Part shown: piece after piece, positions 1 through 55,666 of the stretch
How the letters are laid out: the number at the start of each line of letters is the position of its first letter
Numbering within the stretch: the first letter of the stretch is position 1
IMG/VR virus record: IMGVR_UViG_3300046791_000457
Coordinates: 1 to 55,666 of that record
Strand: one strand, 5' to 3'
DNA from: a virus
DNA length: 55,666 bases
Notes under the pieces: model-generated
Database searches by the model: none
Seen by the model: only the letters and a program-made list of their open reading frames with translations
What the model was told of the DNA's origin: nothing
Made by a program: the position numbers and the translations under genes

Positions 1-21
1 GTTTTGATTGGCCCTCGCGGC

Positions 22-43
22 GAAACTGGAACGTCTCAGTTTC
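22..43. promoter_or_regulatory. Perfect inverted repeat upstream of the terminase genes
   Basis: GAAACTG (22-28) and CAGTTTC (37-43) form a perfect 7-bp inverted repeat with an 8-nt spacer, about 40 nt before the first terminase codon. A TTGACT hexamer follows at 53-58, but no good -10 lies 17 nt after it. The position fits a TerS binding (pac/cos) site or an operator for the packaging operon. Which of these it is cannot be told from one copy. Confidence 0.35.
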
Positions 44-77
44 CGGTGCAACTTGACTTTCCGGCCGCCTGGCGGGG

Positions 78-752
78 TTGAGGGTGCCTAAAAAGCGTCG
101 CTCAGGGGAGCAACCCCCGAGCATGGAAATAAGCCGCGCCGAAATGGCGCAGCGCGCGGGTGTGTCGCAGGGGGCGATCACCAAAGCGCTCCGGCCGAAC
201 GGTCCGCTGGCTCCCGCCGCAGTGGGTGACCGCGTCAACGTCGCCCACCCCGACGCGGTGGCGTACCTGTCGCGCAAGAATCGGCAGCGCGCCAGGAAGC
301 GCGAGCAGGACGCAGCGGCAGCCGAGCTCGCAGGCGATGAAGCCGAGGCCATCGAAGGCCTCGACCCCGACGAGGCTCTCGAGGACATCGAGGCATTCGC
401 CGACATGACGGTGCGCGAGGTCGTCGACAGGTTCGGCACCGCGCGGCGCTTCCGCGACTACCTCGACGCTCGCAAGCGCATCGAGGACGTGCGCAAAACC
501 AAGCTCGACAACGACGAGACCGAGGGCCGCCTCATCTCCCGCGAGCTGGTGCAGCAGCACGTGTTCGGGGCAATCGAGGCCAGCCACATGCGGCTGCTGC
601 AGGACCTGCCAAAGTCGGCAGCAATCCGCGTGAACTCAGCGTTCAAGGCGACGGCCACCGTCGAGGACATCGAGAGGATCATCCGCGAGTTGATCGCGAC
701 ACAGCTCCGCCCGGTGAAGACCACCGTCCGACGCACCATGACCGCAGCGTGA
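78..752 (+). CDS. Terminase small subunit
   Basis: Recognises the packaging site and loads the large subunit on phage DNA. The N-terminal part carries a helix-turn-helix (EMAQRAGVSQGAITKALR, about residues 22-40), the middle is very acidic and helical, and the C-terminal part contains a Lys/Arg-rich helix followed by an Ala/Val-rich region. It lies directly before the terminase large subunit (stop at 750-752, next start at 756), the usual order. The start is uncertain: TTG 78, GTG 84 and ATG 123 are all in frame and none has an outstanding ribosome site. The HTH begins just after the ATG at 123, so the short form would still be functional. Product named from position plus HTH. Confidence 0.75.
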   Translation: MRVPKKRRSGEQPPSMEISRAEMAQRAGVSQGAITKALRPNGPLAPAAVGDRVNVAHPDAVAYLSRKNRQRARKREQDAAAAELAGDEAEAIEGLDPDEALEDIEAFADMTVREVVDRFGTARRFRDYLDARKRIEDVRKTKLDNDETEGRLISRELVQQHVFGAIEASHMRLLQDLPKSAAIRVNSAFKATATVEDIERIIRELIATQLRPVKTTVRRTMTAA

Positions 753-755
753 ACC

Positions 756-2741
756 GTGGGATGGAGAGACGACCGGTTCGAGGCCGCTCAGATCGAGTGG
801 TTGGCGCAGCAATTCGAGTCGCTGACCACCGAGCTGGAGTTCGTGAAGCCCTCGAGGTGGGCCGAAGAGCGTCGCTACCTGCCCCCTTCGGTCTCGCCGA
901 TGCCGGGCTTCTACAGCTTCGACGTCACGCCGTACCTGCGTGAGATCCTCGACTGCGTAGCGGTCGATTCGCCGGTCCGTGAAGTCGCACTCATGAAGGG
1001 CGTGCAGATCGGCGCGACCAGCGGCGTGCTCGAGAACGTGATCGGTTACTACATCGACCACGTCAAGACGGCGCCGATGATGCTGGTCACGGCAGACCTC
1101 GACCTGGCCCAGCTCCGCCTCGATTCCTACATCACGCCGATGCTGCAGCACTCCGGGCTGCTGCATCTCATCCAGTCGAACGACGAGTCGAACCCGCGCA
1201 AGACGGGCCGCACGATCAAGAAGATCGAGTGGGTGGGCGGCGGCTTCCTGGTTCCATTCGGCGCGCAGAACGCCAACAAGCTCCGCAGCACCAGCATCCA
1301 GGTGCTGCTGAACGACGAGGTCGACGGCTGGCCCGACACCGTCGGCAAGGACGGCGACCCCCGCAAGCTGGTGCAGGACCGCACGGCCGCCTTCGAGAGC
1401 AGCCGCAAGATCCTGGACGTCTCGACGCCCACGCTGAAGGGCATGTCGAAGATCGAGACGCTCTTCAAGCGTGGAGACCAGCGCTACTACTTCGTCCGGT
1501 GCCTACGCTGCGAGGAGCCGCAGCGGCTCCGGTGGTCCCGAACGAACAACGAGACCGGCGAGATCACCGGCATCGTCTGGGACCTGGACGCCGGCGGCCG
1601 GCTCATCATCGATTCGGTGCGGTACACGTGCAAGGAGTGCGCGCACCCGCACACCGAGAACGACAAGACGCGGCTCTTCGAGCCGTCGAATGCATTCTGG
1701 GGACCGACCGCGGAGCCCGTCGCGGCGCACATCAGGAGCTACCACCTGAGCGCGCTCTACTCGCCGCCCGGCATGCAAAGCTGGGCCGAGTGCGTGCAGA
1801 AGTACCTCGAGGCCTGGGACATCCAGAAGGCGGTCGTGCGCGACTTCGCCAAATATCAGGTCTTCTACAACAACGTCCTCGGCGAGACGTTCACGCCCCC
1901 GGGCGAGCGCATCAAGTTCGAGGCGGTGAGCGCGCACCGCCGGCAGTACGAGTCGGGCCAGATCCCGAACAAGTTCGCCGCGCGGTTCTGCGGCAGCCGC
2001 GTCCTGGTGCTGACCTGCTCGGTCGACGTGCACAAGGATGCCTTGAAGGTTTCGATCTTCGGCTGGGCCAAGCACCGCCGCGCGCTCCTGATTGAATACT
2101 TCACCCTCGAGGGGGACACCGAGCGGCTCGACAACCCCGACACGTGGGTGGCGCTCCAGGGTGTCATCGAAGACAGCGTATACGTCGGCGACGATGGCAA
2201 GTCGTACCGCATCGAGCTCACGCTGATCGACTCCGGCTATCTGACCGACCAGGTCTACGAGTTCTGCCAGCAGTACGACACTGGCGTGCACCCCGTGAAG
2301 GGCCGGTCGATCTCGCAGAACGCATCCCGCGTCGTCGAGTTCTCGGAGTTCACGACGAAGCACGGGACGAACGCGGTCACCCTGACCGTCGACCTGTTCA
2401 AGGACAAGTGGGCCCCCGTCCTGAAGCGCAAGTGGGATGGCGTGGGTCAGCAGCCCGCCCCGTTCTTCAACGCGCCCAGCGATATCAGCGACGCCCAGCT
2501 CCGCGAGCTAACCGTCGAGACGAAGGTCGCCCGCAAGGAGAAGTCCACGGGCAAGCTGCTCGGCTACGAGTGGCACCGCCCGAGCGGCGCCGCGAACGAG
2601 CTGTGGGACCTGCTCATCTACAACAACGCGGCCCTCGAGCTGCTCGCCTGGTCGCTGTCGAAGCAGGCGGAGCTCGAGTCGACCAACTGGGAGATGTTCT
2701 GGGACGCGTGCGAACAGGGTCTCTATTTCCGCGAGGTGTGA
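756..2741 (+). CDS. Terminase large subunit, GpA family
   Basis: ATP-driven DNA packaging motor and nuclease of the lambda GpA type; 661 residues is normal for the family. The ATPase P-loop-like segment is KGVQIGATSG (about residue 88), followed by MLVTADLDLAQ, and the Walker B region is LLNDEVDGW (about residue 186). A Cys cluster (CLRC ... CKEC, about 250-295) is also typical of GpA proteins. The C-terminal nuclease half contains LIDSGYLTDQVYEFC and ends in a segment naming the gpNu1/portal contact. The start is GTG 756, 3 nt after the TerS stop. It is the first gene of a continuous head operon with the gpW-like and portal genes. Confidence 0.93.
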   Translation: MGWRDDRFEAAQIEWLAQQFESLTTELEFVKPSRWAEERRYLPPSVSPMPGFYSFDVTPYLREILDCVAVDSPVREVALMKGVQIGATSGVLENVIGYYIDHVKTAPMMLVTADLDLAQLRLDSYITPMLQHSGLLHLIQSNDESNPRKTGRTIKKIEWVGGGFLVPFGAQNANKLRSTSIQVLLNDEVDGWPDTVGKDGDPRKLVQDRTAAFESSRKILDVSTPTLKGMSKIETLFKRGDQRYYFVRCLRCEEPQRLRWSRTNNETGEITGIVWDLDAGGRLIIDSVRYTCKECAHPHTENDKTRLFEPSNAFWGPTAEPVAAHIRSYHLSALYSPPGMQSWAECVQKYLEAWDIQKAVVRDFAKYQVFYNNVLGETFTPPGERIKFEAVSAHRRQYESGQIPNKFAARFCGSRVLVLTCSVDVHKDALKVSIFGWAKHRRALLIEYFTLEGDTERLDNPDTWVALQGVIEDSVYVGDDGKSYRIELTLIDSGYLTDQVYEFCQQYDTGVHPVKGRSISQNASRVVEFSEFTTKHGTNAVTLTVDLFKDKWAPVLKRKWDGVGQQPAPFFNAPSDISDAQLRELTVETKVARKEKSTGKLLGYEWHRPSGAANELWDLLIYNNAALELLAWSLSKQAELESTNWEMFWDACEQGLYFREV

Positions 2742-2744
2742 GCC

Positions 2745-3002
2745 ATGGCCACAAACGAATGCGCATGGCTCGACGCGCGGATCACCAAAACCGAGAAGCT
2801 GATCGAGTCCATCGAGGCCGCGATCGATGCCATCGGTAGCGGCGCGCAGTCCTACACCCTCGACACCGGCCAGTCGCGCCAGGTGGTCACCAAGGCCAAC
2901 GTCGCATCGCTCAAGACGCTGCTCGACTCGCTCGAGAACCGCCGGGTGATGCTGAAGCAGCGCCGCTATGGCGGCGGCTCGCTGATTGGGCGCGGGCTCT
3001 GA
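2745..3002 (+). CDS. Small gpW-like head-tail joining protein
   Basis: An 85-residue, mostly helical protein between terminase and portal, exactly where lambda-type phages place gpW, the head completion protein that plugs the portal. Two helices (CAWLDARITKTEKLIESIEAA and a Lys/Arg-rich C-terminal helix) flank a short strand region (QSYTLDTGQSRQVV), the helix-hairpin-helix outline of the gpW/DUF6148 group. It starts 4 nt after the terminase stop (TGAGCCATG) and ends 2 nt before the portal start. The assignment rests on size, position and fold outline, with no diagnostic motif. Confidence 0.6.
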   Translation: MATNECAWLDARITKTEKLIESIEAAIDAIGSGAQSYTLDTGQSRQVVTKANVASLKTLLDSLENRRVMLKQRRYGGGSLIGRGL

Positions 3003-3004
3003 CC

Positions 3005-4714
3005 ATGCGCGTCTTCGACTTCTTCACCAAGGGGCGCTCGATCCGCGTCCCTGCCGATGCGTCGCCCGACCAGCAGTCGGCGCCGGCGATCCCGGTCATC
3101 AACCTGCGGGACCTGAACCGGTCGGCTCCCATCCGCAGCGCCTGGCACGACGGCGAGAAGTTCCCCGGCGGCTTCGGGGTGACGAAGCTCCTGACGACCG
3201 ACTACTGGACGCTCCGCGCCCGGTCGGCCCAGCTCTTCCGGACCAACCACTACGCCCGCGGCATCATCCGCCGGCTGGTGCTGAACGAGATCAACACCGG
3301 CCTGCACCTCGAGGCCACGCCCAGCGAGGAGCTGCTCGGGTACAAGCCGGACGAGCTCGACGCCTGGTCGGAGACCACCGAGACCCGCTTCGAGCTGTGG
3401 GGTAAGACCCCGAAGCTCTGCGACTACTGCGAGCAGCTCACCTTCGGAGCGCTCCAGGCCCAGGCCCGGCTCGAGGCCCTGGTCTCTGGCGACGTCCTGG
3501 TGGTCCTGATCCAGGACCCGCGCACCAAGCTTCCCCGGGTCCGGCTCGTCGACGCCTCCTGCGTCCAGTCGCCGATGGACAACACCGGCAAGGGCGAGGG
3601 CAACAAGATCAAGCACGGTGTGGAGCTCGACAGCAGTGGCCGCCACGTCGCCTACTGGGTCCAGAAGGAAGACTATCTCAACGCCCGGGGCAGCTTCGAG
3701 CGCATCCCGGCAGTCGGCCCGGTCACCGGCCGGCGCATGGCCTGGCTGCTGTACGGCACGGACAAGCGCCTCGACGACGTGCGCGGCGAGCCGCTCCTGT
3801 CGCTCTGCCTGCAGTCCCTGCAGGAGATCGACCGGTACCGGGACGCGCTCCAGCTGAAGGCCTCGCTGCTCGCGCGGTTCGTGGCGTGGGTCGAAAAGAC
3901 CGAGGACAAGGTCAGCTCGAAGGCTTTCGGCGGCGGCGCGGTCCGCAAGGGCACCGACACCGCGGTCGACACCACCGAGACCGAGCGCTCGTTCCAGGTC
4001 GCCGAGTACATCCCCGGCGTCCTGATGGAGGAGCTCCAGCACGGCGAGAAGGTCCACGCCTTCCAGTCGCAGGGCACCACCGAGTCCTTCGCGGACTTCG
4101 AGAGCACCATCATCGCGGGGATCAGCTGGGGCAACGGCATCCCGCCCGAGATCCTCACGCTGCAGTTCGCGAACAACTACAGCGCCTCGAAGGCGGCGAT
4201 CAACGAGTTCAAGCTGTCGCTGAACGTCTGGCGCCAGACCTTCGGGGAGCAGTTCTGCCAGTTCGTCTACGAGGACTGGCTCCTGTCCCAGGTGCTGGCC
4301 CAGCGCATCGACGCACCCAAGATGCTCGAGGCCTGGCGCGACCCGGACCGCTACGAGGAGCTGGCGGCCTGGTGCTGCGCTGACTGGACCGGCCAGATCA
4401 AGCCGGAGATCGACTTCGGCAAGGCAGCGAGCGGCTGCGCGACGGCCATCGAAGAGGGCCTCATGACCCGTGACCGCGCCTCCCGCGAGCTCACCGGGAC
4501 GAAGTTCTCGCGGAACGTCCGCGAGCTGCTGCGCGAGAACGAGCAGCTGGCCAAGGCCAACGAGGCCATCGTGAAGCTCAACAAGCCCGAGCCGCCGGCC
4601 GCGCCCGAGAAGGCGCCGATCAAGGCGCCCGCGGGCAAGGACGACGGCGCCGAAGACGCCGAAGAGGCGGATGACGTCTCCGGAATCGAACCCGAACCCC
4701 CGGCGGTGAACTGA
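3005..4714 (+). CDS. Portal protein, lambda family
   Basis: Forms the dodecameric ring at one capsid vertex through which DNA passes. At 569 residues it matches lambda gpB-type portals. Family-like segments are DYWTLRARSAQLFRTNHYARG near residue 62-82, SGDVLVVLIQDPRT near 165, RVRLVDASCVQSP, and the stem/wing region with ESTIIAGISWGNGIPPEIL and NYSASKAAINEF (about 365-400). The C-terminus is an Ala/Pro/Glu-rich tail. The stop overlaps the next ATG (position 4714), implying translational coupling with the protease gene. Confidence 0.92.
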   Translation: MRVFDFFTKGRSIRVPADASPDQQSAPAIPVINLRDLNRSAPIRSAWHDGEKFPGGFGVTKLLTTDYWTLRARSAQLFRTNHYARGIIRRLVLNEINTGLHLEATPSEELLGYKPDELDAWSETTETRFELWGKTPKLCDYCEQLTFGALQAQARLEALVSGDVLVVLIQDPRTKLPRVRLVDASCVQSPMDNTGKGEGNKIKHGVELDSSGRHVAYWVQKEDYLNARGSFERIPAVGPVTGRRMAWLLYGTDKRLDDVRGEPLLSLCLQSLQEIDRYRDALQLKASLLARFVAWVEKTEDKVSSKAFGGGAVRKGTDTAVDTTETERSFQVAEYIPGVLMEELQHGEKVHAFQSQGTTESFADFESTIIAGISWGNGIPPEILTLQFANNYSASKAAINEFKLSLNVWRQTFGEQFCQFVYEDWLLSQVLAQRIDAPKMLEAWRDPDRYEELAAWCCADWTGQIKPEIDFGKAASGCATAIEEGLMTRDRASRELTGTKFSRNVRELLRENEQLAKANEAIVKLNKPEPPAAPEKAPIKAPAGKDDGAEDAEEADDVSGIEPEPPAVN

Positions 4715-5961
4715 TGGACTGGCTGCTAAGCGAAGACGCGCTGCTCGAGCTGCAGGCGATCAAGGGCATCGTGCCCACCGCCGAGCAGCGGGAGGCATTC
4801 GCCGCCGTGCTCAAGGCCCGGGAGGCCTCGATCTCCGCCGGCGAGCCGCGCCTCATCAAGATCGAGGGCACCGAAGCCAAGATCACCATCGACGGCGTCC
4901 TGATGGAGCGCCCGTCGTTCATGTCGATGTTCATGTCGCGCGGCGCCGCGATCTACAGCGACATCCGCGCGGCCTTCGAGGCCGCCGAGGCCGACCCGCG
5001 GGTCAAGACCATCGCGCTCGACATCAACAGCCCGGGCGGAACCGTCGAGGGCATGTTCGAGACGCTGGACGTCATCGCGCAGGTGACGAAGAAGATCAAG
5101 GTCACGGCGACGCAGGCCACCAGCGCCGCCTACGCCATCGCGTCGATGGCCGGGCCGATCAGCGCGGCGACACGCTCGAGCCAGTTCGGCAGCGTGGGCG
5201 TGGTCGCCCGGTACATGGTGTGGCCCGAGGACGTCACGCTGACCAGCACCGACGCGCCCGAGAAGGCGCCAGACCCGCGCACGCCCGAGGGCAAGGCGCT
5301 GATCGTCAAGCGCCTCGACTCCATCAACGAGATGTTCGTCGGCTCCATCGCCAAGGGCCGCACCGCATTCACCGGCTCGAAGGTGACCCCCGAGTCGGTG
5401 AAGCAGAACTTCGGCCGCGGCGCGACGATGTATGCCGCCGACGCCCTGGCCGCGGGCCTGATCGACAAGGCGCCGAAGGAACCGAGGCTCGCGCGAGCTC
5501 GCGCGGAAGACGACACACCGGCGGATGCGTCCGCCGTCGAAACCGCCGACGGCGGAGAGGAGATTCAAGTCATGGATATCAAGGAATTCAAGGCCAAGCA
5601 CCCCGAGCTGTTCACCGCCGCCTTCGAAGAGGGCAAGACCGCCGGCGAAGCGGCCGAGCGCGACCGCGTCGACGCTCACCTGACGATGGGCGAGGCTTCG
5701 GGCGACACGAAGACCGCGTTCGAGGCGATCCGCAAGGGCGACGCCATGACGACCGGCATGCAGGCCAAGTACATGGCCGCCGGCATGCGGACCGCGGCGG
5801 TCGGCGCGCGCGGTGACGAGGCAGCCATCGCCGCGGCAGCGACCGCCGGCGTGAAGCCCGCGGCCGGCGCGGGCGGCACCCCCGGGACCGGCGCGGCCGC
5901 CGCGACCGGCGACCTTGGGGACCTCATCGTCGCTCTCATCGACGCGGACAAGCAGTCCTGA
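4714..5961 (+). CDS. S49-type prohead protease fused to scaffold (lambda gpC-like)
   Basis: Head maturation protease of the SppA/S49 ClpP-like fold. INSPGGTVEG (about residues 108-117) is the oxyanion loop, the likely nucleophile Ser lies in QATSAAYAIASMAG (about 130-145), and FGSVGVVARY follows. After about residue 265 the protein becomes Asp/Glu/Ala-rich and then helical, the layout of lambda gpC, whose C-terminal third is the scaffold. A strong internal start at 5572 would yield the scaffold alone, as lambda Nu3 does. The first start overlaps the portal stop. Confidence 0.9.
   Translation: MDWLLSEDALLELQAIKGIVPTAEQREAFAAVLKAREASISAGEPRLIKIEGTEAKITIDGVLMERPSFMSMFMSRGAAIYSDIRAAFEAAEADPRVKTIALDINSPGGTVEGMFETLDVIAQVTKKIKVTATQATSAAYAIASMAGPISAATRSSQFGSVGVVARYMVWPEDVTLTSTDAPEKAPDPRTPEGKALIVKRLDSINEMFVGSIAKGRTAFTGSKVTPESVKQNFGRGATMYAADALAAGLIDKAPKEPRLARARAEDDTPADASAVETADGGEEIQVMDIKEFKAKHPELFTAAFEEGKTAGEAAERDRVDAHLTMGEASGDTKTAFEAIRKGDAMTTGMQAKYMAAGMRTAAVGARGDEAAIAAAATAGVKPAAGAGGTPGTGAAAATGDLGDLIVALIDADKQS
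5572..5961 (+). CDS. Nested scaffold protein (Nu3-like internal start)
   Basis: ATG 5572 is in frame with the protease gene and is preceded by a strong ribosome site, GGAGAGGAG at about 5553-5562. The resulting 129-residue product begins MDIKEFKAKHPELF and is helical and acidic, then Ala/Gly/Thr-rich, which fits a scaffold core that is later cleaved. Lambda makes Nu3 from the end of gene C in the same way. Separate expression is inferred from the ribosome site, not shown. Confidence 0.6.
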   Translation: MDIKEFKAKHPELFTAAFEEGKTAGEAAERDRVDAHLTMGEASGDTKTAFEAIRKGDAMTTGMQAKYMAAGMRTAAVGARGDEAAIAAAATAGVKPAAGAGGTPGTGAAAATGDLGDLIVALIDADKQS

Positions 5962-6026
5962 GCGCAGAGCCGGGACCCGAACCCACAACATTTCACCGCG
6001 CGTGAGCGCAGAGAAGGTTTTGAACC

Positions 6027-6455
6027 ATGTCCAACTACACCAGAACCCACATCGACACGCGCGGCCCGATCGTCGAGGTCGACCGCGACGCCTTCGAAGA
6101 CGGCACGGTCGCCTTCGGCGGCGCGGACACCCTCGCGCCGGGCACCATCCTCGCGCGCCACACCGGCAGCGGGAAGTTCCAGATCTACGTCAAGGGCGGC
6201 AGCTCGAACGGCAACGGCGTGCCCGTCGCCGTGCTGACGTACGAGCTCGAGGCCACGGGCGCCGGCGACAAGCCGGTCCGCCCCGCGCTGCGCGGCAAGT
6301 TCAACAAGAAGAAGCTCGTGATCGACGCCGACGGCGACGACGCGAACATCGACTTCGCCGTGCTCGACCTGCTGCGCGACGTGGGCATCTACGCCTACGA
6401 CGTCGAGCAGCTCGGGCGCGAGGACAACCCGCAGCCGACGGAGTCCGACAGCTGA
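6027..6455 (+). CDS. Head decoration protein, lambda gpD-like
   Basis: A 142-residue protein between protease/scaffold and major capsid, where gpD-type trimeric cement proteins are encoded. It shows GGADTLAPGTILARH, then a beta-rich domain (AVLTYELEA, VRPALRGKFNKKKLVID), matching the gpD outline in which the phrase GTxLA and a vLtyev strand recur. The ribosome site is GAAGG 10 nt before the ATG. The 65-nt leader contains two copies of TGAGCGCAGAG. It is expected to be made in large amounts together with the capsid protein. Confidence 0.82.
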   Translation: MSNYTRTHIDTRGPIVEVDRDAFEDGTVAFGGADTLAPGTILARHTGSGKFQIYVKGGSSNGNGVPVAVLTYELEATGAGDKPVRPALRGKFNKKKLVIDADGDDANIDFAVLDLLRDVGIYAYDVEQLGREDNPQPTESDS

Positions 6456-6640
6456 TCACCCCGTGATCGGCTGAAGAGCGCAGCGCACCGCGCGCGCCGT
6501 CCATCCACGACGGAGTTCATTCGTTCCGACGCGATCACGCGCCGGGCAAGAGCGCACAGGTGCGCGCGCTCATCGGTCCATTTCACCGCCGATTCACTCG
6601 GCCCAACCACAGCCGGAAATCGGCAACGGAGATTTTTCCA
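6455..6640 (+). promoter_or_regulatory. Long leader before the capsid gene with a hairpin motif
   Basis: This 185-nt gap contains no credible gene. At 6544-6565 it holds GGGCAAGAGCGCA, four loop bases, then TGCGC: a 5-bp GC hairpin. A nearly identical copy lies before the tail tube gene at 10849-10870. A third GAGCGCA copy is at about 6475, and ATTTCACCGC at about 6580 is shared with the decoration leader at about 5990. A ribosome site (CGGAG) precedes ATG 6640. The shared elements mark the leaders of the most abundant virion proteins. Confidence 0.5.
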
Positions 6641-7722
6641 TGTCGGATGCATCTACCAAGCGCATGATCGAGATGTACGTGGAGCGCGCCGACGCGCCCA
6701 TGTTCCTGTCGGGCTTCTTCAACAGCCCCGCCCGCAACTTCCACGACACGGAAGAGGTCGAGTTCGACGTCATCCGCGACGACGAGGACGTCGCGGTCGT
6801 GATCCAGGACATCTCGGCTGGTGCGAACCAGAACGAGGCCTCGGTCTACACGAACAAGAGCTTCAAGCCGCCGGTCTTCGACGAGGAAGGCGCCATCTCG
6901 GCGTACGACCTCATGAAGCGCCAGCCCGGTGCGAACCCGTTCGCGGACCCGAACTTCGGGCGCATCGCGCTCGACCAGGCGTTCGACATCTTCGGCCGCC
7001 TCGAGCGCAAGATCCGTCGCGCGATCGAGCTCATGGCGTCGCAGGTCCTCCAGACCGGCACGCTGACGCTCGTCGACAAGGTCGGCGCGCAGAAGTACGT
7101 GCTGAACTTCGACCCGAAGAGCTCGCACTTCTTCACGGCCGGCGTGCCGTGGGCGGTCGACGGCTCCAGCGGCGACCCGCTCGGCGACCTGGGCGGCCTC
7201 GCGCAGCTCATCCGCCGCGACGGCAAGAAGGCCCCGACGAAGCTCATCTTCGGCACGGCGGCCATGCAGCGGTTCCTCGCGAACGCGGCCGTCAGGGCCC
7301 GGCTCGACAACCGCCGGATGGAGCTCGGCCAGGTCGCGCCCGTGACCCGCGGCGAGGGCGCCACCTACTACGGAACGGTGTGGATCGACCACTACCCGTT
7401 CGAGATGTGGATGTACGACGGGTACTTCCGCGCGCCCGGCGCCGGGCTGTACACGCCGTACGTCGGCGAGGACAACGTGATCATGCTGTCCGACGGCGCG
7501 CGGCTGGACCTGACCTACGGGTCGATCCCCAGCTTCGTGGCCCCCGAGCAGCGCGCGCTTCCGTTCCTGCCCCCGCAGGTCCGCAGCTCGAGCGCCGGCA
7601 TCGCGTTCACCACGAACGCGTACCTGTCGAATGACGGGCGCAGCCTGAAGGTCTCGGCGGGCACCCGGCCCCTGACCATCCCCACGCAGATCGACTCGTT
7701 CGGTCGCGTGACGGTGGCCTGA
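6640..7722 (+). CDS. Major capsid protein, lambda gpE-like
   Basis: The 360-residue main shell subunit (HK97 fold). Features of the gpE family are the N-terminal FLSGFFNSPARNFHDTEEVEFD, the middle LERKIRRAIELMASQVLQTG helix, and the P-domain/E-loop region; late strands include YGTVWIDHYPFEMWMYDG and EDNVIMLSDGARLDLTYGSIP. The start is the first ATG after a clear ribosome site. It follows the decoration protein and precedes small connector genes, as in lambda-type heads. Confidence 0.92.
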   Translation: MSDASTKRMIEMYVERADAPMFLSGFFNSPARNFHDTEEVEFDVIRDDEDVAVVIQDISAGANQNEASVYTNKSFKPPVFDEEGAISAYDLMKRQPGANPFADPNFGRIALDQAFDIFGRLERKIRRAIELMASQVLQTGTLTLVDKVGAQKYVLNFDPKSSHFFTAGVPWAVDGSSGDPLGDLGGLAQLIRRDGKKAPTKLIFGTAAMQRFLANAAVRARLDNRRMELGQVAPVTRGEGATYYGTVWIDHYPFEMWMYDGYFRAPGAGLYTPYVGEDNVIMLSDGARLDLTYGSIPSFVAPEQRALPFLPPQVRSSSAGIAFTTNAYLSNDGRSLKVSAGTRPLTIPTQIDSFGRVTVA

Positions 7723-8249
7723 TGCCGAGCAATCGCGACCTGAAGGCGGCGGCGGCAACCCTGGGCGAGCGGCTCGGGGTCCCCGTCAGCACGACCGGCC
7801 TCGGCAACGAGGCGCTCGTCAAGCTCGTCGCCGAGCTCGAGGAGCAGGTCGCATCCGCAGCGGCGGTCGAGGCATCGTCCTCGCCGCCGGAGGCCTCGGC
7901 CTCCGAGCCCCCTCTCGACGTCGTCCCCGGCGCCGAGGGCGGGCTCGAGGCCTTGGCCGATGCGCCGGCGGCCGATGTCGCTGGCGACGAGCCGCCCACC
8001 GACGAGGTCCCCGTGGTGCCTGCGGCGGCTCCGGCCGTCGACGCCCTTCGGGCCAAGCACAAGGGCCGCGCCGTTTCCACGACCTCGGCCCGGCCCCCCG
8101 GTCCCTACAAGGTCGCCGCGGAGCGCTCCATCTTCTGCGCGCGCTCCGGCGGTGCCGGCCTGCAGGGCGGGGAGAGGGTGCGCCCTCGCGACTTCGACGA
8201 CGTTTCGCTCGACCTCCTCTGGCGCCAAGGCGCGATCGTCAAGGCGTAG
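7722..8249 (+). CDS. Head-tail region protein, FI-like position
   Basis: A 175-residue protein whose ATG overlaps the capsid stop. Residues 1-45 form a small helical LEM/HeH-like module (NRDLKAAAATLGERLGVPVS ... ELEEQVA). A long Ala/Pro/Glu linker (about 50-125) follows, then a compact C-terminal module with PGPYKVAAERSIFCARSG and DDVSLDLLWRQGAIVKA. The place after the capsid gene matches lambda FI, but the sequence does not clearly show that family. The C-terminal module resembles small sensor-like domains in connector proteins of other phages. Confidence 0.55.
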   Translation: MPSNRDLKAAAATLGERLGVPVSTTGLGNEALVKLVAELEEQVASAAAVEASSSPPEASASEPPLDVVPGAEGGLEALADAPAADVAGDEPPTDEVPVVPAAAPAVDALRAKHKGRAVSTTSARPPGPYKVAAERSIFCARSGGAGLQGGERVRPRDFDDVSLDLLWRQGAIVKA

Positions 8250-8258
8250 GCGCACCCG

Positions 8259-8636
8259 GTGGGCCTGCGAGAGCAAGCACGCCAGGACGCCCATGCGATC
8301 CTGAACGACCCGGCCGGGTTCAGCTGGCCGGTGAGCGTGGTGAACCCGGAGGGGGCAATCCTGTCCCTCCGCGGGTTCTCCAACGACGTCGAACAGACCA
8401 TCGACCCGGACACGGGGCTCGCCGTGTCCGGCCGTCGAGCCTCGGTCGCCCTCCACCTCGACGACGTCGAGGCCTTCGGCATGCCGATCGGAGTGCAGGA
8501 CCGGGCGTCGAAGCCATGGGTCGTGCGCTTCGACGACATCCTCTGCCACGCGCACGAGTTCAAAGTCCGCAAGGCCTTCCCGGACCGTGCGCTCGGAATC
8601 ATGACCTGCGAGCTCGAAACCTACCGCTCGGTCTGA
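8259..8636 (+). CDS. Probable head-tail connector protein
   Basis: A 125-residue alpha/beta protein with GTG start at 8259, 9 nt after the preceding stop. It reads as an N-terminal helix (LREQARQDAHAILND) followed by strands (SWPVSVVNPEGAILSLRGFSNDV, ASVALHLDDVEAFG, PWVVRFDDI). This topology and the place between capsid and sheath resemble the stopper/neck proteins seen in Mu- and P2-like phages. No specific family is recognised; the function is taken from context. Confidence 0.5.
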   Translation: MGLREQARQDAHAILNDPAGFSWPVSVVNPEGAILSLRGFSNDVEQTIDPDTGLAVSGRRASVALHLDDVEAFGMPIGVQDRASKPWVVRFDDILCHAHEFKVRKAFPDRALGIMTCELETYRSV

Positions 8637-8643
8637 GGGCTCC

Positions 8644-9333
8644 ATGGCCGCGCTGATCGAGACGCTGATCGACAAGTTCGACAACCTCGAGCTGGTCCGC
8701 GACAAAATCGCGGCCCTCCTGCTCGAGGAGTCGGACGGACAGAAGACGCTCGCGATCGCCGCGGCGAAGGACCCCCTGCTCTGGGCGATGCGCGTCTTCA
8801 CCGAGCGCAGCAACCCGATCGCGGAGTGGCAAGAGGCCCCAGACGACGCAGATCCGGCCGACCTGGTGCCGATCGTCAACGTCTACTTCGAGGCCGCCCA
8901 GGCGGACGCGGCGGCCAGCGACACCGTTTACCAGCAGCAGGTCATCGCGACCTACAACATCGACTGCTACGGCTACGGCTTCGCCAAGACCGACGGCGCC
9001 ACCGGCCACATCCTCGGCGACGCCCAGGCAGCCTTCGAGGCGCAGCGCACGGCGCGCCTGGTGCGCAACATCCTGATGTCGGCGCACTACGTGTGCCTCG
9101 GGATGCGCGGCGTCGTTGGAAGCCGCTGGATCCGTTCCATCACGGAGTTTCAACCGGCGATCGATGGCCGCTCCATGCAGCAGGTCGTCGGGGTCCGGAT
9201 TCAGTTCGAAGTGCGGATGAACGAGTTCTCGCCGCAGCACGTGCCCACGCCGCTCCAGATCCTGGGCGTGACCGTGTTCCGCGCCGAGACCGGCGAGATC
9301 TACCTCAAAGGAGATTACCCCCATGACAGTTGA
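8644..9333 (+). CDS. Probable neck or tail terminator protein
   Basis: A 229-residue alpha/beta protein just before the sheath gene, with which it overlaps by 11 nt. The N-terminal helical part (LIETLIDKFDNLELVRDKIA) is followed by strands DLVPIVNVYFEAA and QQVIATYNIDCYGYG, then a helix rich in Ala (DAQAAFEAQRTARLVRNIL). That pattern is typical of tail terminator (gpU/gpK-type) proteins that cap the tail. The ribosome site is GAGGG before ATG. The role is inferred from order: connector, terminator, sheath. Confidence 0.55.
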   Translation: MAALIETLIDKFDNLELVRDKIAALLLEESDGQKTLAIAAAKDPLLWAMRVFTERSNPIAEWQEAPDDADPADLVPIVNVYFEAAQADAAASDTVYQQQVIATYNIDCYGYGFAKTDGATGHILGDAQAAFEAQRTARLVRNILMSAHYVCLGMRGVVGSRWIRSITEFQPAIDGRSMQQVVGVRIQFEVRMNEFSPQHVPTPLQILGVTVFRAETGEIYLKGDYPHDS

Positions 9334-10807
9334 CGCTTCTGCCGTTGCTCGCGTGCTCGGCGTGACCACGAACTTCCGCGACCTGCGCGACGGCGGCGTC
9401 ATGCGCCTTCCCCAGCGGATCGCCGTGTTCGCCCAGGGCCGGAGCTCGGTCTCCTACAGCCTGGCGAAGTTCCGGGCCTTCAGCTCGAAGGAGGTCGGCG
9501 ACGCGCTGGGCTACGGCTCGCCCGCCCACCTGGCCGCGCGCGAGCTCTTCCCCGACAACGGCGACGGCGTCGGGACGATCCCCGTCACGTTCTACCCGCT
9601 CGAGGACGACCAGTACGCGGTGACCGCGGCTGGCATGATCACGCCGGCGGGCACGCAGACCAAGGCCGCGGCCTACCGCGTCTACGTCTCCGGCATCCCG
9701 TCGCAGAAGTTCGTGATCCCGGCCGGCGCCACGCTGGCCCAGGAGTGCGCGCTCATCGCCGCGGCGATCAACGGCGTGCTCCACATGCCGGTCATCGCGA
9801 CCGACAACACCACCGACGTCAGCCTGGCCGCGAAGTGGGCCGGTGCGAGCGCCAACGACATCTACATCGAGGTGGTCGGCGAGTCGCTCGGCACGACCTT
9901 CACCGTGGTGCAGATGAACGGCGGCCTGGTCAACCCCCTGGTCGACGACGCGCTCCTGCTCGTCGGCAACGTGTGGGAGACGATGGGCCTCAACGCCCTC
10001 GACGCCTACGACACCGACGCGCTCGACGCGTTCCAGGTCTTCGGCGAGGGCCGCTGGGGCGAGCTCGTGCGCAAGCCGATGACCGTCTTCCGCGGCAACA
10101 CGGACGACACGGTCGGCACGTCGACCGCGACGACCTCGACCCGGCTCGACGACCGCGTCAACGTCCAGGTCCCCGCGCCCGGGTCCTCGAACCTGCCGTG
10201 CGTGGTCGCGGCGGCGCAACTGGTGCGCATCGCCAAGCTCTCGAACAACAAGCCCGCGAACGACTACGGGTCGCAACGGTGCCCGTCGCTGACCCCGGGC
10301 CTGGACTCGGTGCAGTGGGACTTCGTGAAGCGGGATGCTGCCGTCAAGGCCGGCAGCTCGACCACCGAGGTCAAGGACGGCGTGGTCACCATCTCGGACG
10401 TGGTCACGAGCTGGGCCCCGACGGGCGAGGCGGTGCCCGCGTACCGGTTCGTCTGCGACATCGTCAAGCTGCAGAACATCATCTTCAACCTCGACCTGGA
10501 GTTCGCGAGCGAGGAGTGGGACGGCGCGCCGTTCATCCCCGACGACCAGGCGACGGTGAACCCCGACGCCAAGAAGCCCCGCATGGTGGTCGCAGCCGCG
10601 AACGCGATCATCGACTCGCTGGGTCTCGCCGCCATCATCTCCGACCCGGAGAAGGCGAAGAAGCAGACGCGCTGCACGCAGGACGGCAGCAACCCGAAGC
10701 GCTGGAACCTGAGCATCACCGTCCAGCTCGCCGGCAACTCGAACGTGAAGGACATCACGCTCAACTTCGGCTTCTTCTTCGGCACGCCGACGGCCATCGC
10801 CGCCTGA
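9323..10807 (+). CDS. Contractile tail sheath protein, Mu gpL-like
   Basis: The 494-residue outer sheath subunit that contracts to drive the tube through the host envelope. Recognisable parts are the N-terminal arm, RIAVFAQGRSS, and the subtilisin-like domain insert (GTQTKAAAYRVYVSG, LAQECALIAAAING). The C-terminal domain includes FICDIVKLQNII-like VCDIVKLQNIIFNLDLEF and VNPDAKKPRMVVAAANAIIDSLG, as in gpL. The strong ribosome site AAAGGAG lies inside the previous gene. It places the phage among contractile (myovirus-type) viruses. Confidence 0.93.
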   Translation: MTVDASAVARVLGVTTNFRDLRDGGVMRLPQRIAVFAQGRSSVSYSLAKFRAFSSKEVGDALGYGSPAHLAARELFPDNGDGVGTIPVTFYPLEDDQYAVTAAGMITPAGTQTKAAAYRVYVSGIPSQKFVIPAGATLAQECALIAAAINGVLHMPVIATDNTTDVSLAAKWAGASANDIYIEVVGESLGTTFTVVQMNGGLVNPLVDDALLLVGNVWETMGLNALDAYDTDALDAFQVFGEGRWGELVRKPMTVFRGNTDDTVGTSTATTSTRLDDRVNVQVPAPGSSNLPCVVAAAQLVRIAKLSNNKPANDYGSQRCPSLTPGLDSVQWDFVKRDAAVKAGSSTTEVKDGVVTISDVVTSWAPTGEAVPAYRFVCDIVKLQNIIFNLDLEFASEEWDGAPFIPDDQATVNPDAKKPRMVVAAANAIIDSLGLAAIISDPEKAKKQTRCTQDGSNPKRWNLSITVQLAGNSNVKDITLNFGFFFGTPTAIAA

Positions 10808-10848
10808 TCGCCGACATCCACCGCAACTGAATCGCGCCTGCTGTCGCA

Positions 10849-10870
10849 GGGCAAGAGCGCATCCGTGCGC
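10849..10870 (+). promoter_or_regulatory. Hairpin motif in the tail tube leader
   Basis: GGGCAAGAGCGCA, loop TCCG, then TGCGC. This is the second near-exact copy of the motif at 6544-6565 before the capsid gene. Conservation of the flank GGGCAAGA as well as the stem argues against chance. It could stabilise mRNA, act as a processing site or mark a late promoter. Confidence 0.45.
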
Positions 10871-10893
10871 CTGAAAACCAAGGAGCTTTCCCC

Positions 10894-11280
10894 ATGTCGG
10901 CAGTAGGCGGACCAATCCAAGAGATCTCGATCCGGGGTCGCATCTTCCCGGTCGCCGCGGACTCGGACGGCACGTTCAAGCCGGGCGGGTACTCGTCGAC
11001 CATCGAGCCGAACGGCGACGGCGCGACCGCGCGCCCGCTGCTCGAGGCCAAGAACTGGATGCTCGAGAGCGTCAACCTCAGCGTCGACCACGACCGTGGC
11101 GACGTGGAATTCCTGAACGAGCGCGTCGCGGACGTCGAGTTCTCCCCGATCTCGGTCACGTTCATCTCGGGCCACACCTGGTCCGGGCGCGGCAAGCTGA
11201 CCGGCGAGGTGGAGTTCAACCACCAGAAGTCCACCGCAGCGGTCTCCATGGGCGGACCGGGCAAGGCCGCTCAGCAGTGA
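10894..11280 (+). CDS. Tail tube protein
   Basis: The 128-residue subunit of the inner tube, immediately after the sheath. It is beta-rich (IQEISIRGRIFPVAADSD, NLSVDHDRGDVEFLNERV, FISGHTWSGRGKLTGEVEFNH), which is the Mu gpM/tube pattern. It has a strong AAGGAG ribosome site and an 86-nt leader with the same GGGCAAGAGCGCA hairpin as the capsid leader. Its last 4 nt overlap the first gene of the glycan cassette, so the cassette is translationally coupled to a very abundant structural protein. Confidence 0.88.
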   Translation: MSAVGGPIQEISIRGRIFPVAADSDGTFKPGGYSSTIEPNGDGATARPLLEAKNWMLESVNLSVDHDRGDVEFLNERVADVEFSPISVTFISGHTWSGRGKLTGEVEFNHQKSTAAVSMGGPGKAAQQ

Positions 11281-12314
11281 GCAAGCGGGTTCTTCTCACC
11301 GGCGGCTGTGGCTTCATCGGAGGCCACACCGTCGAGCACTGGCTGGCGAATACCGACTGGCACGTCATCGTGCTCGACGGGCTTCGCCACGCCGGCAACG
11401 TGCGGCGGCTGACCGAGGCGGCCAGCTTCGACCCGTCGCGCGTCACCCTGCTCTGGCACGACCTGCAGGCCCCGATCTACCCGGAGCTCGCCGCCGCCAT
11501 CGGCCACGTCGACTACGTGGTGCACATGGCCAGCGACAGCCACGTGGACCGGTCCATCGACGACCCGGTCCCGTTCGTCAAGAACAACGTGGCGGTCACC
11601 CTGACCATGCTGGAGTTCGCCCGGGCCGCGAAGCCCGAGAAGTTCATCCAGATCGGGACCGACGAAATCTTCGGCCCGGCGCCCGACGGCGTGAGCCATG
11701 CCGAGGATGCAGCGCTCCGGCCGTCGAACCCCTACAGCGCTTCGAAGGCCTGCCAGGAGGCCATCGCTTTCGCCTACTGGCGGACCTACGGCGTGCCGGT
11801 GATCTGCACCCGCACCATGAACAACTTCGGGGAGCGCCAGAACCCGGAGAAGTTCGTGCCCAAGGTCATCCGCCAGGTGGCCGCCGGCGAGGTCGTCACG
11901 ATCCACGCGCAGCCGCTGGTGCTGGGCGCCGAGCCCGGGAACCCGGAGCACTGGCTGCCCGGCTCGAGGGTCTGGCTGCACGCAAGGAACCATGCCGATG
12001 CCCTGAAGTTCATCCTGGAGAACATCGAGCCGGCGAGCTACGCCCTCGGCGCGATCGACCCGACGCGGTTCAACGTCGCCGGCGAGCGCGAGCTCGACAA
12101 CCTGGCGATGGCCCACCTGATCGCCCGGATCCTGGACAAGCCGCTGCACTTCGAGCTGGTGGACTTCCACGGCAGCCGGCCCGGGCATGACCTGCGCTAC
12201 AGCCTCGACGGCTCCGCGCTGCGCGCCGCCGGGTGGCGGCAGCCGATGACCATGGACGAGTCCTTCGAGAGGTCGGTGCGTTGGACGGTCGAGAACGAGC
12301 TGGCGAAAGCCTGA
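11277..12314 (+). CDS. NDP-sugar 4,6-dehydratase-like SDR enzyme (RmlB type)
   Basis: An extended short-chain dehydrogenase that would convert a nucleotide sugar (dTDP-glucose in RmlB) to its 4-keto-6-deoxy form. The NAD-binding motif GGCGFIG lies at residues 9-15. The dehydratase-specific Thr-Asp-Glu (GTDEIFG, T128-D129-E130) and the catalytic Tyr153 and Lys157 (YSASK) are all present. NNFGERQNPEKFVPKVI and RYSLD match RmlB landmarks. GTG start, GTGA overlap with the tail tube stop. First gene of a seven-gene glycan cassette inside the tail operon. The substrate is not readable from sequence. Confidence 0.88.
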   Translation: MSKRVLLTGGCGFIGGHTVEHWLANTDWHVIVLDGLRHAGNVRRLTEAASFDPSRVTLLWHDLQAPIYPELAAAIGHVDYVVHMASDSHVDRSIDDPVPFVKNNVAVTLTMLEFARAAKPEKFIQIGTDEIFGPAPDGVSHAEDAALRPSNPYSASKACQEAIAFAYWRTYGVPVICTRTMNNFGERQNPEKFVPKVIRQVAAGEVVTIHAQPLVLGAEPGNPEHWLPGSRVWLHARNHADALKFILENIEPASYALGAIDPTRFNVAGERELDNLAMAHLIARILDKPLHFELVDFHGSRPGHDLRYSLDGSALRAAGWRQPMTMDESFERSVRWTVENELAKA

Positions 12315-13012
12315 CCCGCGCCCCCACACTGGCCGCGCTGGCCTCGATTCCGACGAGGGCCGAGATCCTCGAGGGCACGCTGCGCAGCCTGCGCCCGCAG
12401 GTGGACCGGATCGCGGTCTACCTCAACGGCTACCCCGAGGTGCCGGCCATCGTGCACGAGCTCGCCGACGAGCACGTGCTGTGCCCGGAGAACGGCGGCG
12501 CCGAGCGGAAGTTCTGGTGGGCGGACAAGCACGACGGGATCTACCTCTCGTGCGACGACGACATCACCTACCCGCCCGACTACGTCGAGCGGATGTGCGC
12601 CGAGCTCGAGGAGCACGGCGGGATCGTGAGCGCCCATGGGCGCGTGTACCTGGGCAAGCCCTACGACGTCGAGCGGGTCGAGCCCGGTAGCGTCGGGGTG
12701 TACCACCGGCGCGTCGACTACGGCCGGCCGGTGAACCACTGCGGCACGGGCGTCGCAGCATGGGATGCGCGCACCGTGCACGTCCCGACGGAGTGGCCGC
12801 TCCGGAACATGGCCGACATGCAGCTCGCCATGTGGGCGCAGGGCGCGAGAGTTCCGATGTGGCTGATCGCCCATCAGGCCAACTGGCTGAAGTCGCCCAC
12901 GATTCACGACACCCAGAGTCTCTGGCACCAGTCGAGGATCCAAGGTCATCGCAAGCGGAGCGAAGTGCTCCGCGCATTCGGAGAGAGAGTCGGCTGGAGG
13001 ATGGTTTGCTAG
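12281..13012 (+). CDS. Family 2-like glycosyltransferase
   Basis: A GT-A fold enzyme. Near the start it has TLAALASIPTRAEILEGTLRSL, the usual first beta-alpha unit. IYLSCDDDITYPPDYVE carries an Asp-Asp-Asp metal/nucleotide site. Further on come YGRPVNHCGTGVAAWDAR and NMADMQLAMWAQ, the acceptor-side region. The start is uncertain: TTG 12281 has GAGAGG 8 nt upstream, GTG 12233 gives a longer form and CTG 12311 a shorter one. It overlaps the dehydratase gene and is followed by the fused methyltransferase/transferase, whose ribosome site sits in its last codons. Confidence 0.78.
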   Translation: MDGRERAGESLTRAPTLAALASIPTRAEILEGTLRSLRPQVDRIAVYLNGYPEVPAIVHELADEHVLCPENGGAERKFWWADKHDGIYLSCDDDITYPPDYVERMCAELEEHGGIVSAHGRVYLGKPYDVERVEPGSVGVYHRRVDYGRPVNHCGTGVAAWDARTVHVPTEWPLRNMADMQLAMWAQGARVPMWLIAHQANWLKSPTIHDTQSLWHQSRIQGHRKRSEVLRAFGERVGWRMVC

Positions 13013-14358
13013 CGAGCGAGCGACAGCGACAGATCCGGCGTGCCGAGGCGCGTCGGCGTTCTCAGCTGGCTCAGCCGGTCCGGGAATGGATGCGCTGGGA
13101 CGTGATCAACGCGTTGCTCGACGCGGCCAATGGTCGGAAGTTTCTCGAAATCGGTGTGCAGGCAGGCGTATGCGGTGCCCGAGTGCGCGCTGACGAAAAG
13201 TGGGGGGTAGACCCCGAAGCGCGCGCGGGAGCCTCAACGGGCTACGCGCGCTTTTTTGCGTCCGGCTCCGACGAGTTCTTCGCGCAGCTGCCCGCCGACG
13301 AGCTCTTCGACGTGGTCATGGTCGACGGCCTGCACCACGCCGACCAGGTCGAACGCGACACCCTGAACGCCCTTCGGCACCTGGCCCCGGGCGGGGCCAT
13401 CGTACTGCACGACTGCAACCCCCTGACCGAGATCGCCCAGCGCGTCCCGCGGGCGACGGGGGTCTGGAACGGCGACTGCTGGAAGGCGATGGCGCGCCTG
13501 CGCGCGCGCGGCGATGTCGACGCCTTCACGATCAACGCCGACCACGGCGTGGGCGTGGTCCGCAAGGCACGGACCGTGGCGCCGCTGACGGGCCTGCCCG
13601 AGGTGCTGACCTGGGCGGACCTCGAGGCCGACCGCGCTCGGCTGGTGGGGCTGGTGGAGCCCGCCCGATGGCTCGACCGGCTGGGCCCGCCATACTCGTT
13701 CGGTCGGCTGGTGGTGGTCTCCGCCATCTTCGGTGGCCGGGACGCCCCGCTGCCGATCCCCGCTGGGCTCGACATCACCGAGGCCGTGCTCTTCACGGAC
13801 TGCGTGAGCCCCAAGGATGCGCCCGGCTGGCGGGTGGTCACCTGCGACAAGGCCGCCGATCCACGGCTCGCTGCGCGGCGGGTGAAGACCCTGGCGCTCG
13901 AGCTGGTGGACTCCGAGGTGCTGCTCTGGATCGATGGCCGCATCCGGCTCACCGGGGTTCCCCTTCGGCGCCTGGTGACCGAGGCGCTCGAGGAGGCCGA
14001 GCTCGCCGGCTTCCCGCACCCGTGGCGGCGCTGCGCGTACGCGGAGGCCCTGGAGTGCGGGACCCTGGGCCTGGCCCCGGTCGATGCCCTGGCCGACCAG
14101 GCCGCGGCCTACCGCGACGAAGGGCTGCCCGAGAATGCCGGGCTCTGGAACACCATGGTGCTGGCGCGCCGGAACACCCCGGCGATGCGCGAGCTCGGCC
14201 GCTGCTGGTGGGAAGAGATCCAGCGGCACACCGTCCGCGACCAGGTGAGCCTGCCTTACCTGCTGTGGCGCGACGGCATCCGGCCGGGCGAGCTCGGCCC
14301 GGACGTGTACCGCGAGGGCAGCAGCCCGTATTTCGACCGAGGGAGACACGCAACGTGA
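13006..14358 (+). CDS. Fused SAM methyltransferase and glycosyltransferase-like protein
   Basis: Two-domain protein. Residues about 1-190 look like a class I methyltransferase: FLEIGVQAGVCGARV (SAM loop), KWGVDPEA, FDVVMVDGLHHADQVERD and GGAIVLHDCNP. Residues about 230-450 resemble the DUF616/TOD1-type glycosyltransferase-like domain: LVVVSAIFGGRD, VLFTDC, ARRVKTLALELVDSEVLLWIDGRI, FPHPWRRCAYAEA, and ENAGLWNTMVLARRN. TTG start at 13006 is chosen because GGAGG lies 5 nt upstream; the frame stays open further upstream but only as antisense of codon bias. A terminator-like hairpin lies inside the coding region at 13217-13257. Confidence 0.72.
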   Translation: MLASERQRQIRRAEARRRSQLAQPVREWMRWDVINALLDAANGRKFLEIGVQAGVCGARVRADEKWGVDPEARAGASTGYARFFASGSDEFFAQLPADELFDVVMVDGLHHADQVERDTLNALRHLAPGGAIVLHDCNPLTEIAQRVPRATGVWNGDCWKAMARLRARGDVDAFTINADHGVGVVRKARTVAPLTGLPEVLTWADLEADRARLVGLVEPARWLDRLGPPYSFGRLVVVSAIFGGRDAPLPIPAGLDITEAVLFTDCVSPKDAPGWRVVTCDKAADPRLAARRVKTLALELVDSEVLLWIDGRIRLTGVPLRRLVTEALEEAELAGFPHPWRRCAYAEALECGTLGLAPVDALADQAAAYRDEGLPENAGLWNTMVLARRNTPAMRELGRCWWEEIQRHTVRDQVSLPYLLWRDGIRPGELGPDVYREGSSPYFDRGRHAT

Positions 14359-15338
14359 GGGACCTCTTCGAGCAGAGCATCGCGGCCGCTGCGGCGCCGC
14401 TGCGCGGGCTGCGCGTGCTTCTCTTCGGCTTCTCGGGCCGCGGCTTCCCCGGCGGCGACGGCGCCCTCGAGGCGGCCGATGCGCTCGGCCGGCACGGCAT
14501 GGGCGTCACCTACACCCACCAGATGGATCCGGACCTGCCCGCGAAGCTCGAGCTGAGCTACGACGTCGCGATCATCACCAACACCCGGATCGGCGAGCTG
14601 CTCGAGGCGTCCGAGCGGCTGTGGACCTGCGCCGCTGAAACCGTCCTCTGGTTCTGGGACCTGCGCCCGGGCCACGTCGGCGCCCAGCTACGCGGCCGCG
14701 TCGACCGCGCCTACCTCACCTACAATGGGCCCTGGGAGACGCCGCACCACGAGCTCTACTCGCCCGAGCAGTGGGCCAAGGCCCTGGGCGTCCCGGTCGG
14801 CTACTGCCCGCAGGCGGCGCCACTCCGCGCGGCCGAGCTCCAGCCTGGTGGCCCCCGCGTTCTCTTCGTGGGCGACCTGGCCAACGGCACCTACCACACG
14901 GGCCGCAAGGACCTCTGTGAGGCCCTGGGCGCCACGGTCATCAACGAGCGTGCCCGAGACAAGCGCCTGGCCGTCGAGGCGAGCCTGCCCATCCGGTACC
15001 GCTCCGCGTGCTACGTCCTGAGCACGTCGCCGGCGGCGCCCGGCTATACCTCGGTTCGGACCTACTCGATCCTGGCCTGCGGTGGCCTGATGCTCCTGCA
15101 GCGCTTCCCCGGCTGCGAGCGGCTGTTCACGACCGGCGAGCACGCGGTGATCTTCGACGACGCTGCGAGCGCGCTCGCCGTCATGGCGGAGCTGGACAAG
15201 CGCCCCGCGGCGCGCGCGGCCATCGCCGAGGGCGGCCGTGCGCTCCATGCCACCCGGCACACGGTGGCCCACCGGATCCTGTCCATTTGTAATGAAGTGG
15301 CCGGTCTGTCGGACGGCTTCGGCGGTTTCCTCGCGTGA
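14355..15338 (+). CDS. CgeB-like glycosyltransferase
   Basis: A 327-residue protein with the GT-B/CgeB outline. The N-terminal Rossmann part is LRVLLFGFSGRGFPGGDGALEAADALG, then DVAIITNTRIGELLEAS. The second half starts at GGPRVLFVGDLANGTYHTGRKDL and continues with SVRTYSILACGGLMLLQRFPG and HAVIFDD, which match the conserved donor-binding end of the family. GTG 14355 overlaps the previous stop (GTGA), with GAGGGAG as ribosome site. Donor and acceptor are unknown. Confidence 0.72.
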   Translation: MRDLFEQSIAAAAAPLRGLRVLLFGFSGRGFPGGDGALEAADALGRHGMGVTYTHQMDPDLPAKLELSYDVAIITNTRIGELLEASERLWTCAAETVLWFWDLRPGHVGAQLRGRVDRAYLTYNGPWETPHHELYSPEQWAKALGVPVGYCPQAAPLRAAELQPGGPRVLFVGDLANGTYHTGRKDLCEALGATVINERARDKRLAVEASLPIRYRSACYVLSTSPAAPGYTSVRTYSILACGGLMLLQRFPGCERLFTTGEHAVIFDDAASALAVMAELDKRPAARAAIAEGGRALHATRHTVAHRILSICNEVAGLSDGFGGFLA

Positions 15339-15880
15339 CCCGGCTCATCACCCAAATCGCCTGGGACGACCAGAGGAACCTCGGCGCCGCCTACAACCGG
15401 GCCATGGGAGCGCTCAGCCCGGGCGACTGGTGCTGCTTCCTCGACCACGACGCGATGTTCACCTCGCCCGGCTGGCGCGACCAGCTCCGGCAGGCCATCG
15501 CCGAGAACCCCAGGGCGGGTCTGATCGCTGCCTACACCAACCGCATCGGGCGCAAGACGCAGATCGCGCCCGGCTGCCCCCAGTCCCACGACCTGCTCGA
15601 GCACGCCGCGTTCGGCGCCGAGCTCGCCGCCCGCTACGCCGCCGCGGCCCGGGACATCACCGCCGACTCGCCGATCAGCGGCGTCGTGATGGCGATGTCG
15701 CGGGAGACCTGGGCCCTGATCGGCGGCTTCCGGGATGGGTTCTTCGGGGTCGACAACTGGGCCCACCGGGACGTGCGCTCGAAGGGCCTGCGCGTGATGA
15801 TCCTGCCCGGCCTGTACGTCTACCACTGGTACCGCGCCGACGGCGTCGGGCACCCGGGCGCTCCCAAGGCGGCCGCCTGA
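15335..15880 (+). CDS. Short family 2 glycosyltransferase
   Basis: A 181-residue GT-A-like protein. DWCCFLDHDAMFTSPGW carries an Asp-His-Asp site. SGVVMAMSRETWALIGGFRDGFFGVDN is the typical acceptor loop of family 2 enzymes, and the end LYVYHWYR is also usual. It lacks a long N-terminal nucleotide-binding stretch, so it is short for the family and may be a minimal enzyme. GTG start overlaps the previous stop, and its own stop overlaps the next ATG. Confidence 0.75.
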   Translation: MTRLITQIAWDDQRNLGAAYNRAMGALSPGDWCCFLDHDAMFTSPGWRDQLRQAIAENPRAGLIAAYTNRIGRKTQIAPGCPQSHDLLEHAAFGAELAARYAAAARDITADSPISGVVMAMSRETWALIGGFRDGFFGVDNWAHRDVRSKGLRVMILPGLYVYHWYRADGVGHPGAPKAAA

Positions 15881-16332
15881 TGCTGCTCCGCTGCTTCGTG
15901 TTCGATGGCGAGCCGGAGGCCGTCGCGGCCATGGCCGCCTGCGGTGCACCGTGGGTCGTGGCGATGGCGAGCAACACCATCTGGGGCCAGCGCGACTGGC
16001 ACCCGCGGATCGCCCGAGCGCTCGACCTGGCGCCGCGCGACACCCGCCTGCTGCTCCCGACCCTGAACGGCCCGGCCCCGGACTGGCAGGAAGCTGGTCC
16101 CGACAGCCCGGACTTCTTCGCCCAGCGCAAGCACGCCGACGGCTCCCCGAAGGCGGCCGCGGTCGACGTGACGAAGGAGCCCCTGCAGGCGGCCCCGGTG
16201 TGCGCGGTCATCCGCGCGAAGGATGCGCCGATGCTGCTGGGCCCAGGATTCGAGGGCATGCACGAGCGGGCCAGGAAGCTCGGGCGCGTGCTCCTGATCT
16301 CCGACCTCTACCTGGTGCAGCGCCGTGCATAA
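15880..16332 (+). CDS. Unknown protein of the glycan cassette
   Basis: A 150-residue soluble alpha/beta protein not recognised. It begins MLLRCFVFDGEPEAVAAM and ends LISDLYLVQRRA; a TLNGPAPDW segment lies in the middle. The start overlaps the previous stop (TGATG) and its 3' end overlaps the methyltransferase gene by 8 nt, so it belongs to the cassette and probably acts on the same substrate. Confidence 0.6.
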   Translation: MLLRCFVFDGEPEAVAAMAACGAPWVVAMASNTIWGQRDWHPRIARALDLAPRDTRLLLPTLNGPAPDWQEAGPDSPDFFAQRKHADGSPKAAAVDVTKEPLQAAPVCAVIRAKDAPMLLGPGFEGMHERARKLGRVLLISDLYLVQRRA

Positions 16333-16804
16333 AGCCAGCATCGCGATGATGTCCGAGCTCCGCGCGCACGTCCCCGCGGGCGCGCGCGTGCTCGATGTGG
16401 GCGGCGCCGACGTCAATGGCACCTACCGCGAGCTGTTCGGCGACGCGAAGACCTACACATCGCTCGACTATCAGAACGCCGACATCGTGGTGCAGGGCTG
16501 GGACTGGCCACCCGAGCTGGATGGGTCCTTCGACGCCGTGCTCTGCGGCCAGGTCTTCGAGCATGACGAGCGGTTCTGGGTGACGGCGCAGAACATCGCG
16601 CGCGTGCTGCGGCCAGGTGGGCTCGCGATCATCATCGCGCCGGCGGCCGGCGCGGTGCACCGCCACCCGGTGGACTGCTGGCGGTTCTACCCCGACGCCC
16701 CGAAGGCGCTCGCGAAGTGGATGGGCATGGAGCTGCTCGGCTCGAAGCACGCCGACGACAGCCCCTGGCGCGACATCGGCGCCGTGTTCCGCAAGCCCGG
16801 CTGA
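16325..16804 (+). CDS. Class I SAM-dependent methyltransferase
   Basis: A 159-residue enzyme with the Methyltransf_11 outline: VLDVGGADVNGTY (SAM loop), YTSLDYQNADIV (acidic loop), FDAVLCGQVFEHDERF (motif II region) and RVLRPGGLAIIIAPA (motif III). HRHPVDCWRFYPDAP is typical of enzymes that methylate sugars or glycan ends. Last gene of the cassette; the tail chaperone gene begins 83 nt later. It likely caps or decorates the glycan made by the upstream enzymes. Confidence 0.8.
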   Translation: MHKASIAMMSELRAHVPAGARVLDVGGADVNGTYRELFGDAKTYTSLDYQNADIVVQGWDWPPELDGSFDAVLCGQVFEHDERFWVTAQNIARVLRPGGLAIIIAPAAGAVHRHPVDCWRFYPDAPKALAKWMGMELLGSKHADDSPWRDIGAVFRKPG

Positions 16805-16887
16805 TCGCCTCGAGCTGATCGCCGCCCGACCTACGCGCGCCCCGCTGAGGGGCGAGGCGCGCGCATGCACATACAGGGAGACAGTTC

Positions 16888-17286
16888 ATGACGGCATTGA
16901 TGAAGAGCAAGGAGCCGGTGGTGGCCCCCGAGGTCGCCGAGGCGGAGTTCGAGAGGTTCTTGGCCACGATGGACCTCGATGCGGAGCACGTCTGGGACAA
17001 CCAGGAAGACGAGTGCCGCGTGATTCTGCGCGCCATGGAGTCGGGCGCGCTGGTCCTCAACGACGACGGTGAGCCGGTGTTCACCCCGAGCGAAGGTGAG
17101 GTGATCATCTTCGCCGAGCCCCGCGGCCGCCACCGGTCGCAGATGTCGAAGCAGTCCGACGCGATCAAGAAGAGCTTCGCGCTGATCGCCGGCATCACCC
17201 AGCAGCCGCCCAAGCGCTTCGAGGACATGCGGCAGCGCGACCTCAAGGTGGTCGAGGCGGTCGTCATGCTTTTTCTTGTCGGGTAG
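16888..17286 (+). CDS. Tail assembly chaperone (G-like, zero frame)
   Basis: A 132-residue helical protein before the tape measure gene. Chaperones at this place bind the tape measure protein while the tube polymerises. FERFLATMDLDAEHVWDN, then DDGEPVFTPSEGEVIIFAEPRGRHRSQMSKQ, then a helical end with VVEAVVMLFLVG. The stop (17284-17286) comes just after a T-run at 17270-17274 from which a -1 shift opens a long second frame. This is the G/GT arrangement of tailed phages. Ribosome site AGGGAG before ATG. Confidence 0.8.
   Translation: MTALMKSKEPVVAPEVAEAEFERFLATMDLDAEHVWDNQEDECRVILRAMESGALVLNDDGEPVFTPSEGEVIIFAEPRGRHRSQMSKQSDAIKKSFALIAGITQQPPKRFEDMRQRDLKVVEAVVMLFLVG
17270..17276 (+). promoter_or_regulatory. 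Candidate -1 frameshift site
   Basis: The zero-frame codons are ATG CTT TTT CTT GTC GGG TAG. A Phe tRNA on TTT (17272-17274) can slip back one base onto TTT (17271-17273) within the five-T run and then read TCT. The next zero-frame stop is only 10 nt later. The heptamer is not a canonical X XXY YYZ in phase, so single-tRNA slippage is assumed. Confidence 0.6.
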
Positions 17287-17510
17287 CCACGCCGCTCGTC
17301 AGGTTCGGCGAGGACTACTTCCATCCGCCGGACCGCGAGACGGGCGCCGAGCGTCACACGATGCACGCGGTCTACGGCGAGATGCTGCTGCAGATCTGCA
17401 GTGACTACCCGGCGCTATCCGACCCGAACGAGATGCGCAACCACGAGATCCGTTTCTTCTACGAGGGCATCCGCGCCTCGCTGAAGAAGGCGACTGCTCC
17501 GAGCAAGTGA
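17271..17510 (+). CDS. Tail chaperone C-terminal extension (T-like, -1 frame)
   Basis: Reached only by a -1 frameshift from the chaperone; it has no start with a ribosome site (the first in-frame ATG is 17361). The open frame encodes FSCRVATPLVRFGEDYFHPPD, then MHAVYGEMLLQICSDYPALSD and ends in KKATAPSK. The fused product would be about 207 residues. The end sits 10 nt before the tape measure ATG, exactly where the T extension lies in other phages. Reading the frame codon by codon shows no stop from the slip site to 17508. Confidence 0.72.
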   Translation, partial: FSCRVATPLVRFGEDYFHPPDRETGAERHTMHAVYGEMLLQICSDYPALSDPNEMRNHEIRFFYEGIRASLKKATAPSK

Positions 17511-17519
17511 GGCCGCGCC

Positions 17520-19544
17520 ATGGGTAGCAAGTTCTCGATCAGCGGCATCTTCCAGCTCGTCGACAAGATGAGCGGGCCGATCTCGAAGATCGAGGGCCGT
17601 CTCACGCGCTTTGGCCGCACCGGTGCGTCCTCGATCGCGACGCTGGACAAGAAGCTCGAGAAGCTCGGCCACACCACGAAGCTTGCGAAGGCGGCGATGG
17701 GTGCGGCGTTCCTCGGCGCGGGCTTCGCGATCCACCACGCGGGCAAGGCAGGCCTCGAGTTCGAGCAGGCGATCACCAACGTCGGCGCGGTGATGCTCAA
17801 GTCCCGCGGCGAGATCGGGAACCTCGAGAAGAAGGCCATCGAGCTGGGCGCGTCGACGCAGTTCACCGCGTCGCAGGTCGCCGGCGCCATGGAGAGCATG
17901 GCGCGCGCCGGCTTCAAGACCGAGGACATCCTGTCCGGCGTGGGCGGCGTGCTCGACGCCGCGGCCGCTTCCGGCCTGGAGATGGCCGAGGTGTCCGGAA
18001 TCGTCTCGAACGCCATCAAGGGCATGGGCATGGAGACGAGTCAGGCGACGAGGGTCGCTGACGTGCTGGCGCTGGCGTCCTCCAAGACCAACTCGACCAT
18101 GGGAAGCCTGGGCGAGGCCCTATCGAACGTCGCCTCGACCGCTCGCCAGGTTGGCATGCCGCTCGAGGACACGGTCGCGGCGGTCGCGCTCCTGCAGGAC
18201 GTCGGCCTCGATGCGTCCGTGGCGGGCTCCGCGCTGAATACGATGCTGACGAAGCTCGCGGCACCGACCGACAAGGTCGCGGCGAAGATGGAGCAGTATG
18301 GCGTCGCCTTCAAGGACGCGCAGGGCAACATGCTGCCGTTCGCGGGCGTCCTCGAGAACATCTCGAAGGCGGCGAAGAAGTCCGGCGGCAACTTCGACCA
18401 GGTGGCGCTGTTCGCGGAGCTCGTCGGGCTTCGTGGCCAGAAGGCCGCGTCGAACCTGGCCACGCTCTTCGAGACCGGCAAGGTCAAGGAGCTGACCAAG
18501 CTGCTTCAGGACGCCGAGGGCTCGGCCAAGGCGATGGCAGCGATCCGCATGAGCACCACGCTCGGATCCTGGGAAGAGTTCACCTCCGCAGTGGAGGGCG
18601 TCGAGATCTCCCTGTTCGGTCTCGCGGGCGGACCCCTGAAGGACACGATCAAGGGGATGACCAAGTGGGTCACCGCGAACCAGGCCCTGATCGTCTCCAA
18701 GGTGCAGGACTGGATCGCGGACGTCGCCGACAACATGGCCGACATCGTGAAGTGGGGGACGCGGATCGCCTACGCGGTGGGCATCTTCTACTCGCTGGCC
18801 ATCGCGGTGAAGGTGGCGCGCGTGGCGATGGCCCTGTTCAACGGCGTCATGGCCATCGCACACGCGGCGATGTGGCTCTACTCGAAGCGGACCGTCGCCG
18901 CGGCCTTCGCGAACAAGCTGTTTTCGAAGAGCACCAAGTCGGCCCAGCTCGACCTGTTCGCCATGAACACCCAGACGGCAGCGACCGGTACCGGGCTCGC
19001 CGCGATGCGCGGCGCTCTCAATGCCTCGAAGATGGGCGGCCTGATCAACGGCGTCACCTCGAAGCTCGGTAAGGCCGGCTTGCTCGGCGCCGCGCTGGGC
19101 GTGGGCTACGCGATCGGGACCTGGCTCGACCACGAGTTCGGCATCTCGAAGATGCTCGAGGACTGGCTCGTCAAGATCACCGGCATCAACGAGGGCGTCG
19201 AGAAGGCAGGCGGCCGCGCCACGAAGCGCGGAGTCGGCGCCGGGGGTCGGGTCTACGACGACGGGACGATCATCGGCGAGGACGGGTCCATCATCAAGAA
19301 GGGCGCCGAGTGGGCCAAGCACGTGCCGTCGGCGCAGGGCGGCCTGGCCCCCACGGCGGCGGCCGCGCCGGCGCCCCAGGTGATCTCCCCGCAGGAGCGC
19401 GCCACCCACGCGCTGACCGAGACCCTCAAGGAGTCGAAGGAGTCGGTCGACCTCACCATCAAGGACAAGACCGGCCGCGCCGAGCTCGGCCGGCACCGGC
19501 CGAAGCTGGTGCGCCTGAAGCTGCAGCAGAGCGGGGCGGGCTGA
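17520..19544 (+). CDS. Tail tape measure protein
   Basis: Sets tail length and is the tube's internal scaffold. The N-terminal part KMSGPISKIEGRL, then FEQAITNVGAVMLKSRGEIG, ASTQFTASQVAGAMESMARAGFK and VSNAIKGMGMETSQATRVADVLALAS, are hallmarks of the TP901-type tape measure family. A hydrophobic region follows (GIFYSLAIAVKVARVAMALFNGVM, about 420-450). With 674 residues it is short for a contractile-tailed phage; at the usual about 1.5 angstrom per residue the tail would be roughly 100 nm. Confidence 0.92.
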   Translation: MGSKFSISGIFQLVDKMSGPISKIEGRLTRFGRTGASSIATLDKKLEKLGHTTKLAKAAMGAAFLGAGFAIHHAGKAGLEFEQAITNVGAVMLKSRGEIGNLEKKAIELGASTQFTASQVAGAMESMARAGFKTEDILSGVGGVLDAAAASGLEMAEVSGIVSNAIKGMGMETSQATRVADVLALASSKTNSTMGSLGEALSNVASTARQVGMPLEDTVAAVALLQDVGLDASVAGSALNTMLTKLAAPTDKVAAKMEQYGVAFKDAQGNMLPFAGVLENISKAAKKSGGNFDQVALFAELVGLRGQKAASNLATLFETGKVKELTKLLQDAEGSAKAMAAIRMSTTLGSWEEFTSAVEGVEISLFGLAGGPLKDTIKGMTKWVTANQALIVSKVQDWIADVADNMADIVKWGTRIAYAVGIFYSLAIAVKVARVAMALFNGVMAIAHAAMWLYSKRTVAAAFANKLFSKSTKSAQLDLFAMNTQTAATGTGLAAMRGALNASKMGGLINGVTSKLGKAGLLGAALGVGYAIGTWLDHEFGISKMLEDWLVKITGINEGVEKAGGRATKRGVGAGGRVYDDGTIIGEDGSIIKKGAEWAKHVPSAQGGLAPTAAAAPAPQVISPQERATHALTETLKESKESVDLTIKDKTGRAELGRHRPKLVRLKLQQSGAG

Positions 19545-19545
19545 G

Positions 19546-20868
19546 ATGGACATCGGCGTACCCCCAGCGGTCACCGACCTCATCGGCGGCGGCGGCGAAA
19601 GCTGGAAGGACCGGATCCGCGAAGCGGCCTACGTGTCGCCCAGCAAGACCCGGTTCCGCATCGAATACGAGGACCTCGAGCGGACGGTCACCCGCCGCGG
19701 CACGGCCTACGAGTTCCCCGGCGTCAACGATGCCTACGTGCAGCAGAAGGGGTTCGGCCCGCGCATCTACCCGATGCGGTGCTACTTCTCCGGCCCCAAC
19801 TGCGACCGCATCGCCGATGCGTTCCTGCTGGCGCTGCTCGAGCCCGGCGTCGGGAAGCTGGAGCACCCGCGCTACGGCACCATCCCCAGGGTCGTCCCCT
19901 TCGGCGACATCGGCCAGCGCGACGACCTGAAGACCTCGGCGAACCAGTCGGTCATCGACGTCACGTTCTGGACCACCCTGGTCGAGCTGTACCCGTCCGA
20001 GCAGACCTCACCCAAGAACGAGATCGAGGAAGCGCTCGGCGACTTCGACGTGGCCGCCGCCCAGGCCTTCGCGAGCGCGACAGCGCTGGACACGCTCGCC
20101 GCCCAGGCGAGCCTGAAGGGCACGATCCGCAGCGCGCTCCGGGAAATCCGCGGCGCCCTCGAGGACGTCTCGGGCTCGGTCGCCAGCGTCCGGCGAGAGT
20201 TCGACGACAACTTCCGGCTCATCAACGAGGGCCTCGACGTGCTGGTGGGGCAGCCGCTCCTGCTGGCCCAGCAGATCATCAACCTGATCCGCGCCCCCGC
20301 GCGCGCAGCCGCCGGCATCCGGTCGCGCCTCGAAGGCTACGCCAACCTGGCGGTGCGGATGTTCGGCTCGAAGGCCGGGCGCCCGCAGGACTTCCCGGTC
20401 GGCGTGGCCACGTCGGCCATCACCCGCCGACGGAACGATGCCGCGGTCGCCGACCTGATCGCCATGGCCGCCGTGACCGGGAGCGTGGCGAGCTCGCTCG
20501 AGAACGACTTCCTGACGAAGCCCGACGCCATCAAGGCGGCGGACGAAGTCGCGGCGCAGTTCGACGACCTGGTCGACTGGCGCGACGGCGTGAACGAAGA
20601 GGTCGGCGCGGTCGACACGGGCGAGAGCTACCAGGCCCTGCAGCAGGCCGTGGCGCTGACCGCCGGGTTCCTGGTCGAGGTGTCGTTCCGGCTCATCCCG
20701 GAGCGGTCGCTCGTCATCGACCAGCCCACCACGATCATCAACCTGGCCGCGCGCCTCTACGGGCGCCTCGACGACACCATCCTCGACCTGCTCATCAACA
20801 GCAACCGGCTGACCGGCTCGGAGATCCTAGAAATCCCGCGCGGCCGCAAGATCCTCTACTACCCCTGA
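19546..20868 (+). CDS. Mu gpN-like DNA circulation/tail protein
   Basis: The N-terminal 110 residues (SWKDRIREAAYVSPSKTRFRIEYEDLE, then GFGPRIYPMRCYFSGPNCDRIADAFL and LEHPRYGTIPRVVPFG) match the DNA circulation protein N domain of Mu-like phages. The rest is helical with Ala-rich stretches. In Mu this protein is part of the tail hub assembly after the tape measure. It begins 1 nt after the tape measure stop. Confidence 0.87.
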   Translation: MDIGVPPAVTDLIGGGGESWKDRIREAAYVSPSKTRFRIEYEDLERTVTRRGTAYEFPGVNDAYVQQKGFGPRIYPMRCYFSGPNCDRIADAFLLALLEPGVGKLEHPRYGTIPRVVPFGDIGQRDDLKTSANQSVIDVTFWTTLVELYPSEQTSPKNEIEEALGDFDVAAAQAFASATALDTLAAQASLKGTIRSALREIRGALEDVSGSVASVRREFDDNFRLINEGLDVLVGQPLLLAQQIINLIRAPARAAAGIRSRLEGYANLAVRMFGSKAGRPQDFPVGVATSAITRRRNDAAVADLIAMAAVTGSVASSLENDFLTKPDAIKAADEVAAQFDDLVDWRDGVNEEVGAVDTGESYQALQQAVALTAGFLVEVSFRLIPERSLVIDQPTTIINLAARLYGRLDDTILDLLINSNRLTGSEILEIPRGRKILYYP

Positions 20869-20877
20869 GCGCACCCG

Positions 20878-21960
20878 ATGGCCGTCGCTGACCAAGACGA
20901 GGTGCAGATCCTCATCGACGGCAAGGAGTTCAACCGCTGGCCGTCGGTCGACATCCAGCTCTCCATCGACAGCTTCTCGACGGTGTCCTTCACCGCTCCC
21001 TTCGAGGCAGACCGCAAGGAGTTTCGGGAGACCTTCCGACCGTTCACCTTCAAGTCCGTCGAGGTGCTGGTCAAGGACGGCTCGAAGAAGGGGAGCAAGG
21101 CGAAGAAGATCTTCACCGGCACCTTCGTCGGCATCGACCCCGAGGTCGACCCGAACAAGAGCGTCGTGGGCGTCACCTGCTACGCGCTGCCCGGGGTGCT
21201 CAACGACTGCAACGCGCCCGGCAGCGCGGTCCCGACCGAGTTCAAGAACATGTCGCTCCTCGACATCTCGAACCAGATCGCGGCGTACTACGGGCTGCTC
21301 GTCGAGTCCCTCGGCGTGGGCGGTTCGAACTTCGGCAAGGTGAAGCTCGACATCGAGGAGACCCCGTTCTCGTTCCTGTCCGAGCTCGCGCGCCAGCGCG
21401 GCGCCATCATCTCGAACACACCCGAGGGGTTTCTCCGGCTCTGGAAGGCCGTGAAGACCGGTGACCCGGTGGCGCGCCTCGCCGAGGGCTCGCAGCCGGT
21501 GCTGAAGGTCGCCGCGGCGTTCAGCCCGCAGGAGTATTTCAGCGAGATCACCGGCTTCGGCCGGGCGAAGAAGAAGAAGCGCGGCGGCAAGTACACCCTG
21601 CACAACCCGCTGCTGCATGGTGCGCTGCACCCGATCCGACCGAAGTGCTTCGCGATGGGCGACACCGAGCCGGGCGACGTCCCGTCGGCGACGACCGCGA
21701 AGATGTCCCGCATGTTCGGGAACGTCGCGAGCTACACGATCGACCTGGCCACGTGGCGCGACCCGCAGGGCGAGCTCTGGGCCGAGAACACCACCGTGAT
21801 GCTCGCCGCGCCGCAGGCCATGATCTACGGCGAGTTCGAGTTCCTGATCCGCACGGTGAACCTCCACCAGGACGAGAACTCCAGCAACGCCCAGCTCGGC
21901 GTCGTGCTGCCCGGTGCGTTCAGCGACGGGTTGCCCGATCGATTGCCGTGGGAGGACTGA
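20878..21960 (+). CDS. Mu gpP-like baseplate hub protein
   Basis: A 360-residue hub protein of the gp27/gpD (late control) group. The beginning VQILIDGKEFNRWPSVDIQLSIDSFSTVSF and the section GTFVGIDPEVDPNKSVVGVTCYALPGVL fit the first barrels. SDEFKNMSLLDISNQIAAYYGLLV-like text (KNMSLLDISNQIAAYYGLLV) and TPFSFLSELARQRGAIISNTPEGFLRLW mark the family. It forms the trimer on which the spike protein sits and is followed at once by the gp45-like spike gene. Confidence 0.9.
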   Translation: MAVADQDEVQILIDGKEFNRWPSVDIQLSIDSFSTVSFTAPFEADRKEFRETFRPFTFKSVEVLVKDGSKKGSKAKKIFTGTFVGIDPEVDPNKSVVGVTCYALPGVLNDCNAPGSAVPTEFKNMSLLDISNQIAAYYGLLVESLGVGGSNFGKVKLDIEETPFSFLSELARQRGAIISNTPEGFLRLWKAVKTGDPVARLAEGSQPVLKVAAAFSPQEYFSEITGFGRAKKKKRGGKYTLHNPLLHGALHPIRPKCFAMGDTEPGDVPSATTAKMSRMFGNVASYTIDLATWRDPQGELWAENTTVMLAAPQAMIYGEFEFLIRTVNLHQDENSSNAQLGVVLPGAFSDGLPDRLPWED

Positions 21961-21964
21961 ACCG

Positions 21965-22465
21965 GTGGCCGTTGCAGAAGTGAAAGACATCGAGGCCAAC
22001 GGCGACGTCAAGGGCGACCTGGGCGGCGACGACTCGTTCGTCGCGGAGCATTTCGCCGACTCGGGCGAGGACTCGCCCCCGCTGCCCGGCGACTTCATGG
22101 CCCTCGATGAAGGGACCGGATCGGGGACGAAGCAGGTCACCGGCTACCACGACCCGGTCGATGGGAACCGCGAGGCCCAGCCGGGCGAGAAGCGCACCTA
22201 CAGCCGCAACACCGGCGGGGTGAAGGTCGCCGAGGTCTACCTCAAGGGCGACGGCACGGTCGTGATCAAGAGCCTGCTCGCGCCCACGGGCGGCACCTTC
22301 GAGATAGACCCGGCCACCGGCGCGATCACCATCAACGGGAAGGCCGTCATCGACGCGCTCGGCGAGGTGACCGCGAAGTCCGACGTCGCCGGCGGGGTGA
22401 GTCTCTCCGGGCACATGACCCCCTCACCGTTCGGCCCGCTCGGCCCGCCGATCCCGGGGACCTGA
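21965..22465 (+). CDS. Mu gp45-like baseplate spike protein
   Basis: A 166-residue spike (gpV/gp45 type). An OB-like N-terminal region with NGDVKGDLGGDDSFVAEHFADSG is followed by a beta-helix-like part with repeats VYLKGDGTVVIKSLL, GTFEIDPATGAITINGKAVIDALG and EVTAKSDVAGGVSLSGHM, ending in Pro/Gly-rich text. GTG 21965 is chosen as start since GGAGG lies 9 nt before it. The spike pierces the outer membrane during contraction. It overlaps the next gene by 1 nt. Confidence 0.82.
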   Translation: MAVAEVKDIEANGDVKGDLGGDDSFVAEHFADSGEDSPPLPGDFMALDEGTGSGTKQVTGYHDPVDGNREAQPGEKRTYSRNTGGVKVAEVYLKGDGTVVIKSLLAPTGGTFEIDPATGAITINGKAVIDALGEVTAKSDVAGGVSLSGHMTPSPFGPLGPPIPGT

Positions 22466-22911
22466 TGCCCCTCGCCCCTGCCGCCCTGGAGTCGGCGATC
22501 GCCGCGCTCACGGGAGACAGCAGCCCCGGCAGCGTCGCCGAGGCAGCGCAAGCCTGGGCGGACGCCGCGCAGGCCATGTTCGCGGGCGTCGTGCCCCCCT
22601 CGACCACGGTGGCCGCGGCGGCCGCCACCCTGAAGACCGCGCTCGAAGCGGCGTTCGGCGCCACCAGCGGCGGCGAGGCCGCGCTCGAGTCTGCCTTCGC
22701 AGCGTTTGCCACGACGGTCGCGGGCGGGATGCTGCCGCTGTACACCGGGGTGCCTCCCGCCGGCCCGGTCGGCTTCGTCGCGCTGATCTCGCCCGACCGG
22801 CCCTCTCTCGCGGCGTTCGCCGCCGACCTGGCCGACGCGCTCGACACCTGGGCCCAGACCGGGACCGCGGCGCTCGTCGCACCGCCCAACACCGTGACGC
22901 CCTGGGCGTGA
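22465..22911 (+). CDS. Conserved-position baseplate protein, unknown function
   Basis: A 148-residue Ala/Thr/Pro-rich protein lying between the spike and the gp46-like gene. It has helical Ala-rich segments (LESAIAALTGDSS, VAEAAQAWADAAQAMFAG) and a strand region with GPVGFVALISPDRPS. Genes of this type at this position are known in many Mu-like myoviruses, but no enzymatic or structural motif is seen. The start overlaps the spike stop (TGATG). Confidence 0.5.
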   Translation: MPLAPAALESAIAALTGDSSPGSVAEAAQAWADAAQAMFAGVVPPSTTVAAAAATLKTALEAAFGATSGGEAALESAFAAFATTVAGGMLPLYTGVPPAGPVGFVALISPDRPSLAAFAADLADALDTWAQTGTAALVAPPNTVTPWA

Positions 22912-22924
22912 CTGCGAGGCCACC

Positions 22925-23374
22925 ATGACCGACGTGCTGCTCTTCCACGAGGACGACGGCGGGAACATCAACTTCGTCAACGGCGCCGCCGACATGTCGG
23001 CCGGCCTCGAGGGCGCCGCCTACCTATCGATGTTCGGCGGCAACGAGCAGGACTCCGGCGAGGAAGCCGACGACCCGCTCGAGTGGTGGGGCAACAAGAC
23101 CGAGTCCGTCCCCACAAAGAAGTACCGCAGCCGCACCCAGAACCTGCTGCGCTCGTTCCCCATCGTGCCCGGGAACCTCCGCCGCCTCGAGGAGGCCGCC
23201 GGGCTCGATCTCGCCTGGTTCGTTGAGGACGGCCCCGCCAGCTACGTCGGCGTGGTCTGCAGCATCCCCGGCCTGAACCGCGTGCGCTGGGTGATCAGCG
23301 TCGTCATCGACGACGAGAAGTTCAGCTTCGAGTTCACCTATCGAGACCGCTCGCGAGAGCAGTCGGCCGCCTGA
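22925..23374 (+). CDS. Mu gp46-like baseplate wedge protein
   Basis: A 149-residue protein in the gp46/gp25-like family. DVLLFHEDDGGNINFVNGAADMSAGLEGAAYLSMFGGNEQD is followed by EWWGNKTESVPTKKYRSRTQNLL, which closely matches the Mu gp46 family pattern of two short conserved blocks. It is part of the baseplate wedge initiating sheath assembly. The next gene starts with ATG overlapping its stop. Confidence 0.87.
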   Translation: MTDVLLFHEDDGGNINFVNGAADMSAGLEGAAYLSMFGGNEQDSGEEADDPLEWWGNKTESVPTKKYRSRTQNLLRSFPIVPGNLRRLEEAAGLDLAWFVEDGPASYVGVVCSIPGLNRVRWVISVVIDDEKFSFEFTYRDRSREQSAA

Positions 23375-24567
23375 TGCCAACACCCCCCACCACAGCAGCG
23401 CTCTCCGCCAACATCATCGCGCAGCTGGAATCGTCGCTCTCGCAGACGATTCCGCTGCTGCCGAAGGCCTTCGCGCGCGTGCTCGCGAAGGTGCTCGCGG
23501 CGGTGGTGATCCTCCTCTACCGCTACGCCGGCTTCAGCCTGCTGCAGCAGTTCATCCGGTACGCCTCCTTCGAGGAGACCGAGGTCAACGGCCAGAAGAT
23601 CCGGCCGCTCGTGGAGTGGGGCCGGCAGATCGGGGTGGGCGACCCCATCGACTCTATCCGCGCCGAGCTCGTGGCCCGGGTCACCGTGCTCAACCAGGTC
23701 GGCTCGCTGGCCGCAGGGTCCCAGCTCGTTCGGCAGGTGACCGGGGTCATCTACCAGGTGGTATCGGCGGAGCCGTTGGACGATGTGACGGTCGACGTCA
23801 CGATCATCGCGTCGTCGGACCCCGATGGGAACGGCGGCGGCGGAACCATTGGGAACCTCGAGGTCGGCGACGCGGTCGAGTTTGCGAACCCGCTGCCGAA
23901 CGTGGCTACGGTAGCGACCATCGTCTCCACCTCGGTAATCGGCATCGATGCGGAGACAGAGGACGAGTACCGCGGGCGCGTGCTGGACTATTCGCAGTCG
24001 CAGCCGCAGGGCGGCGCATATGCGGACTATCGGATCTGGGGCGCTGGCGTTCCCGGCGTATCCAACATTTACCCATACACGGGCAGCCCGGGCGAGGTCG
24101 ACGTCTACGTCGAATGCAAGATCGCCCTCGACCCCGATGGCATCCCGGACACGGTTCTCCTGTCGGACGTCAACGATGCGATCCAGTTCGATTCTGCAGG
24201 CCTAGCCAGCCGTCGCCAGGTGGGCGCCGCCGTCAACGTGCTTCCAATTACGCGCACCGAAGTCGACGTGGTGGTGAACGGCCTGGCCGTGCCGGCCGGA
24301 GCTGACGAGGCGGCCATCGAAGCGCTGATCGAAGCCGGCGTCGACGAGTACCTTCGCGGCCGTGAACCGTTCATCGTGGGACTGTCGGTGCTTCCGCGCC
24401 AAGACGTGGTGACGCAAGGCGCGGTAGCGGGCGCGGTGGTCGAGATCGCATCGGCCGAGGGCGCCACGATCGCGACGGTGGAGACATCGATCGGCGGGCT
24501 GGACTTCATAGTCCGCGTGCTCGGCAATGGCGAGAAATTGAAGCTCGGGACGATCACGTTCCCGTAG
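23374..24567 (+). CDS. Baseplate J-like protein (Mu gp47-like)
   Basis: A 397-residue wedge protein. Recognisable segments are RVLAKVLAAVVILLYRYAGFSLLQQFIRYASFEET (start), RVTVLNQVGSLAAGSQLVRQVTGVIYQVVS, AETEDEYRGRVLDYSQSQPQGGAYADYRIWGAGVPGVSNIYPYTGSPGEVDVYVE in the middle and the C-terminal repeat with VVGAVVEIASAEGATI-like text. These are the usual blocks of baseplate J proteins. Codon use in the 3' half (after about 23780) becomes slightly less GC-rich than upstream genes. Confidence 0.9.
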   Translation: MPTPPTTAALSANIIAQLESSLSQTIPLLPKAFARVLAKVLAAVVILLYRYAGFSLLQQFIRYASFEETEVNGQKIRPLVEWGRQIGVGDPIDSIRAELVARVTVLNQVGSLAAGSQLVRQVTGVIYQVVSAEPLDDVTVDVTIIASSDPDGNGGGGTIGNLEVGDAVEFANPLPNVATVATIVSTSVIGIDAETEDEYRGRVLDYSQSQPQGGAYADYRIWGAGVPGVSNIYPYTGSPGEVDVYVECKIALDPDGIPDTVLLSDVNDAIQFDSAGLASRRQVGAAVNVLPITRTEVDVVVNGLAVPAGADEAAIEALIEAGVDEYLRGREPFIVGLSVLPRQDVVTQGAVAGAVVEIASAEGATIATVETSIGGLDFIVRVLGNGEKLKLGTITFP

Positions 24568-24588
24568 TCCCCAGGAGAACCAGGAACC

Positions 24589-25728
24589 ATGGCACTCGAC
24601 TACGGCGCAATCCTTCCATCGCAGACCGAGGCGTCCGGGTCCTACCCGCAGGGCAAGGCGAAGAACGTGTCGGCGCCCGGCGCCGGCGATGGCACGCCCT
24701 GGTATGCGAACCTGGTCAACGACCTGCTGTTCGGACCGTGGCAGGCAATCCTGCGCCTGACCGGCACCGTGCCGAGTGGCGTGCCCGACACGGCAAACAC
24801 CACGCAGTACATGGAAGCCCTCATGCGCTGGATGTGGGGCACGCTGATCTCGAGCAACTGGACGATCGCGGCGCAGGGCAGTGAGCACTACAACGCGGTC
24901 TGTTTCTCGCCCACGCTGGGAACATTCGTGGCCGTCGGAGAGAACGGCAAGGTCTTCGCCACCGATGGCCTTCTGAACGCCATGGTGACGATCGGCGGCG
25001 CTCCTGACCTTAATGCCGTGGTCTGGTCAGCAAGCGCAAACCTGTTCATCGCGTGCGGTGATGGCGGCGCGATGTATACGAGCCCGACGGGAGCGACGTG
25101 GACCAGTCGCGCCAGCACCGTCGTGGAGGACCTCCTGGCCATCGCTGTGAAGCCGGGGTCGCCAGACACAATCGTCGCGGTTGGCGCAAGCGGCACTATC
25201 GTGTCGTCGACCAACGGCACGGCGTGGACTCCTCGCGTTGCGGCCGTAGGCGCGAGCTTCTTCGGGATCTGCTATGCCGCCACGCTCGGCGCCGGACTCT
25301 TCGTGGCCGTCTGCAATGGTGGCCAGGTCGAGACCTCGGCGGACGGAGTAACGTGGGCTGATGGGGGAGTCACGCCGGGCTCTACGAACTTCAACGCGGT
25401 CATCTGGAGCACCTTCCACAGCCTGCTGATCGCCGTCGGCTCGGGGGGAAGCGTGGAAACGTCGCCCGATGCGGTCACGTGGACCGACCAGGGCGATCAG
25501 AGCACCGGCCGTCTCTACGGCGTCACGGTCGACGAAACGCTCGGCCAGATAATCGCGGTCGGCGAAAACGGGATCGTGGCCAGCTTCGACGCCGTCACGT
25601 GGTACAGCCGGTTCATGTACACCGGCGGAAACTTGAAGGCCGCGGCGTTCAGCGCCATCAAGGGCTTTACGTTGGCGGTCGGCAACCTGGGCGTGACCTT
25701 CACGTCGCTTCGCGGCCTGCACCCCTAG
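24589..25728 (+). CDS. Seven-bladed beta-propeller, likely receptor-binding protein
   Basis: After an N-terminal 90-residue attachment domain (MALDYGAILPSQTEASGSYP and NLVNDLLFGPWQAILRLTGT), seven repeats follow with the rule (L/F)xxAVGxxGxxxTSxDGxxW. Blades include FVAVGENGKVFATDG, FIACGDGGAMYTSPTG, IVAVGASGTIVSSTNG, FVAVCNGGQVETSADG, LIAVGSGGSVETSPDA, IIAVGENGIVASFDA and TLAVGNLGVTFTSLRG. The SxDGxTW turns resemble Asp-boxes of sialidase-like propellers. It is placed right after gp47, where tail fibres start. Its stop overlaps the stop of the antisense lipoprotein (shared CTAG). Confidence 0.7.
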   Translation: MALDYGAILPSQTEASGSYPQGKAKNVSAPGAGDGTPWYANLVNDLLFGPWQAILRLTGTVPSGVPDTANTTQYMEALMRWMWGTLISSNWTIAAQGSEHYNAVCFSPTLGTFVAVGENGKVFATDGLLNAMVTIGGAPDLNAVVWSASANLFIACGDGGAMYTSPTGATWTSRASTVVEDLLAIAVKPGSPDTIVAVGASGTIVSSTNGTAWTPRVAAVGASFFGICYAATLGAGLFVAVCNGGQVETSADGVTWADGGVTPGSTNFNAVIWSTFHSLLIAVGSGGSVETSPDAVTWTDQGDQSTGRLYGVTVDETLGQIIAVGENGIVASFDAVTWYSRFMYTGGNLKAAAFSAIKGFTLAVGNLGVTFTSLRGLHP

Positions 25729-26390
25729 TCAGGCGCGCGGTGCATCGTCCAGACGAAGACGGCTGACGTCGGCGTGACCAGCGCCGCGATGCGGATGTAA
25801 CTTGGGACGGCTGTGTTGCCAGGGCCTGGCGCGCCATCGCCGCTTTCCAGCCACGGCTCCCTATCGAGCGTGAGTTCGAACCCGGGGGCGAGCGGCTGAC
25901 CTTGGTGCAAGTGATCAAATAGTTCCCCGGACGACACGACAACGGCCTGCGCCGAGTCCGACATATCGAACGCCTGACGATGGGCGTAGAGCGCGGTGGA
26001 AAGTAGAGCGCTCGCGGATACTATGCCCGGCTCTCCGCTGGCCGTGCCCGAACCGATCCCCGTTTTCCAGATCACCGGCAGGCAGCCCGACTCGGGACAC
26101 GCATCGCACTCGAGGTCGATGACGCTGCCCTCCAGCCCGGCCGCCGGGTAGCAGGGCTGCCCGGCGTCCACACCTGCATCGACGGCAACGATCGGCGCGG
26201 CCGCATCGTGCCCGGCATCCTCGCCGAACCCCTCGAGCTGCGCGTCCGGGTCGCCTGGCTCGAACCCGCCATCACCCTGGATGGCCGGCGCCCCGGTGTC
26301 CGGGTCGAGCCCGCTCGCCATCCCCATCGGCTCCGAGCACCCCGCGAACACCAGCGCCACCAGCGCGATCCCCAGCCTCATGCGCCGCAT
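25725..26390 (-). CDS. Antisense lipoprotein with Asp/Ala/Gly-rich linker
   Basis: A 221-residue secreted lipoprotein, the only minus-strand gene within the late region. The signal peptide is MRRMRLGIALVALVFAGC with lipobox FAGC (Cys18; Cys15 if the second Met at 26381 is used). A linker with PDTGAPAIQGDGG and VAVDAGVDAG precedes a compact domain with four Cys (CYP, CDACPESGC). The end SYIRIAALVTPTSAVFVWTMHRAPD looks beta-rich. A TAGAAT hexamer at 26394-26389 lies 7 nt before ATG 26381, so a leaderless transcript is possible. The function is unknown; surface display for host conversion or exclusion is a guess. Confidence 0.72.
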   Translation of the reverse strand: MRRMRLGIALVALVFAGCSEPMGMASGLDPDTGAPAIQGDGGFEPGDPDAQLEGFGEDAGHDAAAPIVAVDAGVDAGQPCYPAAGLEGSVIDLECDACPESGCLPVIWKTGIGSGTASGEPGIVSASALLSTALYAHRQAFDMSDSAQAVVVSSGELFDHLHQGQPLAPGFELTLDREPWLESGDGAPGPGNTAVPSYIRIAALVTPTSAVFVWTMHRAPD

Positions 26391-26417
26391 TCTAGCAGCC
26401 CGCCAAGGTGACCGCGA

Positions 26418-27932
26418 ATGAGCTTGTTTTTCCGCATCTTTCAGCACCTGCTGCCGGACTCTCTCGCGTGGCGCATCCGGAAGAAGGCGGCGTCCTGGAC
26501 CTATGGGGACGGCTCTCTCTGGGGAGCTCCGGGCCTGCTGTGGGGCGGCACCGACGACGGTCGGCACATCGACCGGTTCTTCCACGGCTTGGCGGAGTTC
26601 TTCACCGAGCCTCGCCTGTACATCGACCTGGTCCTGCTCGACCTATACCCGAGCACCACCCGCGAGCTCACCGAGTGGGAGTACCAGTTCGGCCTGACGA
26701 TGGCGGCGGTCGAAGGTGACCGGCGGCTGAACGTCGACTCCGCATGGAAGGCCCGCGGCGGCCAGTCCCCGCGGTACCTGCAGGACGTTGTCCGCGCCGC
26801 CGGATTCGACGTCTACATTCACGAGTGGTGGTCGAGCGGGCCCGCGCCCTACATCGCGCGCGACCCTCGCGACTACACCAATGTGCCGACGTTCGGCACC
26901 GTGCAGTGCGATGAGCCGCTGGCGTTGTGCGGCGAGCCGGATGCGCTCTGCAACAACTTCCTGGCGAACGAGCCCGGCTATCTCGTCAACAGCAACCTCA
27001 CGCCCTACGCGCCGCCGCCGGTGCCGAGCGACCCGACGAAGTGGCCGTTCTTCATTTACTGGGGCGGGCAGACCTTCGGCGATGTGGTGTTCCTCGACCC
27101 GGCGCGCCGGCAGGAGTTCGAGCGTCTGATCTTGAAGCTGTGCCCGGCGCACTGCTGGCTCGTCACGCTCGTGGATTACGGCGCCGTGCCTCTGCCGGCC
27201 GCCGCCGCGTTCCCTGACCTGTGGTTGCTCTGGCAGGGCGAGCTGGGCAAGACAGTCGCAGGCAGCGACGTCAACGCCTGGGACAGCACGGCCGGCGCGG
27301 CGCCGACGCCCATCTCTCTGATCTCTGGGATCTACGGGGACCCCTGCACGGATGGCGCCGACTATGTGCAGGGCGAGTATGACGGTGTGGATTTCCAGTC
27401 CCTCGCCGCGGATAGCGTCGATCCCGCGTTCGCCTCGGTGGACGACGACGCCTATGTTGCGGTGTGCATGATGGTCCCGGCGGCTGACGCCGATTCCGAT
27501 TCGACGTTCTGGCTATACGACTTGGTCGCCCCGGATCTTCCCGGGTTGGTCCTCGGATACCTGCAGGGCAGCGCGGTCGTGCTCCGCATGGACTCCTACC
27601 TCGCACTGGGCGACTTCACTCTGGCATCTCCCTATGTTGTGGCGCAGGTCCCGCAGGCGACAGGCTCGGTCTTCATCATCGAGACCTGGAGTGACGGCGC
27701 GTTCATCAAGGCGCGGATCAACGGCGGCACCATCTTCAGCGTGGCTTGGGTCGGGCAGAAGTGGCCGGCGACGTTCGATGGCTATTACACGTCCGCCGGT
27801 TCCGAGAGGAACGACAACATCATAGGCCGCTTCCACCAGCAGCTGATTTCACGCGGCTCGTACCCAGGCGACGGCGCGTGCGCGTCGTGGCGCGCCTACT
27901 GCGCCCAGCAATACGGATACGCAGGAGCATAG
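26418..27932 (+). CDS. Mu gp48-like baseplate protein fused to a lectin-like domain
   Basis: Residues about 60-250 resemble DUF2313/gp48: YIDLVLLDLYPSTTRELTEWEYQFGL, then VDSAWKARGGQSPRYLQDVVRAAGFDVYIHEWW and RRQEFERLILKLCPAHCWL. Residues about 270-490 are beta-rich like a LamG/ConA-type sandwich: WDSTAGAAPTPISLISGIYGD, DGVDFQSLAADSVD, TFWLYDLVAPDLPGLVLGYLQGS and GSVFIIETWSDGAFIKARINGG. The first strand (MSLFFRIFQHLLPDSLAWRI) is extra. The C-terminal lectin-like module suggests glycan binding at the baseplate edge. It is longer than the normal gp48 (about 200 residues). Confidence 0.72.
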   Translation: MSLFFRIFQHLLPDSLAWRIRKKAASWTYGDGSLWGAPGLLWGGTDDGRHIDRFFHGLAEFFTEPRLYIDLVLLDLYPSTTRELTEWEYQFGLTMAAVEGDRRLNVDSAWKARGGQSPRYLQDVVRAAGFDVYIHEWWSSGPAPYIARDPRDYTNVPTFGTVQCDEPLALCGEPDALCNNFLANEPGYLVNSNLTPYAPPPVPSDPTKWPFFIYWGGQTFGDVVFLDPARRQEFERLILKLCPAHCWLVTLVDYGAVPLPAAAAFPDLWLLWQGELGKTVAGSDVNAWDSTAGAAPTPISLISGIYGDPCTDGADYVQGEYDGVDFQSLAADSVDPAFASVDDDAYVAVCMMVPAADADSDSTFWLYDLVAPDLPGLVLGYLQGSAVVLRMDSYLALGDFTLASPYVVAQVPQATGSVFIIETWSDGAFIKARINGGTIFSVAWVGQKWPATFDGYYTSAGSERNDNIIGRFHQQLISRGSYPGDGACASWRAYCAQQYGYAGA

Positions 27933-27939
27933 AAACCCC

Positions 27940-28674
27940 ATGCCGCAGAACCTCACCGACGTCGACGAGTTCACCGATCCAGTGCAGGTCGCGCTCAACG
28001 GCGAAGACGCGGACAACGACTCGCTGGAGCTGATGCTGCAGCAGTTCGCGAACCGCACCCGCTACCTCTACAACCTGTTCAACGGGTCGAACGTACGGGT
28101 CGGCAACGGAGCGCTCTCCGACATCACGACCGGCCTACTGAACGTCGCGCTCGGCGAAGACGCGGGCAGCTCGATCCAGGATGGCAACAACAACATCCTG
28201 CTCGGCGCCAACTGCAACACGCCCGCTCCGGACAGCGAAGACTTCCTGAACATCGGGAACACGATCTTCGGCGACATCGACGGTCAGATCGTGCGCATCG
28301 GTGGCGCCAGCGACGAAGAGGTCGCGGTCGAGGGCGCGCTGCAGCTGTGGTCGCACCTGCTATTCCTGGAGGATGCGAGCAGTCCGGAGATCTACCAGAC
28401 CGGCGCCGAGGGCGAGTCACTCACCATCCGCGCGCAGGATGGCGACGTCGAATCCGGCGGCGGCAACCTCGCCCTTCGCGGTGGGTCCAACGGCGCTGGC
28501 GATTACGGCACCGTGCAGATCTCGATGGCCACCGGCGGCCTCGCTTTCTTCGGCTCGGCCGGCACCACGAAGCAAACCGTCAGCGGCTCGACCGTCGACG
28601 GCACCGCTCTTCAGAGCCTGCTCGACGCGCTCGTGGCCTACGGCCTGATCGACGACGTCACCAACGATTCGTAA
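27940..28674 (+). CDS. Tail fibre-like protein with trimeric-adhesin repeats
   Basis: A 244-residue protein. GNGALSDITTGLLNVALGEDAGSSIQDGNNNILLGAN is a run of YadA-head-like repeat units (V/IALGxxAGxx). SENITIFGD-like text (NIGNTIFGDIDGQIVRIGG) follows, then a Gly/Ser-rich end. Such repeats form left-handed trimeric beta-rolls in autotransporter adhesins and phage fibres. It starts 8 nt after the gp48-like stop with an AGGAG ribosome site, so it is likely a minor fibre. Confidence 0.6.
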   Translation: MPQNLTDVDEFTDPVQVALNGEDADNDSLELMLQQFANRTRYLYNLFNGSNVRVGNGALSDITTGLLNVALGEDAGSSIQDGNNNILLGANCNTPAPDSEDFLNIGNTIFGDIDGQIVRIGGASDEEVAVEGALQLWSHLLFLEDASSPEIYQTGAEGESLTIRAQDGDVESGGGNLALRGGSNGAGDYGTVQISMATGGLAFFGSAGTTKQTVSGSTVDGTALQSLLDALVAYGLIDDVTNDS

Positions 28675-28692
28675 CCCCCAGGAGAGACACCC

Positions 28693-29055
28693 ATGCGTCC
28701 GACCAACTGGCGAGCCCTCGCGCTCGCGATGCTGACCCTCGTCTTCTGCCAGACCCTGCCGGCTTGCGGCCTGTTCGGCCCCGTCGACTGGCCGAAGGTG
28801 GCGCAGTGCGGCGGGGAAATAGCCAGCGACCTGCTGGGCGTGGTGTCGCGCATCCTGCTGGTCGGCGCCGCAGTCGATGACCAGCTCCAGCAGCTCGCCG
28901 AGGAGCACGGCGCCAAGACCATCGCCTGCGTGGTCGATGAGGTGGTGAACACCTACCGACGCCCGGGCGCAAGCATGACGCCCGAGACCGAGGCGGCGGC
29001 CGCGCGCGGCGAGGCATTCCTGCTCGATCATGGGGTGGGGGAAGTCAGACCGTGA
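28693..29055 (+). CDS. Predicted lipoprotein of the lysis region
   Basis: A 120-residue protein with signal peptide and lipobox LPAC (residues 22-25) after MRPTNWRALALAMLTLVFCQT. The mature part is helical (GEIASDLLGVVSRILLVGAAVDDQLQQLAEEHG) and contains two further Cys. A short lipoprotein just before lysis genes fits an outer spanin, but no partner inner spanin overlaps it, so immunity or exclusion is an equal alternative. Ribosome site AGGAGAG; its 3' end overlaps the next ATG. Confidence 0.6.
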   Translation: MRPTNWRALALAMLTLVFCQTLPACGLFGPVDWPKVAQCGGEIASDLLGVVSRILLVGAAVDDQLQQLAEEHGAKTIACVVDEVVNTYRRPGASMTPETEAAAARGEAFLLDHGVGEVRP

Positions 29056-29807
29056 ACCTGGGCGCGCCGTTCACCTTCGCGCTGTGCGACCCGCAGCGCC
29101 TGGTCGAGCACCCGGACGACCTGTGGCATATGGCCCAGGCGCTCGAGGCGAACGCCGCGCACTGCGCGGACGCTTGGGAGCTGGCGCGCCCGGCGGTGGC
29201 GGTGGTCGACGACGCGCGGGCGCTGCCCGCGATCAGCAACTGCCACCCGGTGGTGCTCGTCGGCGAGCCTGGCCCGAGCGGCGTCCTGGCGATCCACAGC
29301 TGGGACTGGCTGCGCCACACCACGAGCAGCCGGGTGTTCGTGCCCAAGACGAGCGGCCTGCGAGGTGGGCGCCAGTCGATCTGCGAGGGAGCCGGCCACG
29401 AGATCCTCGAGGCCCTGGTCAACCCGCTGCTCAACCAGTGGCGGGCGCATCCCCAGGACCCGAAGGTGCAGGTGGCACTCGAGGGCTGCGACCCGGTCCA
29501 GGACACCTACGACGTGCTGGTGATCTGGCGCCGCGAGACCACGCGCTGGCCGGTGGCGAATTTCGTTCTGCCGGCCTGGTTCGACCACGAGGCCCCGGGC
29601 CCCTACGACCATGCGGGCACGCTCACCGCGCCCGGCCAGCTCGGGCCCGACGGGTACGCGATCCTGCGCGACCCGAAGGACGGCCGCACCTTCCCGGTGT
29701 GGGGCTCGCGCGGCATCCCGGGCGCCGACCGGCAGACCGCGCTGCAGCACCTGGCCGCCCGCACCCGGCGCCTCGGCGTCCTGGTCGAGAACCTGGTGGA
29801 CCCATGA
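29052..29807 (+). CDS. Zincin-like protein with HEIxE motif
   Basis: A 251-residue protein with GHEILEALVNPLLNQW (H116-E117, E120), the signature of a phage and bacterial family whose members read HExxE followed by DP. Further conserved text is EGCDPVQDTYDVL, FVLPAWFDHEAPGPYDHAG and GPDGYAILRDPKDGRTF. Such proteins are annotated as putative metallopeptidases, but activity is undemonstrated. ATG overlaps the preceding stop, and its stop overlaps the next ATG, so it is made together with the second zincin-like protein. Confidence 0.55.
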   Translation: MNLGAPFTFALCDPQRLVEHPDDLWHMAQALEANAAHCADAWELARPAVAVVDDARALPAISNCHPVVLVGEPGPSGVLAIHSWDWLRHTTSSRVFVPKTSGLRGGRQSICEGAGHEILEALVNPLLNQWRAHPQDPKVQVALEGCDPVQDTYDVLVIWRRETTRWPVANFVLPAWFDHEAPGPYDHAGTLTAPGQLGPDGYAILRDPKDGRTFPVWGSRGIPGADRQTALQHLAARTRRLGVLVENLVDP

Positions 29808-30328
29808 CGGCCTGCGCCCACGACGTGCCGAGCGGGCTCTGGTGCCCGGACTGCGCGCTGTTCGCACTCCTGTCGCCGCTGGCTGCCGCTGCCTTCTTCC
29901 TGGGCATGCTGGTGAGCGGCTGCGGCAACGTGGCGCCCAGGGGCATCCAGTCGGTCCCCCGCGCCGAGCTCGAAGCCAAGCACGCCGTGTGGGTTGAGCT
30001 CGGCAAGCCGCCCTGTCGGGAGGAGCTCGACCTGCTGCTGGTCGTGGCCCAGGAGGACGAGCGGCGCGAGCGCTGCTGCACGCTCGACATGACGCCCGAC
30101 CAGATCCACTGCCGGGCGCACCCGCCAGGCTCATGCCTGATCCACTTCCGCCGGCGCGGCACGATCATCAAGCTGCGACCCGCGGCCGTCGTTTCGCCCG
30201 AGTTCATCCCGGGCTGGATTCACGAGTTCGTCCACTGGCTCAGCGGCTGCGCGCTGGGCGACGTCGATGCCGGTCACCAGGGCTCCCAGTGGGACGTGGA
30301 GTCGCGGCGCAAGCTGGACATGCCATGA
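29804..30328 (+). CDS. Membrane-bound zincin-like protein with HExxH motif
   Basis: A 174-residue protein. HEFVH (residues 140-144) plus His158 gives a complete HExxH...H zinc site. The N-terminus has Cys4/His6 and CPDC (14-17), a small zinc-knuckle-like cluster, followed by a hydrophobic stretch (LLSPLAAAAFFLGMLVSGCG, 22-41) with a lipobox-like LVSGC. That would make it a lipoprotein or a single-span membrane protein. The ATG overlaps the previous stop (ATGA). Role unknown; a peptidase acting at the envelope during lysis is a reasonable guess. Confidence 0.55.
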   Translation: MTACAHDVPSGLWCPDCALFALLSPLAAAAFFLGMLVSGCGNVAPRGIQSVPRAELEAKHAVWVELGKPPCREELDLLLVVAQEDERRERCCTLDMTPDQIHCRAHPPGSCLIHFRRRGTIIKLRPAAVVSPEFIPGWIHEFVHWLSGCALGDVDAGHQGSQWDVESRRKLDMP

Positions 30329-30648
30329 AGATCACCGACATCGAGGGCCGCTTCATCAGGCTCGGAGACAGACACCCGGAAGGTGGCCGTCCCATCGAAA
30401 CTGTCGAGGGCATGGCCGACGCCCACGCGGTCGGTTTTAGCTGCCCCGTGTGCCGTGGCGGTGATGCTGCCCACGAGATCATGATCGCTTTCGAGGGGCG
30501 CCTGACCAAGCAGGATGGCCTGGGCAACACGTGGCTGGTCTCTGGGACGTCGCTCGATGACCTGACGCTCAGCCCTTCCATCCAAGTCCGCTCTGCGCCT
30601 TGCCAGTGGCACGGGTTCGTGCGCAACGGCGCGACGGTGGATGCGTGA
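30325..30648 (+). CDS. Small zinc-ribbon protein, DUF6527-like
   Basis: A 107-residue protein with CPVC early (about 40) and a conserved-looking end LSPSIQVRSAPCQWHGFVRNGATVDA. The pair of Cys near the middle and the CxWHGFV end resemble the DUF6527 group found in phages and defence gene clusters. The start ATG lies 4 nt inside the previous gene. No function is known for phage members. Confidence 0.45.
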   Translation: MKITDIEGRFIRLGDRHPEGGRPIETVEGMADAHAVGFSCPVCRGGDAAHEIMIAFEGRLTKQDGLGNTWLVSGTSLDDLTLSPSIQVRSAPCQWHGFVRNGATVDA

Positions 30649-30824
30649 CCATCCTGCGCGCCGCCGCCCACGCCACCACATGGGGCCTGGCCCTGACCGC
30701 CAGACTGCTCGACGCGGTGCGCCTCGAGATCGAGTACCGGCTCGACGGCCGCGAGCGCGTAGCGCCCGGTCCGCTGCGACGGTCGGACGACGAGCAGCCA
30801 TTCGTGCATGGGGGACGACGATGA
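30645..30824 (+). CDS. Short unknown protein between DUF6527-like gene and endolysin
   Basis: A 59-residue protein starting with GTG, overlapping the previous stop (GTGA). VTILRAAAHATTWGLALTARLLDAVRLEIEYRL is an amphipathic or weakly membrane-associated helix; the rest is charged. It sits directly before the endolysin, and its stop overlaps the endolysin ATG by 4 nt, so a holin-like or regulator role cannot be excluded. No family recognised. Confidence 0.45.
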   Translation: MTILRAAAHATTWGLALTARLLDAVRLEIEYRLDGRERVAPGPLRRSDDEQPFVHGGRR

Positions 30825-31615
30825 TGACCACGATCGCACTCAAGGCCCGGCTCGCCGAGTTGGGCTACTGGGATGGGCTGCTGGGCGATCCATCCTATGG
30901 ACCCAAGACCCGCCAGGCGGTCGCGCGCTTCCAGGCGCAGCACCTAGGCCCGGCCCGCGCGCCGCTGCGCGTGACCGGCCAGGTCGACGTCGGCACCGAG
31001 TGGGCGTTGGCGAACCCGACGGGCCCGGCCCAGCGCTCGTACCTGCCGAGCAACCAGATCCCCGCGGGCATCGGGCCCCAGCGCAGGCGCATCCTCGAGG
31101 TCGCGCTCGAGCAGCACGGGATCGCGGAGCGGCCCCCGGGCTCCAACCGCGGGCAGGTCCCCAACGGCGGGGTCGACAAGTTCCTGCCCAGCTGGGCGAT
31201 CACCGAGCCCGGCCCGGCCTGGTGTTGCTTCTTCGTATCCTGGGTGTGCAAGGAGGCGCTCGGCCGCTACCCGCTCGGCCGCGTGCAGGGCAGCTGCACC
31301 AAGGCCTGGAGTGCGGCGCTCGGCCTGGGCATCGCACAGCCGAAGACAGAGGCGGCGCGGCCGCGCCCCGGCGATGCCTTCCTGATCGCCCATGGCGCCG
31401 ACATGGCCCATATCGGCTTCGTGTACCGGGTGGCTGCCGACGGCAGCGCGATCAACACCGTCGAGGGCAACTGCGGCAACCGCGTGAAGGTGGGAAAGCG
31501 CTCGCTGCTTGACGCCTCGATCGCCGGATGGATCGACATGGTGCCCGACGAGTTGGAGCGCGGCGAGCTCGGCCTGGTCGAGGCTGGCGAAGTCGGCCGG
31601 GACGCGACCCGGTGA
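30821..31615 (+). CDS. Endolysin: peptidoglycan-binding plus CHAP-like domain
   Basis: A 264-residue lysin. Residues about 5-60 form a PG_binding_1 domain (LKARLAELGYWDGLLGDPSYGPKTRQAVARFQ). A linker with PSNQIPAGIGPQ follows. Residues about 85-245 look like a CHAP/NlpC-type amidase or peptidase: Cys135 or Cys136 in AWCCFFVSW, His197 in DMAHIGFVYRV and an acidic residue in TVEGN (Glu215). It degrades the host cell wall at the end of infection. No signal peptide, so it needs a holin. It lies in the lysis segment. Confidence 0.86.
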   Translation: MMTTIALKARLAELGYWDGLLGDPSYGPKTRQAVARFQAQHLGPARAPLRVTGQVDVGTEWALANPTGPAQRSYLPSNQIPAGIGPQRRRILEVALEQHGIAERPPGSNRGQVPNGGVDKFLPSWAITEPGPAWCCFFVSWVCKEALGRYPLGRVQGSCTKAWSAALGLGIAQPKTEAARPRPGDAFLIAHGADMAHIGFVYRVAADGSAINTVEGNCGNRVKVGKRSLLDASIAGWIDMVPDELERGELGLVEAGEVGRDATR

Positions 31616-31920
31616 GCAACGCGCAGCAGCTGCTCGAGCGGCACCGGGAGCACGCGCTCCACGCCATCGCGGAGCGGTTCGAGGAAATCCTGCGGCTGGC
31701 TGGGTTCGACGTGAAGGACCAGGACGAGGCAAAGGCCGTGCTGCGCGACCTGATCGGGGAGCCGCTTCGGACCTACGGCGACGCCTGTGCCCACGTCCCC
31801 TTCGACGTCGACACCGCTGAGATTCCAATCCAGCCGCCCGAGCGCACGCCGAGCGGTACATGGCTCGGCCCCGACGAAGACACCCAACCGATCGGCTTGC
31901 ACAACAGGACGACCGAATGA
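31612..31920 (+). CDS. Unknown helical protein of the lysis region
   Basis: A 102-residue, mostly charged helical protein (QQLLERHREHALHAIAERFEEILRLAG, DEAKAVLRDLIGEPL) with an acidic Pro-rich C-terminus. GTG start overlaps the endolysin stop (GTGA); its stop overlaps the next ATG. No family recognised. Being placed between endolysin and a membrane protein it may be part of the lysis timing system. Confidence 0.45.
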   Translation: MSNAQQLLERHREHALHAIAERFEEILRLAGFDVKDQDEAKAVLRDLIGEPLRTYGDACAHVPFDVDTAEIPIQPPERTPSGTWLGPDEDTQPIGLHNRTTE

Positions 31921-32432
31921 GCGACAGCACCAAAGACCCTCGACACATCCAAAACCGTGGCCCGAGCATCAGCCCTCCGGGGGCGATTCGGCTCGACCCC
32001 GATGGCGTGATCAAGATCAAGGCGACCCTGCGCAAGCTCGTCTGGTCTGCCGCATCGGCGATTGCGCTGCTACTGGGAGGCGCGCGCATCTACTACACCG
32101 AGGTCCTTCCTCGGTTTGATGACGCGGTGTCTGCAAAGGCGCTGGCTCAGGCGGCGAGCGACAAGGTGGACAAGCAGTCCGGGAAGCTCGATGTGCTCAA
32201 CACCCGCACAGCTCATCTGATGCGCGAGGTAGATGCCGCGTCCCGTGACCGCGACTACGTGCGTGCACGCATCGACTTCCTGGTCGAGCAGACCGTGATC
32301 GAGGCGCGCCGCAGACCGGCCGGACGGCAGGTCGTCGTCGAAGCCGCGCAGCGCGCGCAAGCCAACAACGCGACCAGTCCAGCCGCGACCCGCGCCCTGG
32401 CCGGGCTCGCCGAAGATGAACCCGAGGAGTAA
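31917..32432 (+). CDS. Single-span membrane protein, candidate inner spanin
   Basis: A 171-residue protein with one transmembrane segment (KLVWSAASAIALLLGGARIYYT, about 40-61). The region after it has long helical, coiled-coil-like repeats (AKALAQAASDKVDKQSGKLDVLNTRTAHLMREVDAA). N-in topology with an external coiled coil is the inner-spanin layout. An outer spanin is not obvious nearby; the lipoprotein at 28693-29055 could be one but is far away. ATG overlaps the previous stop. Confidence 0.45.
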   Translation: MSDSTKDPRHIQNRGPSISPPGAIRLDPDGVIKIKATLRKLVWSAASAIALLLGGARIYYTEVLPRFDDAVSAKALAQAASDKVDKQSGKLDVLNTRTAHLMREVDAASRDRDYVRARIDFLVEQTVIEARRRPAGRQVVVEAAQRAQANNATSPAATRALAGLAEDEPEE

Positions 32433-32437
32433 CCCCC

Positions 32438-32638
32438 ATGGACATGCAGACCCTCAAAGACGTGTTCGCCCTGCTCGGTCTCTTCTACGCGGCGCTGTCG
32501 GCCGCCGAGCCCATCCTGACCGCGATCGCGAAGCGCACCGCAACCACGGTCGATGACGAAGCGGTGGGCTTCCTCCACACCGCGCTCGTGTTCGTGCGTC
32601 AGTACGGCCCCAACTTCAACGGCAAGCCGAAGACCTGA
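32438..32638 (+). CDS. Small hydrophobic protein, candidate holin
   Basis: A 66-residue protein: a hydrophobic helix (VFALLGLFYAALSAAEPILTAI, about 9-30), then a charged loop and a second weakly hydrophobic helix (VGFLHTALVFV, about 43-53). It is located next to endolysin and other membrane proteins, where a holin would be expected. The Lys-rich end NGKPKT also fits holins. The weak second helix leaves this uncertain. Confidence 0.45.
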   Translation: MDMQTLKDVFALLGLFYAALSAAEPILTAIAKRTATTVDDEAVGFLHTALVFVRQYGPNFNGKPKT

Positions 32639-32640
32639 TC

Positions 32641-32883
32641 ATGCCGCGCCGCCCGCCACCCGCGCATGAGATGCAGCCGCGAGGGTCGGCGCACGACATG
32701 CAGCCGCGCGCATGCGCGCATGAGATGCAGCCGCGCGGCAACCCACATGAACTACCCGACTCGCTGCCGAACGAGGGCTGGTTCCTGTTCTACGGCTACG
32801 ACGCCAACGGCCTGCCGAACCTGCTGACCTACACCCCGGTCGGCGGCACGCCTGGGTACCTGACCTACAAGCCCGAGCCCTGA
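32641..32883 (+). CDS. Short protein with three HEMQPRG-type repeats
   Basis: An 80-residue protein. Residues 8-34 are three repeats of a nine-residue unit with the rule AHEMQPRGx (AHEMQPRGS, AHDMQPRAC, AHEMQPRGN). A compact C-terminal module then carries EGWFLFYGYDANGLPNLLTYTPVGG. The repeats correspond to three 27-nt DNA repeats (32662-32742). It lies between the lysis segment and the large fibre gene, so a fibre-associated role is possible. No family recognised. Confidence 0.5.
   Translation: MPRRPPPAHEMQPRGSAHDMQPRACAHEMQPRGNPHELPDSLPNEGWFLFYGYDANGLPNLLTYTPVGGTPGYLTYKPEP
32662..32742 (+). repeat. Three tandem 27-nt coding repeats
   Basis: Units at 32662-32688, 32689-32715 and 32716-32742 share gcgcaygasatgcagccgcg and encode AHEMQPRGx. 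The high nucleotide identity between units, beyond what the amino acids need, suggests recent expansion or contraction by slippage. Confidence 0.75.
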
Positions 32884-32894
32884 GCACACACCCG

Positions 32895-35873
32895 ATGGCC
32901 AACAAGAACACGCATCCTACTGCCGCCGCAGCGCCGGTCGCGCCGCACTTCGGTGGCGACCCGGCCATCGTCGGGCAAGAGACGCGCGTCCTCATGCTCG
33001 GTCCGGACGTCGCGCGCTTCGACTTCCACACCTACCCGGCCACGCCCGAGGGTGCGGTCACGCTCGACGCGGCGGCCATCGGCGGGTACTGCTTCGTGCT
33101 CCGCGCGGGCGTGGATGTGAGCGAGGTCTGGAAGTTCGAAGGCACGCCCGGACAGAACACCGGGTGGGTGCAGATGGGCACCGGCGGCGGCGGCGGCGGC
33201 GCGGTCTCCAGCGTGTTCACGCGCACCGGCGCCGTTGCTGCGGCGCTGGGCGACTACCTGGCGAGCCAGGTCGAGAACGACTCCAGCGTGGGCGGCGCCA
33301 CGGTCGCGGCCGCGCTCGACCTGCTGGCGACTGCGGTCTCGGCGAAGGCGCCGGTCATCACCACCGACCCCGGCATCAAGAACGCTGCGGCCAGCCCGGT
33401 CGCGGTCATCGCCAACAGGCGCTATCGCACGGACGGCTCGCAGAACGTCACGTACTTGTTCCCGGCGAATCCTTCGGACGGTCAGATTGAGATCGTCACC
33501 TACGAGATCCTGCTGGGCTTCGGCGGCGTCACGACCATCGACTTCAACGGCAAGCTGCTGTTCGGCGTTTACCCGGTCGTTCCGATAAACGTGGTCACTG
33601 CGCACCAGCTCATCGCCGCGCTGGTGTTCTGCTTCGACGCCGACGCAGGTTACTGGCAGGTGCAGTCGAGCCCGCTTGAGTTCGAGATGTCCTCGGCCCA
33701 GCCGTCTTCGATCTACATCATCGACGACAACGGCAACGCCTTCTTCACCCAGGTGGCCCCGGGCGCCATCGTTGGCCAGCTGCTCAGTTCGAACTATGTG
33801 AAGGGCTCGGCATTCCTGCCCGAGTTCAACCTGCCCTGGGCCGACACGAGCGCGGACGACGTGACGGACACGCCGCTCGGGCTGAACCGCACCACACTGT
33901 ACACCGCGGACGGCACCGGGACGGGTGACCTCCAGACCCCGCTGCTGCCCATTCCGGACAACTCCGAGTTCGCGGTCAAGCAGCTCCCGAGCAGCACGGC
34001 GTCCATCGAGATCGTCGCGATGGACGGCTACACCATCGAGGATGACGACGGCAACCTCGTCAGCTCGTTCGTCATCCCGTACGACGCCACGAACCCGACG
34101 CGTCGGTGGAAGTCGAACGGCTCCAACAAGTGGCTGCGGGTGGACAAGCCCGAGGCGGCCGCGAGCGACACGCGGCCATGGACCTCCCTCGTGCAGCTGT
34201 ACGCAGGCGACAGCGGAGCCACGCTGGCATTCGGCACGCTGACCGTCTTGAATCTGGTGTCGGGCGACGTGGACATGTTCCTGCCCAGCATCGTGAACGA
34301 CGCGGTGCCGATCGGTAAGCAGGTGTTCGTGAACGTGCAGCCGGCGGCGCCGCCCAATCGCGGCATCGTGCGGCGCGCCGGCAACGACTTCCTGCTGAAC
34401 GGCGGTCTGAATCTCGGCACGGAGCTGGTGTGGGTCGATGCCACGTACAGCTTCACGTGCGCGGGCGTGGTAGCTCCTGGCGTCGGTGTCTGGCTCGTGC
34501 AGCAGATGAGCGGCGAGCGCAGCGATGAGCAGATCATCGTCACCGGGATCTGCGCGTCCTCGCCGCTTCCATCCTTCAGCGTCACCGGCACCGGCCCAGA
34601 CCGCACGTTCACCGCGGACGCTGACGGCCAGCTGGTGGTCGATGGGACCGCGCTCGGGCAGACGCAAACCGCGCACGGTTCGATCTTCCTATTCGGCCAG
34701 GTGGACGGCTCGCACAACGGGCTAATGAGCATCCTGAGCGGCGGCGGTCCTACGTCACGCTTTGTCCTGCGTCAGCACCCGTTCATGAACCGATACGGCC
34801 AGTCCGTGGGCGGCAAGGTCGTGGTGGTGCACTGGGTGGGGCACGCGGAGCACGGCTCCATCTTCGCGGCATCAACGGGCGTCAGCGACCCGACGAATGA
34901 CATGCTGTGGACGCGCGCTGGTGGCGCGGCCTCTGGCATCGCCGCGCACAACGCCGACGCGGCCGCGCACGACACCGTGGGCCTGGCGGCCGAGCCGACA
35001 CCGACGTCCGGGATGCTGCTGCGCATCCATGACGCGATCACGGGCATCGCCAAGAAGATGACGCTGGCGGTCCTGAACGCCTTCCTCGACCACGGCACGC
35101 TTGCCGGCCTGGGCGACGACGACCACACGATCTATCCGCTGGCGGACGGCACTCGCGGCTTCAGCGGCCCGGTCGTGGTCGGCACTCCCGTGCTCGGTCC
35201 GCACGCGACCAACAAGGATTACGTCGATTCGGTCGTGCAGGGCGTCGAGTGGCAGGACAGCGTGCTCGACCGCGACTTGACGGTGCCGCCTGTCGTGATT
35301 GCGGACCGCTACCTGGTGCCTGCGGTGGGCGCGACCGGCGCATGGGCGGCGCAGGGCAACAAGATTGCTGACGGGCGCACCGGCGCCTGGGTGTTCACCA
35401 CTCCCACGATCGGCATGACGGTCGCGGTGGACGACGAGCTGCGCAGCGTTCGCTGGAGCGGCTCGGCCTGGACGTTCCTCGAATCGTTCCTGTCGCACCA
35501 GGCGCTGGTCGGCGCCGGCACCAACACGCACGCGCAGATCGACACCCACCTGGGCATCACGGCCGGCAACCCGCACGGCACATCGGCGAACCAAGTCCCG
35601 TTCGCGGCCAATGGCGACATCACGTCGACGGACGTGCAGTCGGCGATCGTTGAGGTCCGCGATGACACCGATGTCAAGGTCGGGCTGCGCCAGCTCACCA
35701 GCCAGAAGGACCAGGCGAGCGGCTACGCGGGTCTGGATGGCTCTAGCAAGCTCAACGGGGCGCAGCAGAAGTATGGCACCAGCGCGAACACGGCGGTCGA
35801 GGGAAACGATGCTCGCGTAGTCGGCGCAATGACGCACCCGCAGGTGATGGCCAGGAGCTTCATCCTGTGCTGA
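32895..35873 (+). CDS. Large tail fibre protein
   Basis: The largest gene (992 residues), beta-rich throughout with Gly/Ser/Thr turns. VFTRTGAVAAALGDYLASQVENDSSVGG near residue 110-135 is a segment common in phage fibres. The middle is a series of short strands. The C-terminal third holds AGLGDDDHTIYPLADGTRGFSGPVVVGTPV, ATNKDYVDSVVQGVEWQDSVLD and GLDGSSKLNGAQQKYGTSANTAVEGNDARV, typical of tail collar and fibre shafts. It ends 7 nt inside the adhesin start, so fibre and adhesin are probably co-translated. Confidence 0.82.
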   Translation: MANKNTHPTAAAAPVAPHFGGDPAIVGQETRVLMLGPDVARFDFHTYPATPEGAVTLDAAAIGGYCFVLRAGVDVSEVWKFEGTPGQNTGWVQMGTGGGGGGAVSSVFTRTGAVAAALGDYLASQVENDSSVGGATVAAALDLLATAVSAKAPVITTDPGIKNAAASPVAVIANRRYRTDGSQNVTYLFPANPSDGQIEIVTYEILLGFGGVTTIDFNGKLLFGVYPVVPINVVTAHQLIAALVFCFDADAGYWQVQSSPLEFEMSSAQPSSIYIIDDNGNAFFTQVAPGAIVGQLLSSNYVKGSAFLPEFNLPWADTSADDVTDTPLGLNRTTLYTADGTGTGDLQTPLLPIPDNSEFAVKQLPSSTASIEIVAMDGYTIEDDDGNLVSSFVIPYDATNPTRRWKSNGSNKWLRVDKPEAAASDTRPWTSLVQLYAGDSGATLAFGTLTVLNLVSGDVDMFLPSIVNDAVPIGKQVFVNVQPAAPPNRGIVRRAGNDFLLNGGLNLGTELVWVDATYSFTCAGVVAPGVGVWLVQQMSGERSDEQIIVTGICASSPLPSFSVTGTGPDRTFTADADGQLVVDGTALGQTQTAHGSIFLFGQVDGSHNGLMSILSGGGPTSRFVLRQHPFMNRYGQSVGGKVVVVHWVGHAEHGSIFAASTGVSDPTNDMLWTRAGGAASGIAAHNADAAAHDTVGLAAEPTPTSGMLLRIHDAITGIAKKMTLAVLNAFLDHGTLAGLGDDDHTIYPLADGTRGFSGPVVVGTPVLGPHATNKDYVDSVVQGVEWQDSVLDRDLTVPPVVIADRYLVPAVGATGAWAAQGNKIADGRTGAWVFTTPTIGMTVAVDDELRSVRWSGSAWTFLESFLSHQALVGAGTNTHAQIDTHLGITAGNPHGTSANQVPFAANGDITSTDVQSAIVEVRDDTDVKVGLRQLTSQKDQASGYAGLDGSSKLNGAQQKYGTSANTAVEGNDARVVGAMTHPQVMARSFILC

Positions 35874-37186
35874 TCCTGGAGAACGGCGACTCTCTGCGCG
35901 CCATCGTGACCGGCACGACCGTGCATGTGGTGGCCTGCTATGCAGACGAGGACGCCACTACCTTCGTGCCCGGAGCCCACGACGCAGCACTGGCAGTCGG
36001 GACGGCGGACGTCGTAGCAACACCCGCGGCCGGCTATCGGCTTGTGAAGTTCATCAACATCCGGAACCCGCACGCAACGACGCCAGCGGGCGTGACGGTG
36101 GACCGCTACGATGGCGCAGCCAAGGTGCTGTGGTCCGGTCGACTCGAACCTGGCGAGTCTGTGGTGTTCGACGGGCACCAGTGGCAGTGGATAAACGCCT
36201 CTGGGCAGCCGGTGGCCGGGTCTCGGCGGGTGGATGTACAGAGCTTCCTCACGGCCGGGTCGTTCAAGTGGGTGCGGCCCACCGACTTCGAGCCCACCAT
36301 GGTTCGGGTCATCACCTACGCGGGCGGTGGCGGTGGCGGCGGCGGCGCGTCGCAGACCGGCGGCGTAGTCCGGACCGGCGGTGCGGGTGCCGGCGGCGGC
36401 GCGCGCAACGAAGCGTTGATGCTCGCCAACATGGTGGGCCCTGTTGAGCCTGTGATCGTAGGTCGTGGTGGTACGGGCGGTGTGGGCGGCACGACGGGTG
36501 CCGACGGCAACCCCGGTGCCGTGGGTCAGGCGAGCAGCTTCGGGGTCGGATTTCATGGCGTCGGATCGCAGGGCGGCGGTGGTGGCGCGGGCGGCGATAA
36601 CGCGGCTTCCACGGGCGGCGGCGGCGGCGGCGGCGGGCTGATCGGCTCAGGTACGTCCGGCGCCCAGGGCGCCGCCGGTGCCGGAGGTGTGCCGGGAACA
36701 CCCGCGTCCCCCAACGCAGGCTGCGGCGCAGACAGCGCGGCCTCGGCCGCGGCGCGCCCCACAGCGGAGTACGGTGGTGGTGGCGGCGCTGGCAACACCA
36801 ACACCCCGACACACAGCACCGGTGGTGCCAGCCTGTACGGCGGCTGCGGCGGCGGGCATGGTGGCAGTGCTGATATCAACCCCAACGTGGTGGCCGCCAC
36901 GGACGGTGGCTCGCACACGCCTGGTGGTGGCGGCGGCGGCGGCGCAGGCACGTCGAGCGGCACGCCGGGGCTCGGCAACGACGGAACGAACGGCACCATG
37001 GCTGTCGGAGGACTGGGCGGCGGCGGTGGCGGCGGCACTGTCACGGCCGGCGTGTCGGGCCGCAAGGGCGGCGCAGGCGGTACACACGGCGGCGGTGGTG
37101 GCGGCGGCGGTGTTGGTGAAGGCGCTGGCGTCGGTGGCGACGGTGGCGATGGCGGTGTCGGCGCGGTTTACGTGATTTGCTGGTAG
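35867..37186 (+). CDS. Glycine-rich adhesin, copy 1
   Basis: A 439-residue protein. Residues 1-150 form a beta domain (LILENGDSLRAIVTGTTVHVVACYAD, TATPAAG-like ATPAAGYRLVKFINIRNPHAT), a module common at the base of phage fibres. From about residue 150 on there are many runs of Gly (GGGGGGGG) separated by short polar segments, the pattern of polyglycine-II sandwich adhesins such as S16 gp38. The host-range tip would then be exchanged by recombination. GTG start overlaps the fibre stop. It is a paralogue of the next gene. Confidence 0.75.
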   Translation: MLILENGDSLRAIVTGTTVHVVACYADEDATTFVPGAHDAALAVGTADVVATPAAGYRLVKFINIRNPHATTPAGVTVDRYDGAAKVLWSGRLEPGESVVFDGHQWQWINASGQPVAGSRRVDVQSFLTAGSFKWVRPTDFEPTMVRVITYAGGGGGGGGASQTGGVVRTGGAGAGGGARNEALMLANMVGPVEPVIVGRGGTGGVGGTTGADGNPGAVGQASSFGVGFHGVGSQGGGGGAGGDNAASTGGGGGGGGLIGSGTSGAQGAAGAGGVPGTPASPNAGCGADSAASAAARPTAEYGGGGGAGNTNTPTHSTGGASLYGGCGGGHGGSADINPNVVAATDGGSHTPGGGGGGGAGTSSGTPGLGNDGTNGTMAVGGLGGGGGGGTVTAGVSGRKGGAGGTHGGGGGGGGVGEGAGVGGDGGDGGVGAVYVICW

Positions 37187-37193
37187 GAGAAAT

Positions 37194-38522
37194 ATGCTGA
37201 TCCTCGACGGTGCGGCAGACATCATTCGGGTCGGAACCACCAGCGTCAACGACGTGGACGCGGTGGCGTCGTGGGCCGATCAAACCACAACGCTCTTCAC
37301 GCCCGGAAGCTCCGAGGCTTCTATCACCGCCAACCCCACGACCCTCGTGGCGGCGCCTGCGGGCGGCGCGCAGCGTGTGATCAAGTTCATGAGCTTTCGC
37401 AACGTGCACGCGAGCACGCCGAAGCCCATCACGATCGAATACTACGACGGCAGCAACGCCCGCGAGCTGTGGAAGGGCACGCTCGCAGCTGGCGAAGCGG
37501 TGATCTTCGCAGGCAACACCTGGGTCCGGCTGGGCTCGACTGGGGCTCAGGTCATCGGCACGCGGCAAGCGCCGATCGATATCAAGGTCTACCTCACGCC
37601 CGGCGCGGACACCTGGTACAAGCCGACCGACTTCACACCCAGTCAGACGTTGGTGGTGGCATATGGCGGCGGCGGCGGCGGTGGCGGCGGCGCCAGCCAG
37701 ACGGGCAACGTGGCCCGCTCTGGTGGTTCGGGTGGTGGCGGCGCGCCGCGCGCTGAGCGGCTGCACAAAACCTCGGACCTGGGGGCCTCGGAAGCGATAG
37801 TCGTAGCTGCCGGCGGCTCTGTTGGCGCTGCGGGCACCAGCGGCAACGACGGCGGCAGCGGTGGTGTCGGTGGCGACTCGACGTTCGGTGCCGCGTTCAC
37901 ACTGCTGACGTCCTACGGCGGTGGCGGCGGCATGGGCGGCGACAACGCCTCCAGCAACGGCGCTGGCGGCGCGGGCGGCGGTCTGGCTGCGGCGGGCGGC
38001 ACCGGGACCATCCTGGCTGCGACGGGCGGTGGTCCAGGCACCCCCAGCGCTCCCAACGGCGGCTGTGGAGCCAACAGTCTCGCGGCCGCATCAACGCCGG
38101 TGACCGCCGAGAACGGCGGCGGCGCAGGCGCTGGTCACGGCACGGGCGGCGTCAACGCCAACAACGCAGGCTCCTCTCTGCGGGGAGGCTGTGGCGGCGG
38201 CGTAGGTGGTGGTTCGACCGCCCTCGCGGCGGTTACGCAGCCGTGCGCAGGCGGGCAGATTTCCGGTGGACAGGGCGCGGCTGGTACGAGCGGCGTGACA
38301 CCCACCGCAGGCCAACCCGGTGCGTCCGGCACGATGCATCGCGGCGGCCCAGGCGGCGGTGGTGGTGGTTCGAGCACGACCGCCAACACGGCCGGCAAAG
38401 AAGGCGGCACGGGTGGGTCACACGGCGGTGGCGGCGGCGGCGGCGGCTCCGGTACCAACACGGCCAGCGGTGGCGCCGGCGGTCTCGGTGGTGACGGCGC
38501 GATCTACGTGATCAGCTGGTAG
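37194..38522 (+). CDS. Glycine-rich adhesin, copy 2
   Basis: A 442-residue paralogue of the preceding gene. Both start MLIL, share the KFxxxRNxHA and YDG segments of the N-terminal domain, and continue into Gly-rich text with GGGGGGGGASQTG. Loops between Gly runs differ in sequence and length, which fits duplication and divergence for different receptors. The ribosome site TAGGAGAAAT precedes ATG, 8 nt after the first copy's stop. Confidence 0.75.
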   Translation: MLILDGAADIIRVGTTSVNDVDAVASWADQTTTLFTPGSSEASITANPTTLVAAPAGGAQRVIKFMSFRNVHASTPKPITIEYYDGSNARELWKGTLAAGEAVIFAGNTWVRLGSTGAQVIGTRQAPIDIKVYLTPGADTWYKPTDFTPSQTLVVAYGGGGGGGGGASQTGNVARSGGSGGGGAPRAERLHKTSDLGASEAIVVAAGGSVGAAGTSGNDGGSGGVGGDSTFGAAFTLLTSYGGGGGMGGDNASSNGAGGAGGGLAAAGGTGTILAATGGGPGTPSAPNGGCGANSLAAASTPVTAENGGGAGAGHGTGGVNANNAGSSLRGGCGGGVGGGSTALAAVTQPCAGGQISGGQGAAGTSGVTPTAGQPGASGTMHRGGPGGGGGGSSTTANTAGKEGGTGGSHGGGGGGGGSGTNTASGGAGGLGGDGAIYVISW

Positions 38523-38544
38523 ACAAGATGGGAGCGATGCACCG

Positions 38545-38898
38545 ATGACCACCTTTCAACTTGAGGATCCCGGCGTCTACGTCGAAGGCTCCGACTGGCT
38601 CCCGCTCGAGTGGCAGTTCACGCTCGGAAAAACGCCGTACAAATGGGCGAGCGTCGGCGGCGCTGCAGCGGTCTGCAAGATCGTGAACGCCGAAACCGGC
38701 GCTTTGATCCTCGACGATGCCGGGACGGTGACCGTGTTCGATGACGGGCGGCTGAGCCTGGACGTCGATGACACCGTGCTCGCGCCCGCGCTTATCGCAG
38801 GCAGCTACTGGCGTCGCTACAAGGTCACGCTCAGCGGCGGCGAAGTTTGGAACTCGCCGCGCATCTACTTCACGGTGCAGCCCGACATCCCCGACTGA
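38545..38898 (+). CDS. BppU-like immunoglobulin-type tail protein
   Basis: A 117-residue beta-sandwich-like protein (DPGVYVEGSDWLPLEWQFTLG, KWASVGGAAAVCKIVNAETGALIL, GSYWRRYKVTLSGGEVW). This resembles the N-terminal domain of BppU or the small head/tail-associated immunoglobulin-like proteins of many phages. It ends the rightward transcription unit; a terminator follows. It may be the linker for the adhesins or a decoration protein. Confidence 0.5.
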   Translation: MTTFQLEDPGVYVEGSDWLPLEWQFTLGKTPYKWASVGGAAAVCKIVNAETGALILDDAGTVTVFDDGRLSLDVDDTVLAPALIAGSYWRRYKVTLSGGEVWNSPRIYFTVQPDIPD

Positions 38899-38965
38899 GA
38901 CTTCCCGGCCGCGTCTTTTGCCAGCGCGTCCGGATTCCTGCCCCTTCGTTCCTGTCTCCCCTCCA

Positions 38966-39008
38966 GCCGGTGGGGTCGCCTTTCGGGGCGGCCTCACCGG
39001 CCTTTTTT
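38966..39008 (+). terminator. Rho-independent terminator of the late operon
   Basis: GCCGGTGGGGTCGCC, loop TTTC, then GGGGCGGCCTCACCGGC, followed by CTTTTTT at 39001-39008. The stem is long and GC-rich with G-T pairs and the T-run is on the plus strand, so it stops rightward transcription. It lies between the last rightward gene and the leftward HTH gene. Confidence 0.9.
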
Positions 39009-39015
39009 CGTTCCG

Positions 39016-39789
39016 TCAGGCCGGCTCGAAGGCCTTGAAGGCCTCGCTGGCCTCGCGCGGGTTGTTGATCTTCTTGATGACCCGGAACGGCCCGACGACG
39101 TAGAAGCCTTCGAACTCCAGGCGCTCGAGGCCGCTGGCCACCGGCTCGAGCTCGAAGAAGCGATACTTCCCCTCGCCGCCCGACAGCACCGCGATGCGGC
39201 TCCACTCGTCGACCTCGGCCACGACGGCCCGCCCGCTCTTCTCGAGCACCTTGGAGTCCGGGACCCTCACGCGGAAGCTCGTGCCGTACTCGTTGCCCGC
39301 GCGGTAGGTGAGCTTCCGCCCCTTGGGCTTGGGCCCGCGGCGCGACAGCTCGAAGGCGTCGACGGCCTCGGGCGACAGGTAGTGCCGGTTCGCCTTGATC
39401 CACGAGGGCAGCCGCTGGGCCTTGATGGCCTGCTGGACCGCGCTGACGTGCACGCCCAGGCGCTCGGCCGCTTCGACCATGGTGAGGGTGTGCCGGTCGG
39501 CTACGGCCTGCACGTCGAGCTTCCGCTGCGCCAGGCTCTTGCGCAGGAGCAGGTCCTGCAGCACCTGGTAGAGCGGCTGCGCGAGGGTCTCCTTCGTGAC
39601 CACGCCGCGCCCGGGCAGGAAGCCCGGAGAGAGGAGCGGGTTGGCATCCGAGTAGAGCAGGGCGATCAGGTCGTCCTCGGTGACTCGCTTGTCCTCGGCT
39701 GCTTTGGTTGCGCGCTTGAAGAACTCGGCCAGCGCGCCGGTGGGTCGCTCGAACTCGATTCGATGCCCGCTGAGTGTCAGGTGTTCCAT
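39016..39789 (-). CDS. HTH protein, excisionase/MerR-like DNA-binding domain
   Basis: A 257-residue protein. Residues about 100-160 hold a winged HTH: HTLTMVEAAERLGVHVSAVQQAIKAQRLPSWIKANRHYLSPEAVDAFELSRRGPKPKGR, typical of HTH_17/MerR-like domains. The flanking parts are an N-terminal helical region and a beta-rich C-terminal domain with ERLEFEGFYVVGPFRVIKKIN. The stop is 7 nt after the late terminator. A DNA-binding regulator, possibly a repressor or a relative of the regulator acting on the twin operators, though this is not shown. Confidence 0.6.
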   Translation of the reverse strand: MEHLTLSGHRIEFERPTGALAEFFKRATKAAEDKRVTEDDLIALLYSDANPLLSPGFLPGRGVVTKETLAQPLYQVLQDLLLRKSLAQRKLDVQAVADRHTLTMVEAAERLGVHVSAVQQAIKAQRLPSWIKANRHYLSPEAVDAFELSRRGPKPKGRKLTYRAGNEYGTSFRVRVPDSKVLEKSGRAVVAEVDEWSRIAVLSGGEGKYRFFELEPVASGLERLEFEGFYVVGPFRVIKKINNPREASEAFKAFEPA

Positions 39790-39825
39790 GGTGTTGCTCC
39801 GGTGCGTTGGGGTCAGGGAAAGGAA

Positions 39826-39852
39826 GGAAGCGGCCCCCCGAAGGGGGCCGCC
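39826..39852 (-). terminator. Terminator-like hairpin downstream of the small gene at 39858
   Basis: On the minus strand GGCGGCCCCC, loop TTCG, GGGGGCCGC is followed by TTCCTTCCTTTCCC. The stem is strong but the following run is T/C-rich and not pure T, so termination may be partial. It would separate the small gene (39858-40166) from the HTH gene. Confidence 0.6.
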
Positions 39853-39857
39853 TCACC

Positions 39858-40166
39858 TCAGAGGATCTCCGCTACGTTGAGGTAGCGGATGAAGATGGCT
39901 TCCTGGCGGAAGGCCACCTTCGCGTAGGCGGCAACCTCGGCAACGAGGGCGCCCTGGGTGATCGAGCGGACGGCGATGCCGTACACCCGGGTGTTGTCGC
40001 GGTAGACGCGACCCGCATCGGCCCAAGAGCCGACCGCGGTGTTGGGGTAGAGGGTGATGCCACCGAAGCGGTCGATGACGAACGCTTCGAAGGCCGCGTG
40101 ATCCTCCGCCGAAAAGGCGGACCCGTCGTTGTCAGCGACCGGGATAAGGACCATCAGTTCGAACAT
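39858..40166 (-). CDS. Small unknown protein under an operator-bearing promoter
   Basis: A 102-residue alpha/beta protein (MFELMVLIPVADNDGSAFSAED, GGITLYPNTAVGSWADAG, VYGIAVRSITQGALVAEVAAYAKVAFRQEAIFIRYLNVAEIL). Start 40166 is chosen because GGAAGGAAA lies 7 nt upstream. The twin promoter at 40.23-40.28 kb reads into this gene, with the terminator just after it, so it is a single-gene unit under an operator. Residues FEAFVIDRFGGITLY suggest a ferredoxin-like fold. No family recognised. Confidence 0.6.
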   Translation of the reverse strand: MFELMVLIPVADNDGSAFSAEDHAAFEAFVIDRFGGITLYPNTAVGSWADAGRVYRDNTRVYGIAVRSITQGALVAEVAAYAKVAFRQEAIFIRYLNVAEIL

Positions 40167-40227
40167 GGCTGGTTTCCTTCCGTAGAGGCTCCCCGGGTCC
40201 GCCGGGTCGGTGTCAGCAGCCGCCAAC

Positions 40228-40276
40228 AAGAAGAACCTACCCCAGCCTGCGGCCCCGGTCAACAGTTATTTCTGTT
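40228..40276 (-). promoter_or_regulatory. Sigma70-type promoter with AACAG-N6-CTGTT operator (copy 1)
   Basis: On the minus strand: -35 TTGACC (40262-40257), 17 nt, -10 TAGGTT (40239-40234) followed by CTTCTT. A perfect palindrome AACAG-AAATAA-CTGTT at 40276-40261 overlaps the -35. It drives the gene starting at 40166. The last codons of the DUF4942-like gene lie over the element. Confidence 0.75.
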
Positions 40277-41115
40277 CCTATGTCGTTTTTCTTCGAGGTG
40301 GGCCGGGCCTCCGGGCGCAGCCGCTTTCCGCCGGCCATCGCGTTGAACTTGGCCAGCAAGTCGGGCCGCAGGAACTCCAGGTGCAGGTTGCCGTTCCCGC
40401 ACGCGCGGAAGCCGAACAGGTCGGTCGCACCGCGCCCGTCCGCCGGTGCCCCCTTTATGGCCGTGGACAGCAGGGAGTAGTAGCCCTTGGAGATCTGGCC
40501 GCGCCCGTCGATGGCCGAGAACACGTTCTCCAGCGCAGTGAGCTTCGCCTCGGCGTGATAGTGGGGCTGGAACCCGCCGCCGCTCCACTTGCGCTCGACG
40601 GTGTAGCCGACGATCGCCCGGCGCCCGACCTCGAGCTGGGTGTTGGTCTTCAGCTTGCTGTGCGGCGGCCGGAGCCACTCGAATACCTCGTTGACCGCCT
40701 CGGCCAGCATCTCGGGAAGCTGGCTGAGCATGCCCGTCGCCATTGCCTGGACGTTGTCGACCGTGAGCTCGGGCAGCTCGTCGCGCTCGAGCTTCTTCTC
40801 CATCTCGGCCCAGGCCCGGACGCTCATCATGCGACGCAGCTCGAGCCGGTCGACGATGGCGCGCCAGGCCTGGCGCTCGACGGCTTTGAGCGAGGCCTCG
40901 GCCTCGTTCCAGCGGCCGTAGTGGTGGCTGCCCCCGTCGGTGGTGACGCGGATCCCCTTGTAGCTCTCGTTGCCCATGGTGAAGGCGTCGTTCAGCCGCT
41001 GCTCGGCGGCCTCGACCGAGGCGAAGGCCGCCCGGATGTCGGCCGCGGCGGCCTGGTAGACGCCCACCAGCGCGGCAATCGTCGCGCGGTGGGCGAGTCC
41101 CTGGTGCTCGTCCAT
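40237..41115 (-). CDS. DUF4942-like protein
   Basis: A 292-residue protein with a helical N-terminal region (TIAALVGVYQAAAADIRAAFASVEAAEQ) and a C-terminal core matching the DUF4942 outline: MKIYGFLRACGNGNLHLEFLRPDLLAKFN-like text (FGFRACGNGNLHLEFLRPDLLAKFNAM). In other phages and plasmids DUF4942 proteins accompany methyltransferases or antirestriction-type genes. It is made with the LPD29-like protein: ATG at 41115 overlaps that stop (TGATG). Its 3' end covers the promoter at 40.23 kb, so repression there may also touch its mRNA. Confidence 0.55.
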   Translation of the reverse strand: MDEHQGLAHRATIAALVGVYQAAAADIRAAFASVEAAEQRLNDAFTMGNESYKGIRVTTDGGSHHYGRWNEAEASLKAVERQAWRAIVDRLELRRMMSVRAWAEMEKKLERDELPELTVDNVQAMATGMLSQLPEMLAEAVNEVFEWLRPPHSKLKTNTQLEVGRRAIVGYTVERKWSGGGFQPHYHAEAKLTALENVFSAIDGRGQISKGYYSLLSTAIKGAPADGRGATDLFGFRACGNGNLHLEFLRPDLLAKFNAMAGGKRLRPEARPTSKKNDIGTEITVDRGRRLG

Positions 41116-41582
41116 CACGCCACCTGAGCCACGGCGCGGGCCGCCTTGAAGGCCTCGCGGGCGGCCTTCTCCATCTGCCAGTCGAAGTCGACGCCGCCAT
41201 AGAAGTTGACGTGAAAGTAGTCGGTCATGGAGTCCGAGCCGTCGAAGTTGTAGGCGTCGATCAGCGCCTTGAGCTGGTCGCGGAGCGCCTTGGCTTCGGC
41301 GGTGTGCATATCGAGGCGTTCGGGGAAGACGTGCGGGGTGTCGAGGTCGTGCGCCAGGCGCGCGGGGTTCATGACCTGCATGCCCGGGACGGCCTGGATG
41401 ACGGCGCGCAGCGAGCAGCCGCCGGCGTAGCGCGAGACCCGCACCGAGACCTTGAGGCCCTTGGGCAGCTCGCCGGACTTCACGCCGGCCTTGATCTCGG
41501 CGCGCACGAGCTTCGCGATCTCCGCGACGTCGAGGTCCCGGTTGTACTTGTTGCCGTAGGAGATGCTGTAGTCGGTGGTCAT
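41115..41582 (-). CDS. LPD29-like large polyvalent-protein-associated domain protein
   Basis: A 155-residue protein with LDVAEIAKLVRAEIKAGVKSGELPKGLKVSVRVSRYAGGCSLRAVIQAVP, matching the LPD29 outline (DVAxLIR ... LKxSVR ... GGxSI). The end SDSMTDYFHVNFYGGVDFDW is common in phage proteins of this type. LPD domains are known from polyvalent proteins injected with DNA that carry anti-defence activities. It is the first gene of its unit, driven by the promoter at 41.63-41.68 kb (ribosome site AGGAAG before the ATG). Confidence 0.55.
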   Translation of the reverse strand: MTTDYSISYGNKYNRDLDVAEIAKLVRAEIKAGVKSGELPKGLKVSVRVSRYAGGCSLRAVIQAVPGMQVMNPARLAHDLDTPHVFPERLDMHTAEAKALRDQLKALIDAYNFDGSDSMTDYFHVNFYGGVDFDWQMEKAAREAFKAARAVAQVA

Positions 41583-41627
41583 TGGGTTCTTCCTTCTTGG
41601 AGGCTTCGGGGTTCGTCCCCGTCCGAT

Positions 41628-41676
41628 AAGAAGAACCTAGCGCACCCGATCCCGGGTGTCAACAGATAAAACTGTT
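41628..41676 (-). promoter_or_regulatory. Sigma70-type promoter with AACAG-N6-CTGTT operator (copy 2)
   Basis: On the minus strand: -35 TTGACA (41662-41657), 17 nt, -10 TAGGTT (41639-41634) followed by CTTCTT. The palindrome AACAG-TTTTAT-CTGTT lies at 41676-41661, overlapping the -35. The arrangement is identical to the copy at 40.23 kb, including the 12-mer AAGAAGAACCTA (plus strand). It drives the LPD29/DUF4942-like pair. Confidence 0.8.
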
Positions 41677-41701
41677 TTGGTTTGTCCCCCGTGTCGATTT
41701 C

Positions 41702-42232
41702 TCACCGCAGCTCGCCATGCACGCGCAGAAACTCGGTCAGCAGGTCGACCTGCTTCCGATAGATGCTGGCTTCCAACTGGCCCCACGAGTCGGTCGATAC
41801 GGGGAGGCGGCGCGCATGCAGGTCATCGTGGCACCGGCGGCACACCGGTACGATCCTGGTGTCGTCGGTGGTCTGGCCCATCCCCTTCGGGCCGTAGTGG
41901 TGTGGATCGTCCGCGGGCAGCGCGCAGAACATGCAACGCTGCGCTTTCACCCAGCGCCGGTACTCGTCGAACCTCAGCGGTTCGCGCTCGTTGCGCGCTC
42001 GAGCTGCCTTGGGGCGCCGGGCTTTCGGCGCAGCTCGCGGTGGGGGCTGGGCTTCCGCTCGCGCCCGGCGCACGTCGCGGCCGGACACCCCGTCGCTCGT
42101 CCGACCGTTCACTGTGACCACGTAGCGCGCGGTCCTGCCGTGCATCGCTCCGCTGACCACCTCGCCGGGCACCCAGCGCCCCAAGCTGCCCCCGAGCTTC
42201 ACCTCTACCTCGGTGCCGGCGGGGAAGATCAT
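41702..42232 (-). CDS. HNH endonuclease-like protein
   Basis: A 176-residue protein. RCMFCALPADDPHHYGPKGMGQTTDDTRIVPVCRRCHDDLHA (about residues 105-150) is an HNH/DUF968-type core: CxxC, His-His, then CxxCH and H. The N-terminal part (FPAGTEVEVKLGGSLGRWVPGEVV) resembles a KOW/Tudor-like fold. Similar proteins (Ref/DUF968) are recombination-linked nucleases in phages. It overlaps the ATPase gene by 4 nt and follows it in the same transcript. Confidence 0.72.
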   Translation of the reverse strand: MIFPAGTEVEVKLGGSLGRWVPGEVVSGAMHGRTARYVVTVNGRTSDGVSGRDVRRARAEAQPPPRAAPKARRPKAARARNEREPLRFDEYRRWVKAQRCMFCALPADDPHHYGPKGMGQTTDDTRIVPVCRRCHDDLHARRLPVSTDSWGQLEASIYRKQVDLLTEFLRVHGELR

Positions 42233-43941
42233 CCGCAGAGCCTGGCCGCCGCCCGCATGCCCGCGTTGCCGCCCTCGACGAGCATGAGGGTCCGCAGCTT
42301 GGCCGCGGCGTTCCGGACACCGCCCGAACTCGCCGCGTAGTTGTTCGCCTCGGCCGCCTGGGCGAGCGGCACCTCCTCCGGATAGGCATCGACAACGACC
42401 CGCAGGATCTCCCGCTCTGCCTTGCCCAGCTGGCGGTACCAGTGCTCGGCGAGCTCGGCGCCCTCCGGTAGGGGCTCCCAGTGGCCGAGTGCCTCCAGGC
42501 CCGCGTCGGACGCCATCATCTGGTCGTTGCCGCCCGTGACGTAGCCCATGGTGCGCAGCTGCGCCGCCGCGTTGCGCATGCCCCCGCTCTTGCTGCTGTA
42601 GCCGCCGATCATCGCCGCCTGGGTGAGAGACAGCGGGCCGTGCTGGGCGAGGGCTATCAGGATCGTGCGCTCGGCCTTCCCCATCTTCTCACCGTCCGAT
42701 CCGGAGGGCATGTGGAGCGGCCGGGACCGCGGCGCAGGCGACGGCCGCGGCGCAGGCGCGGGACGCGCGCTCTGCGCCGGCGCTCGAGCCGTTGCGATGT
42801 GCCGGACCAGCTCTGCTGCGCCGCGCACGGCTTCGGCCGCCGCCTCCGCGGCGGTCTCGACCGTCTGGGCTGCCTTCTGCAGGGCCCCGAGCTCGCCGGA
42901 CAGGAAGACCGGAACCTCGGTCCAGTGCTCGGTCGCGATAGGCTCCGGCGCCGGCGCGGCCTTCAACGCGGCGATGTCGCGCTCGAGCTGCGCGACTGCG
43001 CGCTCGAGGCGCAGGATCTCGCGCCGCAGGGCCACGGGGTCGTCGGCCGCGGCCTTGGCCTCGACGTCCGCCAGGGCGCCGCGGAGCTCCTCCATGTCGA
43101 CCGGGGCCAGCGTGCGGGCCTGGTGGCGCTTGCCGATCTCTGGTGTGGCGCTCGCGTCGAAGGTCTGCTTCTTGGCGATCTGCACCTTCTCGAAGGTCCC
43201 CAGCCACTGGGGTGACCAGAGGTACATGGTGCCCACCGGCAGGCTCGCGAGCGCGCGCGTGTCGAGCTGCTCGCCCTCGGCGTTCTCGACCACCCAGGCG
43301 TCGATGGCCTTCCGCTCGTGCGAGCCCGATAGCTGCCCGATGAACAGGCACTCGACCTGGTTGAGCACCTCCTTGTTGACCGACTGCGGCCGCTGGGTGA
43401 TCAGCGTGGTGCCCAGGCCGTAGTTGCGGCCGAGCCGGACCAGATCCTCGATGGCCCCGAGCATGCGCTCCTCGCCCTGGGCTTGCTGGGGCGCGAAGAG
43501 CTGCGCCTCCTCGAGCACGACGTGCACCGGGCTGCGGACGCCCTTTGCCAGCTCGAAGAGCCGCTCGGCGAAGTCGGCCACGAAGCGCTTGCGCTCGCTC
43601 TTCCGGAAGCTTGAGACGTCCAGGACCGCCGACAGCATGCGCCCCATGACGAGTTCGGCGACGGCGCGGCCGCTGTCCTGGCTCAGCGGCATGTCACCGT
43701 GCAGGCCGCCCAGCACCGGGATCGGGAGGCCGGGCCGCTTGCCATCGGCCGCCAAGCGCAGGCCGTACCAGTTGCCCACCGGGTCGAGGACGACGACCGG
43801 CGCGCCGGCGCCGAGCAGCTCCTCGACGAGCTTTCCGGCTGCGTAGGTCTTGCCCGCGCCCTTGCGAGCGATGAACGCCAGCGTCTGGGTGACCGCGTCG
43901 AGGGGTAGGGCGCGGGTCTTCGTGATCTTCAGGTCAGCCAT
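42229..43941 (-). CDS. HerA/FtsK-like ATPase with two C-terminal winged helices
   Basis: A 570-residue P-loop ATPase. Walker A ARKGAGKT (residues 25-32), Walker B region VHVVLEEAQLF (139-149), then TLITQRPQSV (sensor). Segments LLSGSHERKAIDAWV-like LSGSHERKAIDAWVVENAEG follow, the HerA/DUF87 pattern. Two near-repeat winged helices occupy the C-terminal end (GKAERTILIALAQHG and GKAEREILRVVVDAY blocks). Start 43941 is favoured by GGAG 6 nt before it; 43956 is an alternative that overlaps the previous stop. No NurA nuclease is seen nearby, which is unusual for HerA. Role unknown: DNA translocation or a defence-linked activity. Confidence 0.78.
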   Translation of the reverse strand: MADLKITKTRALPLDAVTQTLAFIARKGAGKTYAAGKLVEELLGAGAPVVVLDPVGNWYGLRLAADGKRPGLPIPVLGGLHGDMPLSQDSGRAVAELVMGRMLSAVLDVSSFRKSERKRFVADFAERLFELAKGVRSPVHVVLEEAQLFAPQQAQGEERMLGAIEDLVRLGRNYGLGTTLITQRPQSVNKEVLNQVECLFIGQLSGSHERKAIDAWVVENAEGEQLDTRALASLPVGTMYLWSPQWLGTFEKVQIAKKQTFDASATPEIGKRHQARTLAPVDMEELRGALADVEAKAAADDPVALRREILRLERAVAQLERDIAALKAAPAPEPIATEHWTEVPVFLSGELGALQKAAQTVETAAEAAAEAVRGAAELVRHIATARAPAQSARPAPAPRPSPAPRSRPLHMPSGSDGEKMGKAERTILIALAQHGPLSLTQAAMIGGYSSKSGGMRNAAAQLRTMGYVTGGNDQMMASDAGLEALGHWEPLPEGAELAEHWYRQLGKAEREILRVVVDAYPEEVPLAQAAEANNYAASSGGVRNAAAKLRTLMLVEGGNAGMRAAARLCG

Positions 43942-43956
43942 CGTTGTCTCCGTCAT

Positions 43957-44454
43957 TCAGGTTTCCATCGAGCGGCGCCGCGAATACCGGCGCTTCCCGG
44001 TGGCATTGGCGATGCGGTCGGACAGCACGCCGATCTCGTCGGCCCAGTCGGCTATCAGCTGCTGCTTGGCCTCGTCGGCCTTGCGCGCCTCAGCGACCGC
44101 GGTCTCCGCATCCTTGCGGGCCGCGCGCTTGGTCCGGTCCTTCGTCCGGCGCTCCTCGGCGCAGGCTTCATCGAGCTGCCTCCGCAACGCGGTCAGCTCC
44201 TTGCGCGCGTTCTGCACAGATTCGAAATCGCGCGCAATGCGTGCCAGCGCGTCATACGGGTCGAGCTCGGCGCCGCACTTCTGGCACTGGAGCTTCTTGT
44301 TCTGCCGATCGACGGTCCAGCCGTGCTGGTAGTGAAACAGGCAGTCAGGCGTGCGCGGCGCAGTTGCCGGCTCCGGATCGCCGATGGGCTTCCCGGTGAA
44401 CAGGCTGAACACCATGGGGCCGTCTTCGTCGTCGGGTGGATTGGGGTCAGCCAC
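43957..44454 (-). CDS. Zinc-ribbon coiled-coil protein
   Basis: A 165-residue protein starting with GTG 44454 (ribosome site GAGGAG). CLFHYQHGW ... CQKCGAELDPYDALARIARDFE is a zinc-ribbon-like part; the remaining helices (RRQLDEACAEERRTKDRTKRAARKDAETAVAEARKA) predict a coiled coil. It precedes the ATPase gene, with which it shares the transcript. Function unknown. The Cys motif suggests nucleic acid or protein binding. Confidence 0.5.
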   Translation of the reverse strand: MADPNPPDDEDGPMVFSLFTGKPIGDPEPATAPRTPDCLFHYQHGWTVDRQNKKLQCQKCGAELDPYDALARIARDFESVQNARKELTALRRQLDEACAEERRTKDRTKRAARKDAETAVAEARKADEAKQQLIADWADEIGVLSDRIANATGKRRYSRRRSMET

Positions 44455-44737
44455 GGCGCGACTCCTCGACGAGCTGGTCGCGCAGGGCCTCGAGGTCGGC
44501 GAGCGGATCCTCTCCTGGGGCGTTGGACCCGGGCACGTACAGGGCGCGCGAGGCCTCGAACACGGCGTCGAGGGTCGGAGGCCAGGGCGGCCGGGCCGGC
44601 GGCGGCGCAGCTGCTCGAGCGGCTTCGCGGGCAGCATGGCGCGCCCGGATGTTCCGGTCGAGCTCGGCGGCCAGCTCGGCTCGGCGCCGGACCTTGCGTG
44701 CCCCGAGCTTGCGAGCGTTGCGGCTGGCCTTACCCAT
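44447..44737 (-). CDS. Small basic protein, unknown
   Basis: A 96-residue protein (MGKASRNARKLGARKVRRRAELAAELDRNIRARHAAREAARAA). The Arg/Ala-rich N-terminal half looks nucleic-acid binding. Start 44737 is favoured by AAGGGG just before; 44752 is an in-frame alternative. It overlaps the zinc-ribbon gene by 8 nt at its 3' end. Confidence 0.45.
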   Translation of the reverse strand: MGKASRNARKLGARKVRRRAELAAELDRNIRARHAAREAARAAAPPPARPPWPPTLDAVFEASRALYVPGSNAPGEDPLADLEALRDQLVEESRRG

Positions 44738-44954
44738 GGCGCCCCTTGTCACGCGCCTGCGCGCGCTCGGCGGCCGTGTGGTAGCAGGTGCCGTATCGCC
44801 GTTCTCGGTACACGCTTCGATAGCAGATCGGGCACTGTTCTTCCCCGTCGCTGATCCAAGGGTCAGCGATGAAGAAAAGCAGCAAAATGCAGCCCCAGCC
44901 GATGGCTATCTTGATCAGGCAGTCGACCCAACCGCCTGGCTCAACCACGGCCAC
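44730..44954 (-). CDS. Small membrane protein with a zinc-ribbon tail
   Basis: A 74-residue protein. One transmembrane helix (LIKIAIGWGCILLLFFIADPW, about 13-33) is followed by CPIC ... CYH, a short zinc-ribbon. Its ATG overlaps the previous gene's end by 14 nt. The function is unknown; tandem small zinc-binding membrane proteins like this occur in phage early regions. Confidence 0.5.
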   Translation of the reverse strand: MAVVEPGGWVDCLIKIAIGWGCILLLFFIADPWISDGEEQCPICYRSVYRERRYGTCYHTAAERAQARDKGRHG

Positions 44955-45303
44955 CCCCGAGCGGTCGCTCGAGCCCGTGCTGCTCGAAGAGGTCGTCGAT
45001 GGCGGCGGCCACGTCCGCGGTCAGGTCGCGCCAGCCATCGTCGGTCAGCTTCGAGCCGCCCAGGTCCGACACCACCTGCGCGATCCGGCCCCTCGTTTCC
45101 CTCAGGACCCGAGCCCGGTTCCAGCGCTCCTCGGCGCCGCTCTCGCTCCAGGCCTTCCGCTCCGCGGCGTACCGCTTGCAGTCGTCGCAGGCGCAGTCGC
45201 TCCAAGGGCCGCGGCAGCCGGGGCCCATGAAAGCGATCGGCGGGTGGTCGGGATGGCGGGAGTCCGCGCCCGCGCCGAGCACGAGAAGAGTGGGCTCAGC
45301 CAT
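44941..45303 (-). CDS. Unknown protein with a CxCxxC cluster
   Basis: A 120-residue protein. GPGCRGPWSDCACDDCKRYAAERKAW contains a Cys cluster (C, then CACDDC), possibly a zinc finger; helices fill the rest (VSDLGGSKLTDDGWRDLTADVAAAIDDLFEQHG). ATG overlaps the previous stop. No family recognised. Confidence 0.45.
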   Translation of the reverse strand: MAEPTLLVLGAGADSRHPDHPPIAFMGPGCRGPWSDCACDDCKRYAAERKAWSESGAEERWNRARVLRETRGRIAQVVSDLGGSKLTDDGWRDLTADVAAAIDDLFEQHGLERPLGGGRG

Positions 45304-45499
45304 GTCCCACCCACCCAGCCGCTCGAAGCGCGGCCTGCAGGCGGCACCAGCGACGGCGCGCGGCTTCGATGCTCCGGTCGTGCCCGGCGTCCATCGTGAC
45401 CCCGCAGCTCCAGCAGGACACGGTAGCGGGCGTGTCGTGGAAGCCGCCGGTGTACGGGCGTTCGTTTGCGACGCCGCCGCAAGCGCAGGGCTCGGTCAT
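45296..45499 (-). CDS. Lar-like restriction alleviation protein
   Basis: A 67-residue protein with CACGGVANERPYTGG and SCWSCGVTMDAG, then EAARRRWCRL. The CxCGG...CxxC...AxxxW pattern matches the small Lar zinc-ribbon family in which phages keep restriction-alleviation proteins; members of this sequence class are also just treatment-free small zinc ribbons. It sits beside DUF1643 and the methyltransferase in a presumed anti-defence block. Confidence is limited by size. Confidence 0.5.
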   Translation of the reverse strand: MTEPCACGGVANERPYTGGFHDTPATVSCWSCGVTMDAGHDRSIEAARRRWCRLQAALRAAGWVGHG

Positions 45500-46086
45500 A
45501 TGGCGCCCCCGAGCGTCCGGAGCTGGGCGTCACCCCGAAGGTAGAGCGGGTGTCCGGGGTGCCCGTTCTTCGTGACGTGCCAGGCCTGCCACCGCCCGGA
45601 CAGCGCGCGGACCTGGGCGATACCCGTTCGGAGTGACTTCCATTTTGGTGGTCCCCATCCGGCGACCAGCGGCAGGTCGAGCGGCGCGGTGCCTCGGACG
45701 AACCGCTCGACCACCTCGAGGTTGAGCGGCCCGACCACATCCTCGCCACGCTGGACCGCCTCGAGCATCTCGCGCGGGTCGGTGGCCCGGAAGGCGAACG
45801 GGTTGATCAGCACCAGGGCACCGAAGCCGTCGCGGTGCGCGAAGCCGATGGCCTTGCGCACCGTCGGGTCGTCGAGGTCGTGGCGCGCGCAGCTGGGGTT
45901 GTGAAGGCACGCCACCAGCGGATCCGCGTCGCTCCAGCGCCGGCCGAGCGCGTAGCGGAAGCGACCGCATCGCGAGAAGGCGGCCCACGACTCGCCGTCG
46001 CCCGGGATGCTCAGGTCGAGCCCGTCGAGCACGCGCCGCTCGTCGTTCCGAAAACGAGGAAGCGGGAACCCGGGTAGGAAGCTCAC
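45496..46086 (-). CDS. DUF1643 family protein
   Basis: A 196-residue protein with RYALGRRWSDADPLVACLHNPSCARHDLDDPTVRKAIGFAHRDGFGALVLINPFAFRATDP. This matches DUF1643 (xNPSxAdxxxDDPTxRxxxxFA ... NxFAxRATDP). Members are common in phages and plasmids; activity is unknown. GTG start 46086 lies about 80 nt from the attP, so the gene would be next to the host junction after integration. Confidence 0.7.
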   Translation of the reverse strand: MSFLPGFPLPRFRNDERRVLDGLDLSIPGDGESWAAFSRCGRFRYALGRRWSDADPLVACLHNPSCARHDLDDPTVRKAIGFAHRDGFGALVLINPFAFRATDPREMLEAVQRGEDVVGPLNLEVVERFVRGTAPLDLPLVAGWGPPKWKSLRTGIAQVRALSGRWQAWHVTKNGHPGHPLYLRGDAQLRTLGGAI

Positions 46087-46126
46087 CGGCGCCCCTCGCT
46101 TTCGGGCTCACCGGCCGCTTGGACAC

Positions 46127-46150
46127 ACTCGTTGCCACACCGATACGAGT
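46127..46150. repeat. Inverted repeat beside attP
   Basis: ACTCGT (46127-46132) and ACGAGT (46145-46150) form a perfect inverted repeat with a 12-nt spacer, 15 nt from the attP core. A second perfect repeat, CCGGACAC (46293-46300) and GTGTCCGG (46307-46314), lies within the last codons of the integrase gene. Both are candidates for integrase arm or excisionase sites. Confidence 0.4.
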
Positions 46151-46164
46151 TGTCTCTATTTCTC

Positions 46165-46190
46165 TGGTGGAGGCGGCGGGAGTCGAACCC
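46165..46190 (-). other. attP core: copy of the 3' end of a tmRNA (ssrA) gene
   Basis: Read on the minus strand the 26 nt carry a T-loop TTCGACT, the pairing CCC, then an acceptor end CGCCTCCACCA. This is the last part of a tmRNA/tRNA, and the T-stem diverges just outside the core (no GCGGG before the loop), so it is not a whole gene. It lies next to the integrase start of transcription end, as phage attP sites do. Insertion there would restore the host ssrA. A tRNA-Ser type end is the alternative. Confidence 0.72.
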
Positions 46191-46252
46191 TGGTCCGTTT
46201 CGGGATCCTGACGAAAACAGAGGAAACCTTGCCTTATGTCCAGTGCCAGTTT

Positions 46253-47722
46253 TCATGTGTTTTCCTGTGGGTCGGGGGTACCCGTGCGAAGTCCGGACAC
46301 ACCGGAGTGTCCGGCTGCCGCGATCCGCAAACGGTCGTACACGGCCACAACCTCCGTCCGCTTCTCGCCGTTCGGATAGGCCTCATATCGGTACACATCC
46401 AGTGCCGAGACTCCGGCCTCGAGCGCGACGTCTTTGTGGGTCAGGCCAGCGCCCTCCCGGAGCTCGCGCAGCTCGGCCGAGGCGGCGCTCTGCAGGTGCA
46501 CCTGCTCGGGCGGTGGCGGCGCCTTCCAGTCCACCCGGAGCACCTCGTTGCACAGGGTCTGCCATTCGATGGTGGTGTAGGCGTCGAGCACCACGTCCGC
46601 GACCGCCCGGTGGGTCAGCTTGCGCACGATGGCCTGGTCGATCGCCTGGTTGCGGTTGGCGCTGATCAGGGTCCGGCGCGCGTCGTGGATGCGGCGGTGC
46701 CTGAGCCCGGCGGCGGGCAGGTCCCAGCGCTGCCACTGCTTGTAGATCTCGTTGTGGCTGATATCGACCTTGCCCTGGGCCAGGCGCAGCTCGCTGATAG
46801 TCGGGAACATGAGGTCCTCCGCCGTCGGGGAGCGCCGGTGGTAGAGCGCCCACCCGGTGTCCACCCACCAGTCAAGCCAGCGCTGCAGGTCGGGGTGCAC
46901 CGGCACGATCCGGACTTCCTTGCCCTTGTGGCGGCCCCGCTTGGCGGCGATGTGCTGCAGGCTGCGCAGGGGTGACGCCGTGCGGTTGTAGTCGCCGATC
47001 TTCAGCTTCAGCACCTCGACGGTCACGCGGCCGCCGGCCATGAACAGGGTCGCGTAGATCATCCGGCGGTAGGCCGGGATGGTGGTGCACCCCAGCAAGA
47101 CGGGCAGCTCCGCAGGCGTAAAGACGGCGGTGGCGCGCCAGTTCGGATCGGCGTCCGCCGGCGGGGGCAGGTGCCCGCGCTTGGCGGTCAGGGCCGGCGG
47201 GATGGCCGGGACGAGCTCGTCCTCGAGGGCCTCGATCAGGATGGCGCGCAGGGTGTTGTGGATGTTGCGGATCGTGCGGCCGGCGAGCTTGCCTTCCTTC
47301 TCGAGCAGCTCGAAGGCGTTGCGGATCACCTTGAACCGCACGACCTCCACGAGGGGCATTTTCGGGAACATCGCCGCCAGGTGGTTGTCGACGTGCCCGC
47401 GCTCGTCTTTGTCGGCGCCCTTCACCCCGCGCTCGACGCGCCGGCGGATGACTTCGCGCGCGAAGGTCTCGAACAGGTGGGCCGAGGTCTTGCGGTCCCG
47501 GGGATGCACCCAGGTCCCGGCCTCCTGCTGACGCTTGGTCTGCACCGCGAAGTCGTGCGCCTCGCGCTTGCCCCCGCCCGGGCAGGGCTCGCGCACGCGC
47601 ACGCCGCTCACCCGGTAGACGAGCCAGTAGCTCGGCTTGCGACCGGGCTTGTCCTTGTTGCGGTCGTAGACTGTGGGGAGCTTGACGTTCACGGCTTGCT
47701 CGGCGTCCGATCTCTCAGCCAC
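46253..47722 (-). CDS. Tyrosine integrase fused to a C-terminal XRE domain
   Basis: A 489-residue tyrosine recombinase. Catalytic residues are R232 (AGGRVT), H346-R349 (IHDARR), H371 (LTHRAV) and Tyr382 (LDAYTTIEW). A core-binding domain is near 80-170 (FETFAREVIRRRVERG). Residues about 415-468 form a separate XRE-type HTH (ELRELREGAGLTHKDVALEAGVSALDVYRYEAYP), not usual for integrases. GTG start. It reads toward attP at 46165-46190. The adjacent excisionase-like gene overlaps by 34 nt upstream. Confidence 0.88.
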   Translation of the reverse strand: MAERSDAEQAVNVKLPTVYDRNKDKPGRKPSYWLVYRVSGVRVREPCPGGGKREAHDFAVQTKRQQEAGTWVHPRDRKTSAHLFETFAREVIRRRVERGVKGADKDERGHVDNHLAAMFPKMPLVEVVRFKVIRNAFELLEKEGKLAGRTIRNIHNTLRAILIEALEDELVPAIPPALTAKRGHLPPPADADPNWRATAVFTPAELPVLLGCTTIPAYRRMIYATLFMAGGRVTVEVLKLKIGDYNRTASPLRSLQHIAAKRGRHKGKEVRIVPVHPDLQRWLDWWVDTGWALYHRRSPTAEDLMFPTISELRLAQGKVDISHNEIYKQWQRWDLPAAGLRHRRIHDARRTLISANRNQAIDQAIVRKLTHRAVADVVLDAYTTIEWQTLCNEVLRVDWKAPPPPEQVHLQSAASAELRELREGAGLTHKDVALEAGVSALDVYRYEAYPNGEKRTEVVAVYDRLRIAAAGHSGVSGLRTGTPDPQENT

Positions 47723-47886
47723 GCCACCACCAGGTCGTACTCGAATCGGTTGTTGCGCTGGCTCAGCTTGTGGTGCGGGCAGCCTTGCGCGACGTAGTTC
47801 GAGATCGTGCGTCTGGTGACCCTGAGCCGGAGAGCGAGCTCTTCGGTGGTCATCCAGGGCTCGATTGCCTTTGCGGGTTCACTCAT
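47689..47886 (-). CDS. Excisionase-like HTH protein
   Basis: A 65-residue protein (EPWMTTEELALRLRVTRRTISNYVAQGCPHHKLSQRNNRFEYDLVVAWL), the standard winged HTH_17 helix layout with the W-L ending. It lies directly upstream of the integrase in the same direction, so an excisionase/directionality factor role is likely. Ribosome site AAAGGA. It could alternatively regulate the integrase promoter. Confidence 0.75.
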   Translation of the reverse strand: MSEPAKAIEPWMTTEELALRLRVTRRTISNYVAQGCPHHKLSQRNNRFEYDLVVAWLRDRTPSKP

Positions 47887-48227
47887 GGGGTGGGTCCTTT
47901 CTCGGCGATGGTCTCGGTCGCTGAACACTTCGGACACGTCAGAGGGTGCCGCTCGATGAACAGCGGTCCGAGATTCCACGTGCAGTTGTTGCCGGCGTGG
48001 TAGGTGTGCGCGACGCCCCATCTCCAGCGACGCGTCAGGGACATCCACAGCGCAGTCCGATTCTGGTCGTGCTCCCACCCGCGTTCCGGACGATGAAACT
48101 GGTAGCGGAGTTCCACCGCGAGGAACCCGCCGAACCAGAAGGAAAGCACCCGGCGCCACTTGCGCGCCGGCGCTCCTGGCCACGGTCGCGCGGGGAGGCG
48201 CTTGGTGATGGTGAGTTCGATCGTCAT
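47883..48227 (-). CDS. Unknown protein with CPKC end
   Basis: A 114-residue basic, Trp/Arg-rich protein (RKWRRVLSFWFGGFLAVELRYQFHRPERGW) with one hydrophobic stretch and a CPKCSATET ending. The stop overlaps the excisionase-like ATG by 4 nt. No family recognised. It may be membrane-attached through the FWFGGFLAV segment. Confidence 0.45.
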   Translation of the reverse strand: MTIELTITKRLPARPWPGAPARKWRRVLSFWFGGFLAVELRYQFHRPERGWEHDQNRTALWMSLTRRWRWGVAHTYHAGNNCTWNLGPLFIERHPLTCPKCSATETIAEKGPTP

Positions 48228-48436
48228 GGTGCGGCCTCGCCCTTCTCAAACTCGCCGCACCAGTCCGTCCGGACCGTTCGGACGGTGGGTAGCCGGCGCC
48301 TGCACGCGGTGACGACGCCTGCCTCGACGTACGTCTCCACGAAACCGAACCATCGGTGCCCCACCACCTGCTCGCGGCGGTAGTAGCTGTGGAAATACTT
48401 GCAGCTCCCACAGCAGTCGCCGGCCGCGCGCGTCAT
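48224..48436 (-). CDS. Small Cys-rich zinc-binding protein
   Basis: A 70-residue protein with CCGSCKYF near the start (CxxC), then CRRRL and TDWCGEFEKG at the end. This four-Cys spacing is typical of phage small zinc-ribbon proteins of unknown role (CxxC ... C ... WCGxF). Overlaps neighbours by 4 nt on both sides. Confidence 0.5.
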   Translation of the reverse strand: MTRAAGDCCGSCKYFHSYYRREQVVGHRWFGFVETYVEAGVVTACRRRLPTVRTVRTDWCGEFEKGEAAP

Positions 48437-48903
48437 TTTGTCGACTCCAGTGGGACGCGTCGGCGCCCCCTTTGGTAGTCACGGTACGGGTCACGGCAGA
48501 ACTTCCCGTCGCTGTCGACGGCGTGCACACGGTACTCGGGGATGTCGAGTCCAGCCGCGAGCTCCTGGCCCTCGTCGAGCAGCGTGGCGAGCTTGCGCTG
48601 CCACACTGGTGGCATCGACTGCAGGACTGACCGGGGCACCACCAGGTAGGCCGCATAGGTCAGCCCGAAGAACAGGTGAATCGCCTGGTCGTCCTCGGCG
48701 TACTTGTCGGCGATGACGTGGGGCGCGCGCAGTTCGTCGATCTTGGCCTGCAGCATGGCGCAGAAGTCGGCGTTCTCCGCGGCATCCTCATCCTCTTCGA
48801 TGGCCCCTACGGCTACGAGCATGTCGGACGCGCGCAGCAGCCGGAGCCGGGCCTGCTCCAGGAGATGCACCGTGCTCGCGAGCACTCCCTCCGCATCACT
48901 CAT
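48433..48903 (-). CDS. Unknown helical protein
   Basis: A 156-residue protein. The start at 48903 (MSDAEGVLASTVHLLEQARL) is preferred because it overlaps the upstream small gene and lacks a low-complexity lead. Helical and acidic, ending in GKFCRDPYRDYQRGRRRV. No family recognised. Part of the leftward early operon. Confidence 0.45.
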   Translation of the reverse strand: MSDAEGVLASTVHLLEQARLRLLRASDMLVAVGAIEEDEDAAENADFCAMLQAKIDELRAPHVIADKYAEDDQAIHLFFGLTYAAYLVVPRSVLQSMPPVWQRKLATLLDEGQELAAGLDIPEYRVHAVDSDGKFCRDPYRDYQRGRRRVPLESTK

Positions 48904-49054
48904 CGCAGTACGCGCCTTCCTGCCGCATGGCATAGTCGCACTTCAGCTTGCGTCGCTCCGCCGGCTCGCCCGAGTCACACGCGCGCAAAACGAGGCACGC
49001 GAGCGCTGCGCACAGCGCGGCGAAGATCGCGAGCTTTAGGGCGCGGGCGGTCAC
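48896..49054 (-). CDS. Short signal-like or membrane peptide
   Basis: A 52-residue reading frame (GTG start 49054, TGA ending at 48896) with a hydrophobic N-terminal helix (LAIFAALCAALACLVL) and a Cys-containing polar end (CDYAMRQEGAYCDE). It overlaps the next gene by 8 nt and the previous stop by 4 nt (GTGA), the spacing used across this operon, so it is probably real despite its size. Function unknown; a membrane peptide. Confidence 0.5.
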   Translation of the reverse strand: MTARALKLAIFAALCAALACLVLRACDSGEPAERRKLKCDYAMRQEGAYCDE

Positions 49055-49302
49055 GCGTCACCTTTCGAAGTGATGATGCCGCCCTCGAGCCGGATCGCCA
49101 GGTCCTGCAGCACCTTGGCGAGGTCCGACCGGTCGGTGTTGCCGACGTACGCAAGCTGGCTCTTGTCGCCGAACTCGAAGATCACGAACGCGAAGCCGAG
49201 TCGCTTGCCGCTGTTCCGCTCCTTCAGCAACAAGTCGAGCGCGGGCGCCAGCTCGCCGACGATGCCCTCGAGCTTCTTCCGCCTCTCCATCTCGTCAGCC
49301 AT
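49051..49302 (-). CDS. Small phage protein, unknown
   Basis: An 83-residue protein with LGFAFVIFEFGDKSQLAYVGNTDRSDLAKVLQDLAIRLEGG. This segment resembles a small family common in phages (GFxxLVFxFG...NxDRxDmxxxL). Start 49302 (MADEMERRKKLEGI). Function unknown. Four-nt overlap with the small membrane peptide. Confidence 0.5.
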   Translation of the reverse strand: MADEMERRKKLEGIVGELAPALDLLLKERNSGKRLGFAFVIFEFGDKSQLAYVGNTDRSDLAKVLQDLAIRLEGGIITSKGDA

Positions 49303-49654
49303 GGCGCACCTCCAACTTGGTGCCCATCTCGCGGGCCACCTGCTGCAGCGCCTGCAGCGCTCCACCGCAGCGCTCAGCGGGCGCGGTGCGATGCTGGTTC
49401 AGATTCGTCCACCGCGTGAACACTCGGTGCACGGCCTGCTCCCAGCGCCCGGCGATCTTGTTGTCGCCGCTCTGGTAGCTCGCGAGCTCGGCGATCAGGG
49501 GCCGCAGTGCCTCGTCGAAGCGCTTGGCCACATCGCAGGCAATCGGTGGGTCGTAGATGCACCCGGGCTTGGGCTGGACCCAGCCTCGGCACTGCGTGCA
49601 CGCACACAGGCGCATGCCGGCTGTCACGTCCTCCGCGGCCCGCTCGTTAGCCAT
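49295..49654 (-). CDS. Unknown protein with a short Cys motif
   Basis: A 119-residue protein beginning MANERAAEDVTAGMRLCACTQCRGWVQPKPGC, with CACTQC and a later Cys as a possible zinc site; the rest is helical (AKRFDEALRPLIAELASYQSGDNKIAGRWEQAVHRV). Overlaps both neighbours by 8 nt. No family recognised. Confidence 0.45.
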   Translation of the reverse strand: MANERAAEDVTAGMRLCACTQCRGWVQPKPGCIYDPPIACDVAKRFDEALRPLIAELASYQSGDNKIAGRWEQAVHRVFTRWTNLNQHRTAPAERCGGALQALQQVAREMGTKLEVRHG

Positions 49655-50738
49655 GGCGCACCTCCGGAAACTGCCGCACGCGCAGCGGCTCAGGGAACTC
49701 GGCCATGTCACCGCCCTTGCGGTTGATCGGGTGCCACTGGCGCTCGACGGTGCCGTCCTCGGTGATGCGCCCGGCAAACACGTTGGGACGATCGGCGCCG
49801 CCCCCGATCCGTTCCTCGTCGCGACCGCGATTCTCGACCACGGTGCGCCCGAGCTGCTTCACGAAGACCGCACAGCGGGTGTCCTCGCACTGGCGCACGA
49901 TGTCGCGAATCCACTCGACGTTGCAGGGCCTTGCCCCGTTGCCGCTCTCACCGCCGCAGATGATCCAGTCGAGCTCCGCGGGGAAGTCGCTGTGGTTCAC
50001 GAATCCGGGGGCCACAGCGCCGGGCTGTCCCTCACCGGTCCAGTACCCGCCCCGCAGCACGTCTACGCGGTGCTTGCCCGGCCATTGGATGTGGGTGAAG
50101 TCGATCGGACCGAGGAGTGGCTCGGCCGACACGAAGTGCACCGCCGCCGGGAGCTCGAGCAGAACCGGGATGCGCTTGTCGGCCTGCTCCTGGTTCTCGG
50201 CGCTCACGCCCAGCCAGACGTTGGGGAGGATATAGGGCAGCGACGACTCGCCCATCTCGTCGTCGAAGTGGTCGTACAGCTTGGCCGCCAGGGCGCCTGG
50301 CAACACCTCATCCGCCGCGCCGGCCGCCTTCATCAGGTCCCCGTCCCACCACTCGAAGAACTCCCGCGCCCGCTCCGGTCGCTTCGTGAGCACCTGGTGG
50401 GTGTGCTGCGGCGTCGCCGCCATCACTCCGAAGCACGCGGCGATCATCTCGAACGGCACCCAGTCACCGAACAGGTCGGTCATGTCGCACCAGAACCACT
50501 TCGTCGGGGTGCGGCGCCGCATCACCTCCGCCAGCCTATTCCCATCCAGGTAGGTCTCGACGTCCTGGCCGCGCTGCTCCTGGAACACCGGCATCCGGAA
50601 CCGCGGCTGTGTCCTCGAGCTGTAGCAATTCTTGCAGCCCGGACTGATCTTCACGCAGTGGTGCCCGACGTTCTCGCCGATGCGCGCGCGGATCGGGTTG
50701 ATGCTGCGGTCGGTCCACTCGATTGATGTCTTACCCAT
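49647..50738 (-). CDS. Gp37/Gp68 (DUF5131) family protein
   Basis: A 363-residue protein starting MGKTSIEWTDRSINPI. HHCVKISPGCKNCYSSRT has a Cys-rich site like the family's radical-SAM-type motif (C, then CxxC). DMTDLFGDWVPFEMI, HQVLTKRPERAREFF, PNVWLGVSAENQEQADKRI, FVSAEPLLGPID and DWIICGGESGNGARPCNVEWIRDI are family hallmarks. DUF5131 proteins occur in many phages and are thought to be TIM-barrel enzymes of unknown reaction. Confidence 0.83.
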   Translation of the reverse strand: MGKTSIEWTDRSINPIRARIGENVGHHCVKISPGCKNCYSSRTQPRFRMPVFQEQRGQDVETYLDGNRLAEVMRRRTPTKWFWCDMTDLFGDWVPFEMIAACFGVMAATPQHTHQVLTKRPERAREFFEWWDGDLMKAAGAADEVLPGALAAKLYDHFDDEMGESSLPYILPNVWLGVSAENQEQADKRIPVLLELPAAVHFVSAEPLLGPIDFTHIQWPGKHRVDVLRGGYWTGEGQPGAVAPGFVNHSDFPAELDWIICGGESGNGARPCNVEWIRDIVRQCEDTRCAVFVKQLGRTVVENRGRDEERIGGGADRPNVFAGRITEDGTVERQWHPINRKGGDMAEFPEPLRVRQFPEVRHG

Positions 50739-50928
50739 CCGCCGGCTCCTTCTTGGGCTTCCACTTCTCGTGCTCCTCCACCCGTTTCTCGAAGTCCCGG
50801 CGCACATCGTCGAGCTGGTCCGCCAGCAGCGACTTCTCGCGCGACTCGCGGCGCAGCTCACCGGCGCGCCAGCGCAGCTCCTCGACCCAGTCGGTCGTGA
50901 TGTGCTCGATCTTGCCCATGTCACCCAT
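50731..50928 (-). CDS. Short charged coiled-coil protein
   Basis: A 65-residue, highly charged helical protein (WVEELRWRAGELRRESREKSLLADQLDDVRRDFEKRVEEHEKW). No family recognised. Overlaps its neighbours by 8 nt each side, so belongs to the early operon. Confidence 0.45.
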   Translation of the reverse strand: MGDMGKIEHITTDWVEELRWRAGELRRESREKSLLADQLDDVRRDFEKRVEEHEKWKPKKEPADG

Positions 50929-51442
50929 GGGGCACCTCCGCCTGCGCGAGCGCCACCAGCGCGGCGGCGAGGTCCGCCCGAAGCTTTTCGGCCGCCTTGA
51001 CGGCCCCGCTCTGGCTGATCATGGCGTCGTCTGGGACCACTGCGCGAACGAGTTCGAAGGTCAGCCGCTGCCACTCGCGCGACCCATCCTCAAGCTTGCC
51101 GACTTGGACGACCAGCGCCTCTATCCGCTGCCGCGCGGCGTCGAGTTCGTCGGCGTACTTCCGCGCCGCGTATCCGGCCAGGGCGCGCCCGAAGCTGACA
51201 CCCTGCTGCCTGCAGGCTTCGACGTTCTGGTCGGCCACCGACTCGGCGCGCTGGCAGCGCCGGTTCAGCCGGGCGATGGTCTCTCGGGCCTGCTTGAGCT
51301 CGGCCTCGGCGGCTTCGGTTGCGCGCACCTTCGCGCACACACGGCGGTAGGCACGTGGCGACATGAACTTCTGTTCCATGTGAGTCGCGATCAGCTCGGC
51401 CCACATCTCGTCATCGGTGAAGTCGTCGGGGATGCCGATCAT
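50921..51442 (-). CDS. Unknown coiled-coil protein
   Basis: A 173-residue protein, start 51442 (MIGIPDDFTDDEMWAELIATHM). Mostly helical with coiled-coil spacing (RATEAAEAELKQARETIARLNRRCQRAESVADQNVEACR). No family recognised. ATG overlaps the next upstream stop by 4 nt. Confidence 0.45.
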   Translation of the reverse strand: MIGIPDDFTDDEMWAELIATHMEQKFMSPRAYRRVCAKVRATEAAEAELKQARETIARLNRRCQRAESVADQNVEACRQQGVSFGRALAGYAARKYADELDAARQRIEALVVQVGKLEDGSREWQRLTFELVRAVVPDDAMISQSGAVKAAEKLRADLAAALVALAQAEVPHG

Positions 51443-52011
51443 GGGCGGTCCCCGAGCCGCTCGAACTGGTAGAGCCAGCACCACACGTCCTTCGGCTTGC
51501 CCGGGTGCAGCGCCTCCCAGAAGTCATTGAACGTCGCGCCCGGGTAGTCGGGGTCATCGGCCGGGAGCGGAAAGCCCTCGCTGCGGATCTCCTCTGGGGT
51601 CAGGTCGCACGGCCGGCAGGGCTTGACCGAGCGCACTTCAGCCCGGCAGCGCGCGGCCCAGCGCGGCATGTGAATGCCGGGCTTCCACGGACCGCCGGCG
51701 CACTCGTCTTGGTCGGCGCGGAAGTGCACCGTCGAGTCCATGTCCGGCCCGAACCCGCCGCCATGCCTGAACGTCTCCCGGAACCAGATCGTGTGCCGGG
51801 GCAGGATGCGCGGCGCGAGATCGTCGTCGTCGATCAGGCCATGGACTTGGGCCACGCTCGCGCCGGGCAGCGCGCCAGTCAGCCACCCCGGCACCAGGTC
51901 GCTAGTCGAGTTGCGCTCGGTGATCGGGCGCATCGTGCAGGTCTTGTCGCCGCGCAGGAACGCGCGGACCATGGGACCGCTCAGCAGCAGGCCGTGGTCG
52001 GTGCAGGTCAT
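51439..52011 (-). CDS. ASCH-like phage protein
   Basis: A 190-residue protein. LLLSGPMVRAFLRGDKTCTMRPI (N-terminal) and PWKPGIHMPRWAARCRAEVRSVKPCRPCDLTPEEIRSEGF match the ASCH-domain proteins common in phages (SGPMVRALLxGxKTQTRR ... WKPSIHMPRWA). ASCH domains bind RNA or modified nucleotides. The role here is unknown. Its stop overlaps the next gene by 4 nt. Confidence 0.72.
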   Translation of the reverse strand: MTCTDHGLLLSGPMVRAFLRGDKTCTMRPITERNSTSDLVPGWLTGALPGASVAQVHGLIDDDDLAPRILPRHTIWFRETFRHGGGFGPDMDSTVHFRADQDECAGGPWKPGIHMPRWAARCRAEVRSVKPCRPCDLTPEEIRSEGFPLPADDPDYPGATFNDFWEALHPGKPKDVWCWLYQFERLGDRP

Positions 52012-52358
52012 GGAGAAGACGCCTCAGCCTCGAGCTCGTCGTCCCATGCCTTGGCGGGGCAGTCGGGCGAGCAGCCGGGATACACGGTGGTGCACGCATC
52101 GACGTGGTCGGGGCGCACGGTGATCTCGAAGTGCCGCTCGAGCGGCATGAGCTTGGCTTCAGCCGCCGCGAGCTGGGCCCGTAGCTCCTCCACTTCTCGG
52201 AGCTTGTCCTGCCACTCGGCAACGGTCGGGCGCGTGGCGTAGACGGCGAGGTCGCTCTCGTAGCCATCGATCACCTCGATGACGGCCGGCGGATCGACCG
52301 CGACGCCTTCGTGGAGGCGCCTCAGCAGCTTCTCTCGCTTGGTGGGCGGTGCGTTCAT
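52008..52358 (-). CDS. Unknown helical protein with Cys end
   Basis: A 116-residue protein (KREKLLRRLHEGVAVDPPAVIEVIDGYESDLAVYATRP, then LREVEELRAQLAAAEAKL) with TVYPGCSPDCPAKAW near the end. Probably a helical protein with a small metal site. No family recognised. Confidence 0.45.
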   Translation of the reverse strand: MNAPPTKREKLLRRLHEGVAVDPPAVIEVIDGYESDLAVYATRPTVAEWQDKLREVEELRAQLAAAEAKLMPLERHFEITVRPDHVDACTTVYPGCSPDCPAKAWDDELEAEASSP

Positions 52359-52915
52359 GGGGCTGACCCCTTCCGGGTCTGTCTGGCGTACTCGCGGATC
52401 CCCGCGACGATCGACTGGGCGATCCAGTTCCTGATAGAGGGCGGCGGCGTCACCCCGTCGCCGTTCAGGCGCGCGTTGAACGCCGCGGTGACGATGCGCT
52501 CGACGTCGAGCCCCTCGGCCTCGTCACCCTGTTCCAGGGTCGGTGGCCCGCCCCGGTACAATCCGATGAGCCTCGACTGCTCGGCCAGATACGCCAGGAT
52601 CGCGCGCTTGGCGCCGGGCACCGTCCGGTCGTGCTTCAAGTCGATGCTGAGGCTGTTCTCGCCGAACTCGGTCGAGTTCGCGGTCCTGGTGAGCGCGGTG
52701 ATGTAGATGCGGGCCACCTCGCGGCGGGTGTCGCTCCACACCAGCTTCGTGACGAACTCCGAGTCGTCCCACTCCATGCCTTCCGGAGCGGGCACTGCGG
52801 GCGCGTCGACGCACGCCCAGCTGCAGTACGTGTAGCTTCCGATGGCCTGGGCGGGCTTCCCGCACACCGGGCACATGCGGCGCTTGCCGGTATCGGGGTC
52901 GATGATGCGGCTCAC
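52355..52915 (-). CDS. Unknown protein with an N-terminal zinc-ribbon
   Basis: A 186-residue protein. RRMCPVCGKPAQAIGSYTYCSWACVD gives CPVC and CSWAC, a zinc-ribbon. The rest is alpha/beta with EFVTKLVWSDTRREVARIYITAL and a helical end (RNWIAQSIVAGIREYARQ). GTG 52915 overlaps the methyltransferase stop (GTGA). No family recognised. Confidence 0.5.
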   Translation of the reverse strand: MSRIIDPDTGKRRMCPVCGKPAQAIGSYTYCSWACVDAPAVPAPEGMEWDDSEFVTKLVWSDTRREVARIYITALTRTANSTEFGENSLSIDLKHDRTVPGAKRAILAYLAEQSRLIGLYRGGPPTLEQGDEAEGLDVERIVTAAFNARLNGDGVTPPPSIRNWIAQSIVAGIREYARQTRKGSAP

Positions 52916-54357
52916 GCTGCACGCTCCTGGCTGGTGGGCACGTTGGCCGCGACGATTGCCTCGCTGAGCTGGGGGCAAACGGAATTCCCCGCCAGGCGGG
53001 TCTGAGCCGTCTTGGTCAGCGGCTTACCGTTGTGAATGGGCGCGATGTCGTAGTCGCGCGGGAATCCCTGGGCCGCGAAGAGCTCGTGGGGCTGAAGCAT
53101 TCTCATGCCCAGGTCCACGATCCGGTACGGCTCGCCATGCACCGTCACCAGGGCGAACCGGTCGCGCGCCGTCACCGTGCCGAGCGGGAGCTGCGCGCTG
53201 GCCGGCGTGCCGGTGCCGTAATACTTGATCAGGAACGCCTCGACGAGCGAGTGGTGATCCTGGGCGGTCACGGTGCCGAGCGTGCTGCGCGCGTCGTGCC
53301 CCACGACCCCGCCGTAGTGCTTGGCGATGAACGGCACCACCAGGTGCTTGTCGTTGGTGGCGCACACCGTCGCGAGGGGCAGCCCGAGCTGCTGACCGCG
53401 GAAGGTTCCGGCGCCGCAGCCCTCACGCAGACCCGCGCCCGTGATCGTCGAGTAGTGGCCGTGGCGCACCAGGAAGGGCTCGACCAGGGCGAACCGGTTG
53501 CTGGCGTCCAGGGTGCGCAGTGGCTCCCCGAGCGGGTGCACGCGCTCGGCCTGTCCTGCATCGCCGCCGTGGTACTTCATCACGAAGGGGTGTGCCGTCC
53601 CGAGCACGAAGCGCTCGACCCCGGTGGCGATGCGCCGGAGCGTGGCCTCGGCCAGGGGCTTCGAGCGTCCGAAGATGGAGGGGCAGGGCAGCGACCAGTC
53701 GATGATGCTCGCGGCCGGCTGCCACTTCTGCGCGCGGCCCTTCCCGTGCGACGGAGCGGGCCACACGATGGGCTGGCCGTCGCAGCGCGCGACCATGAAG
53801 AGCCGGCGGCGCGTGGTCGGGGTGCCGTAGTCGGCAGCTACGAGCTCGCGAAACTCGACCTGGTAGCCGAGGGCTCGGAGCTTGCCCACCCACATGCGAA
53901 AGGTGCGCCCGGCCTTCTCCTTCACCGGCTGGCCGGCGTTATCGAGCGGTCCCCAGGTCTGAAATTCCGCCACATTTTCTAGACAGATGACGCGGGGGCG
54001 CACAGTGCGGGCCCAGCGGATCACCACCCAGGCGAGGCCGCGGATCTTCTGGTCGCGGAGAGCGGTGCCCTTGGCGCGGCTGAAGTGCTTGCAGTCCGGG
54101 CTGAACCAGGCGAGCCCTACCGGCCGCCCGCCGCAGGCCTCGACCGGGTCGACCTCCCACACGTTCTCGCAGTAGTGGCGGGTCCGCGGGTGGTTGGCCT
54201 GGTGCATCGCGATCGCCTCGGCGTCGTGATTGATGGCGATGTCGATGGGCCGACCGAGCGCGGCTTCGATGCCGGTGCTCGCGCCGCCACCGCCGGCGAA
54301 CGAATCGACCACGAGCTCGTCCTCGAACGAGGCGCGGATCTGGGGAGGTCGCGTCAT
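52912..54357 (-). CDS. DNA cytosine-5 methyltransferase (Dcm type)
   Basis: A 481-residue methyltransferase. Motif I DSFAGGGGASTG (18-29), motif IV SPDCKHFS with catalytic Cys89, ENV at 127-129, TTRRRLFMVAR (motif VIII), and the late motif TRLAGNSVCPQ. The region from about 280 to 440 holds long Thr/Gly repeats typical of the target recognition domain. SPDC replaces the usual PPC, as in many phage enzymes. It likely protects phage DNA from host restriction; the recognition sequence is unreadable. Confidence 0.9.
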   Translation of the reverse strand: MTRPPQIRASFEDELVVDSFAGGGGASTGIEAALGRPIDIAINHDAEAIAMHQANHPRTRHYCENVWEVDPVEACGGRPVGLAWFSPDCKHFSRAKGTALRDQKIRGLAWVVIRWARTVRPRVICLENVAEFQTWGPLDNAGQPVKEKAGRTFRMWVGKLRALGYQVEFRELVAADYGTPTTRRRLFMVARCDGQPIVWPAPSHGKGRAQKWQPAASIIDWSLPCPSIFGRSKPLAEATLRRIATGVERFVLGTAHPFVMKYHGGDAGQAERVHPLGEPLRTLDASNRFALVEPFLVRHGHYSTITGAGLREGCGAGTFRGQQLGLPLATVCATNDKHLVVPFIAKHYGGVVGHDARSTLGTVTAQDHHSLVEAFLIKYYGTGTPASAQLPLGTVTARDRFALVTVHGEPYRIVDLGMRMLQPHELFAAQGFPRDYDIAPIHNGKPLTKTAQTRLAGNSVCPQLSEAIVAANVPTSQERAA

Positions 54358-54671
54358 CCTGGGTCTCGCTCCAGGGCTTCGAGCAGCTCGAGCGACTCGC
54401 GGAGCAGCTTCCGGGCCACGGCGACCGTGTCGCGCTTCGCCTGGTCCATGTCGTCGGCCTTGCCGCGGACCACATCGCCAGTCCAACGCACGCACCAGCG
54501 GACGTCGCCTGTTCGGGGGGCCTCGTACACCGACAGCTTGACGGCGCCGCACGCGGCCTCGAAGCCGATGTCCCCGTCGAGGATGGGCTCCCAGGCTGCC
54601 CACTCGTCGATGAAGTCCTTCGTGAGCGCGGGCGCGCCCAGGTCCAGGGCTTGCTGCTGCTGCTTCGTCAC
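54354..54671 (-). CDS. Unknown protein upstream of the methyltransferase
   Basis: A 105-residue protein (DEWAAWEPILDGDIGFEAACGAVKLSVYEAPRTGDVRWCVRWTGDVV, then DMDQAKRDTVAVARKLL). Beta-rich first half and a helical end. ATG overlaps the upstream stop by 4 nt. No family recognised; could be a methyltransferase partner. Confidence 0.45.
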   Translation of the reverse strand: MTKQQQQALDLGAPALTKDFIDEWAAWEPILDGDIGFEAACGAVKLSVYEAPRTGDVRWCVRWTGDVVRGKADDMDQAKRDTVAVARKLLRESLELLEALERDPG

Positions 54672-54892
54672 GCCGTCTTCTCCTGCGTCAGGTGCGCCTC
54701 GAGCTCGCCGAGCAGCTCGGGCGGCGGCTCGGCCGCGGTTCCACCCTCGCGTAGCCCGGTGGCGGTGTTCGGGAAGTCACCGACGGACCAGCCCCAGGCG
54801 CCGTCGCCCTTGTGCCACGCCCGGATATGGTGCGAGCCGACATCCGCGGTCCGGATCCCGAGCCCGGTATCCTTCCAGCTGGCCTGGGTCAT
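54668..54892 (-). CDS. Small unknown protein
   Basis: A 74-residue protein (MTQASWKDTGLGIRTADVGSHHIRAWHKGDGAWGWSVGDF). Trp/Gly-rich first half and a helical acidic end. Overlaps both neighbours by 4 nt. No family recognised. Confidence 0.4.
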   Translation of the reverse strand: MTQASWKDTGLGIRTADVGSHHIRAWHKGDGAWGWSVGDFPNTATGLREGGTAAEPPPELLGELEAHLTQEKTA

Positions 54893-55212
54893 GAGCGCCT
54901 CCCGCGCATCCGATGGCGGAGCTGCTTGTCAGCGGCCACCTGGGCGCCGGTGCGCGCGGCGACCTCGGCGACTACCTCGGCGACTCGGCGGTCGGCCACG
55001 ATGCGATCGAGCTCCACGTCGAGCGCATCGACCACGCCGGCATTGTTGGCGTCGCAGCCGTGCAAGCCCCCTCGGTGGCCGCAGAAGTCGCAGCGGTCGA
55101 GCTCGTCCCAGCCCACCTCGATGTAGAAGCCCCCGCCCTGCACGTCGGCGGCTTCCGCGACCCGCTCCTGCAGGTCTTCCAGTACGCTGCTGTCTATCCG
55201 GATAGAGGTCAT
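54889..55212 (-). CDS. Unknown protein with a CxxC centre
   Basis: A 107-residue protein. CDFCGHRGGLHGC in the middle is a zinc-finger-like site; the ends are helical (SSVLEDLQERVAEAADV, DRRVAEVVAEVAARTG). Starts 3 nt downstream of the pentapeptide protein's stop. No family recognised. Confidence 0.45.
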   Translation of the reverse strand: MTSIRIDSSVLEDLQERVAEAADVQGGGFYIEVGWDELDRCDFCGHRGGLHGCDANNAGVVDALDVELDRIVADRRVAEVVAEVAARTGAQVAADKQLRHRMRGRRS

Positions 55213-55215
55213 GGT

Positions 55216-55666
55216 CTACTCCGCGGTCTCGGTCGTGGGCGCGGCCTGGGGCTGGCGCGCCGCGAGTTCCCGCAGCCACGGCAACGGGTCGTCGCTGCCA
55301 CCGAACGGCAGCGCGCCCTTGATTTCTCCATGCGCCGCGCGCAGCAACAGCAGGGCCGCGGTGCTGGTGGACGTGTAGTGCTCCAGCAGCTTGCCGGCGT
55401 CGCCGGCCAGCTGTACTGCCCAGCCGGCCGCGCAGTGCTTCGTGCCGCAAGCGCTGTGCCACTGGCCCTGGTCGTGCGTCTCGGGATGCTGCTCGATCTG
55501 CTCGACCACGCGGCCGGCGAGATTTGGGATCACCGGGATCGGCGGGAGGGAGGCACCGACGAGGGAGGCACCGTCGAGGGAGGCACCGACGAGGGAGGCA
55601 TTGCGGAGGGAGGCACCGACGAGGGAGGCACCGTCGAGGGAGGCACCGACGAGGGAGGCATTGCGG
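55216..55666 (-). CDS. Pentapeptide-repeat protein, 5' end cut by the window edge
   Basis: Reading leftwards from the window edge the frame codes repeated xASLx units (NASLV, GASLD, GASLV, GASLR ...) for 8 full repeats or more, then PPIPVIPNLAGRVVEQIE and a C-terminal domain with CGTKHCAAGWAVQLAGDAGKLLEHY. The Cys/His pair and AGWAV resemble a small phage domain that often follows pentapeptide repeats. Pentapeptide proteins fold as a right-handed beta helix, and some mimic DNA. The gene starts outside the window. A GTG at 55533 would give a shorter product without repeats, but the open frame continues through them. Confidence 0.7.
   Translation of the reverse strand, partial: RNASLVGASLDGASLVGASLRNASLVGASLDGASLVGASLPPIPVIPNLAGRVVEQIEQHPETHDQGQWHSACGTKHCAAGWAVQLAGDAGKLLEHYTSTSTAALLLLRAAHGEIKGALPFGGSDDPLPWLRELAARQPQAAPTTETAE
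55546..55666 (-). repeat. 60-nt tandem repeats coding pentapeptides
   Basis: Lines 55561-55606 and 55621-55666 are identical; the period is 60 nt, made of four 15-nt pieces. The minus strand encodes xASLx units. Identity at silent positions points to recent duplication or homogenisation, so copy number is likely variable. Confidence 0.75.

Follow-up and report, generated by a model that had tools for sequence, protein, structure and literature searches.

A seven-gene cassette between the tail tube and probable tail assembly chaperone genes of a contractile-tailed phage probably serves to glycosylate and methylate a virion protein in the cytoplasm. Glycosylation of the phage's own virion is favored by the placement of the genes in a late operon, the soluble character of the enzymes, the conserved core that is shared with other viruses, and the recurrence of part of this gene set in the head modules of unrelated phages. 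The preliminary description of this DNA had proposed that the phage, by means of a complete pathway, glycosylates its own tube, sheath or capsid or else alters the host surface glycan late. The glycan cassette in the virion module is well upheld; the complete pathway is not.

Organization of the cassette

The window, that is, the whole stretch of DNA analyzed, is IMG/VR record IMGVR_UViG_3300046791_000457 (positions 1 to 55,666; 55,666 bases). A contractile-tail virion module with sheath, tube, chaperone, tape measure, baseplate and capsid genes occupies 6.6–24.6 kb of the window. Within it, seven plus-strand genes (11277–16804) are flanked on the left by the tail tube gene (10894..11280, plus strand; phrog_4699, 3e-29), the stop of which, at 11280, overlaps the first cassette gene. 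On the right is a plus-strand gene (16888..17286) that matches phrog_4648 (1e-16, function unassigned) and, weakly, phrog_166 (tail protein, 0.0018), and that is judged to be a probable tail assembly chaperone from its position ahead of the tape measure. The neighbors are thus the sheath and tube upstream, and the putative chaperone and tape measure downstream. The cassette encodes, in order, a dehydratase, a GT-A glycosyltransferase (GT), a fusion of a methyltransferase with DUF616 (MT-DUF616), a GT-B-type enzyme, a small GT2, an orphan protein (X) and a second methyltransferase. This chain of genes, coupled to the tube stop, agrees with the earlier account, except that successive genes overlap by 1–34 nt rather than 4–34 nt. 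The first GT may start at a TTG codon (12281) or a CTG codon (12311), giving a 34- or 4-nt overlap with the dehydratase gene, respectively; the alignment of homologues favors the CTG start.

No promoters were found upstream of the cassette by consensus. A GC-rich inverted repeat (16826–16863) separates the last cassette gene from the chaperone gene. The AT skew of the window flips sign at about 39000, which suggests that the right part is perhaps transcribed off the other strand.

Dehydratase and supply of sugar donors

The first gene (11277–12314, plus strand), which has a GTG start and a 4-nt overlap with the tube stop, encodes an RmlB-like NDP-sugar 4,6-dehydratase (PF01370, Epimerase/GDP_Man_Dehyd, 5e-47). 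Its best PDB matches are dTDP-glucose 4,6-dehydratases (2hun, 1e-49), the nine best chains all being so annotated, and the protein retains the glycine-rich NAD motif, TDE and YSASK, as expected from the RmlB-type enzyme with intact TDE and YxxxK described before. The "complete" deoxysugar pathway claimed at the same time is reduced to this one enzyme: the 55,666-base record contains no match to PF00483, PF00908, PF04321 or PF01041, corresponding to RmlA, RmlC, RmlD and DegT aminotransferase partners, respectively. Sugar donors must therefore come largely from the host. Relatives of the dehydratase in other phages had varied neighborhoods and provided no functional lead. The gene is present in the window only and is missing from the cassettes of the other carriers; it is an accessory gene and not a defining part of the cassette, the conserved core of which consists of four transferase genes.

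Core transferases and second methyltransferase

The first core gene ends at 13012 (plus strand). Its product has a weak family match by sequence and an invariant DDD motif (alignment A3, n = 9), and its AlphaFold model (nine homologues, mean pLDDT 70) resembles KfiA (Foldseek, 2e-10) and heparosan synthase 2, which are both GT-A enzymes. The MT-DUF616 gene (13006–14358, plus strand, 7-nt overlap) encodes a protein with Pfam matches to Methyltransf_24 (1.6e-12) and to the GT-A-like domain TOD1_MUCI70 (DUF616; 1.4e-8), and the aligned sequences are 54–61% identical to the window protein (alignment A1, nine sequences). The model of this protein has a pLDDT of 82 and a pTM of 0.59, which leaves the domain arrangement unsure. 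The model matches Mg-dependent O-methyltransferases, the sugar methyltransferase MycE and also GT6 blood-group transferases. The GT6 matches would belong to the DUF616 half, which was detected by Pfam as well.

The third core gene (14355–15338, plus strand, 4-nt overlap) encodes the GT-B-type enzyme (PF13524, Glyco_trans_1_2, 9e-18), for which identity to the window protein is 56–63% (alignment A2, eight sequences), and the fourth (15335–15880, plus strand, 4-nt overlap) encodes the small GT2-type glycosyltransferase (phrog_26101, 1.7e-17; phrog_14179, 3.2e-17), with an invariant DHD motif (alignment A4, seven sequences). Comparison of the GT-B enzyme and the MT-DUF616 profile with solved structures by sequence gave no useful homology. 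Gene X (15880–16332, plus strand, 1-nt overlap) belongs to no Pfam or PHROG family and had no IMG/VR relative by pattern search. The last gene (16325–16804, plus strand, 8-nt overlap) encodes the second SAM methyltransferase (PF08241, Methyltransf_11, 2e-8), which was also found by tblastn at 59–63% in two of the carriers described below, L106 and L113. The cassette thus has four GT domains and two methyltransferases, in line with the three to four and two counted initially, with X falling outside the identified glycan enzymes. No transmembrane candidate was detected in the cassette proteins examined with the Kyte-Doolittle scale, a crude test for membrane anchoring, so there is no sign of a flippase, a ligase or a membrane anchor.

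Carriers, insertion sites and descent

A search for the cassette in related phages, as had been suggested, recovered the same core: 10 IMG/VR records encode it, or its beginning, at 50–64% identity to the window. Because L110 and L111 (99.9%) come from a single virus and the L057 fragment shows 100% identity to L058, extending into the cassette, these represent eight viruses besides the window. The block starts behind the tube gene in six of them (L058, L104, L105, L106, L107 and L113) and is followed by the chaperone gene in five, the L058 sequence ending before this point. In L110/L111, the block is flanked by the major capsid gene and the gene preceding the sheath, and in L109 it is behind the tape measure; the tube–chaperone site is closed in both. 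The same gap measures 9–191 nt in 44 of the 46 non-carrier loci that have both genes. The cassette therefore occupies three sites overall and is found among head or tail genes in every carrier. Its minimal form is seen in L106 (tube, GT, MT-DUF616, GT-B, GT2, methyltransferase, chaperone).

In a sheath tree of 49 rows, the cassette rows all fell apart from the 40 non-carrier rows, and two state changes were counted, one of them being L057, which is actually a carrier. Since this was a quick tree with long branches, a single origin of the cassette is likely but falls short of proof. The cassette seems to be a long-standing trait of the lineage, relocated within the late region.

The cassettes of L104 and L110 include a sulfotransferase, while that of L058 includes a DegT-like aminotransferase, read from sequence. 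Additional methyltransferases are present in L058, L105, L107, L110 and L113, and a second DUF616 is present in L104, L105, L107, L110 and L113. Tailoring sets of this kind, with methyl, sulfo, amino and dehydratase functions, are typically associated with glycans. Identity between L105 and L107 is 89.7% as far as the tube stop, falls to 74% through most of the cassette and to about 71% in the GT2 and chaperone genes, and is back at 88% beginning with the baseplate hub. Between these two viruses, dS is 0.87–1.58 for most cassette genes (0.43 for one methyltransferase) versus 0.19–0.64 for the flanks, while dN/dS of the cassette genes is 0.12–0.21. Purifying selection acts on the cassette genes, and the high dS relative to the flanks, combined with the low dN/dS, fits the exchange of a working block; the genes appear to be swapped between phages as one block. 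The tape measures (L105:16119-17465 and L107:15172-16449) align at 31%, with hubs that are 93–94% identical, and the exchanged block seems to include the chaperone and tape measure. HNH-endonuclease-like genes occur in the cassette region of L058 (L058:17150-17881) and, near both block ends, of L105 (L105:8897-9307 and 14179-14889). It is possible that they drive the movement of the cassette.

Recent insertion with broken genes was rejected on the basis of the shared core in relatives, the sheath tree and dN/dS. Such an insertion, together with absence of the cassette from all relatives, had been named beforehand as speaking against the proposal; what we found were eight further carriers with open frames.

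Related gene sets and known systems

Unrelated phages also have a Methyltransf_24/DUF616/GT2 triad, differently ordered and fused. It is located between the large terminase and portal genes in L146 and L147, between the portal and major head protein genes in L138, a probable Sphingobacterium prophage, and ahead of the protease and capsid genes in Cellulophaga phi12:1. Apart from this probable prophage, bacterial genomes contained only distant relatives of the methyltransferase. In phi12:1 (gp39–gp40) and phi18:1 (gp40–gp41), as in the window, the Methyltransf_24 and DUF616 domains come together in the structural module, as adjoining Methyltransf_24 and DUF616-GT2 proteins. Unlike in the window, DUF616 is fused to GT2 rather than to the methyltransferase, the first GT and GT-B are absent, and the module is a siphovirus head module. 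The same two genes of phi18:1 were called DNA methyltransferase and glycosyltransferase in the structural module (PMC11946311), whereas later proteomics that included phi18:1 virions examined protein methylation and predicted no methyltransferase (PMC13288928). The two reports thus disagree on whether phi18:1 encodes methyltransferases. The phi12:1 gp39 "DNA methylase" (L159:17902-19574, KC821613.1) resembles a glycan O-methyltransferase and pairs with the DUF616-GT2 protein; its annotation may mislead. The uncultured podovirus ctKR88 (MW202524.1; L160:2012-10843) likewise has a series of genes for glycosyltransferases and methyltransferases near the downstream side of its major capsid gene, with relatedness shown for the second methyltransferase only (41%) and functions taken from the depositors' annotations.

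Mycobacteriophages (Che8, Corndog and Myrna) glycosylate their capsid and tail tube, according to Freeman et al. 2023 as cited in PMC12363180. Those systems resemble the present one in their phage-encoded glycosyltransferases, but here a single cassette brings together four transferase domains and tailoring by methyl, sulfo or amino groups. Neither the first GT nor the core GT-B enzyme had an INPHARED match, and no mycobacteriophage was among the hosts listed for MT-DUF616 and GT2. Homology to the mycobacteriophage virion glycosyltransferases was not detected, at a search sensitivity that leaves weak homology possible. In the chlorovirus PBCV-1, a methylated capsid glycan is built by GT and GT-GT-MT proteins that the virus encodes and that are mostly soluble (PMC9614988). 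This machinery (A064R, GT-GT-methyltransferase; A061L), in which a fused methyltransferase caps the virion glycan, is a good mechanistic parallel; PBCV-1 differs in being an algal virus with L-rhamnose chemistry and in having the methyltransferase C-terminal, compared to N-terminal in the window fusion. In the literature searched, which most subscription journals lie outside, we found no description of the gene set or of the MT-DUF616 fusion. Phage enzymes are known to glycosylate virions; what looks new is the enzyme set and its variable accessory genes.

Function of the cassette

If the cassette modifies a virion protein, as we consider probable, soluble phage enzymes would be made late in infection alongside the tail and head proteins and would use nucleotide sugars of the host to assemble a short glycan in the cytoplasm. 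The first sugar would be put on the virion protein by one transferase, the remaining transferases (GT-A, DUF616, GT-B, GT2) would lengthen the glycan, and the two methyltransferases would O-methylate it. The window dehydratase would provide an NDP-4-keto-6-deoxy sugar, either finished by host enzymes or transferred unchanged. Accessory genes would swap among phages, altering the outer decoration, and the glycan might shield the particle against binding by host or predator factors, or add to its stability. The data show the genes and their families, the conservation of the core, the sites, the selection and the recurrence; acceptor, step order, sugars and benefit are what we infer in this model. 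As in known phage virion glycosylation, the glycosyltransferases are phage-encoded and their genes are sited among virion genes in all carriers. More tentatively, the cassette could constitute a phage "serotype" locus, with a core stem glycan on the particle and exchanged tailoring blocks (methyl, sulfo, amino, deoxy) that vary the coat as bacteria vary their capsules, and with the reduced methyltransferase/DUF616/GT2 version doing likewise in the head modules of unrelated phages.

Enzymes acting on the host envelope would be expressed from a late operon just as well, and the cassette might instead change the host surface glycan late in infection, so that progeny would not re-adsorb to debris or to infected cells. 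Phage serotype-conversion systems exist, enzymes that transfer sugars or methyl groups are also encoded in bacterial envelope gene clusters, and the methyltransferase has its distant bacterial relatives. We nevertheless consider this unlikely: no membrane protein, flippase, polymerase or undecaprenyl-linked GT was found in any cassette examined, and the nesting in structural operons is steady, unrelated phages included. Specifically, the membrane flippase or polyprenyl-linked GT of gtrABC-like O-antigen modification has no counterpart among the cassette proteins, which gave no transmembrane candidates. The weak assignment of several cassette enzymes, and a scan of the virion-module proteins in which no Ser/Thr-rich tract stood out as the acceptor, would also accord with a late takeover function directed at another cytoplasmic target, such as a host protein or small molecule; the repeated siting among head and tail genes, not early genes, makes this quite improbable. 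That the enzymes hypermodify phage DNA with sugars is very unlikely, despite the DNA glucosylation known in T-even phages and the annotation of some methyltransferase homologues as DNA methylases, given that the record has no thymidylate synthase/dCMP hydroxymethylase match (PF00303), the cassette sits in the structural module, and the Methyltransf_24 enzyme is closest, as a model, to small-molecule O-methyltransferases. A decaying or selfish insertion without phage function, to which the HNH-like genes inside the block of L058 and L105 and the varying cassette site might point, is the least credible reading, since the core is kept over deep divergence with open frames and low dN/dS.

Virion glycosylation has been documented in few phages, and with the conserved enzyme set, the fusion and the triad one can search different lineages for candidate glycosylated phages. 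Glycosylation by the virion-module enzymes can be tested in cultured Cellulophaga phi18:1 and its relatives. Our results also suggest that some "DNA methylases" encoded beside glycosyltransferases in structural modules are glycan O-methyltransferases.

Follow-up and report, generated by a model that had tools for sequence, protein, structure and literature searches.

An uncultivated contractile-tailed phage very probably carries, just past the end of its integrase gene, a 26-nt attP core that is identical to the 3' end of the tmRNA gene ssrA, which would make it a temperate myovirus and the 3' end of its host's ssrA the attachment site attB. The window, by which we mean the whole stretch of DNA that was analysed, is a viral record of 55,666 bases with a GC content of 68.6%. 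We assign it to a contractile-tailed phage since it encodes a tail sheath, a tape measure protein, a baseplate hub, a portal and a large terminase. The features around the putative attachment site are collected in Table 1.

Table 1. Features at and around the predicted attachment site of the window.
Feature	Position	Strand	Basis
DUF1643 protein	45496..46086	-	phrog_3230, E 5.9e-35; lies on the CCA side of the core
attP core (predicted)	46165..46190	-	26 nt identical to the ssrA 3' end; unique; homology-based
Weaker extension, CGGACCA versus ssrA CGGACGC (5/7)	46191..46197	-	comparison with tmRNA genes
Integrase, 489 aa	46253..47722	-	matches to phrog_1 and Mx8 Int; C-terminal HTH_31-like segment at residues 416-448
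Small HTH_17 protein	47689..47886	-	just upstream of int, overlapping the int start by 34 bases

On the plus strand the core reads TGGTGGAGGCGGCGGGAGTCGAACCC, and on the minus strand, from 46190 to 46165, it reads GGGTTCGACTCCCGCCGCCTCCACCA. The first-pass annotation had taken these bases for the last part of a minus-strand tmRNA lying next to int, with a TTCGACT loop and a CGCCTCCACCA end, and this reading holds to the letter: three T-stem bases are followed by the T-loop TTCGACT, the T-stem 3' strand, the acceptor 3' strand and ACCA, the terminus is CGCCTCCACCA, and the core is separated from the int stop codon (46253) by 62 bases on the same strand. The phage bases that follow CCA begin GAGAAATAGAG. 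The 26-mer is present in a single copy in the 55,666-base window when up to three mismatches are allowed, and at the same tolerance it was found in none of 100 dinucleotide shuffles. Around the core we detected no sigma-70 promoter or terminator pattern and no convincing arm-type repeats, just short two-copy repeats. A spurious open reading frame on the opposite strand (46132-46665, +) corresponds to the tmRNA end read in antisense (WWRRRESNPGP), and frames of this kind may be misannotated as proteins.

ARAGORN found no tRNA or tmRNA gene in the window, and an Rfam scan of the window gave no match at the gathering score. At a relaxed threshold, Rfam returned a tmRNA match on the minus strand at 46233-46165 that scored 14.4 bits, the gathering score being 47. 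The low score, together with the absence of ARAGORN genes, indicates that the core is the end of a tmRNA gene and not the whole gene. That weak match is also what could be said for a phage-borne tmRNA gene or pseudogene acting as RNA, as could the statement in PMC5148205, citing Williams 2003, that ssrA may be a passenger on mobile DNA. Most of the gene is absent, however, and the strand folds no better than its shuffles (z 0.58 and 1.00), and we regard a functional phage tmRNA as extremely improbable.

The 26-mer is widespread as the end of true tmRNA genes. It occurs exactly in 74 of 396 acidobacterial genomes, a sample whose Acidobacteriota label rests on the names of two of its members (L125 and L126, both from the same phylum draw), and all 89 of its places there were examined: intact tmRNA genes account for 71, displaced fragments that ARAGORN leaves uncalled for 18, and tRNAs for none. 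Comparison with the intact genes bears out the earlier observation of a broken T-stem on the phage side, the phage having GGACCA before GGG where all 71 genes have GGACGC; indeed, CGGACGC precedes GGG in every one of them (71/71). The first-pass annotation had let identity end at this break and set the core at about 26 nt. This stands for exact identity, but homology upstream of the 26 nt probably fades instead of ending abruptly: with the extension included, the phage matches ssrA at 31 of 33 positions, and both mismatches fall exactly at the broken T-stem. The 5-mer CGGAC occurs at a frequency of 0.0017 on the minus strand of the window, and a match to CGGACGC of at least 5/7 is found at 0.035 of positions, so that we judge this residual likeness to be weak but probably real. 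The extension is probably part of the phage-side half-site to which the integrase core-binding domain would attach.

Among viral contigs, at least 119 stretches hold the 26-mer, and among the matches listed ARAGORN called 79 tmRNAs (42 plain and 37 permuted) and one tRNA, leaving 39 uncalled. The tRNA (L114, 364-438) is a complete tRNA-Ala(CGC) whose last 26 bases are those of ssrA. It raises the question of whether attB might be a tRNA-Ala(CGC) gene, with the phage rebuilding that tRNA rather than ssrA, and the nearest integrases, those of phage Mx8 and of the metagenomic viral contig L255, do have tRNA-like cores. Yet this gene is one among at least 119 viral matches, a tRNA was found at 0 of the 89 acidobacterial places, and the bases upstream of the phage core, CGGACCA, fit the tmRNA sequence at 5 of 7 positions whereas L114 has AGGTTGC. 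Since a tRNA-Ala(CGC) gene does end in the 26-mer, we consider a tRNA target conceivable, though unlikely.

We return to ssrA as the probable target. The core is flanked by phage DNA on both sides, with the DUF1643 gene on the CCA side and the integrase gene on the other, which identifies it as attP and not as attL or attR. Were the window an integrated prophage with host DNA, the 26-mer being its attL or attR, such a junction would likewise hold the end of ssrA, and the record does not say whether it is complete; the core, however, is interior, a phage family gene adjoins its CCA side and int the other, and the window has neither an intact tmRNA by ARAGORN nor a second copy of the 26-mer. It is thus hardly credible that the window is a prophage. 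We then joined the phage core in silico to two acidobacterial ssrA genes used as stand-in hosts (L127 and L128). In both cases (2/2) ARAGORN recognised a tmRNA in attL, i.e. host ssrA up to the core followed by the phage DNA of the CCA side, and it recognised none in attP or attR.

In the mechanism that we propose, the integrase (46253-47722) would pair attP with attB. As exact identity begins three bases before the T-loop, the crossover would probably take place within or beside TTCGACT, with the arms of the T-stem as likely half-sites. The phage would contribute the 3' strands of both T-stem and acceptor, with CCA; an intact ssrA would be rebuilt at one junction, on the DUF1643 side, and the displaced 3' end of the host gene would remain beside int at the opposite junction. 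This is in keeping with the general account in PMC4383910, according to which the target gene stays whole since whatever lies past the crossover is supplied by the element. The small HTH_17 protein is probably an excisionase, occupying the place that uoi has in Mx8, and may aid excision.

The same 26-mer serves as an attachment core in other elements too: it bounds integrase-bearing islands at ssrA, and the earlier annotation had likewise noted that other tyrosine integrases use ssrA as attB. In one acidobacterial genome (G326), a single contig holds an intact ssrA and, 20.9 kb from it, a displaced copy; a PF00589 integrase there ends 32 bases from the intact gene. A contig of another genome (G021) has an intact ssrA and two displaced copies, one of which is contained in the 3'-terminal part of a PF00589 integrase gene that runs the same way as ssrA. 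This arrangement is close to that of the window, the core being read in the direction of int, though in G021 it is within the int 3' end. In a third genome (G030), intact and displaced copies are 18.8 kb apart with a short integrase-like open reading frame between them. Separately, the two displaced ends on the G021 contig (L240, G021:C32; 1533-1558 and 7608-7633) lie downstream of the intact ssrA and resemble tandem islands.

Displaced fragments also accompany integrases in viral contigs. Among the 39 uncalled stretches in the matches listed, 28 have ACGC immediately upstream, as in tmRNA, and 11 do not. With an integrase profile built from integrases gathered here, that of the window included, we found an integrase within 1 kb in five of these 11 and none within 1 kb in the other six. 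The layout of the window, with the integrase upstream and on the same strand, recurs in three of the 11 listed (L030 at 39 bases, L113 at 227 and L041 at 732); two more (L033 and L055) have an integrase within 1 kb of the fragment in other layouts.

These arrangements bear on whether the 26-mer could be an unused relic, either a captured host ssrA end or a decayed att site, with int working elsewhere. Failure to find an integrated copy of the phage in the genome_contigs collection or in the 396 acidobacterial genomes is compatible with a relic, as is the broken T-stem. However, a break in the T-stem on the int side is what is expected of attP, identity from the T-loop to CCA is perfect, the core is placed beside int, and a like arrangement is seen in other viral contigs and in an acidobacterial island; moreover, the window holds no tRNA or tmRNA gene and no second copy of the ssrA end. 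We consider a relic even less likely than a tRNA target, and retain the 26-mer as the probable attP core. The first-pass annotation had proposed a search for prophages at ssrA that carry the 26-nt repeat: it did turn up integrase-bearing islands, but no lysogen of the window phage in the collections covered, and attB is accordingly inferred.

The host was sought along several lines. A 28-mer consisting of the CA flank of the phage and the 26-mer occurs twice in genome_contigs and nowhere else in viral contigs. Both genome matches, which are in MAGs (Acidobacteria bacterium and Candidatus Sulfopaludibacter), suggested Acidobacteria as the host. No relative of the window Int was present beside the two copies in the DNA fetched, nor was the tail sheath matched in the 396 acidobacterial genomes (a search run without a positive control), and for these reasons an acidobacterial host is not supported. 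The Int itself had no relative in genome_contigs, in a search that reaches close relatives only, and none at 1e-8 in the same 396 genomes, again without a positive control.

The integrase belongs to an Mx8-like branch. It matches phrog_1 (E 2.9e-17), and against 50,697 phage records its sole match was the Int of Myxococcus phage Mx8 (four records; 33.7% identity over residues 106-407, E 2e-28), which makes Mx8 Int the closest named integrase, with the HDARRT motif in common. The integrase of L255 is 37.7% identical to the window Int over residues 105-397. R232, H346-x-x-R349, H371 and Y382 are invariant in all three proteins, and R232, H346, R349, H371 and Y382 are what we take to be the tyrosine-recombinase active site. 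The Int gave no match to PF00589 at E 0.01, only weak unrelated matches to PDB sequences, no relative among plasmids and, in a single-protein search, none among viral contigs. A profile of the three sequences retrieved one further distant relative from viral contigs (L258, 27%), near which no tRNA or tmRNA gene was found. A profile of window and Mx8 Int drew generic integrases from 24 of the 396 acidobacterial genomes, many beside tRNA genes and one (L163) adjoining a tmRNA, and the HDARRT pattern searched at the DNA level was present in 0 of the 396. At the C-terminus, residues 416-448 match HTH_31 at 25.7 bits, slightly below the cut-off of 27. Structure prediction (A3, three sequences) was poor, with a mean pLDDT of 46.4; in this low-confidence model, residues ~409-489 form four helices.

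Mx8 and the window are alike in having a small HTH gene that overlaps the start of int. They differ in the core: in Mx8 it is a tRNA-like T-arm in antisense orientation inside int, while in the window it is the ssrA end, in sense orientation, past the int stop codon. According to PMC6070905, the attP of Mx8 lies within int, whose 3' end is replaced on integration, altering the Int C-terminus. Since the core of the window phage lies beyond the stop codon, integration would leave its Int unchanged, unlike that of Mx8, and the HTH-like C-terminus of the window Int is likewise unlike Mx8. Inside its int, L255 carries gcgaggagtacgggacttgaaccc, the 24-base antisense core that Mx8 also has, and not the ssrA core. 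It is tempting, if still rather doubtful, to suppose that an integrase of the Mx8 branch has, in nature, exchanged a tRNA target for ssrA, the near-palindromic T-arm core having been flipped and moved outside the int frame and the attP-encoded tail of Int swapped for an HTH domain. If so, lysogeny would cease rewriting the integrase. As a separate observation, the 24-base tRNA-like core inside int (L255, 3219-4793, -; L121, 1132-2856) is common to Mx8 and a metagenomic virus.

Insertion into the tmRNA gene while rebuilding it is common and well known among mobile DNA. In PMC4383910, Islander shows tmRNA to be enriched above any tRNA type as a tDNA target, and according to PMC12424338 tRNA or tmRNA genes are the sites of 33.8% of 1.76 million islands, so that the use of ssrA is in itself ordinary. 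Known ssrA elements such as CP4So, the Dehalococcoides islands and those of Islander share with the window an ssrA 3' fragment in the element, an adjoining integrase and target rebuilding, but they are known as integrated copies whereas the window is known in phage form alone. CP4So of Shewanella oneidensis, like the window, has a 26-nt ssrA match, and its excision has been demonstrated; its integrase, as described in PMC5148205, is P4-like and not of the Mx8-like branch. The Dehalococcoides ssrA islands have DsiB, which is compared there with Ccr recombinases (PMC3146451), in place of an Mx8-like integrase. The combination of an Mx8-branch integrase, its HTH-like tail and an ssrA core that lies outside int is mildly new, and we do not claim it to be unreported.

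The predicted attP has several uses. It predicts the insertion site of an uncultivated phage, at which trans-translation would be left intact, and it supplies junction sequences with which to seek the phage's host. The window, Mx8 and L255 also form what may be a small natural series in which the target changes and int escapes self-alteration on integration.

Outside the attachment region, a sugar epimerase/dehydratase gene (PF01370, E 4.9e-47) and a methyltransferase-like open reading frame (11277-12314 and 16325-16804, both +) are located between the genes for the tail sheath and the tape measure protein. At 55545-55666, where the record ends on the right, there is a perfect tandem duplication of 60 bases built on a 15-base repeat, which may be an end effect of the assembly. 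The right-hand region further encodes, on the minus strand, a C5 cytosine methylase, a DUF5131 protein, a HerA-like ATPase and a DUF4942 protein (52912-54603, 49647-51074, 42229-43956 and 40237-41118).
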